Assembly (NCBI RefSeq): GCF_014699035.1
Contig: NZ_JACXAA010000013.1
Span: 124,001 to 188,000 of the forward strand
Reading direction: 5' to 3'
From: Spirosoma validum
Lineage (GTDB): Bacteria; Bacteroidota; Bacteroidia; Cytophagales; Spirosomataceae
DNA length: 64,000 nucleotides
The notes beneath the pieces are model-generated. The model made no database searches and was not told where the DNA came from. It saw nothing but the letters and a program-made list of their open reading frames with translations. A program made the position numbers and the translations under genes. Position 1 is the stretch's first letter. Each line of letters begins with the position of its first letter. This document shows positions 1 to 64,000 of the stretch, piece after piece.

Positions 1-1449
1 TTGATTGCCGTTGACAATTGCCCTGGCAAAAGGTAAATCACGCGTTTTGATCTGATTAGCGTTGTAACCATACCACGTTTTTCCGCCATCGTACGAGCAC
101 TCCGTAGCTTCGTTGAGATACGTTTCTTTGCCATTGAACAGGTCACTATGATGGCCAAAAATACGCCAAAGGCCATGAATATAATGTTCGTAGCAAGCAT
201 AATTACGGTCGTTCCCTAAGCCTCGCTCATTCGGGTCAGTTGGCAAGGGCTGATCGGGAATTAGATCTTTGTGATCATCCCAGAACATGACTCCGTAAGC
301 CCCTGTAAACCAGTAAAAAATAGCAGTACCTTCTGCAATGGCGGGCGGAGCCGGATGATTGGCCTGGGCATTATTGGCGAATTCGGCGTTCTGCTGATTG
401 AATAACCACTGCCAGGCAATTCGTTTTTTTGTCGACATTTTCATGTTGACTTCCTGTTCACCCAACAAAGCGGCCAGCCAATGACGGTCACCGTCATACA
501 AATGACGCTCTGCATAATTCATTTCCGGATACAGGTAATACGTACCCGGCATTAAAAAATCGGTATAATCAGACGGAGATTTACCGACAATTTCATCGGG
601 CATACCGCGTTGGCGACTGGTGGTGGTATGTTTAGCCGGTAACCGAAAAAGTGCATCTGGTTGAGCTGTATAGTCAATGGCCCGGCTATAGCCAAAACTG
701 TTGTGGGCAAAGAGGTCGGCAGAACCAAGTTCTGTTTCAGGGCTGACGTTTTCCTGAAGAGTTTTCATCAGGAAAGTATGCAGATTCGCGTGCTCCTGTT
801 CGTGCTTGATCCAGAAGCTGTTCTCCATATCTAAAATAATGGTCCCGAACGTAGCTTTCCAGTTGTTGCCATTAGGGCCGCAGTCACCAAAATAGTAGCA
901 ATGCCCTCTTAATTCTACACAGGCCTGGTATATATTGTTTTTATCTGTTGCTGTAGGCGACGTGTTTTTATAAATTGTTTCAGGCGCTTTTTCACTATTC
1001 TCCGCCCAGGCCAACCCAAAACTTTGCGTGAAATAATTCCGATAAACGATGTAGGCACGCTGGCTAATTGACAATTTACTCTGCCAGCCGCGCGGGGTAT
1101 TTTCATCAGGCCACACTTCAACATTCGGCACCATTCGGCTGCGCTCAACCGCTGAAAAACCACGTCTGAAAAGCTTAGTGCGATCCTGATCGACATGCAA
1201 GTTTCGGCCCGCTCCGTTAAAAATGATTTTTTTCGTTGACGGTATTGTAAAATCGCCTACTACATCAATGCTGTAGTAGCCTTTTCGTGTGTTGGGCGTA
1301 AACTGAGCACGGGGCGTAGAAGACAGCCGTGTCTGAGCGGGTATTGGCCCTTGTAATTCTATGGCAACAGGGGCGGGCGGAATGCGGTGCCATAACCAGG
1401 CGCTTGCCCCCATTACGCTGGTTACAACCAGTAGGGCCATTAATTTCAT
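1..1449 (-). CDS. Unrecognised exported or membrane-anchored protein, 5' part only
   Basis: An open frame of 483 codons starts with ATG at 1449 and runs off the left edge without a stop, so the C-terminus is missing. The N-terminus begins MKLMALLVVTSVMGASAWLW, a short hydrophobic stretch that could be a signal peptide or anchor. The remainder looks globular and soluble, rich in His, Trp and Tyr, with segments such as WIKHEQEHANLHTFL, HNSFGYSRAIDY and YYLYPEMNYAERHLYDGDRHW, and a few Cys (HCYYFGDCG). I do not recognise the family; the aromatic and His-rich segments would suit a secreted hydrolase or binding protein, but no catalytic motif is identifiable. It lies upstream of, and on the same strand as, the gene whose product ends at 1; on its 5' side the next gene, the amidase, ends at 1556. 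Existence as a coding gene is well supported by the uninterrupted frame; function is unknown. Confidence 0.8.
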   Translation of the reverse strand, partial: MKLMALLVVTSVMGASAWLWHRIPPAPVAIELQGPIPAQTRLSSTPRAQFTPNTRKGYYSIDVVGDFTIPSTKKIIFNGAGRNLHVDQDRTKLFRRGFSAVERSRMVPNVEVWPDENTPRGWQSKLSISQRAYIVYRNYFTQSFGLAWAENSEKAPETIYKNTSPTATDKNNIYQACVELRGHCYYFGDCGPNGNNWKATFGTIILDMENSFWIKHEQEHANLHTFLMKTLQENVSPETELGSADLFAHNSFGYSRAIDYTAQPDALFRLPAKHTTTSRQRGMPDEIVGKSPSDYTDFLMPGTYYLYPEMNYAERHLYDGDRHWLAALLGEQEVNMKMSTKKRIAWQWLFNQQNAEFANNAQANHPAPPAIAEGTAIFYWFTGAYGVMFWDDHKDLIPDQPLPTDPNERGLGNDRNYACYEHYIHGLWRIFGHHSDLFNGKETYLNEATECSYDGGKTWYGYNANQIKTRDLPFARAIVNGNQ

Positions 1450-1555
1450 AAAGAACTTCACCGACAGATAAGAGCGAGAGGAGCGTTTCAACTGATTTTA
1501 TGGTATAAACAGACTGTTATAGCACCGGATTAAAATCCACTGAATCTACGATACA

Positions 1556-2428
1556 CTACTCGTCGATATACCGCTTCGTAATCGGCTGGTACGAATCAAT
1601 ACGTCGGTCGCGGAAGTATGGCCAAGTTGTACGGTATTTTTCTGACAAAGCCAGATCAACGGGCTGTACATGAACCAGTTCCTGCTCGTGCGGAGCCAGA
1701 TACAGCAGCGAACCGAATGGATTAGCGACGAATGAGCCACCCCAGAATTGCTGGTCGGCTTCGCGTCCAACCCGGTTAACGGCCACTACGTGTACACCAT
1801 TCGCGATAGCATGACTTCGCTGAATCGTTTGCCAGGCGTTGTACTGCTCTTCGTTCTGTTTCGGATCGGGTTCGTTAGTATCCCAGCCAATAGCCGTTGG
1901 GTAAAACAGGATTTCCGCGCCCATCAGCGACGTAATGCGAGCCGCTTCCGGGTACCATTGGTCCCAGCAGATCAGCACGCCGATTCGGGCAAATTTTGTA
2001 TCGAAAACCTTGTAGCCCAGGTCGCCGGGTGTGAAGTAGAACTTTTCGTAATAACCTGGATCATCGGGAATATGCATTTTTCGATACTTTCCCAGATACG
2101 TACCGTCGGCATCCAAAACGGCTGTCGTGTTGTGATATAACCCCTGGGCTCGCTTCTCAAACAACGATGCTACGATCACAACGCCCAGTTCGCCTGCCAG
2201 TTGGCCTAAACGATTGGTGGTGGGACCAGGAATGGCTTCGGCTAAACTGAAATTATGGTGATCTTCTACATCGCAGAAGTACAAGGACGTGAATAATTCC
2301 TGCAAACAGACAATCTGCGCACCTTTTTGGGCCGCTTCGCGAATTCCATTGATGGCTTTCTGAATATTGGCTTCGACGTCTGCCGAGCAACTCATTTGCA
2401 CTAAACCGATATTGACGTTTTTAGACAT
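1556..2428 (-). CDS. aguB: N-carbamoylputrescine amidase (nitrilase superfamily)
   Basis: Predicted to hydrolyse N-carbamoylputrescine to putrescine, CO2 and ammonia, the last step of the agmatine route to polyamines, in the cytoplasm. The 290-residue protein covers a complete carbon-nitrogen hydrolase domain. The nitrilase triad is visible: Glu44 in LQELF, Lys117 in KYRKMHIPDD and Cys154 in LICWDQWYPE. The segment MHIPDDPGYYEKFYFTPGD and the WDTNEPD region after the cysteine are characteristic of AguB rather than of generic nitrilases. Its usual partner, agmatine deiminase (AguA), is not in the window; the gene ending on the left is not AguA. ATG at 2428 gives the normal family N-terminus. 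Assignment to the family is very secure; the substrate is inferred from close resemblance to AguB. Confidence 0.9.
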   Translation of the reverse strand: MSKNVNIGLVQMSCSADVEANIQKAINGIREAAQKGAQIVCLQELFTSLYFCDVEDHHNFSLAEAIPGPTTNRLGQLAGELGVVIVASLFEKRAQGLYHNTTAVLDADGTYLGKYRKMHIPDDPGYYEKFYFTPGDLGYKVFDTKFARIGVLICWDQWYPEAARITSLMGAEILFYPTAIGWDTNEPDPKQNEEQYNAWQTIQRSHAIANGVHVVAVNRVGREADQQFWGGSFVANPFGSLLYLAPHEQELVHVQPVDLALSEKYRTTWPYFRDRRIDSYQPITKRYIDE

Positions 2429-2586
2429 AGGACAAAAATAGGGCGTTCTACCCTTATAACAGAAAAGTTGTTGAGTTTGTAGTCTGAAGTTGGTAGTTTA
2501 CTGTTTTCAAGCAAGATTTAAGCCATCAAGTTCCATTGTGCTAGTTAATGCCATCTGGAATAGTAACCCTAAAACCGAATATCCTT

Positions 2587-3687
2587 ATGACTTCACGCAG
2601 AACTTTCCTGCATACGACCGCCCTGAGTAGCGCAGCGTTAACCCTTTCGCCGAATGTACTCTGGTCGGCTACACGTCCTGCTAAAGACAAGCTTGGCGTT
2701 GCTCTTGTGGGGCTAGGCTATTATAGCACTGATTTATTGGCTCCGGCTTTACAGAAAACCAAAAATTGCTATCTGGCAGGTATCGTAACCGGGACACCCG
2801 AGAAAGCTGAGAAATGGAAGAAGCAGTATAACATTCCCGATAAGAATATTTATTCCTACCAAACCTTCGATCAGATTGCCAACAACCCTGATATCGACGT
2901 CATTTACGTAGTGTTGCCGCCCTCCATGCACGAAGAATACGTAGTACGGGCAGCGAAGATGGGGAAGCACGTGTGGGTAGAAAAACCTATGGCTGTAACG
3001 GCTAAGGAGTGCCAGAATATGATCGATGCCTGTGCGAAAAATAAGGTATCGCTGGCCGTTGGCTATAGGCTTCAACACGAACCCAACACACAAGAATGGA
3101 TGAAAGGGCTTCGCGACGGGAAGATCGGAAAAATTCAGATGGTCAGTTGCTCGGCGGCCTATTACGACGCTCGGACAAATCACTGGAAGCAGAAGAAAGA
3201 AATGGGTGGGGGCGTCATGTACGACATGGGCGTATACGTATTGCAGGGTGCGAGGCTGGCAACAGGCGAAGAACCGATTGCCGTTACGGCCCAGCAATAT
3301 ACAAGTCGCCCCGATGTATATAAGAATGGGCTTGATGAAACAACAATGGCGCAACTCATTTTCCCTAGTGGTGCACGGGCAGCTGTTCAGACCAGCTATG
3401 GTATGAATATGAATTATCTGAACGTAACGGGTTCGAAAGGTACGCTGTATGTAGAGCCGTATTCAGGGTATAACGGTCAGAAGGCCGTATGGAGTGGTAA
3501 TAGTAATAAAATTGAGCATCCGTATGAAGTTCCTTCGCAACAGACTATGCAAATGGACGACGATGCGGCTGCGATTATGAACAAAAAACCGATGATCGCT
3601 CCCGGTGAGGAAGGGCTCCGCGACATTAAAATTGTCGAGGCTATTTATGCCGCAGCCAAATCCGGGAAGGAAGTAAAGATCAGCTAA
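2587..3687 (+). CDS. Gfo/Idh/MocA family oxidoreductase with Tat-like signal
   Basis: NAD(P)-dependent sugar or polyol dehydrogenase of the Gfo/Idh/MocA type, probably exported. The start at 2587 yields MTSRRTFLHTTALSSAALTL, a twin-arginine-like signal (SRRTFL), followed by the Rossmann segment LGVALVGLGYYSTDLLAPAL. The EKP motif typical of the family appears in HVWVEKPMAVTAKE, about 110 residues into the mature part, followed by GYRLQHEPNTQEW. The C-terminal half carries the GGGVMYDMGVYVLQ segment normally forming the substrate sheet. An upstream in-frame ATG at 2548 would add 13 residues before the signal and is less likely. The gene stands alone between a divergent amidase gene and a small ORF; a strong hairpin terminator follows at 3805. 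The substrate cannot be told from sequence. Confidence 0.85.
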   Translation: MTSRRTFLHTTALSSAALTLSPNVLWSATRPAKDKLGVALVGLGYYSTDLLAPALQKTKNCYLAGIVTGTPEKAEKWKKQYNIPDKNIYSYQTFDQIANNPDIDVIYVVLPPSMHEEYVVRAAKMGKHVWVEKPMAVTAKECQNMIDACAKNKVSLAVGYRLQHEPNTQEWMKGLRDGKIGKIQMVSCSAAYYDARTNHWKQKKEMGGGVMYDMGVYVLQGARLATGEEPIAVTAQQYTSRPDVYKNGLDETTMAQLIFPSGARAAVQTSYGMNMNYLNVTGSKGTLYVEPYSGYNGQKAVWSGNSNKIEHPYEVPSQQTMQMDDDAAAIMNKKPMIAPGEEGLRDIKIVEAIYAAAKSGKEVKIS

Positions 3688-3804
3688 AAAAAGTATGATA
3701 GAGTTTAATTTGATAGCTTCTGCAAGAATGCTGGATGTTAACTAGTTAGATGACTGACTGTTTTAGTTGTATTCTATGGCTATTCTTGTTGTCGTATATA
3801 AAGT

Positions 3805-3837
3805 CGGGCGGCTCATTTGGTGAGCCGCCCGCTTTTT
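3805..3837 (+). terminator. Rho-independent terminator
   Basis: An 11-bp perfect GC-rich stem (arms 3805-3815 and 3821-3831, arm CGGGCGGCTCA) with a 5-nt loop is followed by CTTTTT. It lies about 120 bp after the oxidoreductase stop and 30 bp before the small protein at 3868, so it ends the upstream transcript or attenuates read-through into the small gene. Confidence 0.85.
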
Positions 3838-3867
3838 AGTTATTTCGCTTGTCAACCCCCGTCTACT

Positions 3868-4098
3868 ATGCAACCCGCTGATTTTACCAAACTCCCCGCC
3901 GACCAGCAACTCGATACACTTTATTTTACGGGTGACATTCTCGCGAATCGTTACGAAGGCGAAAATATTTTTCTGCTTTATAATCTCCGCGACTTCTATG
4001 TCGAACTTCGATACGACGCGTACAACAACCAGCTTCACCAGGTTACGGCCTTCAAAGACACGGACAAATTAGAGCCGTATTTGCCGTATTTAGCGTAA
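3868..4098 (+). CDS. Small hypothetical protein (76 aa)
   Basis: A short cytoplasmic protein starting MQPADFTKLPADQQLDTLYF with no signal peptide or membrane segment. ATG at 3868 is preferred over a non-ATG start 51 bp upstream because the upstream frame overlaps the terminator hairpin. The composition (alternating charged and aromatic residues, FLLYNLRDFYVELRYD) suggests a small alpha/beta fold. I do not recognise a family with a known role. It is separated from the preceding oxidoreductase by a terminator and converges with the AlgX-like gene, with 29 bp between stops. Confidence 0.65.
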   Translation: MQPADFTKLPADQQLDTLYFTGDILANRYEGENIFLLYNLRDFYVELRYDAYNNQLHQVTAFKDTDKLEPYLPYLA

Positions 4099-4127
4099 GA
4101 TTCCAAATAAAGTAGGATATGATCCAC

Positions 4128-5141
4128 TCAAATATGGAGTTTTTCTCGTACTAAATCCAGCCAGATTGACCGTCCCTCACAAGTCCAGTGCGTATCACTT
4201 TTCAGATAAACAGCTGTTGGCTTATTACGGAATGGGGTATACGTATCGATGATTGGTACGTGCAGATTTGGATTGCTCTGAATTCGCTCGATCAGATGAT
4301 TGTAGGCGCCCCGATTGGGTTCCAGAATACTCGCTTTATTAGGAATCAGTGATAGATAGACTTCATCGAAACCTAGCTTGCGATAACGGCCGGCCGTAGC
4401 ATTAATACTATCGATCAACACATTTACTTCGCGATTAGTCAGTGGTGAGAACGACGAATTTAGCACTTTGGCTTTGGTGGTATCGGTGTCTAGATTTAAA
4501 AAAATGTGTTTTTTATCTTTGGATAAACTTACACTCGGAGACACTCGCCCGAACCAATCCAGAGTGATTTTAGCCTTTACCTCTTTGAACCAGAATGCCC
4601 AGTCATGACTAAATAATGTCGATTCGAGTCGCTCTTCTACAGCACTGGTTCCCAGACGAAAATCAGCCATAATGTGTTGACTCAGCGTTGGGGGATATTT
4701 AGTTATACGATTGGTGTCAACTTCAATAGTAAACTCGCGCACAGGCTGAGCAAAATGCTCCCTCACGTGCCGTTCGACCGATTCAATCAGTAATACGTTG
4801 CGCTTTGCTGGATCAAGCTGGATAAATTGGTTAGATCCCCAGTGAACCCGTTGAAAGTGACGCACCCGAAAATCAGATTTATTCAGCCGTTGAGGTTCCG
4901 TAAAACTGTCACCGATGATATAAAAATGGGTAGAAGCGGTGTCACTTGACTGGTCAGTCGATGGACAATCAGCCGGCCATAATTTGAACTGGGGTAGTGA
5001 AGATAACCGGTATAAGTCACCATATCGGTACTCGTCTACAATTACGTTTAGCTTATACAGATAGCGTGATACCGTAGTGGATAAACCAGCACCCCAGAGA
5101 ATGAGCACAATGGCTAAAATTATGTAGCGAAGTAGGCGCAT
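4128..5141 (-). CDS. AlgX/AlgJ-like SGNH-fold membrane-anchored protein
   Basis: A 337-residue protein with one N-terminal membrane segment (residues 6-22) and an outward-facing SGNH-like domain. The block-I motif GDSF is at 77-80 with Ser79 as candidate nucleophile, and the DxHW motif of AlgX/AlgJ-type acetyltransferases is at 316-319 (Asp316, His318, within LKSDTHW). Members of this group O-acetylate alginate or other exported polysaccharides. Here it is the last gene of the co-oriented glycan locus and follows the 904-residue protein, separated by a short G-rich palindrome. The family placement rests on these two motifs and their spacing; the acceptor glycan is unknown. It could instead act as an esterase. 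Confidence 0.65.
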   Translation of the reverse strand: MRLLRYIILAIVLILWGAGLSTTVSRYLYKLNVIVDEYRYGDLYRLSSLPQFKLWPADCPSTDQSSDTASTHFYIIGDSFTEPQRLNKSDFRVRHFQRVHWGSNQFIQLDPAKRNVLLIESVERHVREHFAQPVREFTIEVDTNRITKYPPTLSQHIMADFRLGTSAVEERLESTLFSHDWAFWFKEVKAKITLDWFGRVSPSVSLSKDKKHIFLNLDTDTTKAKVLNSSFSPLTNREVNVLIDSINATAGRYRKLGFDEVYLSLIPNKASILEPNRGAYNHLIERIQSNPNLHVPIIDTYTPFRNKPTAVYLKSDTHWTCEGRSIWLDLVREKLHI

Positions 5142-5142
5142 A

Positions 5143-5205
5143 AGGCAGAGGGTATAGGGTTAGGGGTAGCGGGTTCAGTTTTGCTCTCTGCCCCTAACCC
5201 TACAC
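5143..5205. repeat. G-rich/C-rich palindromic repeat
   Basis: A hairpin-forming intergenic element: arms 5152-5166 (GTATAGGGTTAGGGG) and 5191-5205 are complementary over 15 bp with one mismatch, with a 24-nt loop. It fills nearly the whole gap between two minus-strand genes. The GGCAGAGGG and CTCTGCCCC words recur in the insert inside ligA at 26001-26118, suggesting one repeat family. Confidence 0.6.
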
Positions 5206-7919
5206 TATCGAAGTCGGATACTAAATAACTCTACGGCTTGTTTGGCACTGGTAAGAATATAAATCTCGTTGGTGCGCTCATCGAACTGTAGGGTTATTGG
5301 AAAATCACTTGGAATCGGTTGGTCGCCAATGATACGTCCATTCAGATCATAGAGCGTAGTGAAATTGCCTGATTTAACGCTTACTACGTCGACGCCTGCA
5401 CCAAGACGATGATAGCGAACATTGTTACGCCCCGATTGCAGCGCCCGCACATCGAACCGTCGTTCTCCCCCCTGATCAAGAACCGTTATTTCAGTATCCG
5501 ATAGGCGCAAGAGCTGCCAGTTGGTTAGATCTTCATCTGGAAAAAGCCGAAATAAAGCACGGCGTACAGGCCGATATAACTGCGTCCGTTTAGCAATCAG
5601 ACCATTGCTGTTCAGGGTCAATAACTGCCCCTGGTCGGTTATCGTCTCAATCGTCGAACGGCCCGGTGGTTGTAAAGCTGTTCCAACAAAGTGAATTTCG
5701 GAATCTTCTTCATTCGTCCGTTCGATACGGGCCGGAAAGTGAGGATACTGTTTACCGTTTTCCTGCCAGTGATTCAGCGTTCCATCTGCTTGTATGGCCA
5801 GAACGTCCATACCAGTTGGTGTAGCAATGACCTGAAACGGTAGTTGCAACGGATTTTTATGGGGAGCAGACATTAACCGTATAAAAATGCGCTGTTGCCG
5901 ATCGAGTGCATAAACATGCCCGTCGACATGAGCCGCCAGCGCTACTAAATTTCGTTGCTGATTACCACGCGGTCTGGCCAGATAGGATACGTCGAGGCCA
6001 GTAGGTAATGGGATCTTCTGAACAGCAACGGCTTTTTTGAGATGAATCGGATCGGCTACGTACAACGTTTGGTCCGTCATGAACAGATACTGCAACCGGC
6101 CGTTATTTAGGAAATCGATGCTTAATACATTGCTCCGAATAGGTCCATCCAGCGTACCCTGTATAAGTTTGTCGCCTTCGGGAGTTACAAGTACAAATTG
6201 GCCCGGATTCGTGTGGGCGTAAAACTGGTTTGAACTCGCGCTTAGTCCGCCAACTGCAATGGGTGCTGAAAGCAAAGGAGCATCAAGATTGATTTTTTTC
6301 TGCAATAGTAATTTGTTCAGTACAGCCTGACTCGCCCGACGGGTGGTGCGGCCCAAAACAACGGTCGACTGAATGTTTTCATTACCATAGCTCGCCTGGT
6401 AAGCCATATTCTCCAGGTTCGCCAACGCTGGACTACCAGTTGCCGGATCGACCTGATCGAGTAGGTTTTGCCAGGCCAGTGGCCAGGTTGTAGGAACCGT
6501 AGTGTGCGCGCGATTCAAACGAACGAAGGCCGTAAAATTCGCTGGTCGTAAGGTTGAGTTCAATAAGTCGGCCTGGCGTTGATCGGCTGACCATACCGCT
6601 CCCCGCTGAACCTGCTGCAAATAATCCTGTAGCGTTTCTTCGCTGTTAGCAACAATTAATGACGATCCGTGCTGCGTTATCCAGCTTTGTGAAAATCCTG
6701 AGAACAGACTGCTAAAGAGTGACGCGGGGAGTTCTGGTACGTTCAGCAACAAAAGCTTATGACCAAGAAAGGATTTAGGTGGTGAAGCTTTTGCTCCGGC
6801 CTGATACGCTGCCTGTTGATAGGCGTCAGCCAGTTGTTTCCCGTTTTGAGCAGTTATAATCATCACCTGTCGTAATGCCCCTGTTCGCGATTCCAATCGG
6901 CAGAGCAGAATATCACTGCCTAAGGCCTGGTATAGCGGTTTAGCCGCGGGCTTAATCTGATCGAATCGATCGCGGAGGAAATCGCTGGAAGCTGAGCCCA
7001 ACAGCTGATTTAGTGAACGGCCAAAACGAGCAGCATTGCTAATGCCAATATGGTATAACGTAGCTGTTGTCTGCGGAATAAGATAAGCATGTTGAATACG
7101 ACGGGGCGTCTGATCAGCAAAGAGAGAGGCTACGTCGCGCCGGTTACCAATCTGGTCAATGGCATAACCAATCAAATGAGATGGAGAGGCTGATTGACGG
7201 AATTGCAGATTTAATTCTTCGGGGAGAAAAAGCCGAACCAGCGAGCCGACATTCCCGAAGAGTGATTGAATGACATCTGGTCGTACGGAAATAGCGGCCA
7301 GGTTATCCGAATCGACCTTGAAATTGGGCTCTGGTTGCGAAATCTTCAGCGACTGGTGCATCCGTTTCGCTACGTTCTCCATCAGAATGCCGGATACACT
7401 ACCCACTAGAAAATCATCCGTCAGGATAAATGAACCAACCGGATCATTGGTTCGGGTAACCAAGTCCAGTATTTTTTCACCCGAAAAGGTGTGATTTAGT
7501 ACCCGGTACTGACGTGGGTCAGGATTGGTTAGTCGATTAATAAACGGCTGGTCACTATCCGAAATCGGAATGTAAAAAATATAATCAAGCGTCGTTTTGG
7601 AAATAGAGTGGAGCGAGTAACGAACGTTACGTCCCGATACAAATTTTAGAACCGTGGCTGTATCGGCAGCTGCGTAGAGAAACCGGTCAAGGCGTTGGCG
7701 AGCTTCGTCGAAGACCGGAATCTGTCGCAACGACATTTCCGTTCGGAAAGTCCGTGCTGAAACCGTGTCCTGAAGTCGGTCGCTGGCCAAAATCAGTAAC
7801 GCACCCGGCGGAACCAATGACCCGACGGTACGTGTCGTGGGAAACAGGCGTCGGTAGCCTAACCAGCCGCCTAGCAGAAGAATCACCACACCAATACCGA
7901 TCCAGGTACTTCGTTTCAT
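5205..7919 (-). CDS. Large membrane-anchored protein of unknown function (904 aa)
   Basis: The N-terminus MKRSTWIGIGVVILLLGGWLGYRRLFP is a single membrane anchor or uncleaved signal, followed by about 870 residues outside the membrane. The first 550 residues are mixed alpha/beta with two similar-looking halves, reminiscent of DUF3352-type envelope proteins, though I cannot confirm that family. The C-terminal 350 residues contain repeated short beta-strand units (GGLSASSNQFYAHTNPGQFVL, VHIGH-like turns, ending TNEIYILTSAKQAVELF) that suggest a beta-propeller. No catalytic motif is visible. It sits at the 3' end of the glycan locus between the FAD enzyme and the AlgX-like protein, so an envelope role in polymer export or modification is a guess from context only. 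Confidence 0.6.
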   Translation of the reverse strand: MKRSTWIGIGVVILLLGGWLGYRRLFPTTRTVGSLVPPGALLILASDRLQDTVSARTFRTEMSLRQIPVFDEARQRLDRFLYAAADTATVLKFVSGRNVRYSLHSISKTTLDYIFYIPISDSDQPFINRLTNPDPRQYRVLNHTFSGEKILDLVTRTNDPVGSFILTDDFLVGSVSGILMENVAKRMHQSLKISQPEPNFKVDSDNLAAISVRPDVIQSLFGNVGSLVRLFLPEELNLQFRQSASPSHLIGYAIDQIGNRRDVASLFADQTPRRIQHAYLIPQTTATLYHIGISNAARFGRSLNQLLGSASSDFLRDRFDQIKPAAKPLYQALGSDILLCRLESRTGALRQVMIITAQNGKQLADAYQQAAYQAGAKASPPKSFLGHKLLLLNVPELPASLFSSLFSGFSQSWITQHGSSLIVANSEETLQDYLQQVQRGAVWSADQRQADLLNSTLRPANFTAFVRLNRAHTTVPTTWPLAWQNLLDQVDPATGSPALANLENMAYQASYGNENIQSTVVLGRTTRRASQAVLNKLLLQKKINLDAPLLSAPIAVGGLSASSNQFYAHTNPGQFVLVTPEGDKLIQGTLDGPIRSNVLSIDFLNNGRLQYLFMTDQTLYVADPIHLKKAVAVQKIPLPTGLDVSYLARPRGNQQRNLVALAAHVDGHVYALDRQQRIFIRLMSAPHKNPLQLPFQVIATPTGMDVLAIQADGTLNHWQENGKQYPHFPARIERTNEEDSEIHFVGTALQPPGRSTIETITDQGQLLTLNSNGLIAKRTQLYRPVRRALFRLFPDEDLTNWQLLRLSDTEITVLDQGGERRFDVRALQSGRNNVRYHRLGAGVDVVSVKSGNFTTLYDLNGRIIGDQPIPSDFPITLQFDERTNEIYILTSAKQAVELFSIRLR

Positions 7920-7998
7920 AGTTTAAAAATAGTCGATCGTCGTCAGTTGATAGTACGATAATGTCAAGCTATTGACTGATGACGATCGACTAATAGAC

Positions 7999-9390
7999 TT
8001 ATTTACCCCACATCGCATTGGCGGTTTCGGGGAAGGGCATCGTCACTTCCGGTACGTTGGCAGCCACTCGGTTAGCCCATTCAACACCCTGCATGAGCGA
8101 GTGATCCTGATTGCTCACTTCATATTTCCAGGCGCCAAACCGACCCCGCGAATAAATACCAAAGGGTTCGAGTTTAGGCAGAACGGCTTTCAGAATGCCG
8201 TCACGTTCAACCGATGGAGTCGGATACCCATAATCAAACGCCATGTGGAAGGTTGAAATCACGTCGTCGGCCGATTCGATAAGCTGGTCTTCAATCAAAG
8301 CGCGAATGGTGTCGTCAATCAAGGTTTCCCGATTAACCGGTTTAGCCGCCGATTCACTTGTTTCGGTCATCAACGACCAGTTTTGATTGATGTCCGGTAC
8401 GTTATTAGGACTATAGTTCGAAAATACCGTCACCCGGTAATAAGGGCTGTTGTATTCCGGAAAATACATCCAGCACATCGTTTTGAGGCTTTCTTTCGGT
8501 TTACCTTTTAAGCCGATACCTACTACGTTCGTTGAGGAATGTTTTAATCCCTGCGCCGTTTGAACGGTTTCGGACTCCAGACCTTCTACCCGTTGCGTAA
8601 ACAGATCGAGGGGCATTGTGCTCAGCAAATACTCATAGTGAATTTCTTCACCATCGGCCAGCACAAGTTTCTTCTCCGGTCCAATCACTTTCTCGACCGT
8701 AGCGTTGAGTTTCACGTATTCACGGCCGACAAGATCGCCAACCGCTTCCCAGATGCCGCCCGTACCGCCCTGTTTCGGGAACTTAAACGTACTGTTCGGA
8801 CCCCACGAAAAATCGTCCTGGTCGAAGATGATGTTTTTGGTAACCCGCTGCAGGTCGGTAATGGCAACCCGTTCGCCAACCCATACGGCGTTCATATCTT
8901 CTGGTGGATAGGCCCACACCTTAAAATTATAAGGGAACATGAACGTATCGGCAAGCCCCGGCCCGAACGTAGCCAGAATCCACTCGCGGAAGTTCGCCGG
9001 TTTCTGGTTAGTCGGGAATTTGTAATTATGGATGATGCCTTCAAGGCATTTCCACATGGTTTCGGGGGATAGGTATTTAATGTTGTTCTGAAATGGATAT
9101 GGAACAAACCGATTTTCGATCCAGACCCAGGATTCACGCTGGTGACTAAGCCATCCATCTTCGCCTAATGCCTTGAGCATTAGGTCATCAAAATACTTGT
9201 AGTGCGAAAACTGCACGTGGCCACCTACGTCCCAGGTAAATCCTTTTTCGTCTACAAAACTTTTAGACAGCCCACCAATACGGTTTTCCTTTTCTAGAAC
9301 GATGAAGTCAGTGATGCCTAATTCTTTCAGGCGATAGGCCGCGCCAAGGCCCGTTGGACCCGAGCCTATGATAACATATTTATAATTCAT
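7999..9390 (-). CDS. FAD-dependent amine-oxidase-fold protein (protoporphyrinogen-oxidase/UDP-galactopyranose-mutase-like)
   Basis: A 463-residue flavoprotein. The N-terminal dinucleotide-binding motif GSGPTG (residues 9-14) is followed by an acidic strand end (VLEKENRIGGLSKSF), as in the UGM/protoporphyrinogen oxidase superfamily; GGHVQFSHYKYFDDLM and the C-terminal GRFGAWKYEVSNQDHSLMQG match the second FAD-contact region. Proteins of this type are frequent in polysaccharide loci, where some rearrange nucleotide sugars (mutases) and others are uncharacterised. Immediate neighbours are a GT2 (9467-10228) and the 904-residue envelope protein, all on the minus strand. I would not call it Glf, since it is longer and diverges from typical UGM. 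Family secure, reaction unknown. Confidence 0.75.
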   Translation of the reverse strand: MNYKYVIIGSGPTGLGAAYRLKELGITDFIVLEKENRIGGLSKSFVDEKGFTWDVGGHVQFSHYKYFDDLMLKALGEDGWLSHQRESWVWIENRFVPYPFQNNIKYLSPETMWKCLEGIIHNYKFPTNQKPANFREWILATFGPGLADTFMFPYNFKVWAYPPEDMNAVWVGERVAITDLQRVTKNIIFDQDDFSWGPNSTFKFPKQGGTGGIWEAVGDLVGREYVKLNATVEKVIGPEKKLVLADGEEIHYEYLLSTMPLDLFTQRVEGLESETVQTAQGLKHSSTNVVGIGLKGKPKESLKTMCWMYFPEYNSPYYRVTVFSNYSPNNVPDINQNWSLMTETSESAAKPVNRETLIDDTIRALIEDQLIESADDVISTFHMAFDYGYPTPSVERDGILKAVLPKLEPFGIYSRGRFGAWKYEVSNQDHSLMQGVEWANRVAANVPEVTMPFPETANAMWGK

Positions 9391-9466
9391 AGTTGAGTTG
9401 AGGAGTGATCATGATGTTTGCTATGGGAGAGTAGGAACATAGCTTGTACCATTCATCATTCTCAGT

Positions 9467-10228
9467 TTAAGCTGTTACCGGTTCTGGCTTTTTGAGCGCT
9501 TTAACCTTATCGCTCAGATCGAAGCGAAACTGAGCGAGTTCTTTAAAACTCTGAATACACACTTTAAGCAATTTCCACTTCAAAATAGAAACGGTACCCG
9601 TTACCCGTTCTTTGTGGGTAATGGGAATATCAAACGTATTGAAGCCCGCTTTTTTAGCCATAACAGCCAGGAAAATATTGGGAGCAAAAGGCGTTGGCGT
9701 AGGAAGTTGCGCCAGAAGTTTCCTAAGGAATGTTCCCCGAATCAGCCGAAACGGAATATTGCTATCCATGATATACGTTCCATAGATCAGGGCAATGCTC
9801 CAGCGGAGGATACGGGTGATAACTAATCGGGCTGGGGCATCGTAGCGCTCTTCGCGATAACCTAAGATAAAGGGCGACTCATTACGTTTAGCCCACAATT
9901 TCCCAAAATCATCGGCAATGAACTGATCATCACTGTCGGTTTGGAAGACGTATTCCGAATCCAGCGCAACCGCCTGCCGATAGCCATTTACAACGGCGTT
10001 TCCATGACCACCATTGGGTTGATGAACCACCATCAGTTTAGGGTAGCGATCCTTTATTTGATCCAGAATAGCGCCTGTTTGATCACGGGAGCCATCGTTG
10101 ACAACAATCAGACGGGTATTTTCGGCGGGGAACTGACGGGTCAACAAGTCGGTCCACTGCTTAACAACAGTTTCAATTACTTCTTCTTCGTTGTAAGCCG
10201 GCATTACAATTGACAACAGGAGGCTCAT
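9467..10228 (-). CDS. Family 2 glycosyltransferase
   Basis: A 253-residue cytoplasmic-facing GT2 (GT-A fold). It begins SIVMPAYNEEEVI, carries LIVVNDGSRDQTGAIL near residue 45 and the metal-binding DxD-type segment QTDSDDQF near residue 98, and has the acceptor-side loop DSNIPFRLIRGTFLRKLL. This resembles dolichyl- or polyprenyl-phosphate mannosyltransferase-like enzymes without the C-terminal membrane pair. Probably transfers a sugar to a lipid carrier during glycan assembly. It belongs to the minus-strand glycan locus, 76 bp upstream of the FAD enzyme. Confidence 0.85.
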   Translation of the reverse strand: MSLLLSIVMPAYNEEEVIETVVKQWTDLLTRQFPAENTRLIVVNDGSRDQTGAILDQIKDRYPKLMVVHQPNGGHGNAVVNGYRQAVALDSEYVFQTDSDDQFIADDFGKLWAKRNESPFILGYREERYDAPARLVITRILRWSIALIYGTYIMDSNIPFRLIRGTFLRKLLAQLPTPTPFAPNIFLAVMAKKAGFNTFDIPITHKERVTGTVSILKWKLLKVCIQSFKELAQFRFDLSDKVKALKKPEPVTA

Positions 10229-10436
10229 TCAGTGTACTTTAGGAGGTTGACAATACGTTTAGCGCTCGTCAACAGGTTTATGATAAGGCGGCTTAATGAT
10301 TGTACCAGCCCGGATAATTTGTCTAATCAATACCGCAAATATAGGAAATTGTTGTTGGGTAATGTCCTAAGCGAGCAGGACATTATTAAGCGGAAAGCAA
10401 ATCTGATCTATAGGGAATTCTACACCTGCTGTGTGA

Positions 10437-11600
10437 TCAGTAGGAGTATCGATCCTTAAGCGAATTAATTGGCTTCTCGATCAAGAACCAGGAAACTGTA
10501 GCCACTAAAATGGTTAGGGTAAGATAGAATGAAAACTGAAAAAAATAGGAGCTGTGTAAAAAAGGCAGGATATCGGTAATACGGCGCCAGGCTCGTACGG
10601 TAAAATGCGTCGGCTGCGTATGGTATACGTTGAATACAAAATTGTGGTATAGATATAAGCCGTAACTAATACGGCCAAGGTATTGACTGACAGGGTTTTC
10701 CAGTATCCATTGCATAATCCCGCCAAAGCCCAGGACTGCCCGGCCAATCAGGAAAAAGCCAAATAAAGAAGCGCTCAGCCGTTCCCATACATCCGACATG
10801 ACGTTATGATAACCTCTGGGCGAATCTATGGCGATCCAATTATTCAATAGACCAACCCCAATAAAACCTATTAAACTCAACCATATCCAGATTGTGGGTT
10901 GAAAAAGACGTGTAAATCGCTCACGCTCATATAACCAACCATAGGCCATGAGAGCGCCTAACCCGAAGGCATCCAGACAAGTGGGTGTTGAAACATACCC
11001 GATAAACCAGGCTGCATCAGACTTGTACAATACGTACCGTAATGTCACACTGCCAACAATCATACAAAGGGCTAGTAGGGTTACGTGTCGGCGAGGAACA
11101 AAAAATATCACTAAGGGAAGTAAAAGATACACCTGTTCTTCAACTGCCAGCGACCAGAGATGATCTACGGTGCCCAGCCAGGTATGATAGATGGAAATGT
11201 AGATGTTCGTGCCATACAGAGCCAGCCAGGCAAATTTTTGCCGAACTGGTGGTTCGTTAATAAGAGCCAGGATAAATAATGTGAGGTAGTAGACCGGAAA
11301 AATCCGAATGGATCTTCGAATGTAGAATGTTTTAAGATATTTCGATAGGCCACCACTTGGCCGATTGCTGAGTTTATCTTTACTGGAGAGCAGAATTCGG
11401 GTAATTAAAAAACCACTTAGTACAAAGAAAATCGTAACACCCAGCGCACCCAACGCTCCTACCGGTAATTCGATATGGGTCACTGCCCAGTGGTCGAATA
11501 AGACTAAGGCGACTGCGAGGAACCGAACGCCATCCAACTGAACAATGTGATTCTTGTCTTTTGGAACAGTCTCTGTTGATGAAAGTACGGTTAACTGCAT
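10437..11600 (-). CDS. Acyltransferase family 3 membrane protein
   Basis: A 387-residue polytopic inner-membrane protein with about ten hydrophobic segments. The N-terminal signature of the OafA/NodX type is present: QLDGVRFLAV at 21-30, His37 in LFDHWAV as the predicted catalytic histidine, then GVTIFFVLSGFLITRIL and FYIRRSIRIFPVYYLTLF. Such enzymes O-acylate (usually O-acetylate) surface polysaccharides, using acyl-CoA from the cytoplasm. The length is typical for the family without a fused SGNH domain; the separate AlgX-like protein at the end of the locus could provide that part. Upstream gap of about 200 bp to the GT2 holds no recognisable gene. Confidence 0.88.
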   Translation of the reverse strand: MQLTVLSSTETVPKDKNHIVQLDGVRFLAVALVLFDHWAVTHIELPVGALGALGVTIFFVLSGFLITRILLSSKDKLSNRPSGGLSKYLKTFYIRRSIRIFPVYYLTLFILALINEPPVRQKFAWLALYGTNIYISIYHTWLGTVDHLWSLAVEEQVYLLLPLVIFFVPRRHVTLLALCMIVGSVTLRYVLYKSDAAWFIGYVSTPTCLDAFGLGALMAYGWLYERERFTRLFQPTIWIWLSLIGFIGVGLLNNWIAIDSPRGYHNVMSDVWERLSASLFGFFLIGRAVLGFGGIMQWILENPVSQYLGRISYGLYLYHNFVFNVYHTQPTHFTVRAWRRITDILPFLHSSYFFQFSFYLTLTILVATVSWFLIEKPINSLKDRYSY

Positions 11601-11680
11601 GGAATAGTTGGAAGAGTACGGTAGTAAGCAATCAGAGACAAAGACTTCATCAGAAACACCGTATCAGAAAGATGAAAAGG

Positions 11681-13378
11681 CTACAAAGATGTAAAAATAA
11701 CGTATCGATTAGTCATGGCAAGATACATACGATTATTCCGATTAGTGAGAATGCCAATTCTATACCGCCCTGGCGCTAGCTTTTCTTTTAAAACCTGTGC
11801 GTCGAACCCTATTGGGCTGAAATAGTTAGTAAAACCAGACTGGATTATGGATGATGGACGTAACGGACGTGCGGCAAATAAATACGTATGGGATAAGCTT
11901 TTAAAGAAAATGTATGAGCCGTCATCAGGCCTGGAAAGGCTCGGATTAAGGGCATCGGCTTTCGCAATAGTATACATAAAGGGCTGTTCATCTACCGTAT
12001 CGACCGTTATCGTTGTCGGTGCAGACCACCATTTTGGCGATGACAGCGTAGTAAGTTCGTGGCTGAAAAAAGGTCGCTCAGTTGGAACATATAGCTGATG
12101 AACGTCCTGTTGATTTTTCTCAGGTGTATTGGTTACGTAATTGAAGTATTCGGCAACGACCCGCCGATGTTGATTAACAATACCTTCGAGGCAAAGATAA
12201 TTCGCGAACAAACTGTGGCTGATACTAATCAGCAGAACGCCAAAAACGTAGCGTAAGAGAAACGATTTCGTTCGCCAGCGATGTAGGCTGTACAAATAAA
12301 CTATACTCAGCGCCAGCGCCGAATAGATTCTATAACGACTTTGCAACAAATAACCAGGACCAGCAAAGCCAACCCTGGAATATACGGTGATGACGGCTGT
12401 GGCAAGCAGAAAAAGAAAGCAACTCAGAAAGAAACTAGTGGCTATGTCAACACGTGTGGTTGAAAACAGACGTATTACCGAAATAAGAAAAAGCACGGCC
12501 ATACCAACGACTACGACGCCAAGAGCGGCTGTCAGCCCCAGTGTGGCTTCTGCGCTCAGGAGGCTGGTACCCACGTTAGGTGATGGATTCGCGAAAGCAC
12601 CCAGGAAAACAAAGAAAGCTTTGAACCAATCGATTATTGGATAGCGAAACGGTGAAGGGAAAAACGAGATCCGGTGATAGGTATAAAAATAGCCAGCCAG
12701 TGATAGCACGGTTGCTACAAACCATACAATCAGAAAGCGCCATTGACGCTGGTAAGTCAATACGAACAGGCCCGCAATAAGCACCAAGGCACCGTTGCCG
12801 CCAGAGAACGTAGTGAACACGGCCAACCCCAGTGCCAGTAGGCGGGTAGCTGACGTATTCTGTGCCAGCCAGTAAAACGTGCCAAGAGCAAATGCCAGTA
12901 CCCAGAAATTCTGGACAGCAGCCATGGCCCAAATCAAACTCTCGTACGATTGAAGCGTGACAAGCAGGAATGGCACCGGTACAAAATAGAGTAGGGGATA
13001 CCTTAATCGGCGGAACACAGCGAAGAGAATCCCTAGTGTAACCAACAGTCCGATGAATCCAATGAGCGTCAGACCGTAATAGTTCAGCGTACCGTTAATT
13101 TTGGCAAAGAGAACAAAAACCAATCGTGTCCAGATAATGCGATGTTCCCAGTGCTGATCAAAAAAATGGGCTATCTTCTGACTAACCGTACTACTTTTTA
13201 AGAGCAACAAATGCTCCTGCACCTGAAAGTCGTCCCAATAAGGAAGGTTCAACGCATACGTAATGACTGTCGAGCCTACTAACACAACAGGTACCAAACA
13301 CAGGAGTAGCGCATACCAGGACGTCTGGGGCGCTACCTGTTCAGGTTGGTAAGTGATTGACTGAGTGGGTGAAGACAT
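11681..13378 (-). CDS. Polytopic membrane protein, WDD-motif paralogue B (possible GT-C)
   Basis: A 565-residue protein with about ten membrane segments and a C-terminal soluble tail of roughly 150 residues. Just after the first membrane helix it has LNLPYWDDFQVQEHL, then QHWEHRIIWTRL, NGTLNYYGL and WAMAAVQNFWVLAF. The same pattern (WDD, QHxEHRI, LNY, WxMAAxQNF) occurs in the neighbour at 13388-15130, so the two are paralogues. An acidic pair in the first outer loop is the hallmark of GT-C glycosyltransferases, which use lipid-linked sugars; that assignment is inference. Nine base pairs separate it from its paralogue, indicating co-transcription. No named family was recognised. Confidence 0.7.
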   Translation of the reverse strand: MSSPTQSITYQPEQVAPQTSWYALLLCLVPVVLVGSTVITYALNLPYWDDFQVQEHLLLLKSSTVSQKIAHFFDQHWEHRIIWTRLVFVLFAKINGTLNYYGLTLIGFIGLLVTLGILFAVFRRLRYPLLYFVPVPFLLVTLQSYESLIWAMAAVQNFWVLAFALGTFYWLAQNTSATRLLALGLAVFTTFSGGNGALVLIAGLFVLTYQRQWRFLIVWFVATVLSLAGYFYTYHRISFFPSPFRYPIIDWFKAFFVFLGAFANPSPNVGTSLLSAEATLGLTAALGVVVVGMAVLFLISVIRLFSTTRVDIATSFFLSCFLFLLATAVITVYSRVGFAGPGYLLQSRYRIYSALALSIVYLYSLHRWRTKSFLLRYVFGVLLISISHSLFANYLCLEGIVNQHRRVVAEYFNYVTNTPEKNQQDVHQLYVPTERPFFSHELTTLSSPKWWSAPTTITVDTVDEQPFMYTIAKADALNPSLSRPDDGSYIFFKSLSHTYLFAARPLRPSSIIQSGFTNYFSPIGFDAQVLKEKLAPGRYRIGILTNRNNRMYLAMTNRYVIFTSL

Positions 13379-13387
13379 GCGGAAGAT

Positions 13388-15130
13388 TTACCAGTTCTTT
13401 TGAATATCCCTGCGTTTCTGCGGAGCCGCCGTGATGGTTTGGTCGGTGGGATGCCGTTCAAAACCACCGTCGGCCCTGACAATTAATCGTTCGATTTGAT
13501 ACGTTGCCGAATCTAATTCAGCTTCGGAAAAAGAGCTGGATATGCCCTTCCTGAACAAATCCTGAAGGCCTATATTCGCTTTCCAGGATGACGTTAAGGT
13601 AGGGATTGTCGGAAATAGATAGATTCGTTTCGCTGATCGGGCCAGAATATACGTGCCTGCATCCGGGCCGATTGATGTAACAGCTGTTGTATCCGTAAAC
13701 ACGAAACTGTCACCAGTCTTGTTGATCGACGAGAACGGCACCGACGAACCATTAACTGGTCTATATAAATCGGGCAGGATGCGATCGTAAAAAGCTGGTG
13801 AGTTATTTAATATACGAGCCGTTTGCGGATCGATCGCCGAGATTGGTCTATTCGTTGAATACGTCCAGTCAAACTGCTTTGTCAGCAAATACTGACGAAG
13901 TGATATGGCTTCATCCAGATACATCCGGTACGAGCTTACCATGAGCACGACACTAAATAACAGCCCGCTACGTAGTACCCACTTTCGTTGGGATGGGCGA
14001 GTCTGAACAAGAATATAACTATAAGCAAGAGCCAATAGTAGCAGCGAATAGATTTTATATCGACTGGTAATGAGCGTACTCATACCAAAACCTAACCGGC
14101 CCCAAGCTACCGTGGCGGCTGTAGTAAGCAGAAATACCGTAGCAGCGGCAAAGAAATAATCGATTGACGAAAGTTCTCGTTGGGTTAACCCTTTCTTGAG
14201 AATATAAAGCAAAGCCCCCAAAACTAATACAGAAAGGGCCCCACCCAGCAAAAGGCACATTGTCAAGACAATCCGGAAAGGAAAAGCTTCACCAGCCGCT
14301 CCATTGAAAGCCAGCCAGCCTATAATCAAATCGACAAAAGAGCCTTTCACGACCGGATTGCCGGGCGGTTTTTGGTAGCCCCAAAAATAGAGTGCGATAA
14401 TAACAATCGCACCGATACTCCAGATTACTAACGGTTTGTAGCTAGATCGGGCCCGGAAGATTTTCTGAGCGAGCAGAATGGCAAAACCGATTGGCCAGAT
14501 GAGCAGCCCATTACCACTCGTGAGCGTAGCGGCAATGGCCAGCAGCAAAGGCAATGAAATCGGTCGAGTAAACGAAAGCAGATAAGCGGCCCAAAACACC
14601 CACAAAATAACCGTGAAGTTTTGCAGAGCAGCCATACCCCAGAACATGTTTTCCCACTGCGATAGGTTCAAAAGCAGAAACGCAACGGGTGGTAGATACA
14701 CTAACCCATTGGCGAGGTAATCAATGGACTGGTTTTTGTTTTGACCCACTAACGAACGGCCCAGTACTACTCCAAAAATTAGGAGTAAACCAAGCAGACT
14801 CAGATTACCAACAACCATCAAATGACGGTAATTCAACTTGCCCGATATAGTAAAATCCAGCCACGTAATCAGCCGATCGTAAACAATTCGGTGTTCGTTA
14901 TGCTGTCGAATAAATTCATAAAACTTCTCTGAAAAGGACGTTTCTTTCTCAAGATTAAACAGCAGCACCTTAAGAACATGATCGTCCCATTTCGGTACGT
15001 TCACGGCATACCGATCCCAGACATACCAGAATACAATGATCGGAATTAGCAGTAACCCTCCTGCTAGTAAACGATCAGGTAGCCCGTAATGCGTCTGGCG
15101 GGATTGTCGGGTATCTGGTAAGGTAACCAA
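13388..15130 (-). CDS. Polytopic membrane protein, WDD-motif paralogue A (possible GT-C)
   Basis: A 580-residue paralogue of the next gene downstream, with VNVPKWDDHVLKVLL after the first helix, RQHNEHRIVYDRL, SGKLNYRHL and FWGMAALQNFTVI at matching places, around ten membrane helices and a C-terminal soluble region. The start is TTG at 15130: an in-frame TAA lies just upstream and no ATG occurs before the first membrane helix. Spacing is tight on both sides (11 bp to the transketolase half, 9 bp to the paralogue). Role in glycan assembly is inferred from the locus and the acidic WDD motif placed as in GT-C enzymes. Divergence between the two copies suggests they act on different sugars or positions. 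Confidence 0.7.
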   Translation of the reverse strand: MVTLPDTRQSRQTHYGLPDRLLAGGLLLIPIIVFWYVWDRYAVNVPKWDDHVLKVLLFNLEKETSFSEKFYEFIRQHNEHRIVYDRLITWLDFTISGKLNYRHLMVVGNLSLLGLLLIFGVVLGRSLVGQNKNQSIDYLANGLVYLPPVAFLLLNLSQWENMFWGMAALQNFTVILWVFWAAYLLSFTRPISLPLLLAIAATLTSGNGLLIWPIGFAILLAQKIFRARSSYKPLVIWSIGAIVIIALYFWGYQKPPGNPVVKGSFVDLIIGWLAFNGAAGEAFPFRIVLTMCLLLGGALSVLVLGALLYILKKGLTQRELSSIDYFFAAATVFLLTTAATVAWGRLGFGMSTLITSRYKIYSLLLLALAYSYILVQTRPSQRKWVLRSGLLFSVVLMVSSYRMYLDEAISLRQYLLTKQFDWTYSTNRPISAIDPQTARILNNSPAFYDRILPDLYRPVNGSSVPFSSINKTGDSFVFTDTTAVTSIGPDAGTYILARSAKRIYLFPTIPTLTSSWKANIGLQDLFRKGISSSFSEAELDSATYQIERLIVRADGGFERHPTDQTITAAPQKRRDIQKNW

Positions 15131-15141
15131 TGGATCGAAAA

Positions 15142-16053
15142 CTAATTATAAGTAAACGAGGTCAGGTGCCGGGCAATGGAAGTCGGATCGAGACCTGATA
15201 ATTGCTGATGGTATTTCTGATCGCCATACAGTCCGTTCGGATAGCCTTGCGCCGATAAGCTCACAAACTTGCTCGGCGCTACTCCGTCCGCGAGGAGTTT
15301 GACGGAGAGTTGCTGCGCCAGTCCACCGATTGATACGTGCTCTTCAACGATGAGTAGTGGTTTCCCTGCCCAACTGTGGGCTAAGTCGGATGGCAAATCG
15401 AGTGGCAGATTGGTAGCTGTATACACGTCGAACTGATTAGTCAGCAGATCGTCCTGGAGGGCTGTTAATACGTTGGCAGCGACGGGTCCAAGGGCAACAA
15501 CTGTGCCAATGGAAGCCGGGCTACGAACAATGTGCTTAAATGACCCATATGTTTCGGCACCATCAGGCGTGTTGGGACCTGCCCCTAACCGAAGATAGGT
15601 TGGACGGCCTTCGGCTACAATTTGGTCCAGCATGGGCGACACTTCGTCAGCAAACGCGGGAATGTACGTGTTTACGTTCTGCAAACTGCTCAGACAGGCC
15701 AGGTCTTCAATCGCATGGTGCGTGCTACCCATGATGCCATACCCATAGCCACCCCCATTACCTACCAGAAAAACAGGCATCTTATGCAGACAGACGTCAT
15801 TACGAAACTGCTCCAGACATCGATAAACCACAAAGGGTGCAATGCTGTAGCAGAACACCTTGTAACCTTTATACGCCATTCCGGCTGCTACGCCAACCAT
15901 GTTTTGTTCGGCGACTCCCGCATTGATAAAGCGAGGTCCCATTACATCCATTACGTTCTCAAGTGCACTATAGCCCAGATCCCCCGTAATGAATATCACT
16001 TTATCGTCTTCCCGCGCGATTCGCTCGATAGCGGCTGAAAATTCTTTGCGCAT
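15142..16053 (-). CDS. Transketolase, C-terminal half (PYR plus C-terminal domains)
   Basis: A 303-residue protein matching the second half of transketolase: a pyrimidine-binding domain with the catalytic glutamate in NAGVAEQNMVGVAAGMA (Glu49), then GNGGGYGYGIMGSTHHAIEDLA, and a C-terminal domain ending in the VEEHVSIGGLAQQL region. The ThDP diphosphate-binding half is encoded separately at 18180-19016, with a sugar epimerase-GT2 fusion between the two genes. Split transketolases are common in archaea and in some biosynthetic clusters, where they move a two-carbon ketol unit onto unusual sugars. Placement inside a glycan locus makes that more likely than the pentose phosphate pathway, but this is inference. 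Confidence 0.85.
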   Translation of the reverse strand: MRKEFSAAIERIAREDDKVIFITGDLGYSALENVMDVMGPRFINAGVAEQNMVGVAAGMAYKGYKVFCYSIAPFVVYRCLEQFRNDVCLHKMPVFLVGNGGGYGYGIMGSTHHAIEDLACLSSLQNVNTYIPAFADEVSPMLDQIVAEGRPTYLRLGAGPNTPDGAETYGSFKHIVRSPASIGTVVALGPVAANVLTALQDDLLTNQFDVYTATNLPLDLPSDLAHSWAGKPLLIVEEHVSIGGLAQQLSVKLLADGVAPSKFVSLSAQGYPNGLYGDQKYHQQLSGLDPTSIARHLTSFTYN

Positions 16054-16094
16054 TCTATTTTAACTTTTATGCTGATGAGTCGCAGGCACGCGGC

Positions 16095-18098
16095 TTACTT
16101 ACTCTTCCGCTGCTCAACCAACGTACTGATTTCGGCCGCTGTTTTGTAGACTCGCTGGCCTTTGCGGACCATCGTTCGAATAAATTTCGGCCGTTTTTTT
16201 GTCTCTTCAAATATCTTACTGATGTATTCGCCTAAAAATGAGATACCTAGCAGGTTGATGCCGCCAAAGAACATAACTAAGATGATAACGGTAGAAAGAC
16301 CATAAGGCGTATTCGGATCGAAGTTGAGCAACCGCGAAAGAATCTGCCAGACGATTCCCAGCATCGACAGACCCGTCAGTACAAAACCCGCATAGGTCAT
16401 CAATTCCAGTGGAGCAAAGCTGAAGGAGAAAATAGCTTTCTTGGCCCACCAGATGTTCTTCGTCCAGTTATTGGTTGAGACACCGAACATCCGTTCCGGC
16501 CGTACGTAATCAACACCCGTTTGCCGGAAACCCACCCAGGCCCGCAGACCACGCAGGAATTGCTCCGTTTCGGGTAAGTTGACCAGTTCGCGTACCACCT
16601 TGCGGTCGATCATCGAGAAATCACCGGCGTCAACGGGAATGTTGATGTAAGCTGTCCGCTTAAATAATCGATAGAACTGCTTGTAGAAAAAATGAACGTG
16701 TGGAGCCATTTCACGCTGTACGCGAACGCCGTAAGCTACATCAAAGCCCTCCTGCCATTTCTCGTAAAATTTTGGAATAATTTCGGGCGGGTCCTGTAAA
16801 TCGCCGTCCATTAGCACAACGGCGTCGCCCGTCGCGATTTCCATGCCACTCAAAAAAGCCGATTGCGAACCAAAATTACGCGAATGCTTAATGGCGATCA
16901 CGTTCGGATCTTTTGCGCAAATTTCGTTGAGCACCTCGTCTGTATTATCGGGCGAATTGTCGTTCACGAAAATAATCTCATAGCGAACCTTCATCTCGTT
17001 GAAGGTCTTTACCAGTCGCTCATACATATACGGTATGGCCTGAGCGTCTTTGTAACAGGCAATAATCGGCGAGATGACGGGATTGAGCGTTGGTGTCTGG
17101 AAGGCCGGAATTACCCGATTTTCGTATTCATGAGTAATTTGCCAGTCGGCCGTTTGCTGTAGTCCGTCACCGAGTAATGTAGTGGCTTTCCAGCCCAGGT
17201 CGGCTTCAGCTGCCGCCGGGTCGCCGTACCAGTCGGCTAAATCCCAGTTGCGGTTGTTCATGCTTCCCCAAACAGGCTCCTGCCTGATCCCGAAGGTTTG
17301 CCGCGCTACGTCGACCAACTCCCGCATCGTTGTTTTCTGCCCTGTCGCAATGTTATACGACCGTCCCCGAATGTCGGCGTTGACACGTAGCGCAGCCTTT
17401 ACGAACGCATCGACGCAGTCGTCAATGTAGACGAAATCACGGCTAATATCGGGCGAGACGAGTGGCGGTAGCTGCCCTTTCCGGTTCTCTTCCACAAGCC
17501 GGGGAATGAGCCGATCCGGTTCTTCCCAACCACCGTAAATGGAGTACAGTCGCAGGTTAAGCGTATTGAGATTATGAACCTTGGCGTAGTAGTCAAGCGT
17601 ATAAGCCGCCGATACTTTTGAAACGGCATAATGACTGTTTGGCTCTACCGGATCAGTTTCTTTGGGCGCTGTACAATTGAAGCCATATTCCGAACTGCTT
17701 CCGGCGTGGATATACACCATGTCGGGTGTGCAGTTTTCAAGAATATTAACCGTTCCCAATACGTTGGTTTCGTAGGTCAGGCCAACATTTTTCTGTTTAC
17801 TGTAAGCCCCGTAGGCTGCCAGATTGAAAATGGTTTTCGGCTTGATCTTACCAAAAACGTCCTGCACAGACGTATTGGAGAGAATATCACAGTGGACAAT
17901 ATTTTCGGCGGGAACGTCTAAAAGTTTGAGCCGCCAGGCTTTTGTTGCGTCGTGTGTGAGCGCGTAAACATCCTTGCGGATACGGAAAAGTTGCTCAAAC
18001 AGATTGGCGCCAATGAAGCCGCTGGCCCCGAAAACAACGATAGGGCCTTTAAGTTGTGTAATGTCAGAAGGTAGCAAATTGGGTGCAAACTGATTCAT
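16095..18098 (-). CDS. Fused NAD-dependent sugar epimerase/dehydratase and GT2 glycosyltransferase
   Basis: A 667-residue two-domain protein. Residues about 18-325 form an extended SDR: GASGFIG nucleotide-binding loop, a YxxxK pair in HYAVSKVSAAYTLDYY, and RDFVYIDDCVDAF further on. Residues about 340-660 are a GT2 of the GtrB/polyprenyl-phosphate type: PVISPIIACYKDAQAIPYMY, IIFVNDNSPDNTDEVL, LMDGDLQDPPEII with the DxD, and two C-terminal membrane helices (LMTYAGFVLTGLSMLGIVW and a second one near 610). So one polypeptide could modify an activated sugar and load it onto undecaprenyl phosphate. The two transketolase halves flank it directly. The fusion is continuous with no internal stop or likely restart. 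Confidence 0.85.
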   Translation of the reverse strand: MNQFAPNLLPSDITQLKGPIVVFGASGFIGANLFEQLFRIRKDVYALTHDATKAWRLKLLDVPAENIVHCDILSNTSVQDVFGKIKPKTIFNLAAYGAYSKQKNVGLTYETNVLGTVNILENCTPDMVYIHAGSSSEYGFNCTAPKETDPVEPNSHYAVSKVSAAYTLDYYAKVHNLNTLNLRLYSIYGGWEEPDRLIPRLVEENRKGQLPPLVSPDISRDFVYIDDCVDAFVKAALRVNADIRGRSYNIATGQKTTMRELVDVARQTFGIRQEPVWGSMNNRNWDLADWYGDPAAAEADLGWKATTLLGDGLQQTADWQITHEYENRVIPAFQTPTLNPVISPIIACYKDAQAIPYMYERLVKTFNEMKVRYEIIFVNDNSPDNTDEVLNEICAKDPNVIAIKHSRNFGSQSAFLSGMEIATGDAVVLMDGDLQDPPEIIPKFYEKWQEGFDVAYGVRVQREMAPHVHFFYKQFYRLFKRTAYINIPVDAGDFSMIDRKVVRELVNLPETEQFLRGLRAWVGFRQTGVDYVRPERMFGVSTNNWTKNIWWAKKAIFSFSFAPLELMTYAGFVLTGLSMLGIVWQILSRLLNFDPNTPYGLSTVIILVMFFGGINLLGISFLGEYISKIFEETKKRPKFIRTMVRKGQRVYKTAAEISTLVEQRKSK

Positions 18099-18179
18099 TC
18101 AGGCCGCAATATTACGGCAAAAGGCTTGGATATGACCAACGAATGGGCAGGTTTATAGCCAACGGTAGCCAGCCGGAAG

Positions 18180-19016
18180 CTACGCCTGGGTTTCGTGAGC
18201 CAGTAAATACCGCTCATTCACATCCGTACAGGCCTGTTCATACTGGGCTTCTGTCATCGGAAGATAGTGCCATTCGAGCCGGTTTTCCATGTACGACACG
18301 CCCTTGCCTTTCACTGTTCGGGCAATAATGACCTTTGGTTTTCCATTCTGGTTTTCCGGGTCAGTTAGTCGATCCAGCGTAGTTAATACGTTGTCTACAT
18401 TATGGCCGTCTACTTCAACCGTGTCAAAGCCAATTGCCTTCCAGGTACGAACATCGGCCGTATCGCCCATCACATCGGCTGTATTACCAAAGCCCTGTAA
18501 TCCATTTTTGTCGATCAGAATGATCAGGTTATCCAGCCCATGCTGAAGCGCAAAATGAGCAGCTTCCCAGGTTGTGCCCTCGTTGGTTTCGCCGTCGGAC
18601 ATGAGCACAAATACCCGGGAATCATCACCCAGTAACTTCCCCGCCTGGGCAATACCCGTACCGATAGGCAAGCCATGGCCTAACGAACCCGTTGCAAACG
18701 GAATTCCCCGATGCTGGTTAGGGGCCGGATGCGCTGGTAACGTAGTGCCATTGTGATAATACGTTTCCAGGACTTCATCCGAAATTTCACCCAGGTGATT
18801 TAAGCAAGCGTAGAGAGAAGCCGCTGCGTGGCCTTTCGATAGTAAAAATGTATCTTGTTCGCGCTTGCGTAAAACAAGCGTTGCAATCATCAGATCGACG
18901 CAGCTCAGCGAACAGCCTATATGACCGGCGTGGGCCTGGTGATAAAGACTCAGTATTTTTAGTCTCAGCTGGCCCTGAAGCATTTGTAGATCTGTGATTT
19001 CGTTGGTCGAGGTCAT
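18180..19016 (-). CDS. Transketolase, N-terminal half (ThDP diphosphate-binding domain)
   Basis: A 278-residue protein equal to the first half of transketolase. Visible features: HAGHIGCSLSCVDLM, LLSKGHAAASLYACL, the GSLGHGLPIGTGIA loop, the ThDP motif as MSDGETNEG followed by LIDKNGLQGFG (SDGE in place of the usual GDGE), and KGKGVSYMENRLEWHY near the C-terminus. Alone it lacks the catalytic glutamate, which is supplied by the partner at 15142-16053. It is separated from the epimerase-GT2 fusion by about 80 bp and lies just downstream of the ArnT-like gene. Start ATG at 19016. Confidence 0.85.
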   Translation of the reverse strand: MTSTNEITDLQMLQGQLRLKILSLYHQAHAGHIGCSLSCVDLMIATLVLRKREQDTFLLSKGHAAASLYACLNHLGEISDEVLETYYHNGTTLPAHPAPNQHRGIPFATGSLGHGLPIGTGIAQAGKLLGDDSRVFVLMSDGETNEGTTWEAAHFALQHGLDNLIILIDKNGLQGFGNTADVMGDTADVRTWKAIGFDTVEVDGHNVDNVLTTLDRLTDPENQNGKPKVIIARTVKGKGVSYMENRLEWHYLPMTEAQYEQACTDVNERYLLAHETQA

Positions 19017-19037
19017 AACTAGTTGATGGGATGAAGC

Positions 19038-20903
19038 TTATTCAGAGTCGCCGTAGCGATACATACCGCCCTGAAAATCAAAAATAGTAATTTTTTTGTC
19101 CGAATTACCCTTGACCAGCACAATCCGGTCCCGCTCGTTCGGGTCGACGCGCTGGATGTATTGCGCATCTTTGGGTAAATAAACGTTCACCATTTGCGCG
19201 TCAATGAGCGTAACCGGCGAATACGTTTTATCGATCTTTTCCGAGTAGATGATTCGCTTTTTATTCGGGTATAAAATCGTATCGCCCGGTGCGTACAATT
19301 CCTTCAGTCGTTGCGCAGAAGCCCAGTAAGGATTGGCAATACGAGCTTTGCCGAAGTAGGTATACTTTGGCGACTCATCAGCATAAATCTCCCCCAGCAG
19401 TTGACCAATGTGTACACCCTGAAGCACTAGCAATGTGGCTATCGGTAAACTAAACCACCAGTGGAGTTTTGGGAGTTGCAGTAACCCCATGGCAACCAGA
19501 ATGCAGACGTATGGAAACGAAAAACCTGAGTACCGTTGCGTAATTCCGAAGGTATGACCCGAACGCCAAGCCATAAAGAGTAGAAAAAACGTCGGGATGA
19601 ACGTCAGGAACAGTAGCAGGATAACGATGCGTTTCTGATCGGAGTTTATGTTGTCAATAATGAAGCGAACGATCAGATAAATAAACGGGATCGAAACGGA
19701 CAGCACCAGCAGACGTAGTGGTGTTACCGTATAAACCGGTAACCCTGCCAGTAAAATCAGTGGGAAGGCTACATACACCCAGACCGGTGGTTTAGGGACA
19801 GTGAAATAACGGTGCAACAGCCCGGTGGCCAGCACGCTCAACCCCAAAGCTGGAATGGAATTCCGCAAACCAGTTAGCTGATTGCCTAAGCCGTTCGTAA
19901 TGATGAACAAATCCGAAAAAATAGGGATGGCCCGAATTGAAATATTCGGAAAGGTAGCCGGTAGAATAAGACCATAGCCACTACCGGTTGGGTTGGTAAG
20001 GGCAATGTGTCGGTAAAAATTCTTTTGCTGTTCTAACGTAAAGAACGTGTATTTGCCGCCCCCGAAAAAAAACCATAACGAGACGAGCCCTAACCCCACC
20101 ACACTGGTAATACCCAGCGTAATCCAGGCTCGGCTGTTACGTAGGTACAGTAACGCGTAAAGACCATGGCATAGAAATACCGTAATGGCCAGGTAGTGCG
20201 AGAGTACAGCCGTAACAAAAACAAAACCATAGGCAACGTATAACACCGGCAACGAAACCGCGCCAGATGCGGCCGGGGAACGTATCGAATCCTGCGAACG
20301 AACGCGCTCCTGAATCAGTAAGAACAGGTGCGTAGCCAGCAACGTCAGGAAAAACGTCATGGAATAGTTGCGAGCAATATGGCTATAAGAAACGAAAAAC
20401 GGCTCGATCGTCGCAATGGCGGCACTCGTCAGGGCCAGTGTGTCGACGGAACGGTTACTAAGAGCTGGAAAACCTGCTGAACCTGTCAGACGGGATCCCG
20501 TCTGAAAATGCCGTCGGACAAAGACGAATAAGAGCCAGACGATAAGTACGCTAAAGATGACCGATGGCATCCGTAATGACGTATCACTTAGCCCAAACAG
20601 TTTCAGCCAGAGCCATACCACAGCATAATAGGCCGGGCTGTTCCCGATGTCGCCCCGGATACTGGCTTCAACGAAATCGGTAAACGTTTTAGGCTTCCAG
20701 AATTCAGCCGGAGTAAAGTAGGGTTTGCTGAAGACGTCTCTCTGATTAGATCCTTCCAGAACAACGCTCTGGCTAATCAAGAGCGTCGATTTTTCGTCGA
20801 AATAGATGCTGTACGTACCAACACGATACAGGCGAAGACACAACGCCAGCACCAACAGGGCGCTCAGCAAAAACAGTGTAGTGCGGGATAATGGGGTAAA
20901 CAT
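19038..20903 (-). CDS. ArnT/PMT-like glycosyltransferase (GT-C fold)
   Basis: A 621-residue inner-membrane protein with a dozen hydrophobic segments. The first outer loop has YSIYFDEKSTLLISQS, with the acidic pair used by GT39/GT83 enzymes, and a further NSPAYYAVVWLWLKLFGLSDTSLR segment typical of the family; a periplasmic C-terminal domain of about 110 residues follows the last helix. Such enzymes transfer a sugar from a polyprenyl-phosphate donor to lipid A, protein or glycan on the outer face. It is the first gene of the co-oriented locus, 31 bp downstream of the OmpA-family gene end and 21 bp upstream of transketolase N. Acceptor and sugar unknown. Confidence 0.8.
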   Translation of the reverse strand: MFTPLSRTTLFLLSALLVLALCLRLYRVGTYSIYFDEKSTLLISQSVVLEGSNQRDVFSKPYFTPAEFWKPKTFTDFVEASIRGDIGNSPAYYAVVWLWLKLFGLSDTSLRMPSVIFSVLIVWLLFVFVRRHFQTGSRLTGSAGFPALSNRSVDTLALTSAAIATIEPFFVSYSHIARNYSMTFFLTLLATHLFLLIQERVRSQDSIRSPAASGAVSLPVLYVAYGFVFVTAVLSHYLAITVFLCHGLYALLYLRNSRAWITLGITSVVGLGLVSLWFFFGGGKYTFFTLEQQKNFYRHIALTNPTGSGYGLILPATFPNISIRAIPIFSDLFIITNGLGNQLTGLRNSIPALGLSVLATGLLHRYFTVPKPPVWVYVAFPLILLAGLPVYTVTPLRLLVLSVSIPFIYLIVRFIIDNINSDQKRIVILLLFLTFIPTFFLLFMAWRSGHTFGITQRYSGFSFPYVCILVAMGLLQLPKLHWWFSLPIATLLVLQGVHIGQLLGEIYADESPKYTYFGKARIANPYWASAQRLKELYAPGDTILYPNKKRIIYSEKIDKTYSPVTLIDAQMVNVYLPKDAQYIQRVDPNERDRIVLVKGNSDKKITIFDFQGGMYRYGDSE

Positions 20904-20934
20904 TGGGTCAAAACTACGCGCAAAATCCGGGTTC

Positions 20935-22971
20935 TCATAGTTTTAGAATCGTGAATTCTACCCGACGGTTCTGTTTGCGCTTCTCTTCCGTGCCGTTACT
21001 GGCAATGGGTTTGCTGGGGCCCAGCGCCTTTGTGAGAATGCGAGTTGGGGCGATTCCTTTTCCGGTCAGGTATTCTTTTACAACCCGAACCCGATCGCCA
21101 GAGAGTTTCAGATTAAGCTCCCAATCGCCCTGGTTATCCGTGTGACCTTCCACCAATAATTCCATAGCTGGGTGCGCTTCCATAATGCCCACGATCCTGT
21201 CAAGTTCATTATTGGCTCCCGGCGATAACGTAGACTGGCTTTGCATAAAAAGTATTTCCCGCATCACAATCTTCTGCCCCGAATCAACTTTTGCTACGTA
21301 TAAGTTCCGGCGAATTTCCCGAAATCGTTTGTCGTTGCTCAGGTCGAGTGTTTCGGTCGTAGGAAAGTAGCCTTCCTTCTGAGCTGACAGCGTGTAAACT
21401 TTTCGAGCGGGTAGTATCAATTTATATTCACCCATTTCGGGACTATAATCTACTTTCGCTATTTCTGTTTGCTCACCAAACAGCCCAGCGATCACCGCTG
21501 CCGCAACCGGTTTTTTCGTAGTAGCATCCAGCACCTGACCCGATACGATAGCAACCGGATCGGGTTTAATGGCAGGAAATAATTTAAGCCGGAAAATATC
21601 ATCTTCACCTACCGACCCCGCTCGTGAACTTAGGTAAGCGTAATCGCCTGAAGCGGGAATCGTGAAATAACCATCCCATTCGGGCGTATTGATCGACGGA
21701 CCAAGATTCTCCGGTTCACTCCAGTTTGTCCAGGACTCATCGAGCCGCCGACTCACAAAAATATCACCATTACCATAGCCCGGATGTCCAGCCGACGTGA
21801 AATACAGCGTCCGACTATCCGCAGCCAGAAACGGCGAACTTTCCGCGTCGGCGGTGTTGATTACGTTGCCCAGGGATACGGGTTCCGCCCAGGTGTTATC
21901 GGCTTTCTGACGCGACAGGTAGAGGTCTCGATTCCCTTGTGTGTCTTTCCGTTGGAGAGCCAGAATAATGGAGCGTCCATCAGGAGAGACGCAGAATTCC
22001 ATCTGATTTTTGTCGTGAAGGTTGTAATTGTTGGGAATCCGGCATTCAACCGGTTGCGACCAGCCCGTTTTGGTGCGAACGGATTTCGAAATCCCAAACG
22101 ACAAGCCCCCATCGGGGCGATAGACGTTGAGAAGGTACATGGTTCGACCATCGGGGGATATGCTGTTAATGGCATTATCACCCGTGTTATTGATCGGTGA
22201 GCCGATATTAATGGCTTCACTCCAGCCGGATGCCGCTCCGGTGCCGGTCTGAAGGGTTGAGTACCACACATCCTGATGATCAGCAGCACCCGTGTTTCCT
22301 TTGTGATAGTTTCGGGTAAAATAGAGAGTTCGACCGTCGGGAGAAATCACGGGCGTAACTTCCTGTCCCGGCGAGTTAACCGTTTTGCCGAGGTTTTCCT
22401 TCTGAATATCTTTAGGCGTTTCCTTCGATAGTTTGATGCCCACGGAAACCGGTTTCGTATCCGTTGAGATACCGATAGCATCAATTTGGTTAATCCCTTT
22501 CAGGGCCGCGCCGTTTATAATAACTTTAAGCTGATGGCACAGAAAGCTAGTCTCTTTGGGGAAAACGCGTAGTAACGGATCGGTACGTTCCTGAATGCCA
22601 GGAGCCTGATAAACCAGATGCTCCGTATTTTTCTCATCATACGCGAGGATACGTATCACCGAACCCGGATTCACGTTTTCGGAGACCACAATCTGCTGGG
22701 CCTGTATCGGTTTCGCAAATCCCACCTGAATCCACTCATCGGCTGAGCCGTCGGCTTCCCGAGGTGCCCAGGCACAGGGGCTTTCGTCCAAAGCGAGTAC
22801 TTTGCTGGGGTACCCTAACGCCTGCGACGCTTTATACTGCTCACCGCTGGTTCCTCCGGTCTTTTCCGACGACACACCCACAACACGGCTTGCCCATTGG
22901 ATTGATTGTGACCGGCCACGTAAACTGACTCCCACGATCAACAGGATTGACAAGACGCTCCAAACTCGCAT
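20935..22971 (-). CDS. OmpA-family outer-membrane protein with PD40 repeats
   Basis: About 678 residues from ATG at 22971; the signal peptide is MRVWSVLSILLIVGVSLRGR. The central part (about 210-480) contains repeated PD40-type strands such as VISPDGRTLYFTRN, SISPDGRTMYLLN and FCVSPDGRSIILAL, expected to form a beta-propeller. A carboxypeptidase-regulatory-like domain follows (VSGQVLDATTKKPVAAAVI), then a C-terminal OmpA/MotB peptidoglycan-binding domain with LLVEGHTDNQGDWELNLKLS. This domain order is very common in Bacteroidota and anchors the protein between outer membrane and cell wall. A TTG start 18 bp upstream is less likely. Role beyond envelope structure is unknown. Confidence 0.85.
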   Translation of the reverse strand: MRVWSVLSILLIVGVSLRGRSQSIQWASRVVGVSSEKTGGTSGEQYKASQALGYPSKVLALDESPCAWAPREADGSADEWIQVGFAKPIQAQQIVVSENVNPGSVIRILAYDEKNTEHLVYQAPGIQERTDPLLRVFPKETSFLCHQLKVIINGAALKGINQIDAIGISTDTKPVSVGIKLSKETPKDIQKENLGKTVNSPGQEVTPVISPDGRTLYFTRNYHKGNTGAADHQDVWYSTLQTGTGAASGWSEAINIGSPINNTGDNAINSISPDGRTMYLLNVYRPDGGLSFGISKSVRTKTGWSQPVECRIPNNYNLHDKNQMEFCVSPDGRSIILALQRKDTQGNRDLYLSRQKADNTWAEPVSLGNVINTADAESSPFLAADSRTLYFTSAGHPGYGNGDIFVSRRLDESWTNWSEPENLGPSINTPEWDGYFTIPASGDYAYLSSRAGSVGEDDIFRLKLFPAIKPDPVAIVSGQVLDATTKKPVAAAVIAGLFGEQTEIAKVDYSPEMGEYKLILPARKVYTLSAQKEGYFPTTETLDLSNDKRFREIRRNLYVAKVDSGQKIVMREILFMQSQSTLSPGANNELDRIVGIMEAHPAMELLVEGHTDNQGDWELNLKLSGDRVRVVKEYLTGKGIAPTRILTKALGPSKPIASNGTEEKRKQNRRVEFTILKL

Positions 22972-23146
22972 AAACGATAAAAATAACAAGCCGTTTATGA
23001 ATCAACGGGAAGAAAATGACTATTAGTCTTTACGAAAAAATTGTCCGTTTAGATTGTCAGGAAATCTAAGGAAAAATCATGGAGTAGTCAAGTCGATTGG
23101 GCTGAACGGAAAGCGTAGATTCTTTCCGTAATTGAATAGCTGGACC

Positions 23147-24556
23147 TTAATTTGTCAGAACCCGGTAAGACCAGGGGGTAAGCGTTACGTTCATACCGTG
23201 TTTCACATCCACCGATTCATGACTGAATACTTCGGTGTAAGTACCAGCATACCCTGTGCCACCCATGGTGAAAGACTGTGTTTCCGGGCTAAGATTTATC
23301 AGGACAATTACCCGGTCGTTTTCGCTTTGCCGGTAAAAGACGTATACTTTATCGTCGTGATTTGTTGGGAGCTTTACGGCCCTACCACCCGCCAGACCGT
23401 TCCAGAGCGCCCGGTTTCGGTGTTTGAGCGTCAGTAGTGTCTCGTAAAAATCACTCTTGGCATAGTTACCCCAGGTGATCGTATCTTTTTCGAAAAACCG
23501 CAGCCGTTTGTTCAGATTCGATTCCATGCCATTATACACCAGGGGCATGCCCTCGAGCGTACTGCTCAGGACAACAAAAGCCTCGGCCCCTGGTCCAAAC
23601 GATTCCTGCAACGTACCGTTATTCGAATTTTCGTCGTGATTCTGCGTGAACAGCATCTGATAATACCAGGCTGGAAACCGATTTTTGTTGGCCGCCCGTA
23701 GCGAGTCAATCTTATCGGCAGAAGCAGCACCCTTGGCGACGGCTTTCATCATATTGTGCATACTCCAGCCATAGTTCATGTTGAAGCAGCTTTTGAACTG
23801 GTCCGGTTCATCTTCCCATTCTGACAGCATAAAGACCGTCTTGATTTTGTCTAACTGCGGTCGAACTTCCGCCCAGAAGTCATTCGGGACGAATCCTGCT
23901 ACGTCGCAACGGTAACCGTCTACCCCATAGTCGCGTACCCAGAACTGCATAGCCTTGATCATGCCCTCACGCATCTCGGGATTATCGTAGTTCAGATCCG
24001 CAACATCGGACCAGTCGGTGGGCTTGCCGGTTTTGGGGTCGACGGGCGTTGTCATGGCTCCGTTGATTTTTGTGTACCAGTCCGGATGCTCGTTTACCCA
24101 GACGTGATCCCAGCCCGTATGATTGGCGACCCAGTCCAGAATGACGTGCAGCCCCAGCGCATGTGCCCGGTTTACGAGCGATTTAAAATCTGCCATTGTC
24201 CCATAATCGGGATTTACGGCTGTGTAATTGGCAACCGCGTATGGGCTGCCCAACGTCCCTTTTTTGTTTTTCTGGCTGATCGGGTAGATAGGCATTAGCC
24301 AGACAATGTCAACGCCCATCTCCTTCAGGCGAGGTAATTGATCCTCAACGGCTTTGAAGGTGCCTTCGGGTGAGAACTGCCGGATGTTTACTTCATAGAT
24401 CGTCGCGTTACCAGCCCATTCAGGAGCTGGTGGAGGGGTTGCCGCTGTGGTATCAGAAACGGATGTTTGGGCGTCGTCTTGATTCTTTTTGGGATCACGA
24501 CAGGCTGTCACCAGTATGAACAGACTAAAGAAGACAGCCAGATATGATTTTTTCAT
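23147..24556 (-). CDS. Lipoprotein alpha-amylase family (GH13) enzyme
   Basis: A 469-residue secreted alpha-glucan hydrolase. A lipoprotein signal with lipobox LVTAC (Cys19) is followed by an acidic linker. GH13 conserved regions are in order: GLHVILDWVANHTGWDH, DGYRCDVAGF (Asp nucleophile), VFMLSEWEDE (Glu general acid) and FTQNHDENS (transition-state Asp). A short C-terminal beta domain ends at YRVLTN. The lipid anchor implies display on the periplasmic or outer-membrane surface for maltodextrin use. It stands alone, with no SusCD pair near it. Confidence 0.88.
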   Translation of the reverse strand: MKKSYLAVFFSLFILVTACRDPKKNQDDAQTSVSDTTAATPPPAPEWAGNATIYEVNIRQFSPEGTFKAVEDQLPRLKEMGVDIVWLMPIYPISQKNKKGTLGSPYAVANYTAVNPDYGTMADFKSLVNRAHALGLHVILDWVANHTGWDHVWVNEHPDWYTKINGAMTTPVDPKTGKPTDWSDVADLNYDNPEMREGMIKAMQFWVRDYGVDGYRCDVAGFVPNDFWAEVRPQLDKIKTVFMLSEWEDEPDQFKSCFNMNYGWSMHNMMKAVAKGAASADKIDSLRAANKNRFPAWYYQMLFTQNHDENSNNGTLQESFGPGAEAFVVLSSTLEGMPLVYNGMESNLNKRLRFFEKDTITWGNYAKSDFYETLLTLKHRNRALWNGLAGGRAVKLPTNHDDKVYVFYRQSENDRVIVLINLSPETQSFTMGGTGYAGTYTEVFSHESVDVKHGMNVTLTPWSYRVLTN

Positions 24557-24597
24557 GCAACGATTTATACTGAGTCAATGAGTGTTAAGAAAAGGGG

Positions 24598-25269
24598 TCA
24601 GGCTGTCAATGGCTGACGACTGTGTTTTAGCTGGCGGATCGCTTCCAGCGGATCATGGGCCTTAAAAACCGAATTGCCGGCTACCAGTACGTCTGCACCA
24701 GCGTCGAGAAGGGCTGAGGCATTGTTCAGACCGACGCCCCCGTCGACTTCGATCAGGGCTGACGAGCGATTGGCGAGTACTAATTGTTTCAGCTTCGCTA
24801 CTTTCCGAAGCGTATGGGGGATAAAGGATTGCCCGCCAAAGCCAGGGTTTACAGACATCACCAGAACGACGTCTATTTGCTCCAGGACATCTTCTAACCC
24901 ATCCACAGGTGTATGCGGATTAAGGGCAACTCCAGCCTGACAGCCTAGCTCGCGGATGTGGGACAGGGTTCGGTGCAAGTGCGTACAGGCCTCGTAATGA
25001 ACATGAATAACCGAGGCACCCCCCTCAGCGAAAGCGTCGAGGTAGCGATCCGGATTCACAATCATCAGGTGAACGTCCAGTGGTTTCTGGCAATGTTTTT
25101 GAACCGCTTCCAGAATCGGAAAGCCGAATGAGATGTTGGGTACGAATTCACCATCCATCACATCGAAGTGCAGATAATCGGCCTCACTTTGATTAATTAG
25201 TTCCAGGTCGCGTTGTAAATTGGCAAAATCAGCCGCGAGCAGGGAAGGAGCAACAAGAGGTCGATTCAT
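24598..25269 (-). CDS. rpe: Ribulose-phosphate 3-epimerase
   Basis: Interconverts ribulose 5-phosphate and xylulose 5-phosphate in the pentose phosphate pathway. From ATG at 25269 the protein is 223 residues and starts MNRPLVAPSLLAADFANLQ, exactly the family N-terminus; an extension of 66 residues in the same frame would not fit. Signatures are LHFDVMDGEFVPNISFG, the metal-site HLMIVNPDRY, VLVMSVNPGFGGQSF, and IEVDGGVGLNNA. The phosphate site AGADVLVAGNSVFK is intact. It is divergent from ligA across a 249-bp intergenic stretch. Confidence 0.95.
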   Translation of the reverse strand: MNRPLVAPSLLAADFANLQRDLELINQSEADYLHFDVMDGEFVPNISFGFPILEAVQKHCQKPLDVHLMIVNPDRYLDAFAEGGASVIHVHYEACTHLHRTLSHIRELGCQAGVALNPHTPVDGLEDVLEQIDVVLVMSVNPGFGGQSFIPHTLRKVAKLKQLVLANRSSALIEVDGGVGLNNASALLDAGADVLVAGNSVFKAHDPLEAIRQLKHSRQPLTA

Positions 25270-25488
25270 GTTTAACTGTACCGCAATGGAAAGTAATAGG
25301 TTGAAAAAGAAAGCCTTATCGATTGATGAGTGTAACAAACTCAAATTTTTATCCTGTAAAACTACTATTTTTTTGCATGAACCGTGAAACAACCCCAATA
25401 TTACCTGCCGATTAAGTACCCGCCAGTACGACTCCTGATTAATCAGGCCATTCCGAAACAAAACCACAAAATTTTACCGGTACTTTAA

Positions 25489-27669
<2,181 letters not shown>

Positions 27670-27724
27670 GTATTTCCCCGTTAAATTCCCGTAACTTTGT
27701 AAGAATACATTCCCGTCTCCACTA

Positions 27725-28636
27725 ATGGATACTCGTTTCCACTACGGCAAATTTCACGGCGTAGGTGTTGCCATCGTAACCCCTTTCAATGCCGACCAAA
27801 CAATTGACTTCGACGGCTTTGGCCGCATTATTCGGCACATCTCTGAGGGAGGAGTGCGTTACGTCGTCCTTCAGGGCACTACCGGCGAATCGCCTACGGT
27901 GACTAAGCAGGAAAAAGCCCAGTTACTGCAGTACCTCAAGGAAAACAACCCAAAGAAACTCCCGATCGTATTTGGTGTAGGTGGCAACGTAACGGCGGAT
28001 GTCGTGTCGGGAATGAAGAACATTGATTTTGAGGGTGTCGACGCGATTTTGTCGGTTTGCCCCTATTACAATAAACCTGGGAAACGAGGGGTTATCGAGC
28101 ACTTTACGCGCGTTGCCGATGCTAGTCCTGTACCGGTTATTCTCTATAACATTCCATTCCGGACAGGCATCAATATGTCGGCCGAAACCATTTGCGAACT
28201 GGCTCAGCATCCGAATATTATCGGCGTTAAAGAAGCATCGTGTGTGATCGAACAGTGCATGGAAATTGCTCGCGATAAACCCGATGATTTTCTGCTGATT
28301 TCCGGCGATGACGTGCAGGGCGTTCCCATCATCAGCATTGGGGGCGTAGGGGTCATGTCGGTGATCGCCAACGCGTTTCCAGCTAAATTCTGCGGGATAA
28401 TTGAAGCGGCTTTGCGGGGTGACTTTGCCTTCGCCCGGAAAGAACTTGGTCATTTCCTGCGCATCGATTCATTGTTGTATGAAGAGGGAAATCCAGTTGG
28501 TGTCAAGAATATTCTGGAGATTCTGGGTCTGATTTCGGCCGAGGTTCGGTTACCGCTCATGCGGGCATCCGACGACCTGAGCGAACGCCAGCGAGCCGTG
28601 CTTCAGCGCGATGGACTACTGGAACTGGTAGCATAA
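27725..28636 (+). CDS. dapA: 4-hydroxy-tetrahydrodipicolinate synthase
   Basis: Condenses pyruvate with aspartate semialdehyde in the lysine/diaminopimelate pathway. The 303-residue protein has the TIM-barrel signatures GTTGESPT (residues 51-58), catalytic Tyr141 in ILYNIPFRTG, and the Schiff-base Lys169 in IIGVKEAS. Length and N-terminus (KFHGVGVAIVTPF) are normal. It starts 55 bp after ligA and is likely to have its own or shared transcript; a terminator-like hairpin follows the stop. Confidence 0.93.
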   Translation: MDTRFHYGKFHGVGVAIVTPFNADQTIDFDGFGRIIRHISEGGVRYVVLQGTTGESPTVTKQEKAQLLQYLKENNPKKLPIVFGVGGNVTADVVSGMKNIDFEGVDAILSVCPYYNKPGKRGVIEHFTRVADASPVPVILYNIPFRTGINMSAETICELAQHPNIIGVKEASCVIEQCMEIARDKPDDFLLISGDDVQGVPIISIGGVGVMSVIANAFPAKFCGIIEAALRGDFAFARKELGHFLRIDSLLYEEGNPVGVKNILEILGLISAEVRLPLMRASDDLSERQRAVLQRDGLLELVA

Positions 28637-28646
28637 ATGTTCTCCT

Positions 28647-28678
28647 AAAGAGGTCTTCAATAACGAGGACCTTTTTTG
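28647..28678 (+). terminator. Terminator after dapA
   Basis: A weak stem pairs AGGTCTTC (28651-28658) with GAGGACCT (28665-28672) and is followed by a run of T. It begins 10 bp after the dapA stop and overlaps the 3' end of the convergent gene. Confidence 0.6.
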
Positions 28679-29235
28679 TTGAGAAATGTATAGCCTACTA
28701 TGAAATTGCCCGCCAAGCCATAGCCATTAGGGGCAATTTTAACGCCTGTAGCGAAGTTCAGATATATATTACTCTGAAATGTACGCTGAATGCCCCACAA
28801 TGCATTGACTGACAGTCCCTGCAATACGCCAATAGTAATTCTTGGTTCATAGTCGATCAGGAACGGCGGAAAAGTATAATTGGTCCGGATCATTAAATAA
28901 TTAGCGGAATTGAACTTCGTGCTTTTCCCTTTGACATATCTACGCGAAAGATTATAAAAATAGCGACCGCCTACTGATACATACGTATTGATGTAAGGAC
29001 TAAAGTTAAGCGAAATCGTGCCTCTCCCGATACTAAGGCCCCGTGAAGCCATAACACCGCTCTTCGGCCCTATTCGTGACTCATTAAGAATACCAGGGGC
29101 CAGTACAGTTAATCGCCAGACGCTCCGTTCCAGATAATTAACGGCCTCCGTAGTAGGGGCTGTCAGTCGCTGGCTAAAACCTGAATAAGAGATTAGCACA
29201 ATCAATAAGAGACCGTATTTACCTGGACTGATCAC
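28657..29235 (-). CDS. Hypothetical outer-membrane beta-barrel-like protein
   Basis: 192 residues starting at a GTG codon (29235); no ATG precedes the signal peptide MISPGKYGLLLIVLISYSGF. The mature part shows alternating hydrophobic/polar strands with frequent Gly and Tyr (ISLNFSPYINTYVSVGGRYFY, NIYLNFATGVKIAPNGYGL) ending in an aromatic-rich strand, as in small outer-membrane barrels of Bacteroidota. No named family recognised. It converges with dapA. Confidence 0.65.
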   Translation of the reverse strand: MISPGKYGLLLIVLISYSGFSQRLTAPTTEAVNYLERSVWRLTVLAPGILNESRIGPKSGVMASRGLSIGRGTISLNFSPYINTYVSVGGRYFYNLSRRYVKGKSTKFNSANYLMIRTNYTFPPFLIDYEPRITIGVLQGLSVNALWGIQRTFQSNIYLNFATGVKIAPNGYGLAGNFIVGYTFLNKKGPRY

Positions 29236-29312
29236 AAATATTGAATGATAAGATTAATGCATAAGAATGCTGTAAACAGACTAAAAACTAAATATTGGTG
29301 AATGATTTTATT

Positions 29313-29347
29313 AAAAAAGCCGGACCTTACTAAAGACCGGCTTTTTA
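29313..29347 (-). terminator. Hairpin terminator after the small lipoprotein gene
   Basis: AAAAAGCCGG and CCGGCTTTTT form a stem with flanking A and T runs, so it can act in both directions. It lies about 20 bp after the stop of the minus-strand lipoprotein gene. Confidence 0.75.
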
Positions 29348-29364
29348 ATGGAAATATAATTTTA

Positions 29365-29562
29365 TCAGGGATTACTGCTGCCTCCCCCGCCAAACAATTT
29401 GGATACGAGCCAGATAACAATGCCAATTCCTACGATGACCATTAGGGCGCCTGTCCAGGCACCCGCCTTGAAAATATCACCGATCGCTGCACAACTGGTC
29501 AGAAACAGCGTTAGAAACAAAGCCACAGCGGCCACGGGGAAAATACGCAACAGAGTTTTCAT
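29365..29562 (-). CDS. Small lipoprotein with one membrane segment
   Basis: 65 residues. A lipoprotein signal ends in LTSC (Cys24), followed by a short linker and a hydrophobic helix (about 36-56, ALMVIVGIGIVIWLVSKLF) and a Gly-rich tail GGGGSSNP. Small proteins of this plan are common in Bacteroidota and have no known function. Followed by a strong terminator, which supports it being expressed. Confidence 0.65.
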   Translation of the reverse strand: MKTLLRIFPVAAVALFLTLFLTSCAAIGDIFKAGAWTGALMVIVGIGIVIWLVSKLFGGGGSSNP

Positions 29563-29660
29563 AAACGTCGACTGGTTTGAGTGTAGTACGTTATCCGCTT
29601 ATTCTTCGGCGGGTTGCACACTTAACTGCCACCAATTGAGTTTGTTTTCAGCGTTACGTG

Positions 29661-31892
29661 TCAGATGTTCCACCAATACGTCCACTTCAGCACTAAAGCC
29701 CGATTCTTAACCGAGAAAAACCCGGGGACATCCTGACCAATCTGCGCCGAATTGGGCAAATAATTGTCAGTGTAAACCAGGAAAAAGTCCGATGCGGGTT
29801 TGTAGCGCCATTGAATCCGGGCATTCACATTCATGTTTTTCTGCTGCTCGTTATACTGCACAAACGTAGTCAGATACAATGTATTCGTGAGGGTCAGGTC
29901 GAAGCGAGGACCAACCAGCCAGAACGTAGTACGTCCCCAGGGCTGCGGTAGGCGAATGTCGTTATAACTCGCGCTGGCGGCCAGGCTAACGTAAGGCTGA
30001 AACCGGTAGCCCAGATCGGCCGTCAGATTCAGTCGGGTGCCGTTGGCGTAATAACCACCGTAGCGTGATGAAAATCCATACGTGAACACGCTCTGAGGTT
30101 TCGAATCAAAATCGGTGCCCCAGGCTGTCCAGCTATGTTCCGTGCCGGTAGTCAGGGTTTCCCGGCCAGTATTGGTCGGATCGAACGGTTGGAGCAAGCG
30201 AACATAGTCCGTGGCCACCCAGGCCGTAAAAACGCTTCGGCTGCGGAACGTAACGGCATAGCTCAACGTACTTTCATTATCACTCTGTTTCCAGGTTGGA
30301 TCGAAAAAATACATAGACGTCAGCGTTGGACCATGGTTCAGAACTGGGCTACCCGTTGGCAAAAAGGTATACCCTATTGTTGTCATGCCTCGCTCATAAC
30401 CCCTGCGCGGAACGTACCCGGCTTCGGCAGTGTAGTATTTGCCGACAGACTCAACCTGACCACTTATGAGCCATTTACGACTAAAATACTGCAAATTAGC
30501 CGCGTAAACGGCATCGTCACCGGGTTGGTCGGGACTGAACGATTTGACATATAAAGCCTTTCCTGACCAGAGATTATTCGCTGAGGCCAGGTTGTACTCC
30601 AACCCTAAATTGCGATTATAACGGGAATAAAGAGTTTTGTCGGTAACAGACTCGTTCGAAAGCGATTCTTTATTGACGAACATAAAACCCACGTTGGATC
30701 GGGCCGATACGCGTCGCTGTAAGGCTACGACGGCAAAATTCTGGGCGGGCAATCCGGTATCATCAACGCGCCCGGTTTGCATATCCATGATACCAATGCG
30801 CCAGTCTTTGTTGAGTTTACCGCTTAGTCGTGCCCCAAAACGAATGGGTACACCTCCCAGGCCAATCCGGCGACTAAAAAACGGACGAATCGTTGCGTAA
30901 CCAAAGTTGGTGAACTGATCCCCATTCTCTAAAAAAAACTGCCTTTTTTCGGGGAAGAAGAGCTCATAACGGTCCAGATTCGTCACCTGCTGATCGACAT
31001 CTACCTGCGAAAAATCAGGATTAACCGTTAAATCCAGATTCAGCGACGATGTAATAGCCACTTTAGCGTCGATACCCGCGTCGAAGCGGCTCTTGGTCGG
31101 CACGCCATTTTGATAATCTCGGGTAATGCCCGTTAACGCATATGGAATCAACGAAATATTCGGGCCGGGTTGCGGTGGAGGCTGATCCCAGACCAGAACA
31201 CCGGTCAAAGCCAGTGACGCCGTCGGGAATTGTCGCTGAATGGGTGTCCAGGACGATTTTTCGGTTGTTTTCAGATCCTGCCGACTGAAGTTGATGCCCC
31301 AACGGGAAATCCCTTTTTTGTACCGGATGGTTTTGAACGGAATCGCCAGTTCAAGCACGTAGCGGTCGTCGTAGTTCCGCACGACCGATGCCCATTTGTT
31401 ATCCCAGCTCAGATTAGCTTTCCCCCCTTCGTACAACAAGCCATCCCACTGCGCTCCGGCAGCATTCGTGCCGAAGGTAAAGCCGTTGGTTTGGTCGTCG
31501 AAGGTATCCATGAAGAAAATAAAGTTGTCGTTTTTACCGAAGGCCCAGTCGCGCCGGAGCGACTCGACAATGTACGGACCCGCTACGTAGCCGTGGTAGC
31601 AAACGGCACTCAGATAAATTGTATTAGCGTCATACGTCATCCGAACATCGGTACGGACGCGGGCGCGGCTGGTGTCCATGGGCAACACCATCCAGAAATT
31701 CGTTGCCACCTCCGCAGCCTGCCAGGCCGCTTCGTCGACAACACCATCGAGCGTAATCGCCGACGTAGCGCGGCTGATGTGAAGCTGATAGTTCTCATTT
31801 TGCTTCTGAGCCAGCAAGGATGAGTGACTCAGGAATAAAAAGATAAATGGAAAAAGCAGGAGAAATTTCACCAAATAAATAGGTCTAAGCAT
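29661..31892 (-). CDS. DUF5916-type outer-membrane protein with N-terminal CBM9-like domain
   Basis: About 743 residues. ATG at 31892 gives the signal peptide MLRPIYLVKFLLLFPFIFLF; another ATG at 31916 is possible, while a longer TTG start at 31955 is unlikely. After the signal comes a carbohydrate-binding-like domain (ITLDGVVDEAAWQAA, LSAVCYHGY), then a long C-terminal region of beta strands (DLTVNPDFSQVDVDQQVTNL, PEKRQFFLENGDQF) typical of DUF5916 proteins that form outer-membrane barrels. Function of the family is unknown; carbohydrate binding is inferred from the N-terminal domain. Confidence 0.85.
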   Translation of the reverse strand: MLRPIYLVKFLLLFPFIFLFLSHSSLLAQKQNENYQLHISRATSAITLDGVVDEAAWQAAEVATNFWMVLPMDTSRARVRTDVRMTYDANTIYLSAVCYHGYVAGPYIVESLRRDWAFGKNDNFIFFMDTFDDQTNGFTFGTNAAGAQWDGLLYEGGKANLSWDNKWASVVRNYDDRYVLELAIPFKTIRYKKGISRWGINFSRQDLKTTEKSSWTPIQRQFPTASLALTGVLVWDQPPPQPGPNISLIPYALTGITRDYQNGVPTKSRFDAGIDAKVAITSSLNLDLTVNPDFSQVDVDQQVTNLDRYELFFPEKRQFFLENGDQFTNFGYATIRPFFSRRIGLGGVPIRFGARLSGKLNKDWRIGIMDMQTGRVDDTGLPAQNFAVVALQRRVSARSNVGFMFVNKESLSNESVTDKTLYSRYNRNLGLEYNLASANNLWSGKALYVKSFSPDQPGDDAVYAANLQYFSRKWLISGQVESVGKYYTAEAGYVPRRGYERGMTTIGYTFLPTGSPVLNHGPTLTSMYFFDPTWKQSDNESTLSYAVTFRSRSVFTAWVATDYVRLLQPFDPTNTGRETLTTGTEHSWTAWGTDFDSKPQSVFTYGFSSRYGGYYANGTRLNLTADLGYRFQPYVSLAASASYNDIRLPQPWGRTTFWLVGPRFDLTLTNTLYLTTFVQYNEQQKNMNVNARIQWRYKPASDFFLVYTDNYLPNSAQIGQDVPGFFSVKNRALVLKWTYWWNI

Positions 31893-31970
31893 CAAACAGG
31901 AAAGCGGGTAAGTCATTGCTTTTACCGCATCAAGTTGACCATAAGCGTTACTCAATAGAATTTTTTTTGT

Positions 31971-32000
31971 GTGGTGTCAGGTTTTCGGGCCCGACACCAC
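31971..32000. repeat. Hairpin repeat, GTGGTGTC family, copy 1
   Basis: GTGGTGTCAGG (31971-31981) and CCCGACACCAC (31990-32000) form an imperfect stem just after the stop of the minus-strand peptidase gene. The same arms occur in the longer hairpin at 41989-42030. The adjacent T run is on the wrong side for a canonical minus-strand terminator. Confidence 0.6.
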
Positions 32001-32007
32001 CCGAAGA

Positions 32008-34575
32008 TTAATTGCCAACCATAAATACGGCGTTACTGAACAACAGTTTACCGTTGTACCAGAAACCTCTGAATAGCGGATTATCGGCCAGATAAATAAT
32101 GCTACCCCGACCGGAACCTTGAACGCCCATCAGCAGGGTATTCTTTAGTTTCGCTTTGGCATTACGTCCCGAAAAACCCGCTACGTAGTTGTCGGCTTTT
32201 AAATAACCTACATTCCACCCATCTTTCAGGAAGTCAAAGTTATACGCGTTCTGGATCAGTGAATAATAGCCATTCGTCAGACCGAAACCCAGGGGATGCG
32301 ACGTATCGATGTTGACGCGATAAATACTGCCGGGAATATCATCCGAAATAGCCGTCCGTTCGCGGTCGCCGTACAATTTGAGCGAGTCGGTGGGGTTGCC
32401 TTTTTTCGCTTTATCGGTTTCGGTAGAAGGCTCCTTTTCTTTTAAACTGAACCCATCTTTACCCGCCAGAAAAGACGTTGCCCGTTCCATAGCGATGAGC
32501 TTGCCTCCCGCTCGGACCCATTCCTTGATCGCCGATAAGATCTTATCGTTCAGGAAACGGCCATAATTGTAATTAGTCGGTAGCACGAGTACATCCAGCT
32601 TGCTCCAGTCCACGTTGCTAAGCGTATTTCCGTCGAGCAACGTAATGGGGTAATTTAGCTCCTGATCAAAAAAATGCCAGACTTCACCGGCAGAGGGTGG
32701 GGGTGTCCCCTCGCCAATAATCAGGCCGACGCGTGGCGCTTTCAGACCCGTAACAAAATCCGATCCGAAATCCGATCCGGTGGTCACAAAGCCTGTTTGC
32801 ACGGGCGTCAGTTCGGCTCCTGTTCGGGCCGCTTCAGCACGTACAAGTGCGTCGAGACGAGCGCCGAAACGCTCATTGCCCGTGCGGGGCACAATCAGCG
32901 TTCCGGATGGATACGTTTTGCCTTCTAATTCAAAGGGTTTTTCCGCAGCCCGAACTCTGATTTTTTGTTTCATCAGGCCAGCCAGCGTTTGTACCGCCGG
33001 TAATGACTGCCACTTGATCAGATACGCATACGCGTTTGATGTAGCAGCCGCTGTTGTTGACGTAGTCGTGGTTGATACAGGCGCATTACTCGCTGGATTG
33101 ATCCGTGTTGTCAAGCCATACGTTTGCAGACTGAAAGCGTAAGGGAGCGACCAGGCCGTAATGTCATACGTAGCTGAATCTTCAAGCGCTGAACTCTGCT
33201 CGAACAGAATTTTCAACAGCGTCGATTTAGGTTGATAGGCGCTGATAACAATATCCTCAGCGGCTACCGTTACGCTTTTTTCATTCTTCTGCGTCGTGTA
33301 GTTGTAGCCGGGCAGTGCCTGTGACTTGCCTGCGTATCCGAAACTGATTTTGTTACGTTCCAGTAACTGTTGCAACGCTTTTAGCCGACCTGCATCGCCA
33401 TTGGATTTGATGACGTAGCTTTTATACAGACCAATGGGGGAATTACGCGATTTGTCGAAAAACTGACCAAACTCTTTTACTATTTCAGCCGGTCGATCGG
33501 CTACCGATTCGAGCGTCGCGATGCTGGCCGTTACGTGGTGGTCAATACGTTGCCGGAGGGTTAGCGTATCGCCATCGGCTTTTTCGATAGCCAGGCCCGC
33601 ACGGCCACTGCCACCCTGTTCATAGGTCATACCAATGGCTCCGTTGTAAGTCGGATACGTATCGCCATAGCTCGGGTAAAACAAGTCGAATCGTTCGCGG
33701 GTGTAATAAAGCCAGCCGTTCCGGTCGAAATAGCGGCTGCAATACTGCCCGATAATTTGCTGGAACTTCCGCTGAAACGGGGTAATATCTTCGTGATAAG
33801 GCTTGGCCGATGGAGCAAAATAATAGGGACTTTCGACGCCCATTTCGTGAAAATCGCCGTGGAGATGAGGCATCCATTGTTGGTATAACGCCATCCGTTG
33901 CTGCGTGATTTCCTGTGTTTGCCAGGCCCAGTCGCGGTTCGGATCGAAAAGATAGTGCGTGTATCGTCCGCCGGGCCAGGGCTCCTGGTGTTCACGAGCC
34001 GAGGGCGTCGGGTCTGCATTCCGACCGAGCATCTGGTTGTACCAATTCACGTAGCGGTCATGGCCATCCGGATTCAGACCGGGGTCGAGAATAACGACAG
34101 TCGAGTTAAGGATTTTTTGTGAAATGGCGTCAGCTGGATTCAGCAACCGATGGAGGACCTCCATAAACGCTTCCGAGCTGACGGCCTCATTACCATGTAC
34201 GTTGTAGCTAAGCCAGGCAATAGGCGGTTGGGGGGAAGCTGTTGGATTACCGTCCAATAAGCCAATTCGTTTCAGGTTATTCGTCCGGATTTCTTCAAGA
34301 CGGGCCATGTTCGCTTCCGAACCGACGGCCACCACCATTAGCTGACGCCCTTCATACGTAGTGCCATAGGGGAGGAGCTTAATCCGATTCGGCACCTGAC
34401 GAGCCAACTGTTCGGCATAGGCCAGAACGCGATAGTGGGGCGTAAAACGATCCCCGATTTTATAGCCCAGAAACGTAGCGGGTGAATCTGGATTGGAGGA
34501 TATAGAACCAGGTGTTTGTGCAAGCGTACGTAATGACAGAACAGCGAGTCCAGCCAGCAGCAAAATGTGTTTCAT
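32008..34575 (-). CDS. M14-family zinc carboxypeptidase, exported
   Basis: 855 residues with a cleavable signal (MKHILLLAGLAVLSLRTLAQ). The zinc-binding HxxE motif of M14 peptidases is at His127 to Glu130 (SYNVHGNEAVSSE), with PGLNPDGHDRYVNWYN following and a third ligand probably His in PHLHGDFHEMG. The C-terminal 300 residues form a glutamine-amidotransferase-like or Rossmann-like domain (KAPRVGLIIGEG, LDVLVLPTNYNYG), as in many Bacteroidota M14 proteins. Likely acts in the periplasm or outside the cell on peptides. A TAnnTTTG promoter box lies 38 bp upstream of the start. Confidence 0.88.
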   Translation of the reverse strand: MKHILLLAGLAVLSLRTLAQTPGSISSNPDSPATFLGYKIGDRFTPHYRVLAYAEQLARQVPNRIKLLPYGTTYEGRQLMVVAVGSEANMARLEEIRTNNLKRIGLLDGNPTASPQPPIAWLSYNVHGNEAVSSEAFMEVLHRLLNPADAISQKILNSTVVILDPGLNPDGHDRYVNWYNQMLGRNADPTPSAREHQEPWPGGRYTHYLFDPNRDWAWQTQEITQQRMALYQQWMPHLHGDFHEMGVESPYYFAPSAKPYHEDITPFQRKFQQIIGQYCSRYFDRNGWLYYTRERFDLFYPSYGDTYPTYNGAIGMTYEQGGSGRAGLAIEKADGDTLTLRQRIDHHVTASIATLESVADRPAEIVKEFGQFFDKSRNSPIGLYKSYVIKSNGDAGRLKALQQLLERNKISFGYAGKSQALPGYNYTTQKNEKSVTVAAEDIVISAYQPKSTLLKILFEQSSALEDSATYDITAWSLPYAFSLQTYGLTTRINPASNAPVSTTTTSTTAAATSNAYAYLIKWQSLPAVQTLAGLMKQKIRVRAAEKPFELEGKTYPSGTLIVPRTGNERFGARLDALVRAEAARTGAELTPVQTGFVTTGSDFGSDFVTGLKAPRVGLIIGEGTPPPSAGEVWHFFDQELNYPITLLDGNTLSNVDWSKLDVLVLPTNYNYGRFLNDKILSAIKEWVRAGGKLIAMERATSFLAGKDGFSLKEKEPSTETDKAKKGNPTDSLKLYGDRERTAISDDIPGSIYRVNIDTSHPLGFGLTNGYYSLIQNAYNFDFLKDGWNVGYLKADNYVAGFSGRNAKAKLKNTLLMGVQGSGRGSIIYLADNPLFRGFWYNGKLLFSNAVFMVGN

Positions 34576-34612
34576 GAATGTGATGAAAAAAAAATAGAAA
34601 GGCTAACCTCCT

Positions 34613-34620
34613 CAAAAATA
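34613..34620 (-). promoter_or_regulatory. Candidate -7 box for the M14 peptidase gene
   Basis: TATTTTTG on the minus strand fits the Bacteroidota TAnnTTTG -7 consensus, about 38 bp before the ATG, with an AGGAGG stretch between them that could serve as ribosome-binding site. No clear TTG at -33. Confidence 0.45.
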
Positions 34621-34671
34621 GCAGTAAATCGGTCAGGAAGCCTTTTTTTAGAAAAATTTTGAAGGGCTTTA

Positions 34672-34701
34672 TTGCATTATAAAAACATAGCCCTACCTTT
34701 G
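34672..34701 (+). promoter_or_regulatory. Promoter of tRNA-Glu
   Basis: TTG at 34672-34674, a 19-bp spacer and TACCTTTG at 34694-34701 match the Bacteroidota -33/-7 promoter (TTG and TAnnTTTG). The predicted start is about 55 bp before the tRNA. Confidence 0.7.
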
Positions 34702-34761
34702 CACCACGTTTCGCCAACGCAGCAGCTAACAAGCTAAAACGTTGGGTCTTGGACACAAGAC

Positions 34762-34833
34762 GGCCGATTCGTCTAGCGGTTAGGACATCGCCCTTTCACG
34801 GCGGTAACACGGGTTCGATTCCCGTATCGGTCA
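34762..34833 (+). tRNA. tRNA-Glu (anticodon TTC)
   Basis: A complete cloverleaf reads directly: acceptor GGCCGAT pairs with ATCGGTC, D-arm GTCTAGCGGTTAGGAC, anticodon stem TCGCC/GGCGG with loop CTTTCAC (anticodon TTC), and T-arm CGGGTTCGATTCCCG. The CCA end is not encoded. It has its own promoter and terminator. No integrase or disrupted tRNA copy is adjacent. Confidence 0.95.
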
Positions 34834-34848
34834 CTAACATTTTGCCTA

Positions 34849-34883
34849 AAAAGCCTGCAGCTTAAACTCTGCAGGCTTTTTTG
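34849..34883 (+). terminator. Terminator after tRNA-Glu
   Basis: AAAAGCCTGCAG and CTGCAGGCTTTT form a perfect 12-bp stem with an 8-nt loop, followed by further T residues. Confidence 0.88.
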
Positions 34884-35038
34884 TTTATGGACCAAAGCCT
34901 GAAAAAAGCTGAGTAGTAGGGACCAACATGAAAAGTCGTAGGATAGGGAAATAGGATGCCATCAAGCGAAGTGAGTGCAACAACTAGTACCGTACTCAAC
35001 AACATTGCGCAAACGAGTAAAGCACCATTTTCCGGCCG

Positions 35039-36046
35039 TTACTTCGCTAGGATATACGGTTTGCCGGTAACCAGCTTATCGCCGGACAAATCGACTTCGA
35101 ACAGATGCGGATTACGGACGGTACGTCCATTTACGCTTTTATGACTGTGAATGGACATCAACAGCTTACCGTCCAGCGTACGAAACAGCATTCCGTGTCC
35201 GTAATTATGGGGCGTAATGGGATCTTTTTCCTGCACCCAGGGACCATCCAGGGTGCCACTTTTTGAGTAAGCAACCCCTTGTGTATAAACGTCATAAATC
35301 CAGCTGGTCCAGATCATTCCTAACCGCCCGGTTTTCGTATTGAACAGGTAAGGTCCATCCGTGACTTTATTCGGATGGACCTTACCTGTTGAGTCTTTCT
35401 CGCGGCTCCAGGGCGAATCGCTGGCACGAAACAAGACCTCGCCTGTGCCGATCGAGCCGCTCAAATCAGGTTTCAGTTCGATCTTTTCGATGGTTCCGTT
35501 CAGATTCTGCAACCATTCGTAGCAATAGACCATGTACGGCTTACCATTTTTGTCGACCCATAAGGTTCCGTCCAGCGTAGGCTTGTCGGCGGGTAGATAC
35601 GTAGAATCCTGCATGGGTACATACGGGCCATCGGGTTTGTCGCTGACCAGTACGTGGCAGGCCCGCCGTTCGATGGCCCTGCCTTTGACGGTATCAATCT
35701 TGACGGCCCTGTTAGTAAACGTAGCGAAATAGTAGTACTTGTTTTTGAAAGGATGAATTTCGGCAGCCCAGATCATCGGATTGGGTCCCATCCATGAGTT
35801 CGGATCGGTTTTGGTTACCTTGTAAGGGCCATCCCAAAGCTTCAGGTTCTTACTTTTCCAAAGCAGACCTCCGGTGCCGGTCATGTAGTACGTGTTTGTT
35901 GGGCGATCTGCCAGAATAAACGGGTCACTTAACACAATGGAATCCAACGGAACATTTGTTCTAACTTCCCGTACCCTGCCTTCCTGCGCCTTCAAAGCGA
36001 ATGAAAACAACAAGCAACCTACTAACATCAACCAGGTATTTTTCAT
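35039..36046 (-). CDS. GH43-like glycoside hydrolase, exported
   Basis: 335 residues with signal MKNTWLMLVGCLLFSFALKAQ. The five-bladed propeller signatures of GH43 are visible: SIVLSDPFILADR (catalytic-base Asp), PTLDGTLWVDKNGKPYMVY (pKa-modulating Asp) and VTDGPYLFNTKTGRL where most GH43 members have EGP; here Asp replaces the Glu that is normally the general acid. This VTDGP variant occurs in some arabinosidase-like GH43 groups, from memory. A GH127 arabinofuranosidase gene lies 3.7 kb away, so arabinan or plant-glycan use is plausible. No SusCD pair in the window. Confidence 0.8.
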   Translation of the reverse strand: MKNTWLMLVGCLLFSFALKAQEGRVREVRTNVPLDSIVLSDPFILADRPTNTYYMTGTGGLLWKSKNLKLWDGPYKVTKTDPNSWMGPNPMIWAAEIHPFKNKYYYFATFTNRAVKIDTVKGRAIERRACHVLVSDKPDGPYVPMQDSTYLPADKPTLDGTLWVDKNGKPYMVYCYEWLQNLNGTIEKIELKPDLSGSIGTGEVLFRASDSPWSREKDSTGKVHPNKVTDGPYLFNTKTGRLGMIWTSWIYDVYTQGVAYSKSGTLDGPWVQEKDPITPHNYGHGMLFRTLDGKLLMSIHSHKSVNGRTVRNPHLFEVDLSGDKLVTGKPYILAK

Positions 36047-36418
36047 AAATCGTCAAGGGTTCCGGGGTTAGGTTTTTGATAGCTTCTGTAGGCCTGAAGC
36101 CTTCATCGGCACGTAGCAGAAAGTATTTTCGTTACTGATTATACCCCATCGTGTCCTGTTACGGCAATACACTACGTATCATGACTAACGTAAATTGTGT
36201 AGAGAGCATTTTCTGTCATCCCGACGCAGGAGGGATCTTCGGAAATAAGCATCTTTTTTATGTTACCTGAAGATCCCTCCTGCGTCGGGATGACAAAAAA
36301 TACTCTATAATCAACTAGTAATGAGTTGTAGCCGAGTGCATGAGTCGCCTGTTACGTCGGATAAGATGAAGAAAAACACAGCCGATGCTACGTAGCTGGT
36401 GCTGAATGTGTGTTTCTC
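36047..36418. other. Intergenic region with one long palindrome
   Basis: 372 bp with no credible gene. The only structure is the 27-bp inverted repeat at 36214-36295; the rest is ordinary intergenic sequence with no recognisable promoter. Confidence 0.7.
36214..36295. repeat. 27-bp perfect inverted repeat
   Basis: Arms 36214-36240 and 36269-36295 are perfect reverse complements (begin TGTCATCCCGACGCAGGAGG), with a 28-nt loop and T/A-rich flanks that extend the pairing. It lies 124 bp after the CPA1 antiporter stop and 170 bp before GH43. Its length far exceeds a normal terminator, so a dispersed repeat element is more likely. Confidence 0.85.
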
Positions 36419-37993
36419 TCAGCGCAGGAACAGCCGCTCTTCTTCGTGATCCAGATAGTAGAGATGCTTGCGGACAATGTCTTCGTCGAGGGTCATGGTG
36501 CTGCGGTTTTTTTCAACCAGCCATTGTCGTTGCCGATCCAGAATATGCCGGTACAGTTCTTTGACCGGCTCGCTAAGGGTAAACGCTTCATCACCCGCTA
36601 ATTTACGGGAGCTGTGGTCGATCAGTTTTTTGTAAACGGGCTGGGTAAGCTCGTCCTCGCTCAGGTTTTCCCGGATGTATTGCAGGGCCAGAGCGGCAAA
36701 CTCTTTTTCAATAAAGGCATCGACCTTCTCTTCCGGCTTGACATAATCCCGCTCTTCAAAACCGAATTTTTTTATGATAGCCGGTAGCGTAAGGCCCTGA
36801 ACAACAAGGGTCAGCAAAATCACGACGAACGTAATGAACAGGATAAGGTCACGTTGTGGGAAAGCGGATCCGTTGTTCAGGTGAATAGGAATGGATAAAG
36901 CGGCTGCCAGTGAAACCACACCCCGCATACCGGTCCAGCCGAGCAACAGGGGCGTAGTCCAGCCTGGATTTGAGCTATCGGCTACGGTTATAAAGTTGCG
37001 CATCACCAGGGTTGTGATGACGGCTCCGTAGCAGGATAAAATCCGGACAACGATCAGAGCCACGGTAATCAGTACGCCATAGCCAATCGCTTCTCCGATA
37101 CTGGTACTGCCCAGACCCGAAACAATTTGCGGCAGATCGAGCCCGATCAGGATAAAGACAAGTCCGTTCAGGATAAAGGACGTGCTTTCCCAGAAATTGA
37201 AGCCTCTTATTCTGGATCGGCCGCTCAAAAAGTTGTACCGGTTGTAGGACATCAGCAGCCCACCACTCACGACCGCCAGCACCCCCGAACTATGCGCTCC
37301 TTCGGCAGCAATGTACATGGCGTAGGGCGTAAGAATGGACAGAGCCATATCGATATTAACATTGGTAGGGAGCAGTTTATGGATTTTCATTAACAGCCAC
37401 CCAACCAGCAGACCGATGCCTACGCCACCGATTACCATCCACGAAAAGCTAAGCGAAGCATCCTGCACGTCAAACGTACCGGTCGACACGGCTATCAGCG
37501 CAAACTGAAAGATGATCAGCGAGGACGCATCGTTGAGCAGGCTTTCGCCCTCCAGAATAGACGACAACCGCTTGGGCACCTTAACGAATTTCATGATGGC
37601 GGCCGCGCTGATCGCATCGGGGGGCGACACAATACCGCCCAGCAAAAAGCCCAGCACCAGGGTAAAGCCGGGAATAAAGTGGCGGGCAATCAGGGCGGTG
37701 CTCAGGGCCGTAACAAAGACGACCAGAAAGGCAAACGAGAGGATGATACGTCGCCATTTCCACAGCTCTTTCCAGGAAACGGACCAGGCAGCCTCGTACA
37801 ACAGCGGGGGTAAAAAGATGATGAAGATCAGCTCCGGGTCCATGTTGAGCATCGGTACGCCGGGGACAAAGCTAATGCCCAGGCCAGCCACCACCAGCAA
37901 CACCGGATAAGCCACTTTTATTTTCTGTGCTAGGATGATCAACAGCAACATGACCAGCACCATCCCCAGATAAAACGTAACGTGTTCAAGCAT
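36419..37993 (-). CDS. CPA1-family Na+/H+ antiporter
   Basis: A 524-residue inner-membrane exchanger with about 12 helices and a C-terminal cytoplasmic tail of roughly 120 residues. The family motifs are LIFIIFLPPLLYEAAW, GGIVSPPDAISAAAIMK, the Asn-Asp pair in LEGESLLNDASSLIIFQFA and GWTGMRGVVSLAAALSIP. These indicate an NhaP/CPA1-type exchanger for Na+ (or K+) against protons, acting in pH and salt homeostasis. No regulator adjoins it. Start ATG at 37993. Confidence 0.9.
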   Translation of the reverse strand: MLEHVTFYLGMVLVMLLLIILAQKIKVAYPVLLVVAGLGISFVPGVPMLNMDPELIFIIFLPPLLYEAAWSVSWKELWKWRRIILSFAFLVVFVTALSTALIARHFIPGFTLVLGFLLGGIVSPPDAISAAAIMKFVKVPKRLSSILEGESLLNDASSLIIFQFALIAVSTGTFDVQDASLSFSWMVIGGVGIGLLVGWLLMKIHKLLPTNVNIDMALSILTPYAMYIAAEGAHSSGVLAVVSGGLLMSYNRYNFLSGRSRIRGFNFWESTSFILNGLVFILIGLDLPQIVSGLGSTSIGEAIGYGVLITVALIVVRILSCYGAVITTLVMRNFITVADSSNPGWTTPLLLGWTGMRGVVSLAAALSIPIHLNNGSAFPQRDLILFITFVVILLTLVVQGLTLPAIIKKFGFEERDYVKPEEKVDAFIEKEFAALALQYIRENLSEDELTQPVYKKLIDHSSRKLAGDEAFTLSEPVKELYRHILDRQRQWLVEKNRSTMTLDEDIVRKHLYYLDHEEERLFLR

Positions 37994-38033
37994 CGTGATG
38001 AAAATTAGGGTATAGAAGCCACTAAAACCACAT

Positions 38034-38060
38034 AGAAAGCAGGCTGGATGCCTGCTTTCT
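38034..38060. repeat. Small hairpin between antiporter and AT-rich segment
   Basis: AGAAAGCAGGC (38034-38044) and GCCTGCTTTCT (38050-38060) form a perfect 11-bp stem with a 5-nt loop. It lies just outside the left inverted repeat of the DUF4062 segment, and may terminate the DUF4062 transcript. Confidence 0.6.
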
Positions 38061-38115
38061 AACGTCCAATATATTGCTTTTTGAAGTTAAGCAGGTATTA
38101 GCTGTTATCTGTAGG

Positions 38116-38145
38116 TATTATTGATTCGTGAATTATTCTGTAAAG
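38116..38145 (+). repeat. Left inverted repeat of the DUF4062 segment
   Basis: A 30-bp sequence beginning TATTATTGATTCGTGAAT, matched in inverted orientation at 39491-39520 (25 of 30 identical) and as a direct, weaker copy at 39406-39433. It starts 26 bp after the DUF4062 stop. Confidence 0.6.
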
Positions 38146-38170
38146 TAATTTATAATCTTAATTTTATCGC

Positions 38171-39328
38171 TTATAGATCTTTTTGTATTGATCTTTCTAA
38201 TTCTTCGAGCAAATTAACATTTGCTGTAAATTCATTTATGATATCAGTTAAAACACTAACTGTTTCCTTTTTAGCTTTAGCATATTCAGTTGTCATTTGG
38301 GGAGTTGCTATTACTGATTGTCTCATTCCGTCTATCTGCTCTATAACTACTATGATAGTCTCTTTTAAATTTATCAGACTCGACACTAAAACTTGTTTTT
38401 CTTGTAAATCATCAGTTATACTACTATGTAGCGTTAATACAATGTAATAATACTTGATAAGTAATTTTTGCTGATAATTTAATTTAGAAATCTCTTCCCT
38501 TGTCTTTTTGCAATAGGCAAACATATTGCCAGATAATTGGTTAATTAACTTTTTTAGCTCTCTCATTTTGCTAGACTGATCTAGCGCATTTGCAAGATAA
38601 ATTTTTTCAGTTTTTTTATTTAAATTATTACTTAATATTGTCAAATTATTAGTCATCCTATTATATATTTCCGTTAATTTAACAGATTCTTTCATGGTGA
38701 TTTCAAGAGCTTCAAAATAACCAATATCTTCAAGATTAGGGCCTTCTACAACTTCTGCTTGTAAATACTCCTCTTGGATAGATACAACCATAGGCACATC
38801 AGTCTTGTATTCTTTAAGAACAGAAATTAAACTGAGTCTTAATAATTGTTCAAATTCTTCCGCTTGATTAAATTCTCTATAATAAACACCTTGATCAAAT
38901 AATTCTTGCTGAAATTTTCGGACTTTTGACAAACTTTCTAAGTCAATATCTTTGAGTGACAAGGGAGGAGTAGTTTTAAAAAAAAATAATACTTCAGTTG
39001 ATGTAGTCTTATTTTTCTCAAAAGCACGATCAAATTCTTCTTTGGTACCCGACTCAGCTCTATTAGTTGGAGTGCCAAACCTATTCCACATAATACCAAT
39101 AAAAATATCATAATCATCTGCAATTTGCCTATTAATCACATCTTGAGGATCAAGTCCAATTGATGGATGTGTGTGAGTTTTCCATGCAACTAATTCAAGT
39201 TTAATTGCATTATTTGAATAGTTGCCAATGTTAATTTCATCAATGACTTTTTTGACAATTTGACGTTCTGCTTTTACATCTCCTGGTGAAGCTAGAAATA
39301 TTTTGTAAAGAGTAATATTGGTAGGCAT
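38171..39328 (-). CDS. DUF4062-domain protein with alpha-helical C-terminus
   Basis: 385 residues. The N-terminal 155 residues match the DUF4062 family: YKIFLASPGDVKAERQIV (8-25), ELVAWKTHTHPSIGLDPQDVINRQ (45-68), DDYDIFIGIMWNRFGTPT (71-88) and GTKEEFDRAF (94-103). DUF4062 is usually the N-terminal module of larger STAND-type NTPases or other conflict-related proteins; here no NTPase motif follows. Residues about 180-385 look helical, with long charged amphipathic stretches. The coding sequence is strongly AT-rich compared with flanking genes and it is bracketed by inverted repeats, implying recent transfer. A role in defence or stress is inference; the protein could also be a signalling adaptor. 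ATG at 39328 places the DUF4062 motif at the proper distance. Confidence 0.8.
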   Translation of the reverse strand: MPTNITLYKIFLASPGDVKAERQIVKKVIDEINIGNYSNNAIKLELVAWKTHTHPSIGLDPQDVINRQIADDYDIFIGIMWNRFGTPTNRAESGTKEEFDRAFEKNKTTSTEVLFFFKTTPPLSLKDIDLESLSKVRKFQQELFDQGVYYREFNQAEEFEQLLRLSLISVLKEYKTDVPMVVSIQEEYLQAEVVEGPNLEDIGYFEALEITMKESVKLTEIYNRMTNNLTILSNNLNKKTEKIYLANALDQSSKMRELKKLINQLSGNMFAYCKKTREEISKLNYQQKLLIKYYYIVLTLHSSITDDLQEKQVLVSSLINLKETIIVVIEQIDGMRQSVIATPQMTTEYAKAKKETVSVLTDIINEFTANVNLLEELERSIQKDL

Positions 39329-39405
39329 AAAAACTTAGTTTAATTTTTAATTATTCAAATAAAAGGTTCAAATTTATTTTTAAAACTAGTACTATTCCGT
39401 CTTCC

Positions 39406-39433
39406 TTATTGATCCGTGAATGAGTCTATGAAG
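39406..39433 (+). repeat. Internal direct copy of the segment-end repeat
   Basis: Starts TTATTGATCCGTGAATGAGTC and matches the left terminal repeat apart from scattered mismatches. Together with 39491-39520 it forms a local inverted repeat of about 20 bp, upstream of the DUF4062 start, so it could also be a regulatory hairpin or operator. Confidence 0.55.
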
Positions 39434-39490
39434 AAATGTAATGGTTAAAGTTGTCATGGAATAACCAATCCTGCAAAATCCAGCTTTAAT

Positions 39491-39520
39491 CTTTAAAGAC
39501 TCACTCACGGATCAATAATA
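39491..39520 (-). repeat. Right inverted repeat of the DUF4062 segment
   Basis: Reverse complement begins TATTATTGATCCGTGAGT. Matches the left repeat at 25 of 30 positions. Sequence to the right (39521 onward) is AT-rich but does not repeat the left flank in an obvious target duplication. Confidence 0.6.
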
Positions 39521-39610
39521 TATTTTAGCAAAGTCATTGCAGACGATTTCCTATAAGCAGCATGAAGCTTTATTTCTTTTACTATACTTGTATTAAGTTT
39601 TATAAATACA

Positions 39611-39781
39611 ATGAAACAAGTTGTTAAGAAACCGACTTTACAAGATCAACAGGTAGCAGATGAACCGCTATTGTCCTCTACAGAGGAGGTTCCAGAAAAG
39701 GAATCAGAAAAAACAGCACGTAAAGACCATCTACGTTTTTTAGTCGAGCAAGCGCAGGAGCTTAACCTGGGTTACGAATGA
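39611..39781 (+). CDS. Small acidic protein (56 aa)
   Basis: ATG at 39611 opens a frame of 56 codons ending TGA at 39781. The product begins MKQVVKKPTLQDQQVAD, has a Glu-rich middle (STEEVPEKESEKTARKD) and ends in a helix-like segment LRFLVEQAQELNLGYE. It lies 90 bp to the right of the inverted-repeat segment and converges with the GH127 gene (9 bp between stops). No family recognised. The codon pattern is plausible, yet a gene of this size cannot be confirmed by eye. Confidence 0.45.
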   Translation: MKQVVKKPTLQDQQVADEPLLSSTEEVPEKESEKTARKDHLRFLVEQAQELNLGYE

Positions 39782-39790
39782 TTCAACTTT

Positions 39791-41821
39791 CTATTTCTCT
39801 GCCACCCACACCTTATACGAATAAACGCCCCGGTTGCTGAAGGTGTAGAACGGGATGGCGGTGAAGGAAACCGGTTTCGCGTTTTTGTCTGTAGCCTGTC
39901 CCGTAATTACGTTGACGCCGTTTAGCAGGCTGGCTTGGTACGTTAGTTTCAGGGGCGTATTGGCGGGTAGAGTGAGGTCGTTCAGGTTGGGGTTGTCGAT
40001 GCTTTCCAGTCCGTACACGATGGGGCCGGATGCCAGCGCTACCTTGCCTTTGATCGTCTGAATCGAATCACTGGGCGAGACGATCCTGGGTTGAATCGGC
40101 AGACTTAGCTCGATACGATCGCCTTTTTTCCAGGTTCGGCGGATCGCTACGTATCCGTTCTGCGGCTGCACTGACACGGCTTTCCCGTTCACCTTCAGCG
40201 ACACCGGTTCCTGTACGGTCGAGGTGTATAAATTGAACGGATTCTCCTGACTGTGCGCCCATCCCGGTATCCGCACCTTCACCGTAAACGCCTTTGTAGC
40301 CGTCGGATTCACAACAATTACCGACTCACCTTTCCAGGGGTAATGTGTCACCTGCTTCAGGTTGACGCTGGTTCCTGCAACGGTCAGGTCGGCCTGGCTA
40401 CCGATGAACAGGTTCACGTAGGCGGCATCCTGGTCATAGGCGTAGATGAAACCCGGCATGGCCGACACCATTTTCAACAGCATCGGCGGGCAGCAGGGGC
40501 AGCTATGCCAGGCCCAACGCTTGTGATCGGTTGCCACCAGCGGGTTCTCGTAGAAATAATGATCGCCCTTGAGCGACACGCTGGACAGCAAGTTGTTGTA
40601 CAGCACCCGTTCCAGTTCGTCGATGTATTTGCCGTCGGCTTCCAGTTCGTTCATTCGCTGGCTGAAAAAAGCCGAACCGATAGCCGCACAGGATTCCAGA
40701 TAGGCCGATTCGGGCATAAAAAAGTTCTTGCCAAATCGTTCGCCGTCGGCAATGGCGCCTTCGCCCCCGGTGATGAACATCCGCTTACCGATCATATTGT
40801 CCCAGTAATTGTTGGCCGTTTCGACGTAGCGCGGATCGTTGTTTTCCAGCGCCGTAGCCGCTACGCCCGTTGCCAGCAACGTAGCACGAACGGCGTGGCC
40901 CTCAATGGTTTTCTGCTGAAAGACCGACATGTGATCCTGATTGTACGATTCATCGCTTTTGCGGGCGTATCGACCGTCTTTGTCGCCGTAGTTGCCCCGG
41001 TTCTCGATCCAGAACGTAGCGAGTTGGTAGTAGTGCTTTTCGTCTACTGGTACGCTCATCTTCGCTTTCAGCGCCGGTTCGTCTTTAAACAACCAATAGA
41101 GTTTCAGAATGGCTTCTTCGGGGCCGCCATGTCCGGGAATGACGTTCTTTTTGGGATCGGGGCCCATTTCCCGGTACATGTAATTGCTGAATTTGGTCGC
41201 TATGTCGAGGAGTTTCGTTTTGCCCGTCGCTTTATAATAATGTACAGCCGCTTCGATCAGCATCCCGGCATTATACACATCGTGCTGCCACTTATCGTCC
41301 CCGCCGTTGGTGCCCCACCGCTGATCGGGTTTTACCAGTGTTGTATACGTATTGAGGTAACCATCCGGGTCGGCGGCCTGGGCGGCAGCAATGCGGTCGA
41401 TATACCCGTCGATTTTCTTTTCCAGCTTCGGGTCGGGATATTCGACCAGCAGGTCAGCGGCTCCGCGGATGGTTTCGTACACCAGGCCATCGTACCAGGG
41501 CGGACCGTCGTGCTGTCCCGTATTTTTCTTTCCCTGCGCAACCAGATCGAAATTGAGAAAGGCGTTACGTGTCCGGCCAAGTTTAGCTTTCTCGTCAATC
41601 AGGTCTTTACGGTCGGGTTCGTAGGCCCCTTCGAGTTTATCAAATACGTCGTACACCGTCTTCGCATCCCATACCTTCAGCTTCGGACTCCAGAACAGAT
41701 CGTTCACGCTCACTTGCTCCAGCTTCAGCGGGTGAATGATGTGCGTGTGGGTTGACTGAGCTAAGGCAACGTAGGTAGAAAAGCTGAGCAGAAAAACTAC
41801 ACTGAGCGACAGAATGCGCAT
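39791..41821 (-). CDS. GH127 beta-L-arabinofuranosidase-like protein, exported
   Basis: About 676 residues from ATG at 41821 (MRILSLSVVFLLSFSTYVAL signal); an ATG 9 bp upstream is alternative. The (alpha/alpha)6 barrel carries GH127 signatures: NDLFWSPKLKVWDAKT, GLVYETIRGAADLL, QDHMSVFQQKTIEGHAVRA, and the zinc/catalytic cysteine motif WHSCPCCPP, where one cysteine acts as nucleophile. A C-terminal beta-sandwich follows. Acts on beta-L-arabinofuranosides of plant glycans, likely in the periplasm or outside. Partner GH43 lies 3.7 kb away. Confidence 0.88.
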   Translation of the reverse strand: MRILSLSVVFLLSFSTYVALAQSTHTHIIHPLKLEQVSVNDLFWSPKLKVWDAKTVYDVFDKLEGAYEPDRKDLIDEKAKLGRTRNAFLNFDLVAQGKKNTGQHDGPPWYDGLVYETIRGAADLLVEYPDPKLEKKIDGYIDRIAAAQAADPDGYLNTYTTLVKPDQRWGTNGGDDKWQHDVYNAGMLIEAAVHYYKATGKTKLLDIATKFSNYMYREMGPDPKKNVIPGHGGPEEAILKLYWLFKDEPALKAKMSVPVDEKHYYQLATFWIENRGNYGDKDGRYARKSDESYNQDHMSVFQQKTIEGHAVRATLLATGVAATALENNDPRYVETANNYWDNMIGKRMFITGGEGAIADGERFGKNFFMPESAYLESCAAIGSAFFSQRMNELEADGKYIDELERVLYNNLLSSVSLKGDHYFYENPLVATDHKRWAWHSCPCCPPMLLKMVSAMPGFIYAYDQDAAYVNLFIGSQADLTVAGTSVNLKQVTHYPWKGESVIVVNPTATKAFTVKVRIPGWAHSQENPFNLYTSTVQEPVSLKVNGKAVSVQPQNGYVAIRRTWKKGDRIELSLPIQPRIVSPSDSIQTIKGKVALASGPIVYGLESIDNPNLNDLTLPANTPLKLTYQASLLNGVNVITGQATDKNAKPVSFTAIPFYTFSNRGVYSYKVWVAEK

Positions 41822-41988
41822 AACGATCATGCGGTTTGGGAATGTGTTCCTAAAAGCGCCCTGACCGGTGTTTTTAACGGATCATTGGGACAAATGTTGA
41901 CAAGAACAATGACGCCAGACGTTTGCTATAACCATAGAACGCAGATTTTCAGGGTAATTAGGATCTTATACTAAATTGACGTCAGTAT

Positions 41989-42030
41989 GAGGTAGTGGTG
42001 TCGGGTTTGAGAACCCGACACCACTACCTC
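41989..42030. repeat. Hairpin repeat, GTGGTGTC family, copy 2
   Basis: Arms 41989-42007 and 42012-42030 are perfectly complementary over 19 bp (left arm GAGGTAGTGGTGTCGGGTT), with loop TGAG. The core GTGGTGTCGGG/CCCGACACCAC is shared with 31971-32000, 10 kb away. It follows the AraC pseudogene on the minus strand. Confidence 0.75.
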
Positions 42031-42050
42031 CCAGTAAAATCGAACGGATC

Positions 42051-42391
42051 TTAATCAACCATATCAGTTATAGGGCCAAAGGCGTATTCCACAAAAAGCC
42101 GGGATGAACCAGCTTCCGTTTCAATTTTGAGTACCTGACCAAGGGCCATAAAGAACAGGATTCCCTCATCGAAATCGTATTCCTGCTGACCATATTTCAT
42201 CCGGGCGCTGAAGTTTCATTTCAGGGCAATGGATAAAAATCATTGACCATATTCGTTTCTGCATCAGGCAAAGGCATCATGTTGGCCACATTAATGACAC
42301 TGACCAACGGATGTTCCGGTTTAGGCAATCCTCGGAATTGATGGAATTCGGTTATCGTTTTAAATCGACGAGGTTGAGCAGTACGCATAGG
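42051..42391 (-). pseudogene. Truncated, frameshifted AraC-family regulator
   Basis: The N-terminal arm of a Bacteroidota-type AraC regulator: MRTAQPRRFKTITEFHQFRG, then LPKPEHPLVSVINV in one frame, ending in a stop soon after DFY. The homology continues one frame over as SIALK, an in-frame TGA in place of a probable Arg codon (CGA), and NFSARMKYGQQEYDFDEG, ending with a TAA at 42051. The sensor domain is thus broken by a frameshift and a nonsense codon, and the C-terminal helix-turn-helix is missing. Confidence 0.7.
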
Positions 42392-42530
42392 TATGGTTTG
42401 TTTGCCCGGCAAAGGTCCGTTTTCCAGCGTTCAGACTTGTAGCTGAATCTCGGCTTGTTGTAGCCGTTTCGTGGGTTATACTTAAACAGTTTGTAAAACC
42501 TTTAGGTCTGTAATCGTCAATTGATTCTTT

Positions 42531-42941
42531 TCACTTTGTCGCAATCGGCACTTTCGTAAATCGACCCCAGGCCACAAAAGCGGCAAGCAGGGCAAAAACG
42601 ACATTGACACCAATGACTGATGCTTCTCCCCGCACAATATGAAAAATGCTGGCGCACAGCATAAGCACGATTAGGGCAACAGCCGCAATTGGGGTAAGTG
42701 TCGGCTGAATACGTAGCAACGAAGGTAGTATCAAGCCAACGGCCCCTGCTAAATCCACGATTCCGGTAAGTCTTACCAACGTAGCCGGAATCTGACCGGT
42801 CCAGGGCCACATGGTTGATAAATTGTCGATTGGTTGAGCCAACTTCATCCAGGCCGCCCAGACAAGACTGGCGGCTAGAATGATCTGTACAACCCAAAGA
42901 ATAACGTGCATTACGGTAAATGATTTTTGCTGATTTGCCAT
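42531..42941 (-). CDS. DoxX-family membrane protein
   Basis: 136 residues from ATG at 42941 (MANQQKSFTVMHVILWVVQI), with four membrane helices, in the DoxX/DoxD-like family. Members affect redox balance or sulfur and thiol metabolism; the exact role here is unknown. The gene is divergent from an HxlR regulator across a short region with palindromic sites, so control by that regulator is likely. A longer frame starting at 43046 would run into the operator and is not favoured. Confidence 0.75.
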   Translation of the reverse strand: MANQQKSFTVMHVILWVVQIILAASLVWAAWMKLAQPIDNLSTMWPWTGQIPATLVRLTGIVDLAGAVGLILPSLLRIQPTLTPIAAVALIVLMLCASIFHIVRGEASVIGVNVVFALLAAFVAWGRFTKVPIATK

Positions 42942-42964
42942 CGTATTGCGTTTCGGTAATGGCT

Positions 42965-42972
42965 CAAAAGTA
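42965..42972 (-). promoter_or_regulatory. Candidate -7 box for doxX
   Basis: TACTTTTG on the minus strand fits TAnnTTTG, 24 bp before the doxX ATG. The half-site CGCTATCCGA (42981-42990) falls in the -33/-7 spacer, where a repressor would block transcription. Confidence 0.5.
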
Positions 42973-42980
42973 TGTATATT

Positions 42981-43033
42981 CGCTATCCGATCGAAAGCGC
43001 TTCCTGTTTGGATAGCGCTATCCGAACGGATAG
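42981..43033. promoter_or_regulatory. Operator cluster between doxX and hxlR-type gene
   Basis: A 22-bp palindrome (43006-43027, core GGATAGCGCTATCC perfect, one mismatch in outer arms) plus a half-site CGCTATCCGA at 42981-42990 and GGATAG at 43028-43033. Such repeated half-sites between divergent genes are typical regulator binding sites. Confidence 0.6.
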
Positions 43034-43061
43034 TAACGGAACCCAAAATAACCCTGGATTG

Positions 43062-43400
43062 ATGTTGACAAGCGGAGGCTGCCCGAAGAATATGCTGTCT
43101 ATCAAAGACGCGTTAGAAGCGCTTGAAGGAAGGTGGAAACTGCTGATTTTGTTTTCATTGACTTCGGGTCCTAAACGCTTTAAGCAGATCGCTAAAGACG
43201 TTATCGGGATTACCGACAAAACCTTATCGAAAGAGCTGAAATGCCTGGAGGCCAATCAATTGGTGAAAAGGACCGTCCATGATACGTTTCCGCCAACGGT
43301 CGAATACGCCATTACGTCACACGGTCTATCGCTGGAGAAGGTTATTGAGGAGCTGCATTATTGGGGGTTAGCCCACCGCAAGGAGATTATTGGGAAATAG
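43062..43400 (+). CDS. HxlR-family transcriptional regulator
   Basis: From ATG at 43062 (112 residues), a winged helix-turn-helix protein: CPKNMLSIKDALEALEGRWKLL with the family Cys near residue 7, ILFSLTSGPKRFKQIA, and GITDKTLSKELKCLEANQLVKR. HxlR proteins often sense reactive electrophiles, aldehydes or redox state through this cysteine. It likely controls the divergent DoxX gene through the palindromic operators at 42981-43033. It overlaps the 3' end of the convergent cyclase gene by 14 bp. Confidence 0.85.
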   Translation: MLTSGGCPKNMLSIKDALEALEGRWKLLILFSLTSGPKRFKQIAKDVIGITDKTLSKELKCLEANQLVKRTVHDTFPPTVEYAITSHGLSLEKVIEELHYWGLAHRKEIIGK

Positions 43401-45396
43401 ATTGTGTTGGCCAATATGTCCCGACACGGGGCATGTTATCTGGCTGATGATCCAATTCAACAGCTTTTTTCTCAACAAAATACATTTTTATATCACCTTT
43501 CCCCTTCGCATTGATAACACCACGATAATCGAACGTAAAGCTGTCGTCGTCTTTCAACAGATTAAAAATCGATTCACTCACATTTACTTTTCCTGGCTGG
43601 CCATTGCTTTCGACTCTGCTGGCAGTATTCACCGTATCGCCCCATACATCGTACTGAAATTTTTTGACACCCACTACGCCTGCCACAACGGGTCCGCTGT
43701 GTATGCCTATGCGCATCTCAAAAGCAGGCTTACCGATTACATCGTTTTCCTCTTTTCTGTCTGCGATGAACGCCTGCATGTCCATGGCTGCCAGAACGGT
43801 ATTCCGGGTTGATTGCTGATCTGAGTGGGGGAGGTTACCCGCTGCCATGTAGGCATCGCCAATCGTCTTTATCTTCTCTATTTTGTATTTTTCCGTAATC
43901 AGATCAAAGGCTTTGAAACAGGCGTTGATTTCTTCCACCAACTGCTGAGGAGACATCGTTTCGGCCGTTTGGGTAAATGACTTGAAATCACTGAAAAGGA
44001 TAGCAACAGAACTAAAATTCTGAGCATCCACACTCCCTTTTTCTTTCAATTCATCGGCAATCTCCTTTGGTAAAATGTTGAGCAGTAACTCTTCCGAACG
44101 ATCCTTTTCTTTCTGCAAGGCTTCCCTCGATCGTCTAACATAATTCAGTCGATTCCAAAGCCCTAAAGCCACAACAACGATAAAGCCTAACGAGACGATG
44201 ATCATGTTCCGTTGCTGTTCTTTTTTTCGAACTTCTTCTTTATGTTGTTGCTGAATAACCTGTTCTTTTCGGGCATGGGAAACACTATCGACCAGTTGCT
44301 GCTTTTGAAACTCCATATTCTGTGCCTGACTGGCAATTTCCTGCAACTGCGAGCTGTCTTTGTGAACGATAGACTTCTCATAAAAATGAAGCGCCGAACT
44401 ATTATTTCCCAAAGCCTTATAGGATTTGTAAAGGCATTCGCAGGCTTCTCGTTTTAGTGTTAAAGCGCCTAATTTTTCAGCGATGTTGAGACCTTCCTTA
44501 CAGTTTTCAATCCCCTGAGACCTTTTCCCCATTTTATTCAGCAAATCGCCAAGCGCAATTTTTAAATTGCTGATGTACTGTAGGTTGTTGATTTCCTTAC
44601 CTATGACCAGACCATGTGTATAATATGAAAGGGCCCGATCAGACTTATTTTGATGATTGAATAATTCGCCTAAACTGTATAGCACTTCGGTTTGCCTCAG
44701 CTTATTGCCTAATTTGTTGGCAATGATTAATGACTGGTTAAGGTAATTATAGGCATCGGGATATTTTTGTTGCTTTATATAAATCTCACCGATTCCATTT
44801 AAGGTCTGTGCTAGTGAGACGGAATCGTTAATTACTTTTTGTAAAGTATAGGCTTTTTGATAGTAGGCCATACCATTTGAAAAATCTTTGATCGACACAT
44901 AAATTCCGCCAATATTTTGAGTGGTTGAGGCAATAATTTTTCGATCTCCTATTTTTTTCTGTATGGCAATGGCCTGTTTATACAACTCAAGCGCCTTTAG
45001 TTTATTCCCGAGGTAATAATAAACAGCCCCCATGTTGTTCAGGGCCGATGACATTCCTTTTTTATTATTGGCTATTTGATAGACGAATTTACTTTTATCG
45101 AAGAATTGAAGCGCTTTTGCGTAGTTACCCTGGTAATAATACGCGAGAGCAATTTGATTAAGACTTTTCCCGGCTCCGTCCAGTTGATTTAGTTTTTGAT
45201 AGATGGACAAGCTTTTTTCGGCCAATCCTAACGCGTCGACAAAATCGCCTGAGCTCATTTTCTGCTCCCCAGCTTTAAATAAACTGTCAGCTTGGTGTGT
45301 GTTTTGTCGATGAGCGGGTGTATCTGCCTGTGCGATTACGTTTTCTACAGTGGTCAGTAAAAATAGAAAAGCAAGAAGTCGCGCTGTATGTGTCAC
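43387..45396 (-). CDS. Class III adenylate/guanylate cyclase with TPR sensor
   Basis: 669 residues starting at a GTG (45396), with no in-frame ATG before the signal-like segment LLAFLFLLTTVENVIA. Residues about 40-370 contain TPR repeats (DGAGKSLNQIALAYYYQGNY and similar), predicted in the periplasm; then a helix at about 400-418 (MIIVSLGFIVVVALGLW), a coiled linker, and a C-terminal cyclase domain with the metal aspartates in FSDFKSFT and GDAYMAAGN. It would make cAMP or cGMP in response to an extracytoplasmic TPR-bound signal. A Crp/Fnr regulator lies about 9 kb away. Confidence 0.88.
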   Translation of the reverse strand: MTHTARLLAFLFLLTTVENVIAQADTPAHRQNTHQADSLFKAGEQKMSSGDFVDALGLAEKSLSIYQKLNQLDGAGKSLNQIALAYYYQGNYAKALQFFDKSKFVYQIANNKKGMSSALNNMGAVYYYLGNKLKALELYKQAIAIQKKIGDRKIIASTTQNIGGIYVSIKDFSNGMAYYQKAYTLQKVINDSVSLAQTLNGIGEIYIKQQKYPDAYNYLNQSLIIANKLGNKLRQTEVLYSLGELFNHQNKSDRALSYYTHGLVIGKEINNLQYISNLKIALGDLLNKMGKRSQGIENCKEGLNIAEKLGALTLKREACECLYKSYKALGNNSSALHFYEKSIVHKDSSQLQEIASQAQNMEFQKQQLVDSVSHARKEQVIQQQHKEEVRKKEQQRNMIIVSLGFIVVVALGLWNRLNYVRRSREALQKEKDRSEELLLNILPKEIADELKEKGSVDAQNFSSVAILFSDFKSFTQTAETMSPQQLVEEINACFKAFDLITEKYKIEKIKTIGDAYMAAGNLPHSDQQSTRNTVLAAMDMQAFIADRKEENDVIGKPAFEMRIGIHSGPVVAGVVGVKKFQYDVWGDTVNTASRVESNGQPGKVNVSESIFNLLKDDDSFTFDYRGVINAKGKGDIKMYFVEKKAVELDHQPDNMPRVGTYWPTQSISQ

Positions 45397-45689
45397 GGTA
45401 GGTTACTTGTAAGTAAAGACGTATTTCCGGGTTTATTATACATCATTGAGACGCAACAAGCTAGGTTCTGCCACTATCGAATTAAAAAGAGGTGGCAGAA
45501 GCTCATTTGCTGCATAAGTGTTTTTAGTGTCCGGCGCAATGATATTCTCACAAACAAACGTATCCGGTTATTACGCCGGATACGTTTGTTTGTGAGGGTG
45601 TTATACTTAATGATGCTCCTGATTGGTAAATGGCTTGGCAATTGTTCTACCAGTTTTTACAAAGTACCGGAATATCACTATACGCTCGT
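45397..45689. other. Intergenic region with a long hairpin
   Basis: About 290 bp without a credible gene. It contains the 21-bp palindrome at 45547-45596 and ordinary AT-rich sequence. Confidence 0.65.
45547..45596. repeat. 21-bp perfect hairpin after gnd
   Basis: Arms 45547-45567 and 45576-45596 are perfect complements (left arm CTCACAAACAAACGTATCCG), loop 8 nt. It lies 94 bp after the gnd stop on the minus strand, where a terminator would be, but without a T run. Confidence 0.8.
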
Positions 45690-47144
45690 TTAGCTATTGT
45701 ATGCGGTTGACACTGTATCGCCCCCCTCACCTGTCCAGTTGGTGTGGAAGAACTGACCACGGGGCTTGTCGATACGTTCGTAGGTGTGTGCGCCAAAGTA
45801 GTCGCGTTGGGCCTGCAGCAGGTTAGCGGGTAACCATTCGCTACGGAAGCCATCCAGATAGCAAAGCGCGGATGTAAGCGCGGGAACGGGAATACCGTTG
45901 CTCAGAGCGGCAGCGCACACCCGGCGCCAACCGGCTTGTGCTGCTTCGATCTTTTGTTTGAAGAAATCGTCGAGCAGCAGGTTCGGCAAGGCTGGATTGT
46001 TATCAAACGCTTTATTGATGTCGGCCAGAAACGCCGATCGGATAATGCAACCACCCCGCCACATCAGCGCAATATCACCGTAATTCAGTTGCCAGTTGTA
46101 GTCTTTGGCCGCTGCCATCAGCAAGTTATACCCCTGGGCGTACGAAATGATCTTAGCACCATAAAGCGCCATTTTCAAATCATCGATCAGTTGCGCCTTG
46201 TCACCCTCAAATTTGGGCTTTGGACCACTAATTACTTTCGCGGCCTGGGTACGTAGTTCTTTCTGCGCCGACAAAAAACGAGCGAATACCGATTCGCCGA
46301 TCAGGGTTAGCGGAACTCCCATCTCAAGAGCCGCCGATCCTGTCCATTTTCCGGTACCTTTTTGTCCGGCGGTATCCAGAATTTTATCGACCATCGGCTT
46401 TCCGTCTTCATCTTTGTACGCCAGGATGTCGGCTGTAATTTCAATCAGGTACGAGTCCAGTTCTTCGGTATTCCACTTTTTGAATACTTCATGCATTTCA
46501 TCGGGGCTCATGTACAGCAGGTCCTTCATAACCTGATAAGCCTCGCCAATAATCTGCATATCGCCATACTCGATGCCATTGTGCACCATTTTTACAAAGT
46601 GACCAGCGCCGTCGCTCCCCACCCAGTCGCAGCAGGGGACACCTCCGTCTACTTTGGCGGCAATGGACTGAAAAATGTCTTTGACGAACGGCCAGGCTTT
46701 TTCGCTTCCTCCCGGCATCATCGAAGGCCCCATCAGAGCGCCGATTTCTCCGCCGGAAACGCCGGTTCCAACGTAAAGAAATCCTTTGCTTTCTACGTAT
46801 TTGGTCCGACGAATGGTATCGACGAAATACGAGTTCCCTCCATCGATGATGATATCGCCCGGCTCCAGGTGTGGAATGATCAGTTCAATAAAATCATCGA
46901 CGGCCTGGCCGGCCTTCACCAGCAACATCACTTTACGGGGTCTTTTAAGAGAAGCAATTAATTCTTCAATGGAACGCGTGCCAATGAAGTTTTTCTGGAA
47001 ACCTCTGCCGCCGATAAATTTGTCTACCTTCTCCACTGTTCGATTCGAAACAGCGACAGTAAACCCTTTACTTTCCATGTTGAGCACGAGGTTTTCCCCC
47101 ATGACGGCCAGGCCGATTAAGCCGATATCTGCAAGCTTTGTCAT
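45690..47144 (-). CDS. gnd: 6-phosphogluconate dehydrogenase, decarboxylating
   Basis: 484 residues from ATG at 47144, starting MTKLADIGLIGLAVMGENLV. Catalyses oxidative decarboxylation of 6-phosphogluconate to ribulose 5-phosphate with NADP+. Visible are GLAVMGENLVLNMESKG, the GDIIIDGGNSYFVDTIRR segment, VGTGVSGGEIGALMGPSMMPGG, KMVHNGIEYGDMQ (catalytic Lys) and the dimer tail ending RGQFFHTNWTGEGGDTVSTA. It appears intact and complete; zwf is not adjacent. Confidence 0.95.
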   Translation of the reverse strand: MTKLADIGLIGLAVMGENLVLNMESKGFTVAVSNRTVEKVDKFIGGRGFQKNFIGTRSIEELIASLKRPRKVMLLVKAGQAVDDFIELIIPHLEPGDIIIDGGNSYFVDTIRRTKYVESKGFLYVGTGVSGGEIGALMGPSMMPGGSEKAWPFVKDIFQSIAAKVDGGVPCCDWVGSDGAGHFVKMVHNGIEYGDMQIIGEAYQVMKDLLYMSPDEMHEVFKKWNTEELDSYLIEITADILAYKDEDGKPMVDKILDTAGQKGTGKWTGSAALEMGVPLTLIGESVFARFLSAQKELRTQAAKVISGPKPKFEGDKAQLIDDLKMALYGAKIISYAQGYNLLMAAAKDYNWQLNYGDIALMWRGGCIIRSAFLADINKAFDNNPALPNLLLDDFFKQKIEAAQAGWRRVCAAALSNGIPVPALTSALCYLDGFRSEWLPANLLQAQRDYFGAHTYERIDKPRGQFFHTNWTGEGGDTVSTAYNS

Positions 47145-47342
47145 TATGATGTGATTTGTTAAACTATACCAGACAGGACACACCTTGCCGGAGAAATCGG
47201 CTCGCTGCTGTTCCTGTCAATACTTAAAGCATTTTTACCGCTTTTGATAACCTATTGTACTGGTCAGTGGCGCGTAAATATACAGATGTCCTGTTCGCTA
47301 ACTTTCCTATACAATCTGGATTGAACGGATAATAACGAATGA

Positions 47343-47397
47343 ACAAACGCATCGAAGCCGCAGAATGATGGATTATCTGCGGCTTCGATGCGTTTGT
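47343..47397. repeat. 22-bp perfect hairpin
   Basis: Arms 47343-47364 and 47376-47397 are perfect complements (left arm begins ACAAACGCATCGAAGCCGC), loop 11 nt. It lies between the SDR remnant and gnd. Together with 45547 it shows the same outward ACAAACG arm ends. Confidence 0.8.
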
Positions 47398-47445
47398 AAT
47401 GGCTAAGAAGATGGTTGACTTAGTGGAGGCAGGCTCTTAGATAAA

Positions 47446-47740
47446 CTAAACAGACTGCTTCATCTGGTTGAACCAGATACGCAAATCTTTGGCGGAGCCG
47501 TTGGCTCTGTCTGCGCTGGTGCCGTAGGTCAGTTCCGTTTTGCTTCAGTTGCTCAAAAATTGCGTCGATAGAACCGCTTACGGATGGAGCATGGTCGTGT
47601 AAGCCTTTACCACCCAAACCTGTATTGAGGGCGGGCGGAATTACTTCGATCACCTCAACGCCTTTCGCTTTTACCAGCGCCCGTAACGACAGCGTAAACG
47701 AGCGAAAAAATGCCTTGATAGCCGAATAGACTGGTAGTGG
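47446..47740 (-). pseudogene. C-terminal remnant of a DltE-like short-chain dehydrogenase
   Basis: The segment VYSAIKAFFRSFTLSLRALV corresponds to the SDR active-site helix YxxxK and on, and VEVIEVIPPALNTGLGG is conserved in DltE-like SDRs. After KQNGTD the reading changes frame: TYGTSADRANGSAKDLRIW to the stop at 47446 continues the homology. The N-terminal Rossmann half is absent, and it abuts the end of another broken gene. Confidence 0.65.
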
Positions 47741-47750
47741 TAGGTCAATC

Positions 47751-48011
47751 TTACATCTTCGGATACGCATAGATGAGACATCCAACGATAACGCCCTCTA
47801 TAATCCACATATAAAGCGTGTTATAGTTTACGATCCGTCGAATCAGAAAGTGAAATCCAGCGGCTCACAGGGCAATAGGAATGCCGAAAATGAACTGGAG
47901 CACATTGTTTTCCTGCTGGGGATGGACGAAGCCATAACCGATTATGATCACACCCATAAGGGCGATAATCATAAGTGGGGTTATGATATCGAATATCTTT
48001 GCGAAGTTCAT
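47751..48011 (-). pseudogene. Small membrane protein interrupted by in-frame TGA
   Basis: Frame from ATG at 48011: MNFAKIFDIITPLMIIALMG, hydrophobic, continuing to IPIAL, then TGA at codon 49, then AAGFHFLIRRIVNYNTLYMW and a third hydrophobic stretch to a stop at 47751. A TGG to TGA change would explain the break. The whole frame would give an 86-residue protein with three membrane helices. Confidence 0.55.
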
Positions 48012-48043
48012 GATCGCTGCTGGTTAGGTTAGTAACTAGTGTG

Positions 48044-49195
48044 TCATCTACTACGTAGTGGCCGGAAGAAATCGCGCAATTCATCCGCCAGCGTTTCGGG
48101 TTCTTCTAAAGCCGCAAAGTGACCACCATGCGGCATCTTACTCCACCGCTGGATGTTCAGACTACGTTCGGCAAACTCGCGTGGCGGTGGATTATCCTTC
48201 GGAAAAATAGCCATGCCTACGGGTACCTCAACCCGCCCGCCCGGTTGGTAGGATGGCGTATGCGTTTCTTCGTAGTACCCCCGAATAGCTGACCCGATGG
48301 AGTCGGTAACCCAATACAACATGATGTTGGTCAGCAATTCATCTTTGGTATAAACGCTCTCCAGATCACCGTTGCAGTCGCTCCAGGTGCGGAATTTTTC
48401 GATAATCCAGGCGGCTAAACCAACGGGTGAATCGTTCAGACCATAGGCCAGCGACTGCGGTTTAGTACCCTGGACCATCGCGTAGGCGCCTTCCTGCATA
48501 CCCATCTGCTGCATCTGCTCCATGTACTGCTTTTCGGCATCCGATAGCGTTTTTGGATCAGCGTTCAGGCTAGCCTGAAAGCCAACATCGGTCATGTGCA
48601 CACCAGTTAACGCATCCGGATATTTCTGACCCAATAGCTCAGAGACAGCCGCTCCTCCATCGCCACCGGCGGCCGCGTAACGGTGATAACCCAGGTTTTC
48701 GGTCATCAGTTTATGCCAGTGTTCGGCCACTCGGCCCAGATTGAAACCCGGCTTGGTTGGCTTATCGGAGAACCCAAAACCCGGAAACGATAGCACAATC
48801 ACATCGAATGAATCGGCCGGGTTTTTCCCAAATCGCGCGGGGTCAGTAAGCATCGGAATGATTTTGTACATCCGGAAGAAGGAGTCTGGCCAGCCATGTG
48901 TCAGCACCAGCGGGATTGGATTGGGGCCTTTTCCCTTCTCGTAAATGAAGTGGATATTCAGGCCATCGACCATGGCTTTGTAGTGCGTAAACTGGTTGAG
49001 CATGGCTTCCTGCTTTCGCCAGTCGAACTGATTTTGCCAGTAATTGGCCAGTTCTTTCAAGTATTCCCGGTTCGTACCATACTCCCAGTTGGCGTCTTCT
49101 GGCTCATCGGGCCAGCGGGTGTCAGCTAAGCGTTCCTTCAAATCATCGAGAACCGACTGAGGAACGTTGATATGAAATGTTTTTGCATTAACCAT
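48044..49195 (-). CDS. Epoxide hydrolase family protein (EHN N-terminal), copy 1
   Basis: 383 residues. It begins with the epoxide-hydrolase N-terminal lid (FHINVPQSVLDDLKERLADTRWPDEPE), followed by an alpha/beta-hydrolase fold with HGWPDS (100-105, oxyanion region) and nucleophile Asp179 in AAGGDGGAA, and C-terminal GGHFAALEEPETLADEL with the catalytic His. Opens epoxides to diols, possibly for detoxification. A paralogue lies 4.6 kb away (52634-53746). Start ATG at 49195. The substrate is unknown. Confidence 0.85.
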   Translation of the reverse strand: MVNAKTFHINVPQSVLDDLKERLADTRWPDEPEDANWEYGTNREYLKELANYWQNQFDWRKQEAMLNQFTHYKAMVDGLNIHFIYEKGKGPNPIPLVLTHGWPDSFFRMYKIIPMLTDPARFGKNPADSFDVIVLSFPGFGFSDKPTKPGFNLGRVAEHWHKLMTENLGYHRYAAAGGDGGAAVSELLGQKYPDALTGVHMTDVGFQASLNADPKTLSDAEKQYMEQMQQMGMQEGAYAMVQGTKPQSLAYGLNDSPVGLAAWIIEKFRTWSDCNGDLESVYTKDELLTNIMLYWVTDSIGSAIRGYYEETHTPSYQPGGRVEVPVGMAIFPKDNPPPREFAERSLNIQRWSKMPHGGHFAALEEPETLADELRDFFRPLRSR

Positions 49196-49255
49196 AGACT
49201 ATCTACGTTTTTGTTCAAACACTGTTGACTAGTTAACCCACTAACCTCCCGATTG

Positions 49256-49819
49256 TTAGCCTGACGAAACGCGCCGGAACAAATTCGGATAGTCGATCAC
49301 CATCTTATCGGCGTCGACGGGGAGGTCGGCGCTAAAAGAACTATCCGGCTGTTGAAATCGGTAGCAATCGTCGGTCAGTCGTATGTATAATTGGCTAACT
49401 GAACTGATCTTCCCGGCGGGTAAATCGATATACACTACGTTTATCTGCTGTGGTTGTTCGGACAAAAAGCGCAGCCGCCGAATGGGTAAGGTGTTCGTAA
49501 AAGGGGATAAGGTTAGATCAACATCAATGCAGCCAGCCAGCTCCGGTAATAAGTTTCCTTCCCGATCATACCACTCTCCTCGTCCGTTGGTAGTCAACTG
49601 TATCAATACGTCATTTGCTGCGTCACTACGTATAATCACTTCCCGCACAGCCCAACGGTTGTCGATACGTATCTGGTAGTGCAGCGAGTAAGGTCTACCC
49701 TCATACATGCCAATCAATTGCCCATCGGCCAGTAGTCCACCCTCTGCGGGTGTCAAGATGAAATATTCCAGTCCTGTCCATTGAATAGCTTGCCAGACTA
49801 CCGTTCGCGCTGTTGTCAT
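49256..49819 (-). CDS. Putative glycolipid-binding protein
   Basis: 187 residues matching the putative glycolipid-binding family in overall character: LEYFILTPAEGGLLADGQLIG, YSLHYQIRIDNRWAVREV, GEWYDREGNLLPELAGCIDVDL, TLPIRRL. Predicted soluble and cytoplasmic; no catalytic motif. Biological role is not established. It precedes the epoxide hydrolase on the same strand by 60 bp and may be co-transcribed. Confidence 0.7.
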   Translation of the reverse strand: MTTARTVVWQAIQWTGLEYFILTPAEGGLLADGQLIGMYEGRPYSLHYQIRIDNRWAVREVIIRSDAANDVLIQLTTNGRGEWYDREGNLLPELAGCIDVDLTLSPFTNTLPIRRLRFLSEQPQQINVVYIDLPAGKISSVSQLYIRLTDDCYRFQQPDSSFSADLPVDADKMVIDYPNLFRRVSSG

Positions 49820-49997
49820 CGCCTTCCGTTTTCCTTCGGTTCTCAGACAAACTCTAACGTACTGACTTTGTTTTCAGTGGTAATATGGCAGAACAGCCGT
49901 TTATAACCGCTTCACCATTAGATCAATTCGGCAAAATCGCCAAACAAAAAAGTAGCATAGGAATTATACATAGACAGGTTTTCTTACGATTAGAGCT

Positions 49998-50342
49998 ATG
50001 GCAAACAAGACCGATGCAAAAGAAGCCGTACTGGCATTTATCAAGGCGCTGAATGACGAAGATTTCGATGCTGCCCGCGGTTTACTTACCGATGATATGT
50101 CGTTCGTGGGCGTGATGGGCACCCGCGATGGTGGAGATGTATATATCGAGGATATGAAGAAAATGCGCTTTAAGTACGATGTTCAGAAAGTTTTCGTAGA
50201 CGGCTCGGATGTCTGTTTGTGGTATACGATTGATATGGGCGGTCCGAAAATATTCAGCAGCGGCTGGTACACGACTGAAGGAGGTAAGGTTAAATCGCTC
50301 AAAGTCCTGTTCGACCCGCGTCCTCTTCTTGAAAAAAAATGA
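49998..50342 (+). CDS. SnoaL/NTF2-like domain protein
   Basis: 114 residues with the alpha+beta cone fold typical of SnoaL-like proteins: KEAVLAFIKALNDEDFDAARGLL followed by beta strands (FVGVMGTRDGG, VCLWYTIDMGGPKIFSSGWY). No specific catalytic pair stands out. It is followed by a RibD-C protein after 24 bp, suggesting an operon of small stress genes. Confidence 0.7.
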   Translation: MANKTDAKEAVLAFIKALNDEDFDAARGLLTDDMSFVGVMGTRDGGDVYIEDMKKMRFKYDVQKVFVDGSDVCLWYTIDMGGPKIFSSGWYTTEGGKVKSLKVLFDPRPLLEKK

Positions 50343-50366
50343 ATTAGCCAATAAAAAAACTCACTT

Positions 50367-50933
50367 ATGCGAAATGTGATTCTTCAGGAATGGGTTACCA
50401 TCGATGGCTATGCCGCTGGTCCCAACGGCGAACTCGACTTCTTTCCGGCACCGGAGTTGAGTAAAGATTCGGATGAAGATATCTTCGGCTTTATGGACAA
50501 CATCGACACGATTCTGCTCGGCGCTGTTACGTACCATATGTTTGCAGATTACTGGCCTCAAGCCACAACGGATATGGAAATCATTGCGGATCGGTTGAAT
50601 AGTACGCTAAAATTTGTCTTCTCGCGAACGTTGAAGCAAGCACCTTGGGGAAAATGGCAACCTGCAACGGTAATCAGCGCAGATGCTGTTGAAGCGGTAC
50701 GGGATTTAAAGCAACAACCCGGTAAGGATATGGTTTTATGGGGCAGTATTTCGCTGGCTCAGTCGCTCATGAAAGCGGACTTGATTGACGAGTATCATCT
50801 GCGCGTCTGTCCGTCTGTGTTGGGTACCGGCAAAGCGCTCTTCCCCAGTGAGCTTGCCCGTCCGCAAATGAAGCCTATCGATACCCGGACGTATGAGTCA
50901 GGTGTCATTTTGCTACGTTACGAGTCAGTCTGA
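50367..50933 (+). CDS. Dihydrofolate reductase-like (RibD C-terminal) protein, copy 1
   Basis: 188 residues in the RibD C-terminal/dihydrofolate-reductase-like fold: RNVILQEWVTIDGYAAGPNG at the N-terminus, ILLGAVTYHMFADYW, FVFSRTLKQAPW and MVLWGSISLAQSLM with the NADPH-binding strand. It lacks the deaminase half of RibD, and such stand-alone proteins are usually of unknown substrate. A related gene is at 53840-54385. Confidence 0.82.
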   Translation: MRNVILQEWVTIDGYAAGPNGELDFFPAPELSKDSDEDIFGFMDNIDTILLGAVTYHMFADYWPQATTDMEIIADRLNSTLKFVFSRTLKQAPWGKWQPATVISADAVEAVRDLKQQPGKDMVLWGSISLAQSLMKADLIDEYHLRVCPSVLGTGKALFPSELARPQMKPIDTRTYESGVILLRYESV

Positions 50934-50935
50934 AC

Positions 50936-51157
50936 CGAGTTGAATCTGAGTACTTAACTCTTCAGCTTTTTACGCCTGGTGGTACTAACATCTATTACGA
51001 GGAAATCAACAATCCACAAAAATCGCATCGGGTATTACTACACGGCGGCTTTGGCCACATTGATTCTTTCAATTGGATTCTTCTATACTTAGCCGACCAT
51101 TTCTCATTGATTGGGATTGAAGATCCTTATTCTAATTTCCTGAAAAAAACCGGCTGA
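50936..51157 (+). pseudogene. Alpha/beta-hydrolase N-terminal fragment
   Basis: No start codon; the frame reads LQLFTPGGTNIYYEEINN, then HRVLLHGGFGHIDSFNWILL and LADHFSLIGIE, the start of an alpha/beta-hydrolase fold (HGG oxyanion loop). The homology stops near 51120, where unrelated sequence follows and converges on the neighbouring gene. The nucleophile and remaining two thirds of the gene are gone. Confidence 0.6.
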
Positions 51158-52022
51158 GTACCTGTGCCGTTTCGTCAGGCAACTCTTCCGGAAAGAAATG
51201 GCCACCCTTGATTGGCCATCCCTGAACGTCGTCGGCCCATTGACGCCACAAACGTAGTGGCCCACCGTCAGCTTCGTACCACGTGTCTAATGGCCCACCA
51301 GCACCCCAGAAAGCAAGCATTGGACACTGGATACGACGTCCTTGTTTCTTGTCTTCAGTATCATGTTCATAATCAAGCGTAGCAGCCGCTCTATACTCCT
51401 CGCAAATGGCATGAACGTGTGCTGGATCACGCAATGGCTCAATGTAGGCTTCTCTAATTTCGTCGGGAAAGATGGCTTTGGGCGATCCCCAATTGGTCAG
51501 GGCATTATCAACAATGGCATCAGGGGCCCCCAGAATCAGTCGTTCGGGCAGAGGTTCTGGTTGCGCGAAGAGGTTCCAGGGCCAGTAAGCATCCGCAAAT
51601 CGGCGATCGGCGCGATCCCATACGGCTGCTGTTGGTACGACATCAAGAACGGCCAGTCGCTCGATATGTCCGGGATGGTCCAGTGCCAATCGATAAGCAA
51701 CGCGCCCACCCCGGTCATGGCCGGCAACGGCAAACTGGTCATAGCCGAGCTGATCCATAACATCCACCATGTCTCGAGCCATTGCCCGCTTGCTATAAGG
51801 CGTATGCGTTGAATCTGAGAGAGGGCAACCGCTACGTCCATACCCACGCAGATCGGGACAGAGTAAGGTAAACTGGTCAGCCAGCAGGGGTTCTATATCG
51901 CGCCACATCAAATGGGTCTGTGGAAAGCCATGCAGCAACAACAGGGGAGGGCCCGTTCCACGTTTGCGGAGAAAAATAATGGTTTCACCGGTAATAAGTT
52001 CTAGTTCCTCTATTGTATTCAT
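51132..52022 (-). CDS. Alpha/beta-hydrolase resembling haloacetate dehalogenases
   Basis: 296 residues. Alpha/beta-hydrolase with Asp103 nucleophile in AVAGHDRGGRVAY, Arg104 and Arg107 in the positions that bind carboxylate in fluoroacetate dehalogenase (Asp, Arg, Arg spacing identical to that enzyme), the acid Asp127 in LAVLDVVP, and His275 in GGHFFPEE. A difference is the halide-pocket segment: WPWNLFAQPEPLPE has Pro where fluoroacetate dehalogenases have His, so fluoride release is uncertain and other halo- or ester substrates are possible. It directly follows the DinB frame (TAAATG). Confidence 0.8.
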   Translation of the reverse strand: MNTIEELELITGETIIFLRKRGTGPPLLLLHGFPQTHLMWRDIEPLLADQFTLLCPDLRGYGRSGCPLSDSTHTPYSKRAMARDMVDVMDQLGYDQFAVAGHDRGGRVAYRLALDHPGHIERLAVLDVVPTAAVWDRADRRFADAYWPWNLFAQPEPLPERLILGAPDAIVDNALTNWGSPKAIFPDEIREAYIEPLRDPAHVHAICEEYRAAATLDYEHDTEDKKQGRRIQCPMLAFWGAGGPLDTWYEADGGPLRLWRQWADDVQGWPIKGGHFFPEELPDETAQVLSRFFSGN

Positions 52023-52565
52023 TTAGCTGTTCCCCAGGTGCTGAATGATATTTTTCAATTGGTGAATATGCCGCTGCGTGTGGATAGCAAGAAAAGAAAG
52101 CCACTCATAGCGGGTCAACGGTCCAGTTTTAGGTAATTCGAAAGCCAGACAGATCGGCGTTAGATCATTGTGTTGGGCGTAGGAAATAAGAAGCTGAGTT
52201 TGTGTAGTTAAACGACCCAACAATTCCGCTTTCTCGAACGGGCCGTCGTCAGGTAAAATCTCCTTCGGCGATTCCATTTTGATTGAAAAATCAAGAAAAA
52301 GAGCTTTAATCCCTTCTATATTTTCATCGATGGGGCGGTTGGCTGGTTTCGTCTCACCGGTAAGAATCGGCATAATGTCGTACGCTTTGGCCAGATGGTC
52401 ACCAAGCTGAGCGGCTGTCCAGCTTCCGGCGAAAGGCACTTGATTCAGGGCTTCTTCGCTTAAGGGCGACAGTGAATTGAGTAGCTCCGAAAAGGCAGTT
52501 TTTAGCTAACTGCTTACGTTCTGGTTTTCAGGAGCGGACGATTTGTTAACGAGTTCACTATTCAT
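52023..52565 (-). pseudogene. DinB-like protein with early amber codon
   Basis: The frame from ATG 52565 starts MNSELVNKSSAPENQNVSS, then TAG (52506-52508), then LKTAFSELLNSLSPLSEE, VPFAGSWTAAQLGDHLAK, and the DinB-type metal helix IHTQRHIHQLKN. The amber at codon 20 breaks the gene, unless a GTG restart at 52439 (MPFAGSWTA) gives a protein lacking the first helix. DinB-like proteins are four-helix metal-binding proteins, some with thiol-transferase activity. Confidence 0.55.
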
Positions 52566-52633
52566 CGGTGAATCTGTTTTGTTGCCTATCAGTAGTTAGT
52601 TGATTAACTAAAACCGCTCATTATGAGTGGTAT

Positions 52634-53746
52634 CTATCGTTTGTTCAGCATTTGAACGAATGTCTGAAAATCGTTGGCCCAGATGTCCGGCGCTTCCCAG
52701 GCCGTAAAATGACCGCCTTTTTCCAGATCAGTGAAATGAATCAGGTTGACTCGGCGCTCGGCCCATTCACGCGGTAGGGGCGCATCCCAGGGGCAGTGCG
52801 CTACGCCTGCTGGAACATCACTCTTTTTAAATGGTTTCGGTTCGCTGACTGACTGGATCATATTCTCCCTGTAGATTTGCATGGACGACCCAATGGTCTG
52901 GGTGACCCAGTAAATCATGATGTTCGTTAGCAGCTCATCCTGTCCAAAGCGTTTGTCGAGTTCTTCGCCGGTCGATAGTGAACTCATCATGCTCATGATC
53001 CAGGCCGCTAAGCCAACCGGCGAATCGGTGAGCGAATAAGCCAGGGTCTGCGTTTTGGTCGACTGAATCATGTTGAAGGCACCTTCCTTCATAAACCAGT
53101 CCTGAATAAAGTCAGCGAATTCCTGCTCAGGTTTGGAAAGGCTGGCAAAATCGGTTGTCTGGTCTGGATAGCCGACATCGGTCAGATAGAGACCCCGGAG
53201 TAATTCGGGATGATTGTTTGCCAACGACATACTGATTAGCGCACCACTATCACCACCGGCCGAAATGAAGGTTTCGTACCCCAGTTCTTTGGTCATTAAG
53301 GTGGCCATCAGATTCGCAGCATTATCCGTTGTCAGCGCTGTACGTTCCGAAAAACCCATGCCGGGAATCGATGGGATTACCAGATGAAACTTGTTTGTCA
53401 GCAGCGGGATAACGTTGTGGTAGCGATAGAAGGAATCTGGCCAGCCGTGCATCAGCAAAACCGGTATGGCGTCAGGGTTGGCGCTCGGCTGATGAATGAA
53501 GTGCAACGTAACGCCGTCGACTTCAGCCGTATATTGGGGCAACGTATTTAAATAAGCTTCGTGCTGTCGCCAGTCGTATTGGTTCAGCCAATAATCGGCA
53601 AGGTTCTGCATGTAGTGCCGGCTTGTGCCGTAGCTCCAGCCAGCGCCTTCTACTTCATCAGGCCAGCGCGTGCGGGTCAGACGTTTTTGGAGATCATCCA
53701 GTACAGATTGCGGTACGTTAATGGAGAAAGGCTTGCTCTTGACCAT
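52634..53746 (-). CDS. Epoxide hydrolase family protein, copy 2
   Basis: 370 residues, paralogous to 48044-49195: INVPQSVLDDLQKRLTRTRWPDE at the start, HGWPDS (100-105), Asp166 nucleophile in ISAGGDSGALIS, a cap with DSPVGLAAWIMSMM, and GGHFTAWEAPD at the end with the catalytic His. Family as for copy 1; here likely transcribed with the DinB and dehalogenase-like genes downstream. Start ATG at 53746. Confidence 0.85.
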   Translation of the reverse strand: MVKSKPFSINVPQSVLDDLQKRLTRTRWPDEVEGAGWSYGTSRHYMQNLADYWLNQYDWRQHEAYLNTLPQYTAEVDGVTLHFIHQPSANPDAIPVLLMHGWPDSFYRYHNVIPLLTNKFHLVIPSIPGMGFSERTALTTDNAANLMATLMTKELGYETFISAGGDSGALISMSLANNHPELLRGLYLTDVGYPDQTTDFASLSKPEQEFADFIQDWFMKEGAFNMIQSTKTQTLAYSLTDSPVGLAAWIMSMMSSLSTGEELDKRFGQDELLTNIMIYWVTQTIGSSMQIYRENMIQSVSEPKPFKKSDVPAGVAHCPWDAPLPREWAERRVNLIHFTDLEKGGHFTAWEAPDIWANDFQTFVQMLNKR

Positions 53747-53839
53747 ATCTTTCTGCGTTGACTAGACGAAAGATTAACCGTCAGAACCCGTATTATGTTG
53801 GCCATCAGGCCTGCCAGGCAGTCAATCTGCGCTGAAAGT

Positions 53840-54385
53840 TCAATAAGTTAGCTGGTATTTAACCAGAATCAATCCGTTATCGTAAGGCTTTGAATCGATC
53901 AAGTGCAAGTTGACCTTCGTCTGGCTCGAACCGAACAAACGTATCCCGTCTCCCAACACGACCGGATTTAGTTTAACTGTCAGTTCGTCAATCAATTGTG
54001 CATCCAGCAGCTTACCCGCCAGTTCTCCGCCACCACACAGCCAGATTGGTTTGCCGTCTTCAGCTTTCAGTTGTTGAACAAAGTCGATTTCGTTATCACT
54101 GACTACGTCAATCAGGTCGCCAGGTTCGAAGGTAACCGAGGTAGAGAAGATGTAATTTTTTAGGTCGGGGTTGACCTGCGTGTAAGCGGGCTGACCCTTT
54201 TGCAGACCGAACGCGTAACCCCACTCATACGTTTTACGTCCCATCAGCACCGCGCCGTATGATTGGATACGTTCCAGAAAATCAGCGACAAACTCGCCTT
54301 CGGTCAAAAAGCCATCGATTGAGCCGTCGGAATGGGCAATGAAGTTATCAAACGAGGCCGCTACGTCATAAATTAGTTTTCGCAT
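53840..54385 (-). CDS. Dihydrofolate reductase-like (RibD C-terminal) protein, copy 2
   Basis: 181 residues: LIYDVAASFDNFIAHSDGSI, YGAVLMGRKTYEWGYAFG, PDLKNYIFSTSV and KPIWLCGGGELAGKLLDAQLI. Same fold as copy 1 (50367), with the NADPH-binding CGGGELAG loop. Substrate unknown. Confidence 0.83.
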   Translation of the reverse strand: MRKLIYDVAASFDNFIAHSDGSIDGFLTEGEFVADFLERIQSYGAVLMGRKTYEWGYAFGLQKGQPAYTQVNPDLKNYIFSTSVTFEPGDLIDVVSDNEIDFVQQLKAEDGKPIWLCGGGELAGKLLDAQLIDELTVKLNPVVLGDGIRLFGSSQTKVNLHLIDSKPYDNGLILVKYQLTY

Positions 54386-54442
54386 GAGTAGTTAATTGGG
54401 TCTTATCTGCTCAGTCAATTAGTTTGTTATCCTATGGTCAAC

Positions 54443-55033
54443 TTAGCCCTTTGTGGCTACAAGTTGCCCCTGCCGGATTCTGGTAAGCGTTTCCCGGGAT
54501 ACGCCCAGGTAAGAGGCTACCATATGCAAGGGCACTCGCCGGAAAATGCCGGGGTGATTATTTATGAAATACTGATACTTTGCCTCCGCATTGGTGCTGA
54601 TGTTCATGAGGATCCGCTTCTGGGTGTCGCCAATATTTTTGGTGATTAACTTTTCGGAGAACGTGTTTACCTCAGGAATAGCCGTTCGCAGGCTTTCATA
54701 ATCGTCGTGTGTCCACAGCACCACCTCACTAGCTTCAATCGCGTCCATGTTCAGCTCGGAAGGGGTCCGGTTGAAATAGCTATCCGGGTCGGTCATCCAC
54801 TCATGCTCAGCGGTGAATTTCATAATATGTTCGCTACCGTCGGCGGCCACGCTGTACGTTCTGAGCAGTCCCCGCAGCACGAATATCTTATACTGGCAGA
54901 CTTCTCCCTCCTGCAATAACACCTGCCGTTTTCGCACTTTTTTCAGAGCCGACCTCGAACGAATTAACTGCATTTGCTCATCGGTGATCTCAGGTGCGTA
55001 CTGCCGAATGTATTGTGCAAAGTCGTCAAACAT
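54443..55033 (-). CDS. Crp/Fnr-family transcriptional regulator
   Basis: 196 residues: an N-terminal cyclic-nucleotide-binding-like beta-roll (KVRKRQVLLQEGEVCQYKIF, LRGLLRTYSVAADGSEHIM) and a C-terminal helix-turn-helix (VPLHMVASYLGVSRETLTRIR). The phosphate-binding Arg-Ser pair of cAMP-dependent CRP is not apparent, as in many Bacteroidota family members, so cAMP binding is uncertain. Divergent from the NmrA-type gene, it is the likely local regulator. Confidence 0.88.
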   Translation of the reverse strand: MFDDFAQYIRQYAPEITDEQMQLIRSRSALKKVRKRQVLLQEGEVCQYKIFVLRGLLRTYSVAADGSEHIMKFTAEHEWMTDPDSYFNRTPSELNMDAIEASEVVLWTHDDYESLRTAIPEVNTFSEKLITKNIGDTQKRILMNISTNAEAKYQYFINNHPGIFRRVPLHMVASYLGVSRETLTRIRQGQLVATKG

Positions 55034-55111
55034 GTGAAAAAGAAGAGTATTTGTAAAGTAGAACAGAAAATAAGATAAAATGTCTTCACAAAAATGAGTT
55101 AAATGTCCTCG

Positions 55112-55140
55112 TTCTGCACCCTTACAACCCGCTAGCTTTG
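55112..55140 (+). promoter_or_regulatory. Candidate promoter of the NmrA-like gene
   Basis: TAGCTTTG at 55133-55140 fits the TAnnTTTG -7 box; TTC at 55112-55114 lies 18 bp upstream as a weak -33 element. Predicted leader of about 40 nt. Confidence 0.5.
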
Positions 55141-55187
55141 TGTGATTATCAACGTAATAAAGCTCGTTGCTAAACGGTAGAAATCAC

Positions 55188-56111
55188 ATGAAGAAAGTAC
55201 TTGTTATCGGGGCATCAGGGTTTGTCGGGAGCCATCTCACCAAAGCCTTGTTGACTACTGAATATACGGTCCGTTGTCTGACACGCGACCCATCGCGAAT
55301 GCCGCACATGGCCAGCGACCAGTGTGAGATCGTACGGGGAGACGTAGCTGACCCGGCCTCCTTAAAACTGGCTCTGCACGGTATGGATGCGGTTTACATT
55401 TCCATGCACACCATTGCTCCGCAACAGGCCGGTACGGAAAAACAAAATTTTGTGGAGATCGAAAAGCGGGGCCTGCACAACGTAGTGGAAGCCTGTCTGG
55501 AAAACGGTGTTCACCGACTTATTCACATCACCTCGCTGGGTAGTTCACCCAACGAATCCAGCGAGTGGGTGCGCGGTCGTTGGGAGTCCGAGCAGTCGCT
55601 ATTGAAAAGCGGTCTCAATGTTACGATTCTCCGGCCGGGGCAAATCGTAGGCGCAGCCGGGATGGGTTTTAAAACCATGCTTTCTCAGGCGAAAGGCAGT
55701 CTGGCCATCCTTATCGGGAATGGTCAGCAAAAAACAAGAAGCATCGCCATCAACGACCTCGTTTATTACCTCGTGGGCATTCTGAACGATCCTCGCTCCT
55801 TCGGTCAGATTTATGATGTAGGCGGGGATGACGTATGGACGGCCGATCAAATGATTGACCTGATCGCCGACGTTTTAAAGAAAAAACATCCCATGAAGAT
55901 TCACCTATCCACCAGCGTATTAGCGGGGGCGGCTCCTCTGGTAGAACGGTTCATGCACATGCAAAAAGGATCTTTCAACGGTTTTCTAAGTAGCCTGAAA
56001 ACCGATATGGTCGGCAACCCGCTTCCCATCCGCGCTCTTTTACCGCAACATCCGCTTTCCTATCGCGAAGCGGTTGAACAAGTACTACGTAGTACACAGA
56101 ATCACAGCTAA
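55188..56111 (+). CDS. NAD(P)H-binding NmrA/atypical SDR protein
   Basis: 307 residues from ATG at 55188 (MKKVLVIGASGFVGSHLTKA), with the glycine motif GASGFVG, VRGDVADPASLKLAL and HITSLGSSPNESSEW. Such proteins are sugar-nucleotide or quinone-related oxidoreductases or redox sensors. It is followed by another SDR-type gene after 27 bp. Start at 55167 adds 7 residues and is less likely. Confidence 0.8.
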   Translation: MKKVLVIGASGFVGSHLTKALLTTEYTVRCLTRDPSRMPHMASDQCEIVRGDVADPASLKLALHGMDAVYISMHTIAPQQAGTEKQNFVEIEKRGLHNVVEACLENGVHRLIHITSLGSSPNESSEWVRGRWESEQSLLKSGLNVTILRPGQIVGAAGMGFKTMLSQAKGSLAILIGNGQQKTRSIAINDLVYYLVGILNDPRSFGQIYDVGGDDVWTADQMIDLIADVLKKKHPMKIHLSTSVLAGAAPLVERFMHMQKGSFNGFLSSLKTDMVGNPLPIRALLPQHPLSYREAVEQVLRSTQNHS

Positions 56112-56138
56112 CTAAACAATTACGAAAAGAAAAATCAT

Positions 56139-57023
56139 ATGCGAATATTCGTTACGGGGGCCTCTGGGTTTATTGGCTCCGCCATTGTTCAGGAATTATT
56201 GACTGCCGGCCATCAGGTCGTTGGCCTGGCTCGTTCCGAGGAATCGGCCCAAGCGCTCACCAGGGTTGGGGCTGAAGTACTAAGAGGTAGTCTCGAAGAT
56301 CTTGATAGTTTAAAAAAAGGCGCTGCTAATGCCGATGGCGTTATTCATACAGCCTTCATCCACGACTTTTCCCAATATCTGGCCGCTGCAGAAACAGATA
56401 AGCGGGCTATCGAGGCCATTGGCTCCGTACTGACAGGTTCTGATCATCCGCTTGTTGTGACTGGTGGTATATTGGGATTACGAACCGATGGCCACTTTGC
56501 TACGGAAGACGATCCGGCTCCTGGATTCCCCCGTGCTTCGGAAGCAACAGCTATGGCGCTGGCAGAGGCAGGTGTCCATGCGTCGGTTATTCGGCTGGCT
56601 CCCTCAGTTCATGACGCTGGCGACCAGGGGTTTGTGCCTTTCATCATTAATACAGCCCGGAAGAAAGGCGTGTCGGCTTATGTGGGCGACGGTAGCAATC
56701 GCTGGCCTGCCATACACCGCCTGGATGCAGCTCATCTCTTCCGATTGGCACTAGAGAAAGGTGCCGTTGGAGCCCGGTATAATGGCATTGGTGACGAAGG
56801 TATACCTGTTCGGGAAATTGCGGAAATAATCGGCAAGCATCTAAACCTCCCTGTCGTTTCGATTGTTCCCGAAGAAGCGGCCAGTCATTTCGATTGGATG
56901 GGCCGTTTCATTACGTTCGATAGTCCGGCAACTAGTGTGAAAACCAGACAACAACTGGGTTGGGAGCCTACGAATTCCGGCCTGATTGCCGACCTGAACG
57001 TGGGGCATTACTTTGACAGCTGA
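56139..57023 (+). CDS. NAD-dependent epimerase/dehydratase family SDR
   Basis: 294 residues: MRIFVTGASGFIGSAIVQEL with GxxGxxG, EVLRGSLEDLDSLKKGA, and VVTGGILGLRTDGHFATED; the C-terminal part resembles the extended SDR family of unknown substrate. It follows the NmrA-like gene by 27 bp, likely as one transcript, and converges with the aldehyde oxidase operon. Confidence 0.83.
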   Translation: MRIFVTGASGFIGSAIVQELLTAGHQVVGLARSEESAQALTRVGAEVLRGSLEDLDSLKKGAANADGVIHTAFIHDFSQYLAAAETDKRAIEAIGSVLTGSDHPLVVTGGILGLRTDGHFATEDDPAPGFPRASEATAMALAEAGVHASVIRLAPSVHDAGDQGFVPFIINTARKKGVSAYVGDGSNRWPAIHRLDAAHLFRLALEKGAVGARYNGIGDEGIPVREIAEIIGKHLNLPVVSIVPEEAASHFDWMGRFITFDSPATSVKTRQQLGWEPTNSGLIADLNVGHYFDS

Positions 57024-57110
57024 TCAGTGTTGATGCTTTACAATCCGTGACCAAGCCAGAAGGCATGCTATTACTACAGACTTGGTCACGTTCTATTTCC
57101 CCGCTTGCTT

Positions 57111-59237
57111 TTACAACACCTTATCCGGTGTAATTGGCAAGTCCCGAACCCGTTTGCCAGTGGCATTAAAAACAGCGTTGGCAACGGCGGCTGCTACCGC
57201 CACAATACCTACTTCGCCAATACCTTTGACACCCAACGAATTGACATGCTCGTCTTTCTCGTTGATAAAAATAGCGTCCAGATTACCGATATCCAGGTTA
57301 GACGGTACGTGGTAATCGGCGAAGGAGCGGGTAACGAAATTGCCCCAGCGCGGATCAACCACCGATTCTTCCGTTAGCGCCATACCGATCCCCCAGACGT
57401 TGCCGCCGATGATCTGCGAACGGGCGGTTTTCGGGTTCAGAATCTGACCGGCGCCAGTCACCGCCAGAAATCGATTCACGCGAATCATACCCGTCGATTT
57501 ATTGACTGCTACTTCCGCAAAATTGGCGTTGAAGCTGTGGGCTGAATACTCCTCGGCACTTTCGGGCGCTTTGGAATCGACCCGCGTCTGATACTCGGTC
57601 AGTTTCTCGGAACGCATTAACTGCGCGGCTGTTGGACGGGCGAAAAACTGCTTGCCCGATTTGGCGACCAGCTCATCCGTAATTTTCTGGCAGGCATCGT
57701 TCACGGCATTGGCGTAACTGGCTGCACCCACCGAACCCACCGCACCGGCAGCCGGAGGCAGATCAGAATCGCCAATTTTCATGTTAATCTGTTGAATCGA
57801 CAACCCAAGCGCATCGGCGGCTGTTTGCGTCAGGATGGTATACGTACCCGTGCCCAAATCCGCAGCGGCCAGTTCAACCGTGGCCGTTACGTTATCGCCG
57901 GTACGTTTCAGTTTCACCAGGGCCGAAGTTGGGCGCTGATGAGCGGGATACGTACCCGCTGAGACGCCGTAGCCGATCCAGTAGTTGCCCTGTGAATTCT
58001 GACGCGGTTCGGGTTTGCGCTTGTCCCAACCAAAGGCTTTGGCTCCTTCCCGCAGGCACTGTACCGTCGTCCGCGATGACCAGGGCTTGCCATTGGATGG
58101 ATCGCGTTCGGGCTCGTTCTTAATCCGAAGCTCAATCGGGTCCATTTTCAGCTTGTACGCCAACTCATCCATCGCCGATTCGAGGGCAAAACTGCCAGTC
58201 GATTTGCCAGGACCGCGTGTGTAGGTCGGCAGAATCAGGTTCATGGGCACCACCCGATACGTAATGAGCGAGTTAGGCGTCTCGTACATAATTTTCGAGC
58301 AGTCGCCACAGGGTTCAACAAATTCGTCGTTGATGGCGCAGTGGGTTACGATTTCGTGCGCCAGCGCCGTCAGCTTACCATCGGCGGTTGCAGCCAGACT
58401 TATTTTCTGTCGATTATGTTGCCGCATCCCCACCGAATTGACCATCTGCTGGCGAGTTAAAGCGAGCTTAACCGGTCGGTTCACCTGTTTGGCCGCTACA
58501 GCCGTCAGCGCCAGATTCGCCCATTGTCCACCTTTTGAGCCGAAACCACCCCCGATGTAAGGCGACACGATACGTACCTGCTCCGGTTTCAGATTCAACG
58601 TAGCAGCCGCAGCACTTTGCGCGCCGTTTACAATCTGCGCACTGCTATATAAGGTCACTTTATCGCCATCCCATTCGGCAATGGCAGCGTGGGGTTCCAG
58701 CGGATGGTGGTGTTCGATAGGTGTTTCATACACCTCCTCCACTTTAATCGTAGCCTGACTGAGTGCCGCTTTTGCATCACCCCGTTCAGCGTCCGCTTTC
58801 TCTTTGTCCTTCGGCAGCCGAGCCTGATCAGCAACTTTATCGAAATTGACTTTAGGTTCTTTTTTGTCGTACGTAACGCTGACGAGCCGCGATGCGTAAC
58901 GAGCCTGCTCGAAGGTTTCAGCTACCACAATGCCAATATTTTGCCCAAAGAAATCAACTTCTGGACTTTGCAGCAAAGCGCCCCCGCGAAGGCCACCTTT
59001 GACGTTTAATTTCAGTACATTTTTGTGGGTAATAACCGCCAGCACGCCAGGTGCTTTCTCAGCAGCAGCGGTATTGATGTCCTGAATCGTTCCGGCGGCA
59101 ATGGTGCTTTTAAACAGAATGGCATACGCCGGGTTCTTCACCGGATGATCCATCGAATAAGGCGCTTTGCCGGTTACCTTAGCAATCCCGTCGATTCGGC
59201 TGATCGGGGTGCCTACTACTTTATCTTTCTCCTTCAT
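57111..59237 (-). CDS. Aldehyde oxidase/xanthine dehydrogenase family, molybdopterin subunit (PaoC-like)
   Basis: 708 residues. Large molybdopterin-cytosine-dinucleotide subunit: APYSMDHPVKNPAYAIL, the QIVNGAQSAAAATLNLKPEQV region, PYIGGGFGSKGG, VRDASGS-like elements further on, and the catalytic Glu in GVKGIGEVGIVA. It resembles E. coli PaoC (YagR), so it probably oxidises aromatic aldehydes to acids in the periplasm. Last gene of a three-gene operon with FAD and 2Fe-2S subunits upstream (28 bp, then 20 bp gaps). Confidence 0.88.
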   Translation of the reverse strand: MKEKDKVVGTPISRIDGIAKVTGKAPYSMDHPVKNPAYAILFKSTIAAGTIQDINTAAAEKAPGVLAVITHKNVLKLNVKGGLRGGALLQSPEVDFFGQNIGIVVAETFEQARYASRLVSVTYDKKEPKVNFDKVADQARLPKDKEKADAERGDAKAALSQATIKVEEVYETPIEHHHPLEPHAAIAEWDGDKVTLYSSAQIVNGAQSAAAATLNLKPEQVRIVSPYIGGGFGSKGGQWANLALTAVAAKQVNRPVKLALTRQQMVNSVGMRQHNRQKISLAATADGKLTALAHEIVTHCAINDEFVEPCGDCSKIMYETPNSLITYRVVPMNLILPTYTRGPGKSTGSFALESAMDELAYKLKMDPIELRIKNEPERDPSNGKPWSSRTTVQCLREGAKAFGWDKRKPEPRQNSQGNYWIGYGVSAGTYPAHQRPTSALVKLKRTGDNVTATVELAAADLGTGTYTILTQTAADALGLSIQQINMKIGDSDLPPAAGAVGSVGAASYANAVNDACQKITDELVAKSGKQFFARPTAAQLMRSEKLTEYQTRVDSKAPESAEEYSAHSFNANFAEVAVNKSTGMIRVNRFLAVTGAGQILNPKTARSQIIGGNVWGIGMALTEESVVDPRWGNFVTRSFADYHVPSNLDIGNLDAIFINEKDEHVNSLGVKGIGEVGIVAVAAAVANAVFNATGKRVRDLPITPDKVL

Positions 59238-59265
59238 AGGATTTAGAATTCTTTCAGGTGGTTTC

Positions 59266-60273
59266 TCAGGCTTTGCCGCCGTTCATGGCCATTTGCAATG
59301 CCAGCACGATGCTTCGATTGCCCAGTTCTACTTTAAACGCGTTGTGTTCCAGCGGCTTGGCGTCGGCCATCTCGGCGCTGGCGGCCAGTTTGAAGTTAGC
59401 TTCCGTGGCTTCTTTACCAACTAACAGTTGCTCGGCTTTCAGTGCCCGCCAGGGTTTATGAGCTACACCGCCCATCGCGATACGTGCCTGTACGATTTTG
59501 TTACCCGATGTTTCCAAAGCCGCTGCGACCGATACCAGCGCAAAGGCATAGGAAGCCCGGTCACGTACTTTAACGTAGTACGATTTATCCGCAAAGTTGT
59601 TCCTGGGCAATTCGATGGACGTAATCAGTTCACCGTGCGTCAGGATCGTATCTTTTTCGGGTTGATCGCCCGGCAATCGGTGAAAATCGGCCATGGAAAT
59701 GCTACGTTCCTGCCCACTGGCATTCCGAACGTTGACGACCGCATCCAGTGCCGCCAGCGCGATAGCCATATCCGATGGGTAAACCGCTACACATTTTTCT
59801 GACCAGCCAAAGATGGCGTGCATTCGATTGATGCCTTCTTTGGCCCCACAGCCTGTTCCTGGCTCGCGTTTGTTGCAGGGCATAGCCACCTCATAGAAGT
59901 ATGGGCAGCGGGTCCGTTGCAGCAGGTTACCGCCATTGGTCGCCATATTCCGAATCTGCCCCGATGCGCCAGCCAGAATCGCCTGCGTCAAGAGCGGATA
60001 GTTTTGGCGAATCAGTGGATGATTGGCGGCATCGGTATTTTTGCCGAGCCCACCGATTGAAATACCACCTTTATTGGTTCCGGACGATATGGTTTTTATA
60101 TCGCTTAGCCCCAGTTCGGAAATGTCGATTAGCGTACTGGGCCGCTCGACGTCTTCCTTCATCAGATCCAGCAAATTGGTACCCCCAGCCAGGAATTTGG
60201 CGTTTGGATTCCCGGTCAGTAGTTTACTGGCAGACGTAGCGTCTTTAGCCCGAGTGTAGGTGAAAGGTCTCAT
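59266..60273 (-). CDS. Aldehyde oxidase family, FAD subunit (PaoB-like)
   Basis: 335 residues: PFTYTRAKDATSASKLL, FLAGGTNLLDLMKE (FAD site), GASGQIRNMATNGGNLLQRTRCPYFYE, then PCNKREPGTGCGAKEG. The extra cysteines (RCPYFYE, PCNKREPGTGCGA) match those reported to bind a [4Fe-4S] cluster in PaoB of E. coli. This subunit links the 2Fe-2S subunit to the flavin. Start ATG 60273. Confidence 0.88.
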   Translation of the reverse strand: MRPFTYTRAKDATSASKLLTGNPNAKFLAGGTNLLDLMKEDVERPSTLIDISELGLSDIKTISSGTNKGGISIGGLGKNTDAANHPLIRQNYPLLTQAILAGASGQIRNMATNGGNLLQRTRCPYFYEVAMPCNKREPGTGCGAKEGINRMHAIFGWSEKCVAVYPSDMAIALAALDAVVNVRNASGQERSISMADFHRLPGDQPEKDTILTHGELITSIELPRNNFADKSYYVKVRDRASYAFALVSVAAALETSGNKIVQARIAMGGVAHKPWRALKAEQLLVGKEATEANFKLAASAEMADAKPLEHNAFKVELGNRSIVLALQMAMNGGKA

Positions 60274-60293
60274 CGGATACGATTGAAAAAAGA

Positions 60294-61124
60294 TTAAACC
60301 GAGCGAAAAACCTGCTCGACTGGCTTGCCGCTATGAACCTCCTGAATGGCGGCAACAATATTTGGATACGCCCCACACCGGCAAATGTTCCCTGACATCC
60401 GCTCCCGAATTTCTTCGTTGGAAAGCTTCGCCGGTCCCGCTGACTGACGCACGTTTTCGGTAACGTAGCTGGCGTGGCCTTTCTTCGCTTCATCAAGCAA
60501 CGCCACGGCCGAGCAAATCTGGCCGGGTGTACAGAAGCCGCACTGGAAGCCATCGTGTTTTAGGAACGATTCCTGCATGGGATGCAATTGACTTCCCTGG
60601 GCCAATCCTTCAATCGTCTGCACGGTTTTCCCTTCGCAGGAAGCGGCAAGCGTGAGGCACGATAATACCCGATGACCGTTTACGATGACCGTACAGGCAC
60701 CACATTGGCCATGATCACAGCCCTTTTTGGAACCGGTCAGGTCAAGTCGTTCACGCAAGGTATCCAGCAACGTCATGCGGGAGTCAACCGCCAGCTTGCG
60801 GGCTGTACCGTTGACTTTTAATGATACGTTCACGCCGTTTTCAATACTGGCTGGAACCAGTTCGGTTGGTATCGTCTCGCTGAGCGGTCGGGCTATCAAT
60901 TGCTCTGCCACCGCCGACTGAGCCGCCAGAATGCCACCGCCCGCCAGCGTCATCAGCTTGAGAAAATGGCGCCGGTTGACCCCCGTATCGAGAATCTCGT
61001 TCAGGTCTTCAGGCATTAGATCGGCAAACAATCGCTTTTCGTCCTCCGTCAGATCAGGTGATTCGTGTTCGTCCATCGTATAGAAAGGATTTGGTCGTTC
61101 ATGGTCATCAGGACCAATAAACAT
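60294..61124 (-). CDS. Aldehyde oxidase family, 2Fe-2S subunit with Tat signal (PaoA-like)
   Basis: 276 residues. A twin-arginine signal (Arg51-Arg52, in NRRHFLKLMTLAGGGIL) starts about 50 residues in, after an acidic N-terminal extension. Plant-type 2Fe-2S cysteines are in GCDHGQCGACTVIVNG, and the second cluster in CGFCTPGQIC and GNICRCGAYPNI. Exports the whole complex to the periplasm. First gene of the operon; divergent from the SDR at 61299. Confidence 0.88.
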   Translation of the reverse strand: MFIGPDDHERPNPFYTMDEHESPDLTEDEKRLFADLMPEDLNEILDTGVNRRHFLKLMTLAGGGILAAQSAVAEQLIARPLSETIPTELVPASIENGVNVSLKVNGTARKLAVDSRMTLLDTLRERLDLTGSKKGCDHGQCGACTVIVNGHRVLSCLTLAASCEGKTVQTIEGLAQGSQLHPMQESFLKHDGFQCGFCTPGQICSAVALLDEAKKGHASYVTENVRQSAGPAKLSNEEIRERMSGNICRCGAYPNIVAAIQEVHSGKPVEQVFRSV

Positions 61125-61298
61125 TAATTACCCAAACCACGTAGTGAAGCGTATTGTTGGGCGAGAACGCATTTCCTAACTAAGCAATTTTAATCCTCAA
61201 AAAATCTAACTATACAATTGCACGGTTAGTTAGCAGTCATACCCTACAGGTAAACTGTAGAAATTGTCAGTAAATAATACTCAACGGTAGAATACAAC

Positions 61299-62309
61299 AT
61301 GATGAACGAAAATCAATTGAGCCGACGCCAGGTCATTGGCGGAATCGGAAGTGGTTTAGCCGCTTCGATGATGGCAGCTCCAGTATTAGCTGGTTCAAAT
61401 TCGGAAAACCTCAGTTCAGCGGCACCGGTGCCCCTTGTCGATCCCAGGACAAAATACCCCAAACCGCCGTTTAACACACCTATGCAGCCTTTCCCGGGCT
61501 TGGTCAGTAAAATGAATCCCCGGCCCGATCATGGCGAGACCAGTTACAAGGGCTCAGGCCGGTTGGCAGGGCGAAAAGCGTTAATCACCGGGGGCGACTC
61601 GGGAATGGGCCGAGCTGCGGCAATTGCTTACGCCCGCGAGGGCGCCGACGTAGCGATCAACTATTTACCGGCTGAAGAACCCGACGCTAAAGAAGTAATT
61701 GACCTGATCAAAAAAGAAGGCCGAAAAGCGATTGCCATTCCCGGTGACTTACGCGATGAAGCCTTCTGCAAACGATTGGTTGATGAAGCTGTAAAAGGCC
61801 TGGGTGGTCTGGATATTCTGGTCAACAATGCAGGTCGGCAGCAACAGCGTGAATCTATTCTGGATCTCACTTCGGAGGATTTCGACGCGACGATGAAAAC
61901 GAATATCTACGCACCATTCTGGATAATCAAGGCCGCTTTGCCACATATGCCACCCGGATCGGCTATTATCGGTACTACGTCAGAACAGGCTTATGACCCT
62001 TCACCTAATCTGTATGACTATGCGCAAACGAAAGCTGCTACGATGAATTATGTGAAGTCGTTAGCGAAACAGCTTGGTCCCAAAGGTATCCGGGTGAATG
62101 GCGTAGCGCCGGGTCCTATCTGGACGCCCTTGCAACCCAGCGGTGGCGCTACGGCAGAAAAACTAAAAACGTTCGGTGGTGATACCGCACTAGGTCGTCC
62201 TGGACAACCCGCTGAGTTAGCATCGATTTACGTACAGTTGGCCGCCAGCGACGCTAGTTTCGCAACAGGACAAGTTTATGGATCTGCCGGTGGTAATGGA
62301 CAGCCTTAA
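61299..62309 (+). CDS. Tat-exported short-chain dehydrogenase (YghA-like)
   Basis: 336 residues with a twin-arginine signal (LSRRQVIGGIGSG) and then an SDR fold: RKALITGGDSGMGRAAAIAY, VNNAGRQQQRESILDL, the YxxxK pair in YDYAQTKAATMNY, and the GIRVNGVAPGPIWTP segment. Like YghA/GSP39 proteins it may reduce aldehydes; placed next to the periplasmic aldehyde oxidase operon on the divergent strand. Residue pattern intact. Confidence 0.85.
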   Translation: MMNENQLSRRQVIGGIGSGLAASMMAAPVLAGSNSENLSSAAPVPLVDPRTKYPKPPFNTPMQPFPGLVSKMNPRPDHGETSYKGSGRLAGRKALITGGDSGMGRAAAIAYAREGADVAINYLPAEEPDAKEVIDLIKKEGRKAIAIPGDLRDEAFCKRLVDEAVKGLGGLDILVNNAGRQQQRESILDLTSEDFDATMKTNIYAPFWIIKAALPHMPPGSAIIGTTSEQAYDPSPNLYDYAQTKAATMNYVKSLAKQLGPKGIRVNGVAPGPIWTPLQPSGGATAEKLKTFGGDTALGRPGQPAELASIYVQLAASDASFATGQVYGSAGGNGQP

Positions 62310-62317
62310 GATTAGCC

Positions 62318-62354
62318 AAATAGAACACAGATCATAATAATCTGTGTTCTATTT
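62318..62354. terminator. Bidirectional terminator
   Basis: A perfect 15-bp stem (arms 62318-62332 and 62340-62354, AAATAGAACACAGAT) with a 7-nt loop between two convergent genes, with A/T ends on both sides. Confidence 0.8.
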
Positions 62355-62633
62355 GAAATAACTGAACTGAATAAAAACTGGATCATCGTCAATTGTATGG
62401 CCATACAAAGGTGGGTCCGTAATTTCTTCGATCTCAAGATCAGTCGGTGAGTGTCCCAATTCGCTCATGGCCTCGACAGCATACACCTTAGCAACCCGGT
62501 GAATCAATGCCAATCGGGAGAACAGGGCGCCCGTTGCTGTCTGGGTTTCGCTAAACTGGCTGAGTCGTTTGCTGAACTCTCTGGCTGGTATTTCAATCGT
62601 CTGCCATTGTCGATTTGTCGGTTGTTCCTCCAT
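62349..62633 (-). CDS. Small hypothetical protein (94 aa)
   Basis: 94 residues (MEEQPTNRQWQTIEIPAREF), soluble, no signal; acidic C-terminal part (PTDLEIEEITDPPLYGHTID). No family recognised. It is divergent from the AraC regulator and convergent with the SDR through a shared terminator. Confidence 0.6.
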   Translation of the reverse strand: MEEQPTNRQWQTIEIPAREFSKRLSQFSETQTATGALFSRLALIHRVAKVYAVEAMSELGHSPTDLEIEEITDPPLYGHTIDDDPVFIQFSYFK

Positions 62634-62750
62634 ACTTTCCTAACCAGTTTCAAATCGTGTTGTTGGCAAGCTCTTAATCTGGATGACACTAAATCCATAT
62701 CTGTCTTGTTGCGGAGAAAAGGCCTGTCCGGCTTTTCACGAAAGATCAGT

Positions 62751-63692
62751 ATGAACGGTCACTTACTAGACGATTGCTTATTTAAAGACCTGCCCGATAT
62801 AGCTACCGAACACAACGTTTCGGTGCCGGGAATTAGTCAACAGGAATCCAGCTACTTTACTGTCTATAATACGGAGGGTCTCCTAAAAAGCATTGACGCG
62901 CAACCCCTAACGGCCCTTCCCTGTCGGGTAAACTATAAAATCAGCTTACTGGACGGATACAGTCGAGCTGAGTATGCGGATAAAGTCATCGACATCGAGC
63001 CGAAGGCGCTTCTCTTTTCTACCCCTAAAATCCCTTATCACTGGTTGCCACAGGATCTAAATCAGCCTGGGGCAAGCTGTGTCTTTACGGCGGATTTTCT
63101 GCTGCCAGCCAAAAGTGGGGTGGTACTCGACGAATTACCAATCTTTAAAGCGGGTGGTTATCCCGTTTTTCAACTGTCCACCGACGAAGCTAATCGGGTG
63201 CAGGCCATTTTTCAGAAAATGCAGGACGAACTGGCTTCGGATTACGTATACAAATACGATCTGCTACGTAACTACGCACTGGAACTGATTCATTTCGGAC
63301 AGAAACTGCAACCAGCCCCTGCGCTGCAACCGCTTCATGGAGCTTCCGCACGGGTATCGTCGTTATTTACCGAATTGCTGGAACGGCAGTTTCCGATCAA
63401 GACGCCGAAACAGCAACTGCACCTACGTACGGCCAAAGACTATGCAGATCAACTGGCGGTGCATGTTAATCACCTCAACAAGGTGCTGAAAGAGACGACT
63501 GGACGTACCACCACCGAGTTAATCACCAACCGCGTCGTGCAGGAAGCCAAAGTGCTACTCAGACAACCGAAGTGGACGCTGGCGGAGATTGCCGATAGTC
63601 TTGGTTTTACGGATGTGGCACATTTCTCCAAATCCTTTAAACAGCAAACGGCTTTGACGCCCGGTGCCTATCGAAACCAGGTATTCATTTGA
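62751..63692 (+). CDS. AraC-family transcriptional regulator
   Basis: 313 residues from ATG at 62751. N-terminal cupin-like sensor of the Bacteroidota AraC type (VNYKISLLDGYSRAEYADKV, HWLPQDLNQPGASCVFTADF), C-terminal helix-turn-helix pair ADQLAVHVNHLNKVLKETTG and LAEIADSLGFTDVAHFSKSFK. It likely controls the divergent small gene or the downstream SDR gene (63782), 90 bp away. A longer frame starting at 62451 is not favoured since it overlaps the opposite gene. Confidence 0.88.
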   Translation: MNGHLLDDCLFKDLPDIATEHNVSVPGISQQESSYFTVYNTEGLLKSIDAQPLTALPCRVNYKISLLDGYSRAEYADKVIDIEPKALLFSTPKIPYHWLPQDLNQPGASCVFTADFLLPAKSGVVLDELPIFKAGGYPVFQLSTDEANRVQAIFQKMQDELASDYVYKYDLLRNYALELIHFGQKLQPAPALQPLHGASARVSSLFTELLERQFPIKTPKQQLHLRTAKDYADQLAVHVNHLNKVLKETTGRTTTELITNRVVQEAKVLLRQPKWTLAEIADSLGFTDVAHFSKSFKQQTALTPGAYRNQVFI

Positions 63693-63781
63693 TTGCTACA
63701 AAAAGCGGATTGACTTCTACAATACCCCAACTGGTTAGTTGACGGACCTTTGCCAGGTCTTTATCAAGTCAAGTAAACCAG

Positions 63782-64000
63782 ATGAAAACGAATAAAATAG
63801 CCTTGGTTACCGGCGGTAGCCGGGGAATAGGCAAGAATATGGCGCTGAGCCTGGCGCAAAAAGGAATTGACGTCCTGTTAACGTATCACAGTCAGCAGCA
63901 AGAAGCCCAATCCACCGTCGCCGAAATCGAAGCATTGGGGCAGAAAGCTGTAGCCCTGCAAATAGACACCGCCGACCTCAGCAGTTTCGACGCTTTTTTT
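63782..64000 (+). CDS. Short-chain dehydrogenase, 5' end only
   Basis: 73 codons from ATG at 63782, running off the right edge. MKTNKIALVTGGSRGIGKNM has the TGGSRGIG dinucleotide motif (residues 10-17), followed by LLTYHSQQQEAQSTVAEIEA and the DTADLSSFDAFF strand. It is on the same strand as the AraC regulator and 89 bp after it, a frequent pairing in which the regulator controls the SDR. Substrate unknown. Confidence 0.8.
   Translation, partial: MKTNKIALVTGGSRGIGKNMALSLAQKGIDVLLTYHSQQQEAQSTVAEIEALGQKAVALQIDTADLSSFDAFF

Follow-up and report, generated by a model that had tools for sequence, protein, structure and literature searches.

A candidate IS630-family cargo unit around a putative NADase gene in Spirosoma validum

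The window analysed here comprises 64,000 nucleotides of Spirosoma validum, and coordinates given without a locus label are window positions. Between a Na+/H+ exchanger gene and the remnant of an HTH gene lies a segment with a single gene, which encodes a 385-aa protein carrying the Pfam DUF4062 domain (Table 1). The gene is enclosed by a 30-nucleotide inverted repeat (38116-38145 and 39491-39520) whose arms are complementary at 25 of 30 positions (83%). The GC content is 0.29-0.32 inside the segment, compared with 0.53-0.55 in the closest windows to its left and right that contain genes only. These two properties had been picked out by an earlier sequence-only reading of this DNA, and both hold. 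The DUF4062 gene itself has a GC content of 0.299 and a GC3 of 0.205, and the adjoining exchanger gene has a GC3 of 0.644.

Table 1. Features of the DUF4062 locus, in window coordinates.
Feature	Position	Strand	Remarks
Flanking Na+/H+ exchanger gene	36419..37993	-	Used for finding the orthologous site
Candidate mobile unit, TA to TA, 1399 bp	38119..39517	.	Outward IS630-type ends
Left solo end	38119..38145	+	TATTGATTCGTGAATTATTCTGTAAAG; GTAAAG type, as at MITEs
DUF4062 gene, 385 aa	38171..39328	-	TIR-like domain (about residues 1-175) and helical C-terminal domain; predicted catalytic Glu98; Swarozyc/PADLOC PDC-S60-like
MITE, 111 bp, TA to TA	39407..39517	.	Strong predicted hairpin; 78 bp upstream of the DUF4062 start codon
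MITE inner end	39407..39434	+	
Outer right end	39490..39517	-	Common to the MITE and the whole unit
HTH gene remnant, 56 codons	39611..39781	+	N- and C-terminal parts kept, middle missing; the pair is whole in the nearest relative

A stronger inverted repeat is nested on the right of the segment (39406-39434 and 39490-39518, 29 nucleotides, 90%), so the right-hand part is a complete 111-bp miniature element (MITE). The end motif therefore occurs three times, at 38119 (+), 39407 (+) and 39517 (-). The earlier description of a simple pair of terminal repeats overlooked the copy at 39407; the outer pair joins a solo end to a MITE. A weight matrix trained on 124 ends, none of them from the window's own genome, gives them 43.7, 34.4 and 37.0 bits, the maximum being 52. 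In 40 first-order random sequences of 64 kb no score exceeds 11.7 bits, far below all three, so the ends are not a product of chance. Three ends also rule out a simple two-ended 1.4-kb element. The left solo end sits 1.29 kb from the MITE, no weaker inner left end is found in the unit at 5 bits or more, and the unit thus has a MITE on one side and a single end on the other. GTAAT, not GTAAAG, is present in five of six IS ends compared. The unit has no transposase, and the search for one gave no match in the window. Integration linked to a tRNA is rejected, the only tRNA found in the window being at 34762-34834.

The dinucleotide TA, the target of IS630 elements, is present at both outer ends of the unit. 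It is near-invariant among 139 distinct ends (T in 137, A in 134) and so belongs to the conserved end motif, which means that TA alone is no proof of a duplication. The earlier statement that no clear target duplication was found stands insofar as none is demonstrated; it had overlooked the TA at both ends. In the alignment of ends, conservation starts at a T just outside the TA, and nothing is conserved farther out, as would be expected of elements that target TA.

The end motif is widespread in the genus. In the window's own genome it is found in 21 places at three or fewer mismatches, compared with 2 places for the reversed pattern. The ends recur in 25 of 36 genus genomes; the reversed control is absent from all 36, and the per-genome numbers of end places leave out G000 and are at least-values for G035. 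Within 114 fetched loci (621,545 bases), 176 ends score 14 bits or more and the reversed sequence yields none; the loci were mostly picked because they bear ends, and counts of end-bearing units are partial because repeated ISs were sampled at one or two places per genome in several genomes. These ends form 38 MITE-size pairs (one a 3-bp artefact), 21 of them exactly 111 bp, and 19 IS-size pairs, 11 of them 1069 bp. The remaining 62 belong to no MITE-size or IS-size pair, so that solo ends are frequent. End pairs of the same spacing number 8 in G010 and 6 in G001.

The 1069-bp element at locus L104 has one HTH_33/HTH_32 ORF and one DDE_3 ORF, and the latter is an NCBIfam IS630 equivalog. Judged by sequence, the end motif is the terminus of an insertion sequence of the IS630 family, which related species have in multiple copies. 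The window unit resembles IS630/Tc1/mariner elements in having the same ends and the TA, and its terminal inverted repeats are common to a transposase-bearing IS630 element, but the HTH_33/DDE_3 ORFs of such relatives are missing from it. An IS630 transposase that could act in trans, as the sequence-only reading had proposed, is found in relatives; in the window's own assembly only fragments are found. No whole IS630 transposase is found in that assembly, which contains two DDE_3 matches (one of 109 positions, the other with a stop) and one further short remnant. On the evidence of this assembly, with its fragments only, the unit is now stranded, unless an intact copy lies outside the assembled sequence or was overlooked.

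Solo ends also occur in the single-contig genomes G004 and G005 (L113, L114, L116, L118-L120 and L122-L128), some of them with the variant GAATTCATCAGTA. No transposase remnant is found at these loci, and only L123 has a possible degenerate partner, about 100 bp away.

The DUF4062 protein matches the PADLOC profile PDC-S60 (E 3e-57). Passages of a 2026 preprint (PMC13174449) describe DUF4062 proteins as a family of TIR-like NADases, Swarozyc, and the Klebsiella pneumoniae member KpSwz as an anti-phage protein that is triggered by phage portal protein and requires Glu97. The match of the S. validum protein to the KpSwz structure 10wc is weak (phmmer, E 0.0098), includes the N-terminal domain only, and stops at residue 175. 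The predicted N-terminal domain model has a pTM of 0.81, and Foldseek aligns it to the plant TIR domains of RPS4 and L6 (TM 0.52-0.55) among flavodoxins that score similarly. The DUF4062 domain with a predicted TIR-like fold, by which a Swarozyc protein is recognized, is thus present, with the flavodoxins scoring similarly. All 18 aligned homologues share residue Glu98 (alignment A3, 18 sequences; alignment A2 has 14 and leaves out L194, L204, L206, L208 and L210-L214). In a weak alignment, Glu98 falls on chain position 84 of 10wc, which reads Ala. By its numbering we take this Ala to be the E97A mutant, in which case Glu98 would be the equivalent of KpSwz E97.

Further points of likeness to KpSwz, as it appears in those passages (PMC13174449), are the conserved Glu, the existence of a C-terminal region and a patchy distribution. 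For the C-terminal regions, the likeness seen is that both proteins have one, the sequence match ending at residue 175. A PDB profile search with the full alignment is dominated by helical proteins, and Foldseek with the full-length model (pTM 0.44) gives no clear answer. The cargo is probably an anti-phage enzyme that destroys NAD+, a TIR-like NADase of the Swarozyc type. The C-terminal domain (residues 200-385; 38171-38731) is modelled as four long helices, for which Foldseek finds alpha-helical pore proteins at E 0.06-0.1 only, which is not significant.

The DUF4062 gene is rare in the family and, by its composition, foreign to the genome. Matches at E <= 1e-20 are found in 7 of 222 family genomes, and one of these is a close homologue. 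This is the only close full-length homologue, in Spirosoma luteum (DSM 19990; L194/G011), where a gene with 68% amino acid identity is found at a different locus, its neighbours being genes for an Hsp70 and a tetrapyrrole methylase. The gene is therefore neither syntenic nor general among relatives, and vertical inheritance, against which the earlier proposal was to be judged, is ruled out by the patchy distribution and by the other locus of the close homologue. Differences between the S. validum and S. luteum genes at codon positions 1, 2 and 3 (0.25, 0.15 and 0.47) fit purifying selection. Among PLSDB plasmids, 160 records have a partial DUF4062 match and none covers 80%. Enterococcus is the source of 130 of these 160 records.

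A MITE-type element lies less than 300 bp upstream of the start codon in three of the seven family hits, if the window and a degenerate case (L285) are included. The gaps between gene and MITE differ, being 78 bp in the window, 53 bp in S. luteum, and 264 bp at L285. The S. luteum MITE is 111 bp long. With 4 of 112 bases different from a second copy in that species (L092), it has the appearance of a recent insertion; no second end at 6 bits or more is found at this locus. L285, in a genome of another genus (G191), encodes a protein of 716 aa whose DUF4062 match falls slightly short of the Pfam cut-off (24.0 versus 24.7) and which also has a weak STAND NTPase match. Its 112-bp MITE-like palindrome has a left end of 28 bits and a degenerate right end (<3 bits), and no second end is found at 3 bits or more in a scan that also misses the right end of the MITE itself. 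The other four family hits have no end, either at 5 bits or more within 10 kb (G008) or at 6 bits or more within about 3.5 kb each (L191-L193). Among 21 loci from a DUF4062 search, none except S. luteum (L194) has a convincing end. L210 was considered as an additional MITE beside a DUF4062 gene and rejected, since its 10-bit match lacks a partner repeat and is probably a chance hit.

Of the relatives with synteny, G006 is the nearest, and its exchanger protein is 93% identical. Alignment of the flanks with this genome stops about 30 bp before the left end of the unit and resumes about 50 bp past the right end. The G006 slot between the exchanger gene and the HTH/PIN pair is occupied by an Mrr-type restriction gene (Mrr_N/Mrr_cat; L099 2743-3606), which implies a replacement or a variable slot rather than an empty site. 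That a restriction gene is found here suggests a small defence site of variable content. No empty site is found in G006, the sole relative with alignable flanks, and no second complete copy of the unit was found; the search for an empty site that the sequence-only reading had in mind thus led to another gene. The HTH_17/PIN_3 pair is whole in G006 (L099 3746-4791), and the HTH remnant in the window has lost its PIN partner.

Other genes between the same ends, another expectation of that reading, were found. L173 (2067-2701) is an IS shell in which a 185-aa SUKH (SMI1/KNR4) protein replaces the transposase. This protein begins with MANYKQS, as the transposase does, and one end of the unit continues in a way that resembles the 3' end of an IS transposase gene, the other in a way that resembles its 5' end. 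L167 (2510-3902) has two inverted 138-bp MITEs, identical at 132 of 138 positions, that bracket a carboxymuconolactone-decarboxylase-family gene and a gene for a cyclic-nucleotide-binding regulator whose ORF extends into one MITE. L010 is an 874-bp unit with a single gene for a 217-aa secreted protein. L013 has the same plan as the window, namely a solo end, a RibD_C gene and a MITE. L156 comprises a MITE, a GmrSD_N gene, one other gene and a solo end, and L121 comprises about 180 bp of an IS end, a gene of 281 aa and a MITE. In L176 and L175, MITEs are present on both sides. Related secreted proteins with the start QVGIGT..PDPSAQLDV are encoded in the two-ended unit L010 (2564-3217) and beside a solo end at L014 (3387-4055); both have a weak BclA_C match below the cut-off.

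A block of 806 bp containing the MITE and the RibD_C gene is common to G033 and G016 at 79% identity; other matches between the two stretches consist of overlapping repeats (63-76%) and do not form contiguous flanks. Eleven RibD_C loci in other species (L216-L226) have an end only at L216 and, weakly, at L220, so the RibD_C gene also persists or moves without ends. The RibD_C-type reductase gene with its upstream region (L013 2504-3399; L216-L226) forms a block of about 700 bp in 12 Spirosoma genomes. Its flanks are mostly non-homologous, with exceptions in G004/G005 and partly in G003/G008, and a few copies are beside a MITE.

End-bearing units are close to one another more often than random placement predicts: six close pairs were counted by hand and 0.62 are expected (Poisson P 5e-5), under a null model that counts every end as a unit and ignores hot spots and shared slots. 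L121 (in G005) and L173 (in G034) adjoin the same homologous gene block, with 69% identity over 2.2 kb (L121 421-2735; L252 438-3674), so some clustering of units reflects shared slots. The flanks of L013, L010, L121, L167 and the MITE L011 led to no empty site. In G003, the L121 flank can be aligned up to the left boundary of the unit and the right flank does not follow; this match looks like the terminator of the upstream gene.

Mobile insertion cassettes that carry qnrS2 or qnrD are known to consist of IS-type ends around one or more passenger genes, lack a transposase, and are presumed to be mobilized in trans, in the portions of the sources considered here (PMC5444012, PMC3913671, PMC3129680). 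According to the same portions, the qnrS2 cassette of pAC3 also contains a MITE, which in pGNB2 is upstream of the gene. The window unit is like these cassettes in having a passenger gene between IS ends and no transposase inside, and among the systems compared the pAC3 qnrS2 cassette, to the extent that these portions describe it, is its closest parallel by arrangement. Unlike the ends of the qnr cassettes as given there, those in the window are of IS630 type with TA, and the MITE is built of these ends and itself contributes the outer right one. The cargo also differs, being a probable anti-phage gene, and the window has no insertion event on record and no duplication beyond the TA of the motif. 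For trans mobilization in the same genome, the assembly offers transposase fragments only. By plan, the window unit may be called a mobile insertion cassette, provisionally, because no empty site or second complete copy was found.

Cargo between MITEs is likewise known from the integron mobilization unit and from MITE-flanked integrons, as outlined in part of PMC5444012. In such composites the DNA between the MITEs moves together, a plan of which L167 is a clean example; in contrast, the window unit has one side cut down to a single end. No paper on IS630 cassettes, Spirosoma MITEs or defence cargo is among the best matches of a literature search, judged by title and start of abstract, which is not proof of absence from print.

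The reading that we slightly favour, with a probability of about 0.54, is that 38119-39517 is a non-autonomous cargo unit of the IS630 family, a mobile insertion cassette with a MITE as one side that was moved by its ends. An IS630 transposase, supplied in trans from an intact copy, would pair the outer left end at 38119 with the outer right end at 39517, and the gene would have been inserted at a TA between the exchanger gene and the HTH/PIN locus. Units of this kind probably form once two MITE or IS ends flank a gene; the outer ends would then stay and the inner ends decay. The cargo, if of Swarozyc type, would sense a phage component, hydrolyse NAD+ and abort the infection. This reading is favoured by the outward IS630 ends, the recurring gene-bearing units and the excess of close pairs, and it is weakened in that no empty site was found, solo ends are frequent, and neither S. 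luteum nor G191 yielded a second end. That the outer ends agree at just 25 of 30 positions also counts against it. The non-autonomous mobile cargo of the sequence-only reading thus gains from recurring ends, other cargo and the rarity of the gene; a jump is not demonstrated.

A serious competitor, which we hold at somewhat less than even odds, is that the insertions were independent. The DUF4062 gene would have come by another route, for example by recombination at a variable defence slot, the MITE would have inserted later upstream of it, the solo end would be downstream by chance, and the three ends would never have acted together. The variable slot with its Mrr gene in the nearest relative is consistent with such a history, as are the slot shared by two other cargo units, how often ends occur singly, the failure to find a second end in S. 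luteum or at L285, and the apparently recent arrival of the MITE in S. luteum. However, close pairs are about 10 times more frequent than under random placement, and a MITE beside DUF4062 in three of seven hits (one degenerate) is hard to obtain by chance, unless hot spots explain it. Also, the solo end points outward in all six mixed units of MITE and solo end (window, L013, L018, L121, L156 and L150), a count in which the L018 end is at the 14-bit threshold and further weak ends (for example at L143 and L150) are not included. The outward rule does not fit the cases of IS and solo end at L104 and L129, and at L110 it fits one IS and not the other.

It is very improbable that the MITE persists for a regulatory role, in which its hairpin, terminator or promoter would restrain or drive an NADase gene that could be toxic, with mobility incidental. 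The MITE is indeed 5' of the gene in all three DUF4062 cases, 5' of RibD_C in L013, L216 and L220 (degenerate) and 5' of the GmrSD_N gene, and its fold has -44.2 kcal/mol (z -8.7), but strong folding is expected of any near-perfect palindrome this long, promoter-like matches are no more frequent than in shuffles (9 versus 9.2, in a scan that had no Bacteroidota promoter model), and L121 has its MITE 3' of the gene.

Returning to the cargo unit, it suggests a role for small transposon remnants in transporting immunity genes one by one, the jump itself not having been caught. A wider proposition, which we regard as rather doubtful, is that the IS630-derived 111-bp MITEs amount to a loose gene-cassette system in Spirosoma and its family, in which genes are captured again and again, one at a time, between MITE or IS ends and shuffled between species, usually with the MITE 5' of the gene; several of these genes are defence-like (Swarozyc-type NADase, GmrSD, SUKH). 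The routes by which single-gene immune systems are scattered among bacteria are mostly unknown. If IS630-type ends do carry immune genes singly, they would be a concrete and testable vehicle for this spread, TATTGATCCGTGAATTAGTCTGTAAAG in facing copies would be a signature by which more such units could be found, and a newly described NADase family would be linked to a carrier.
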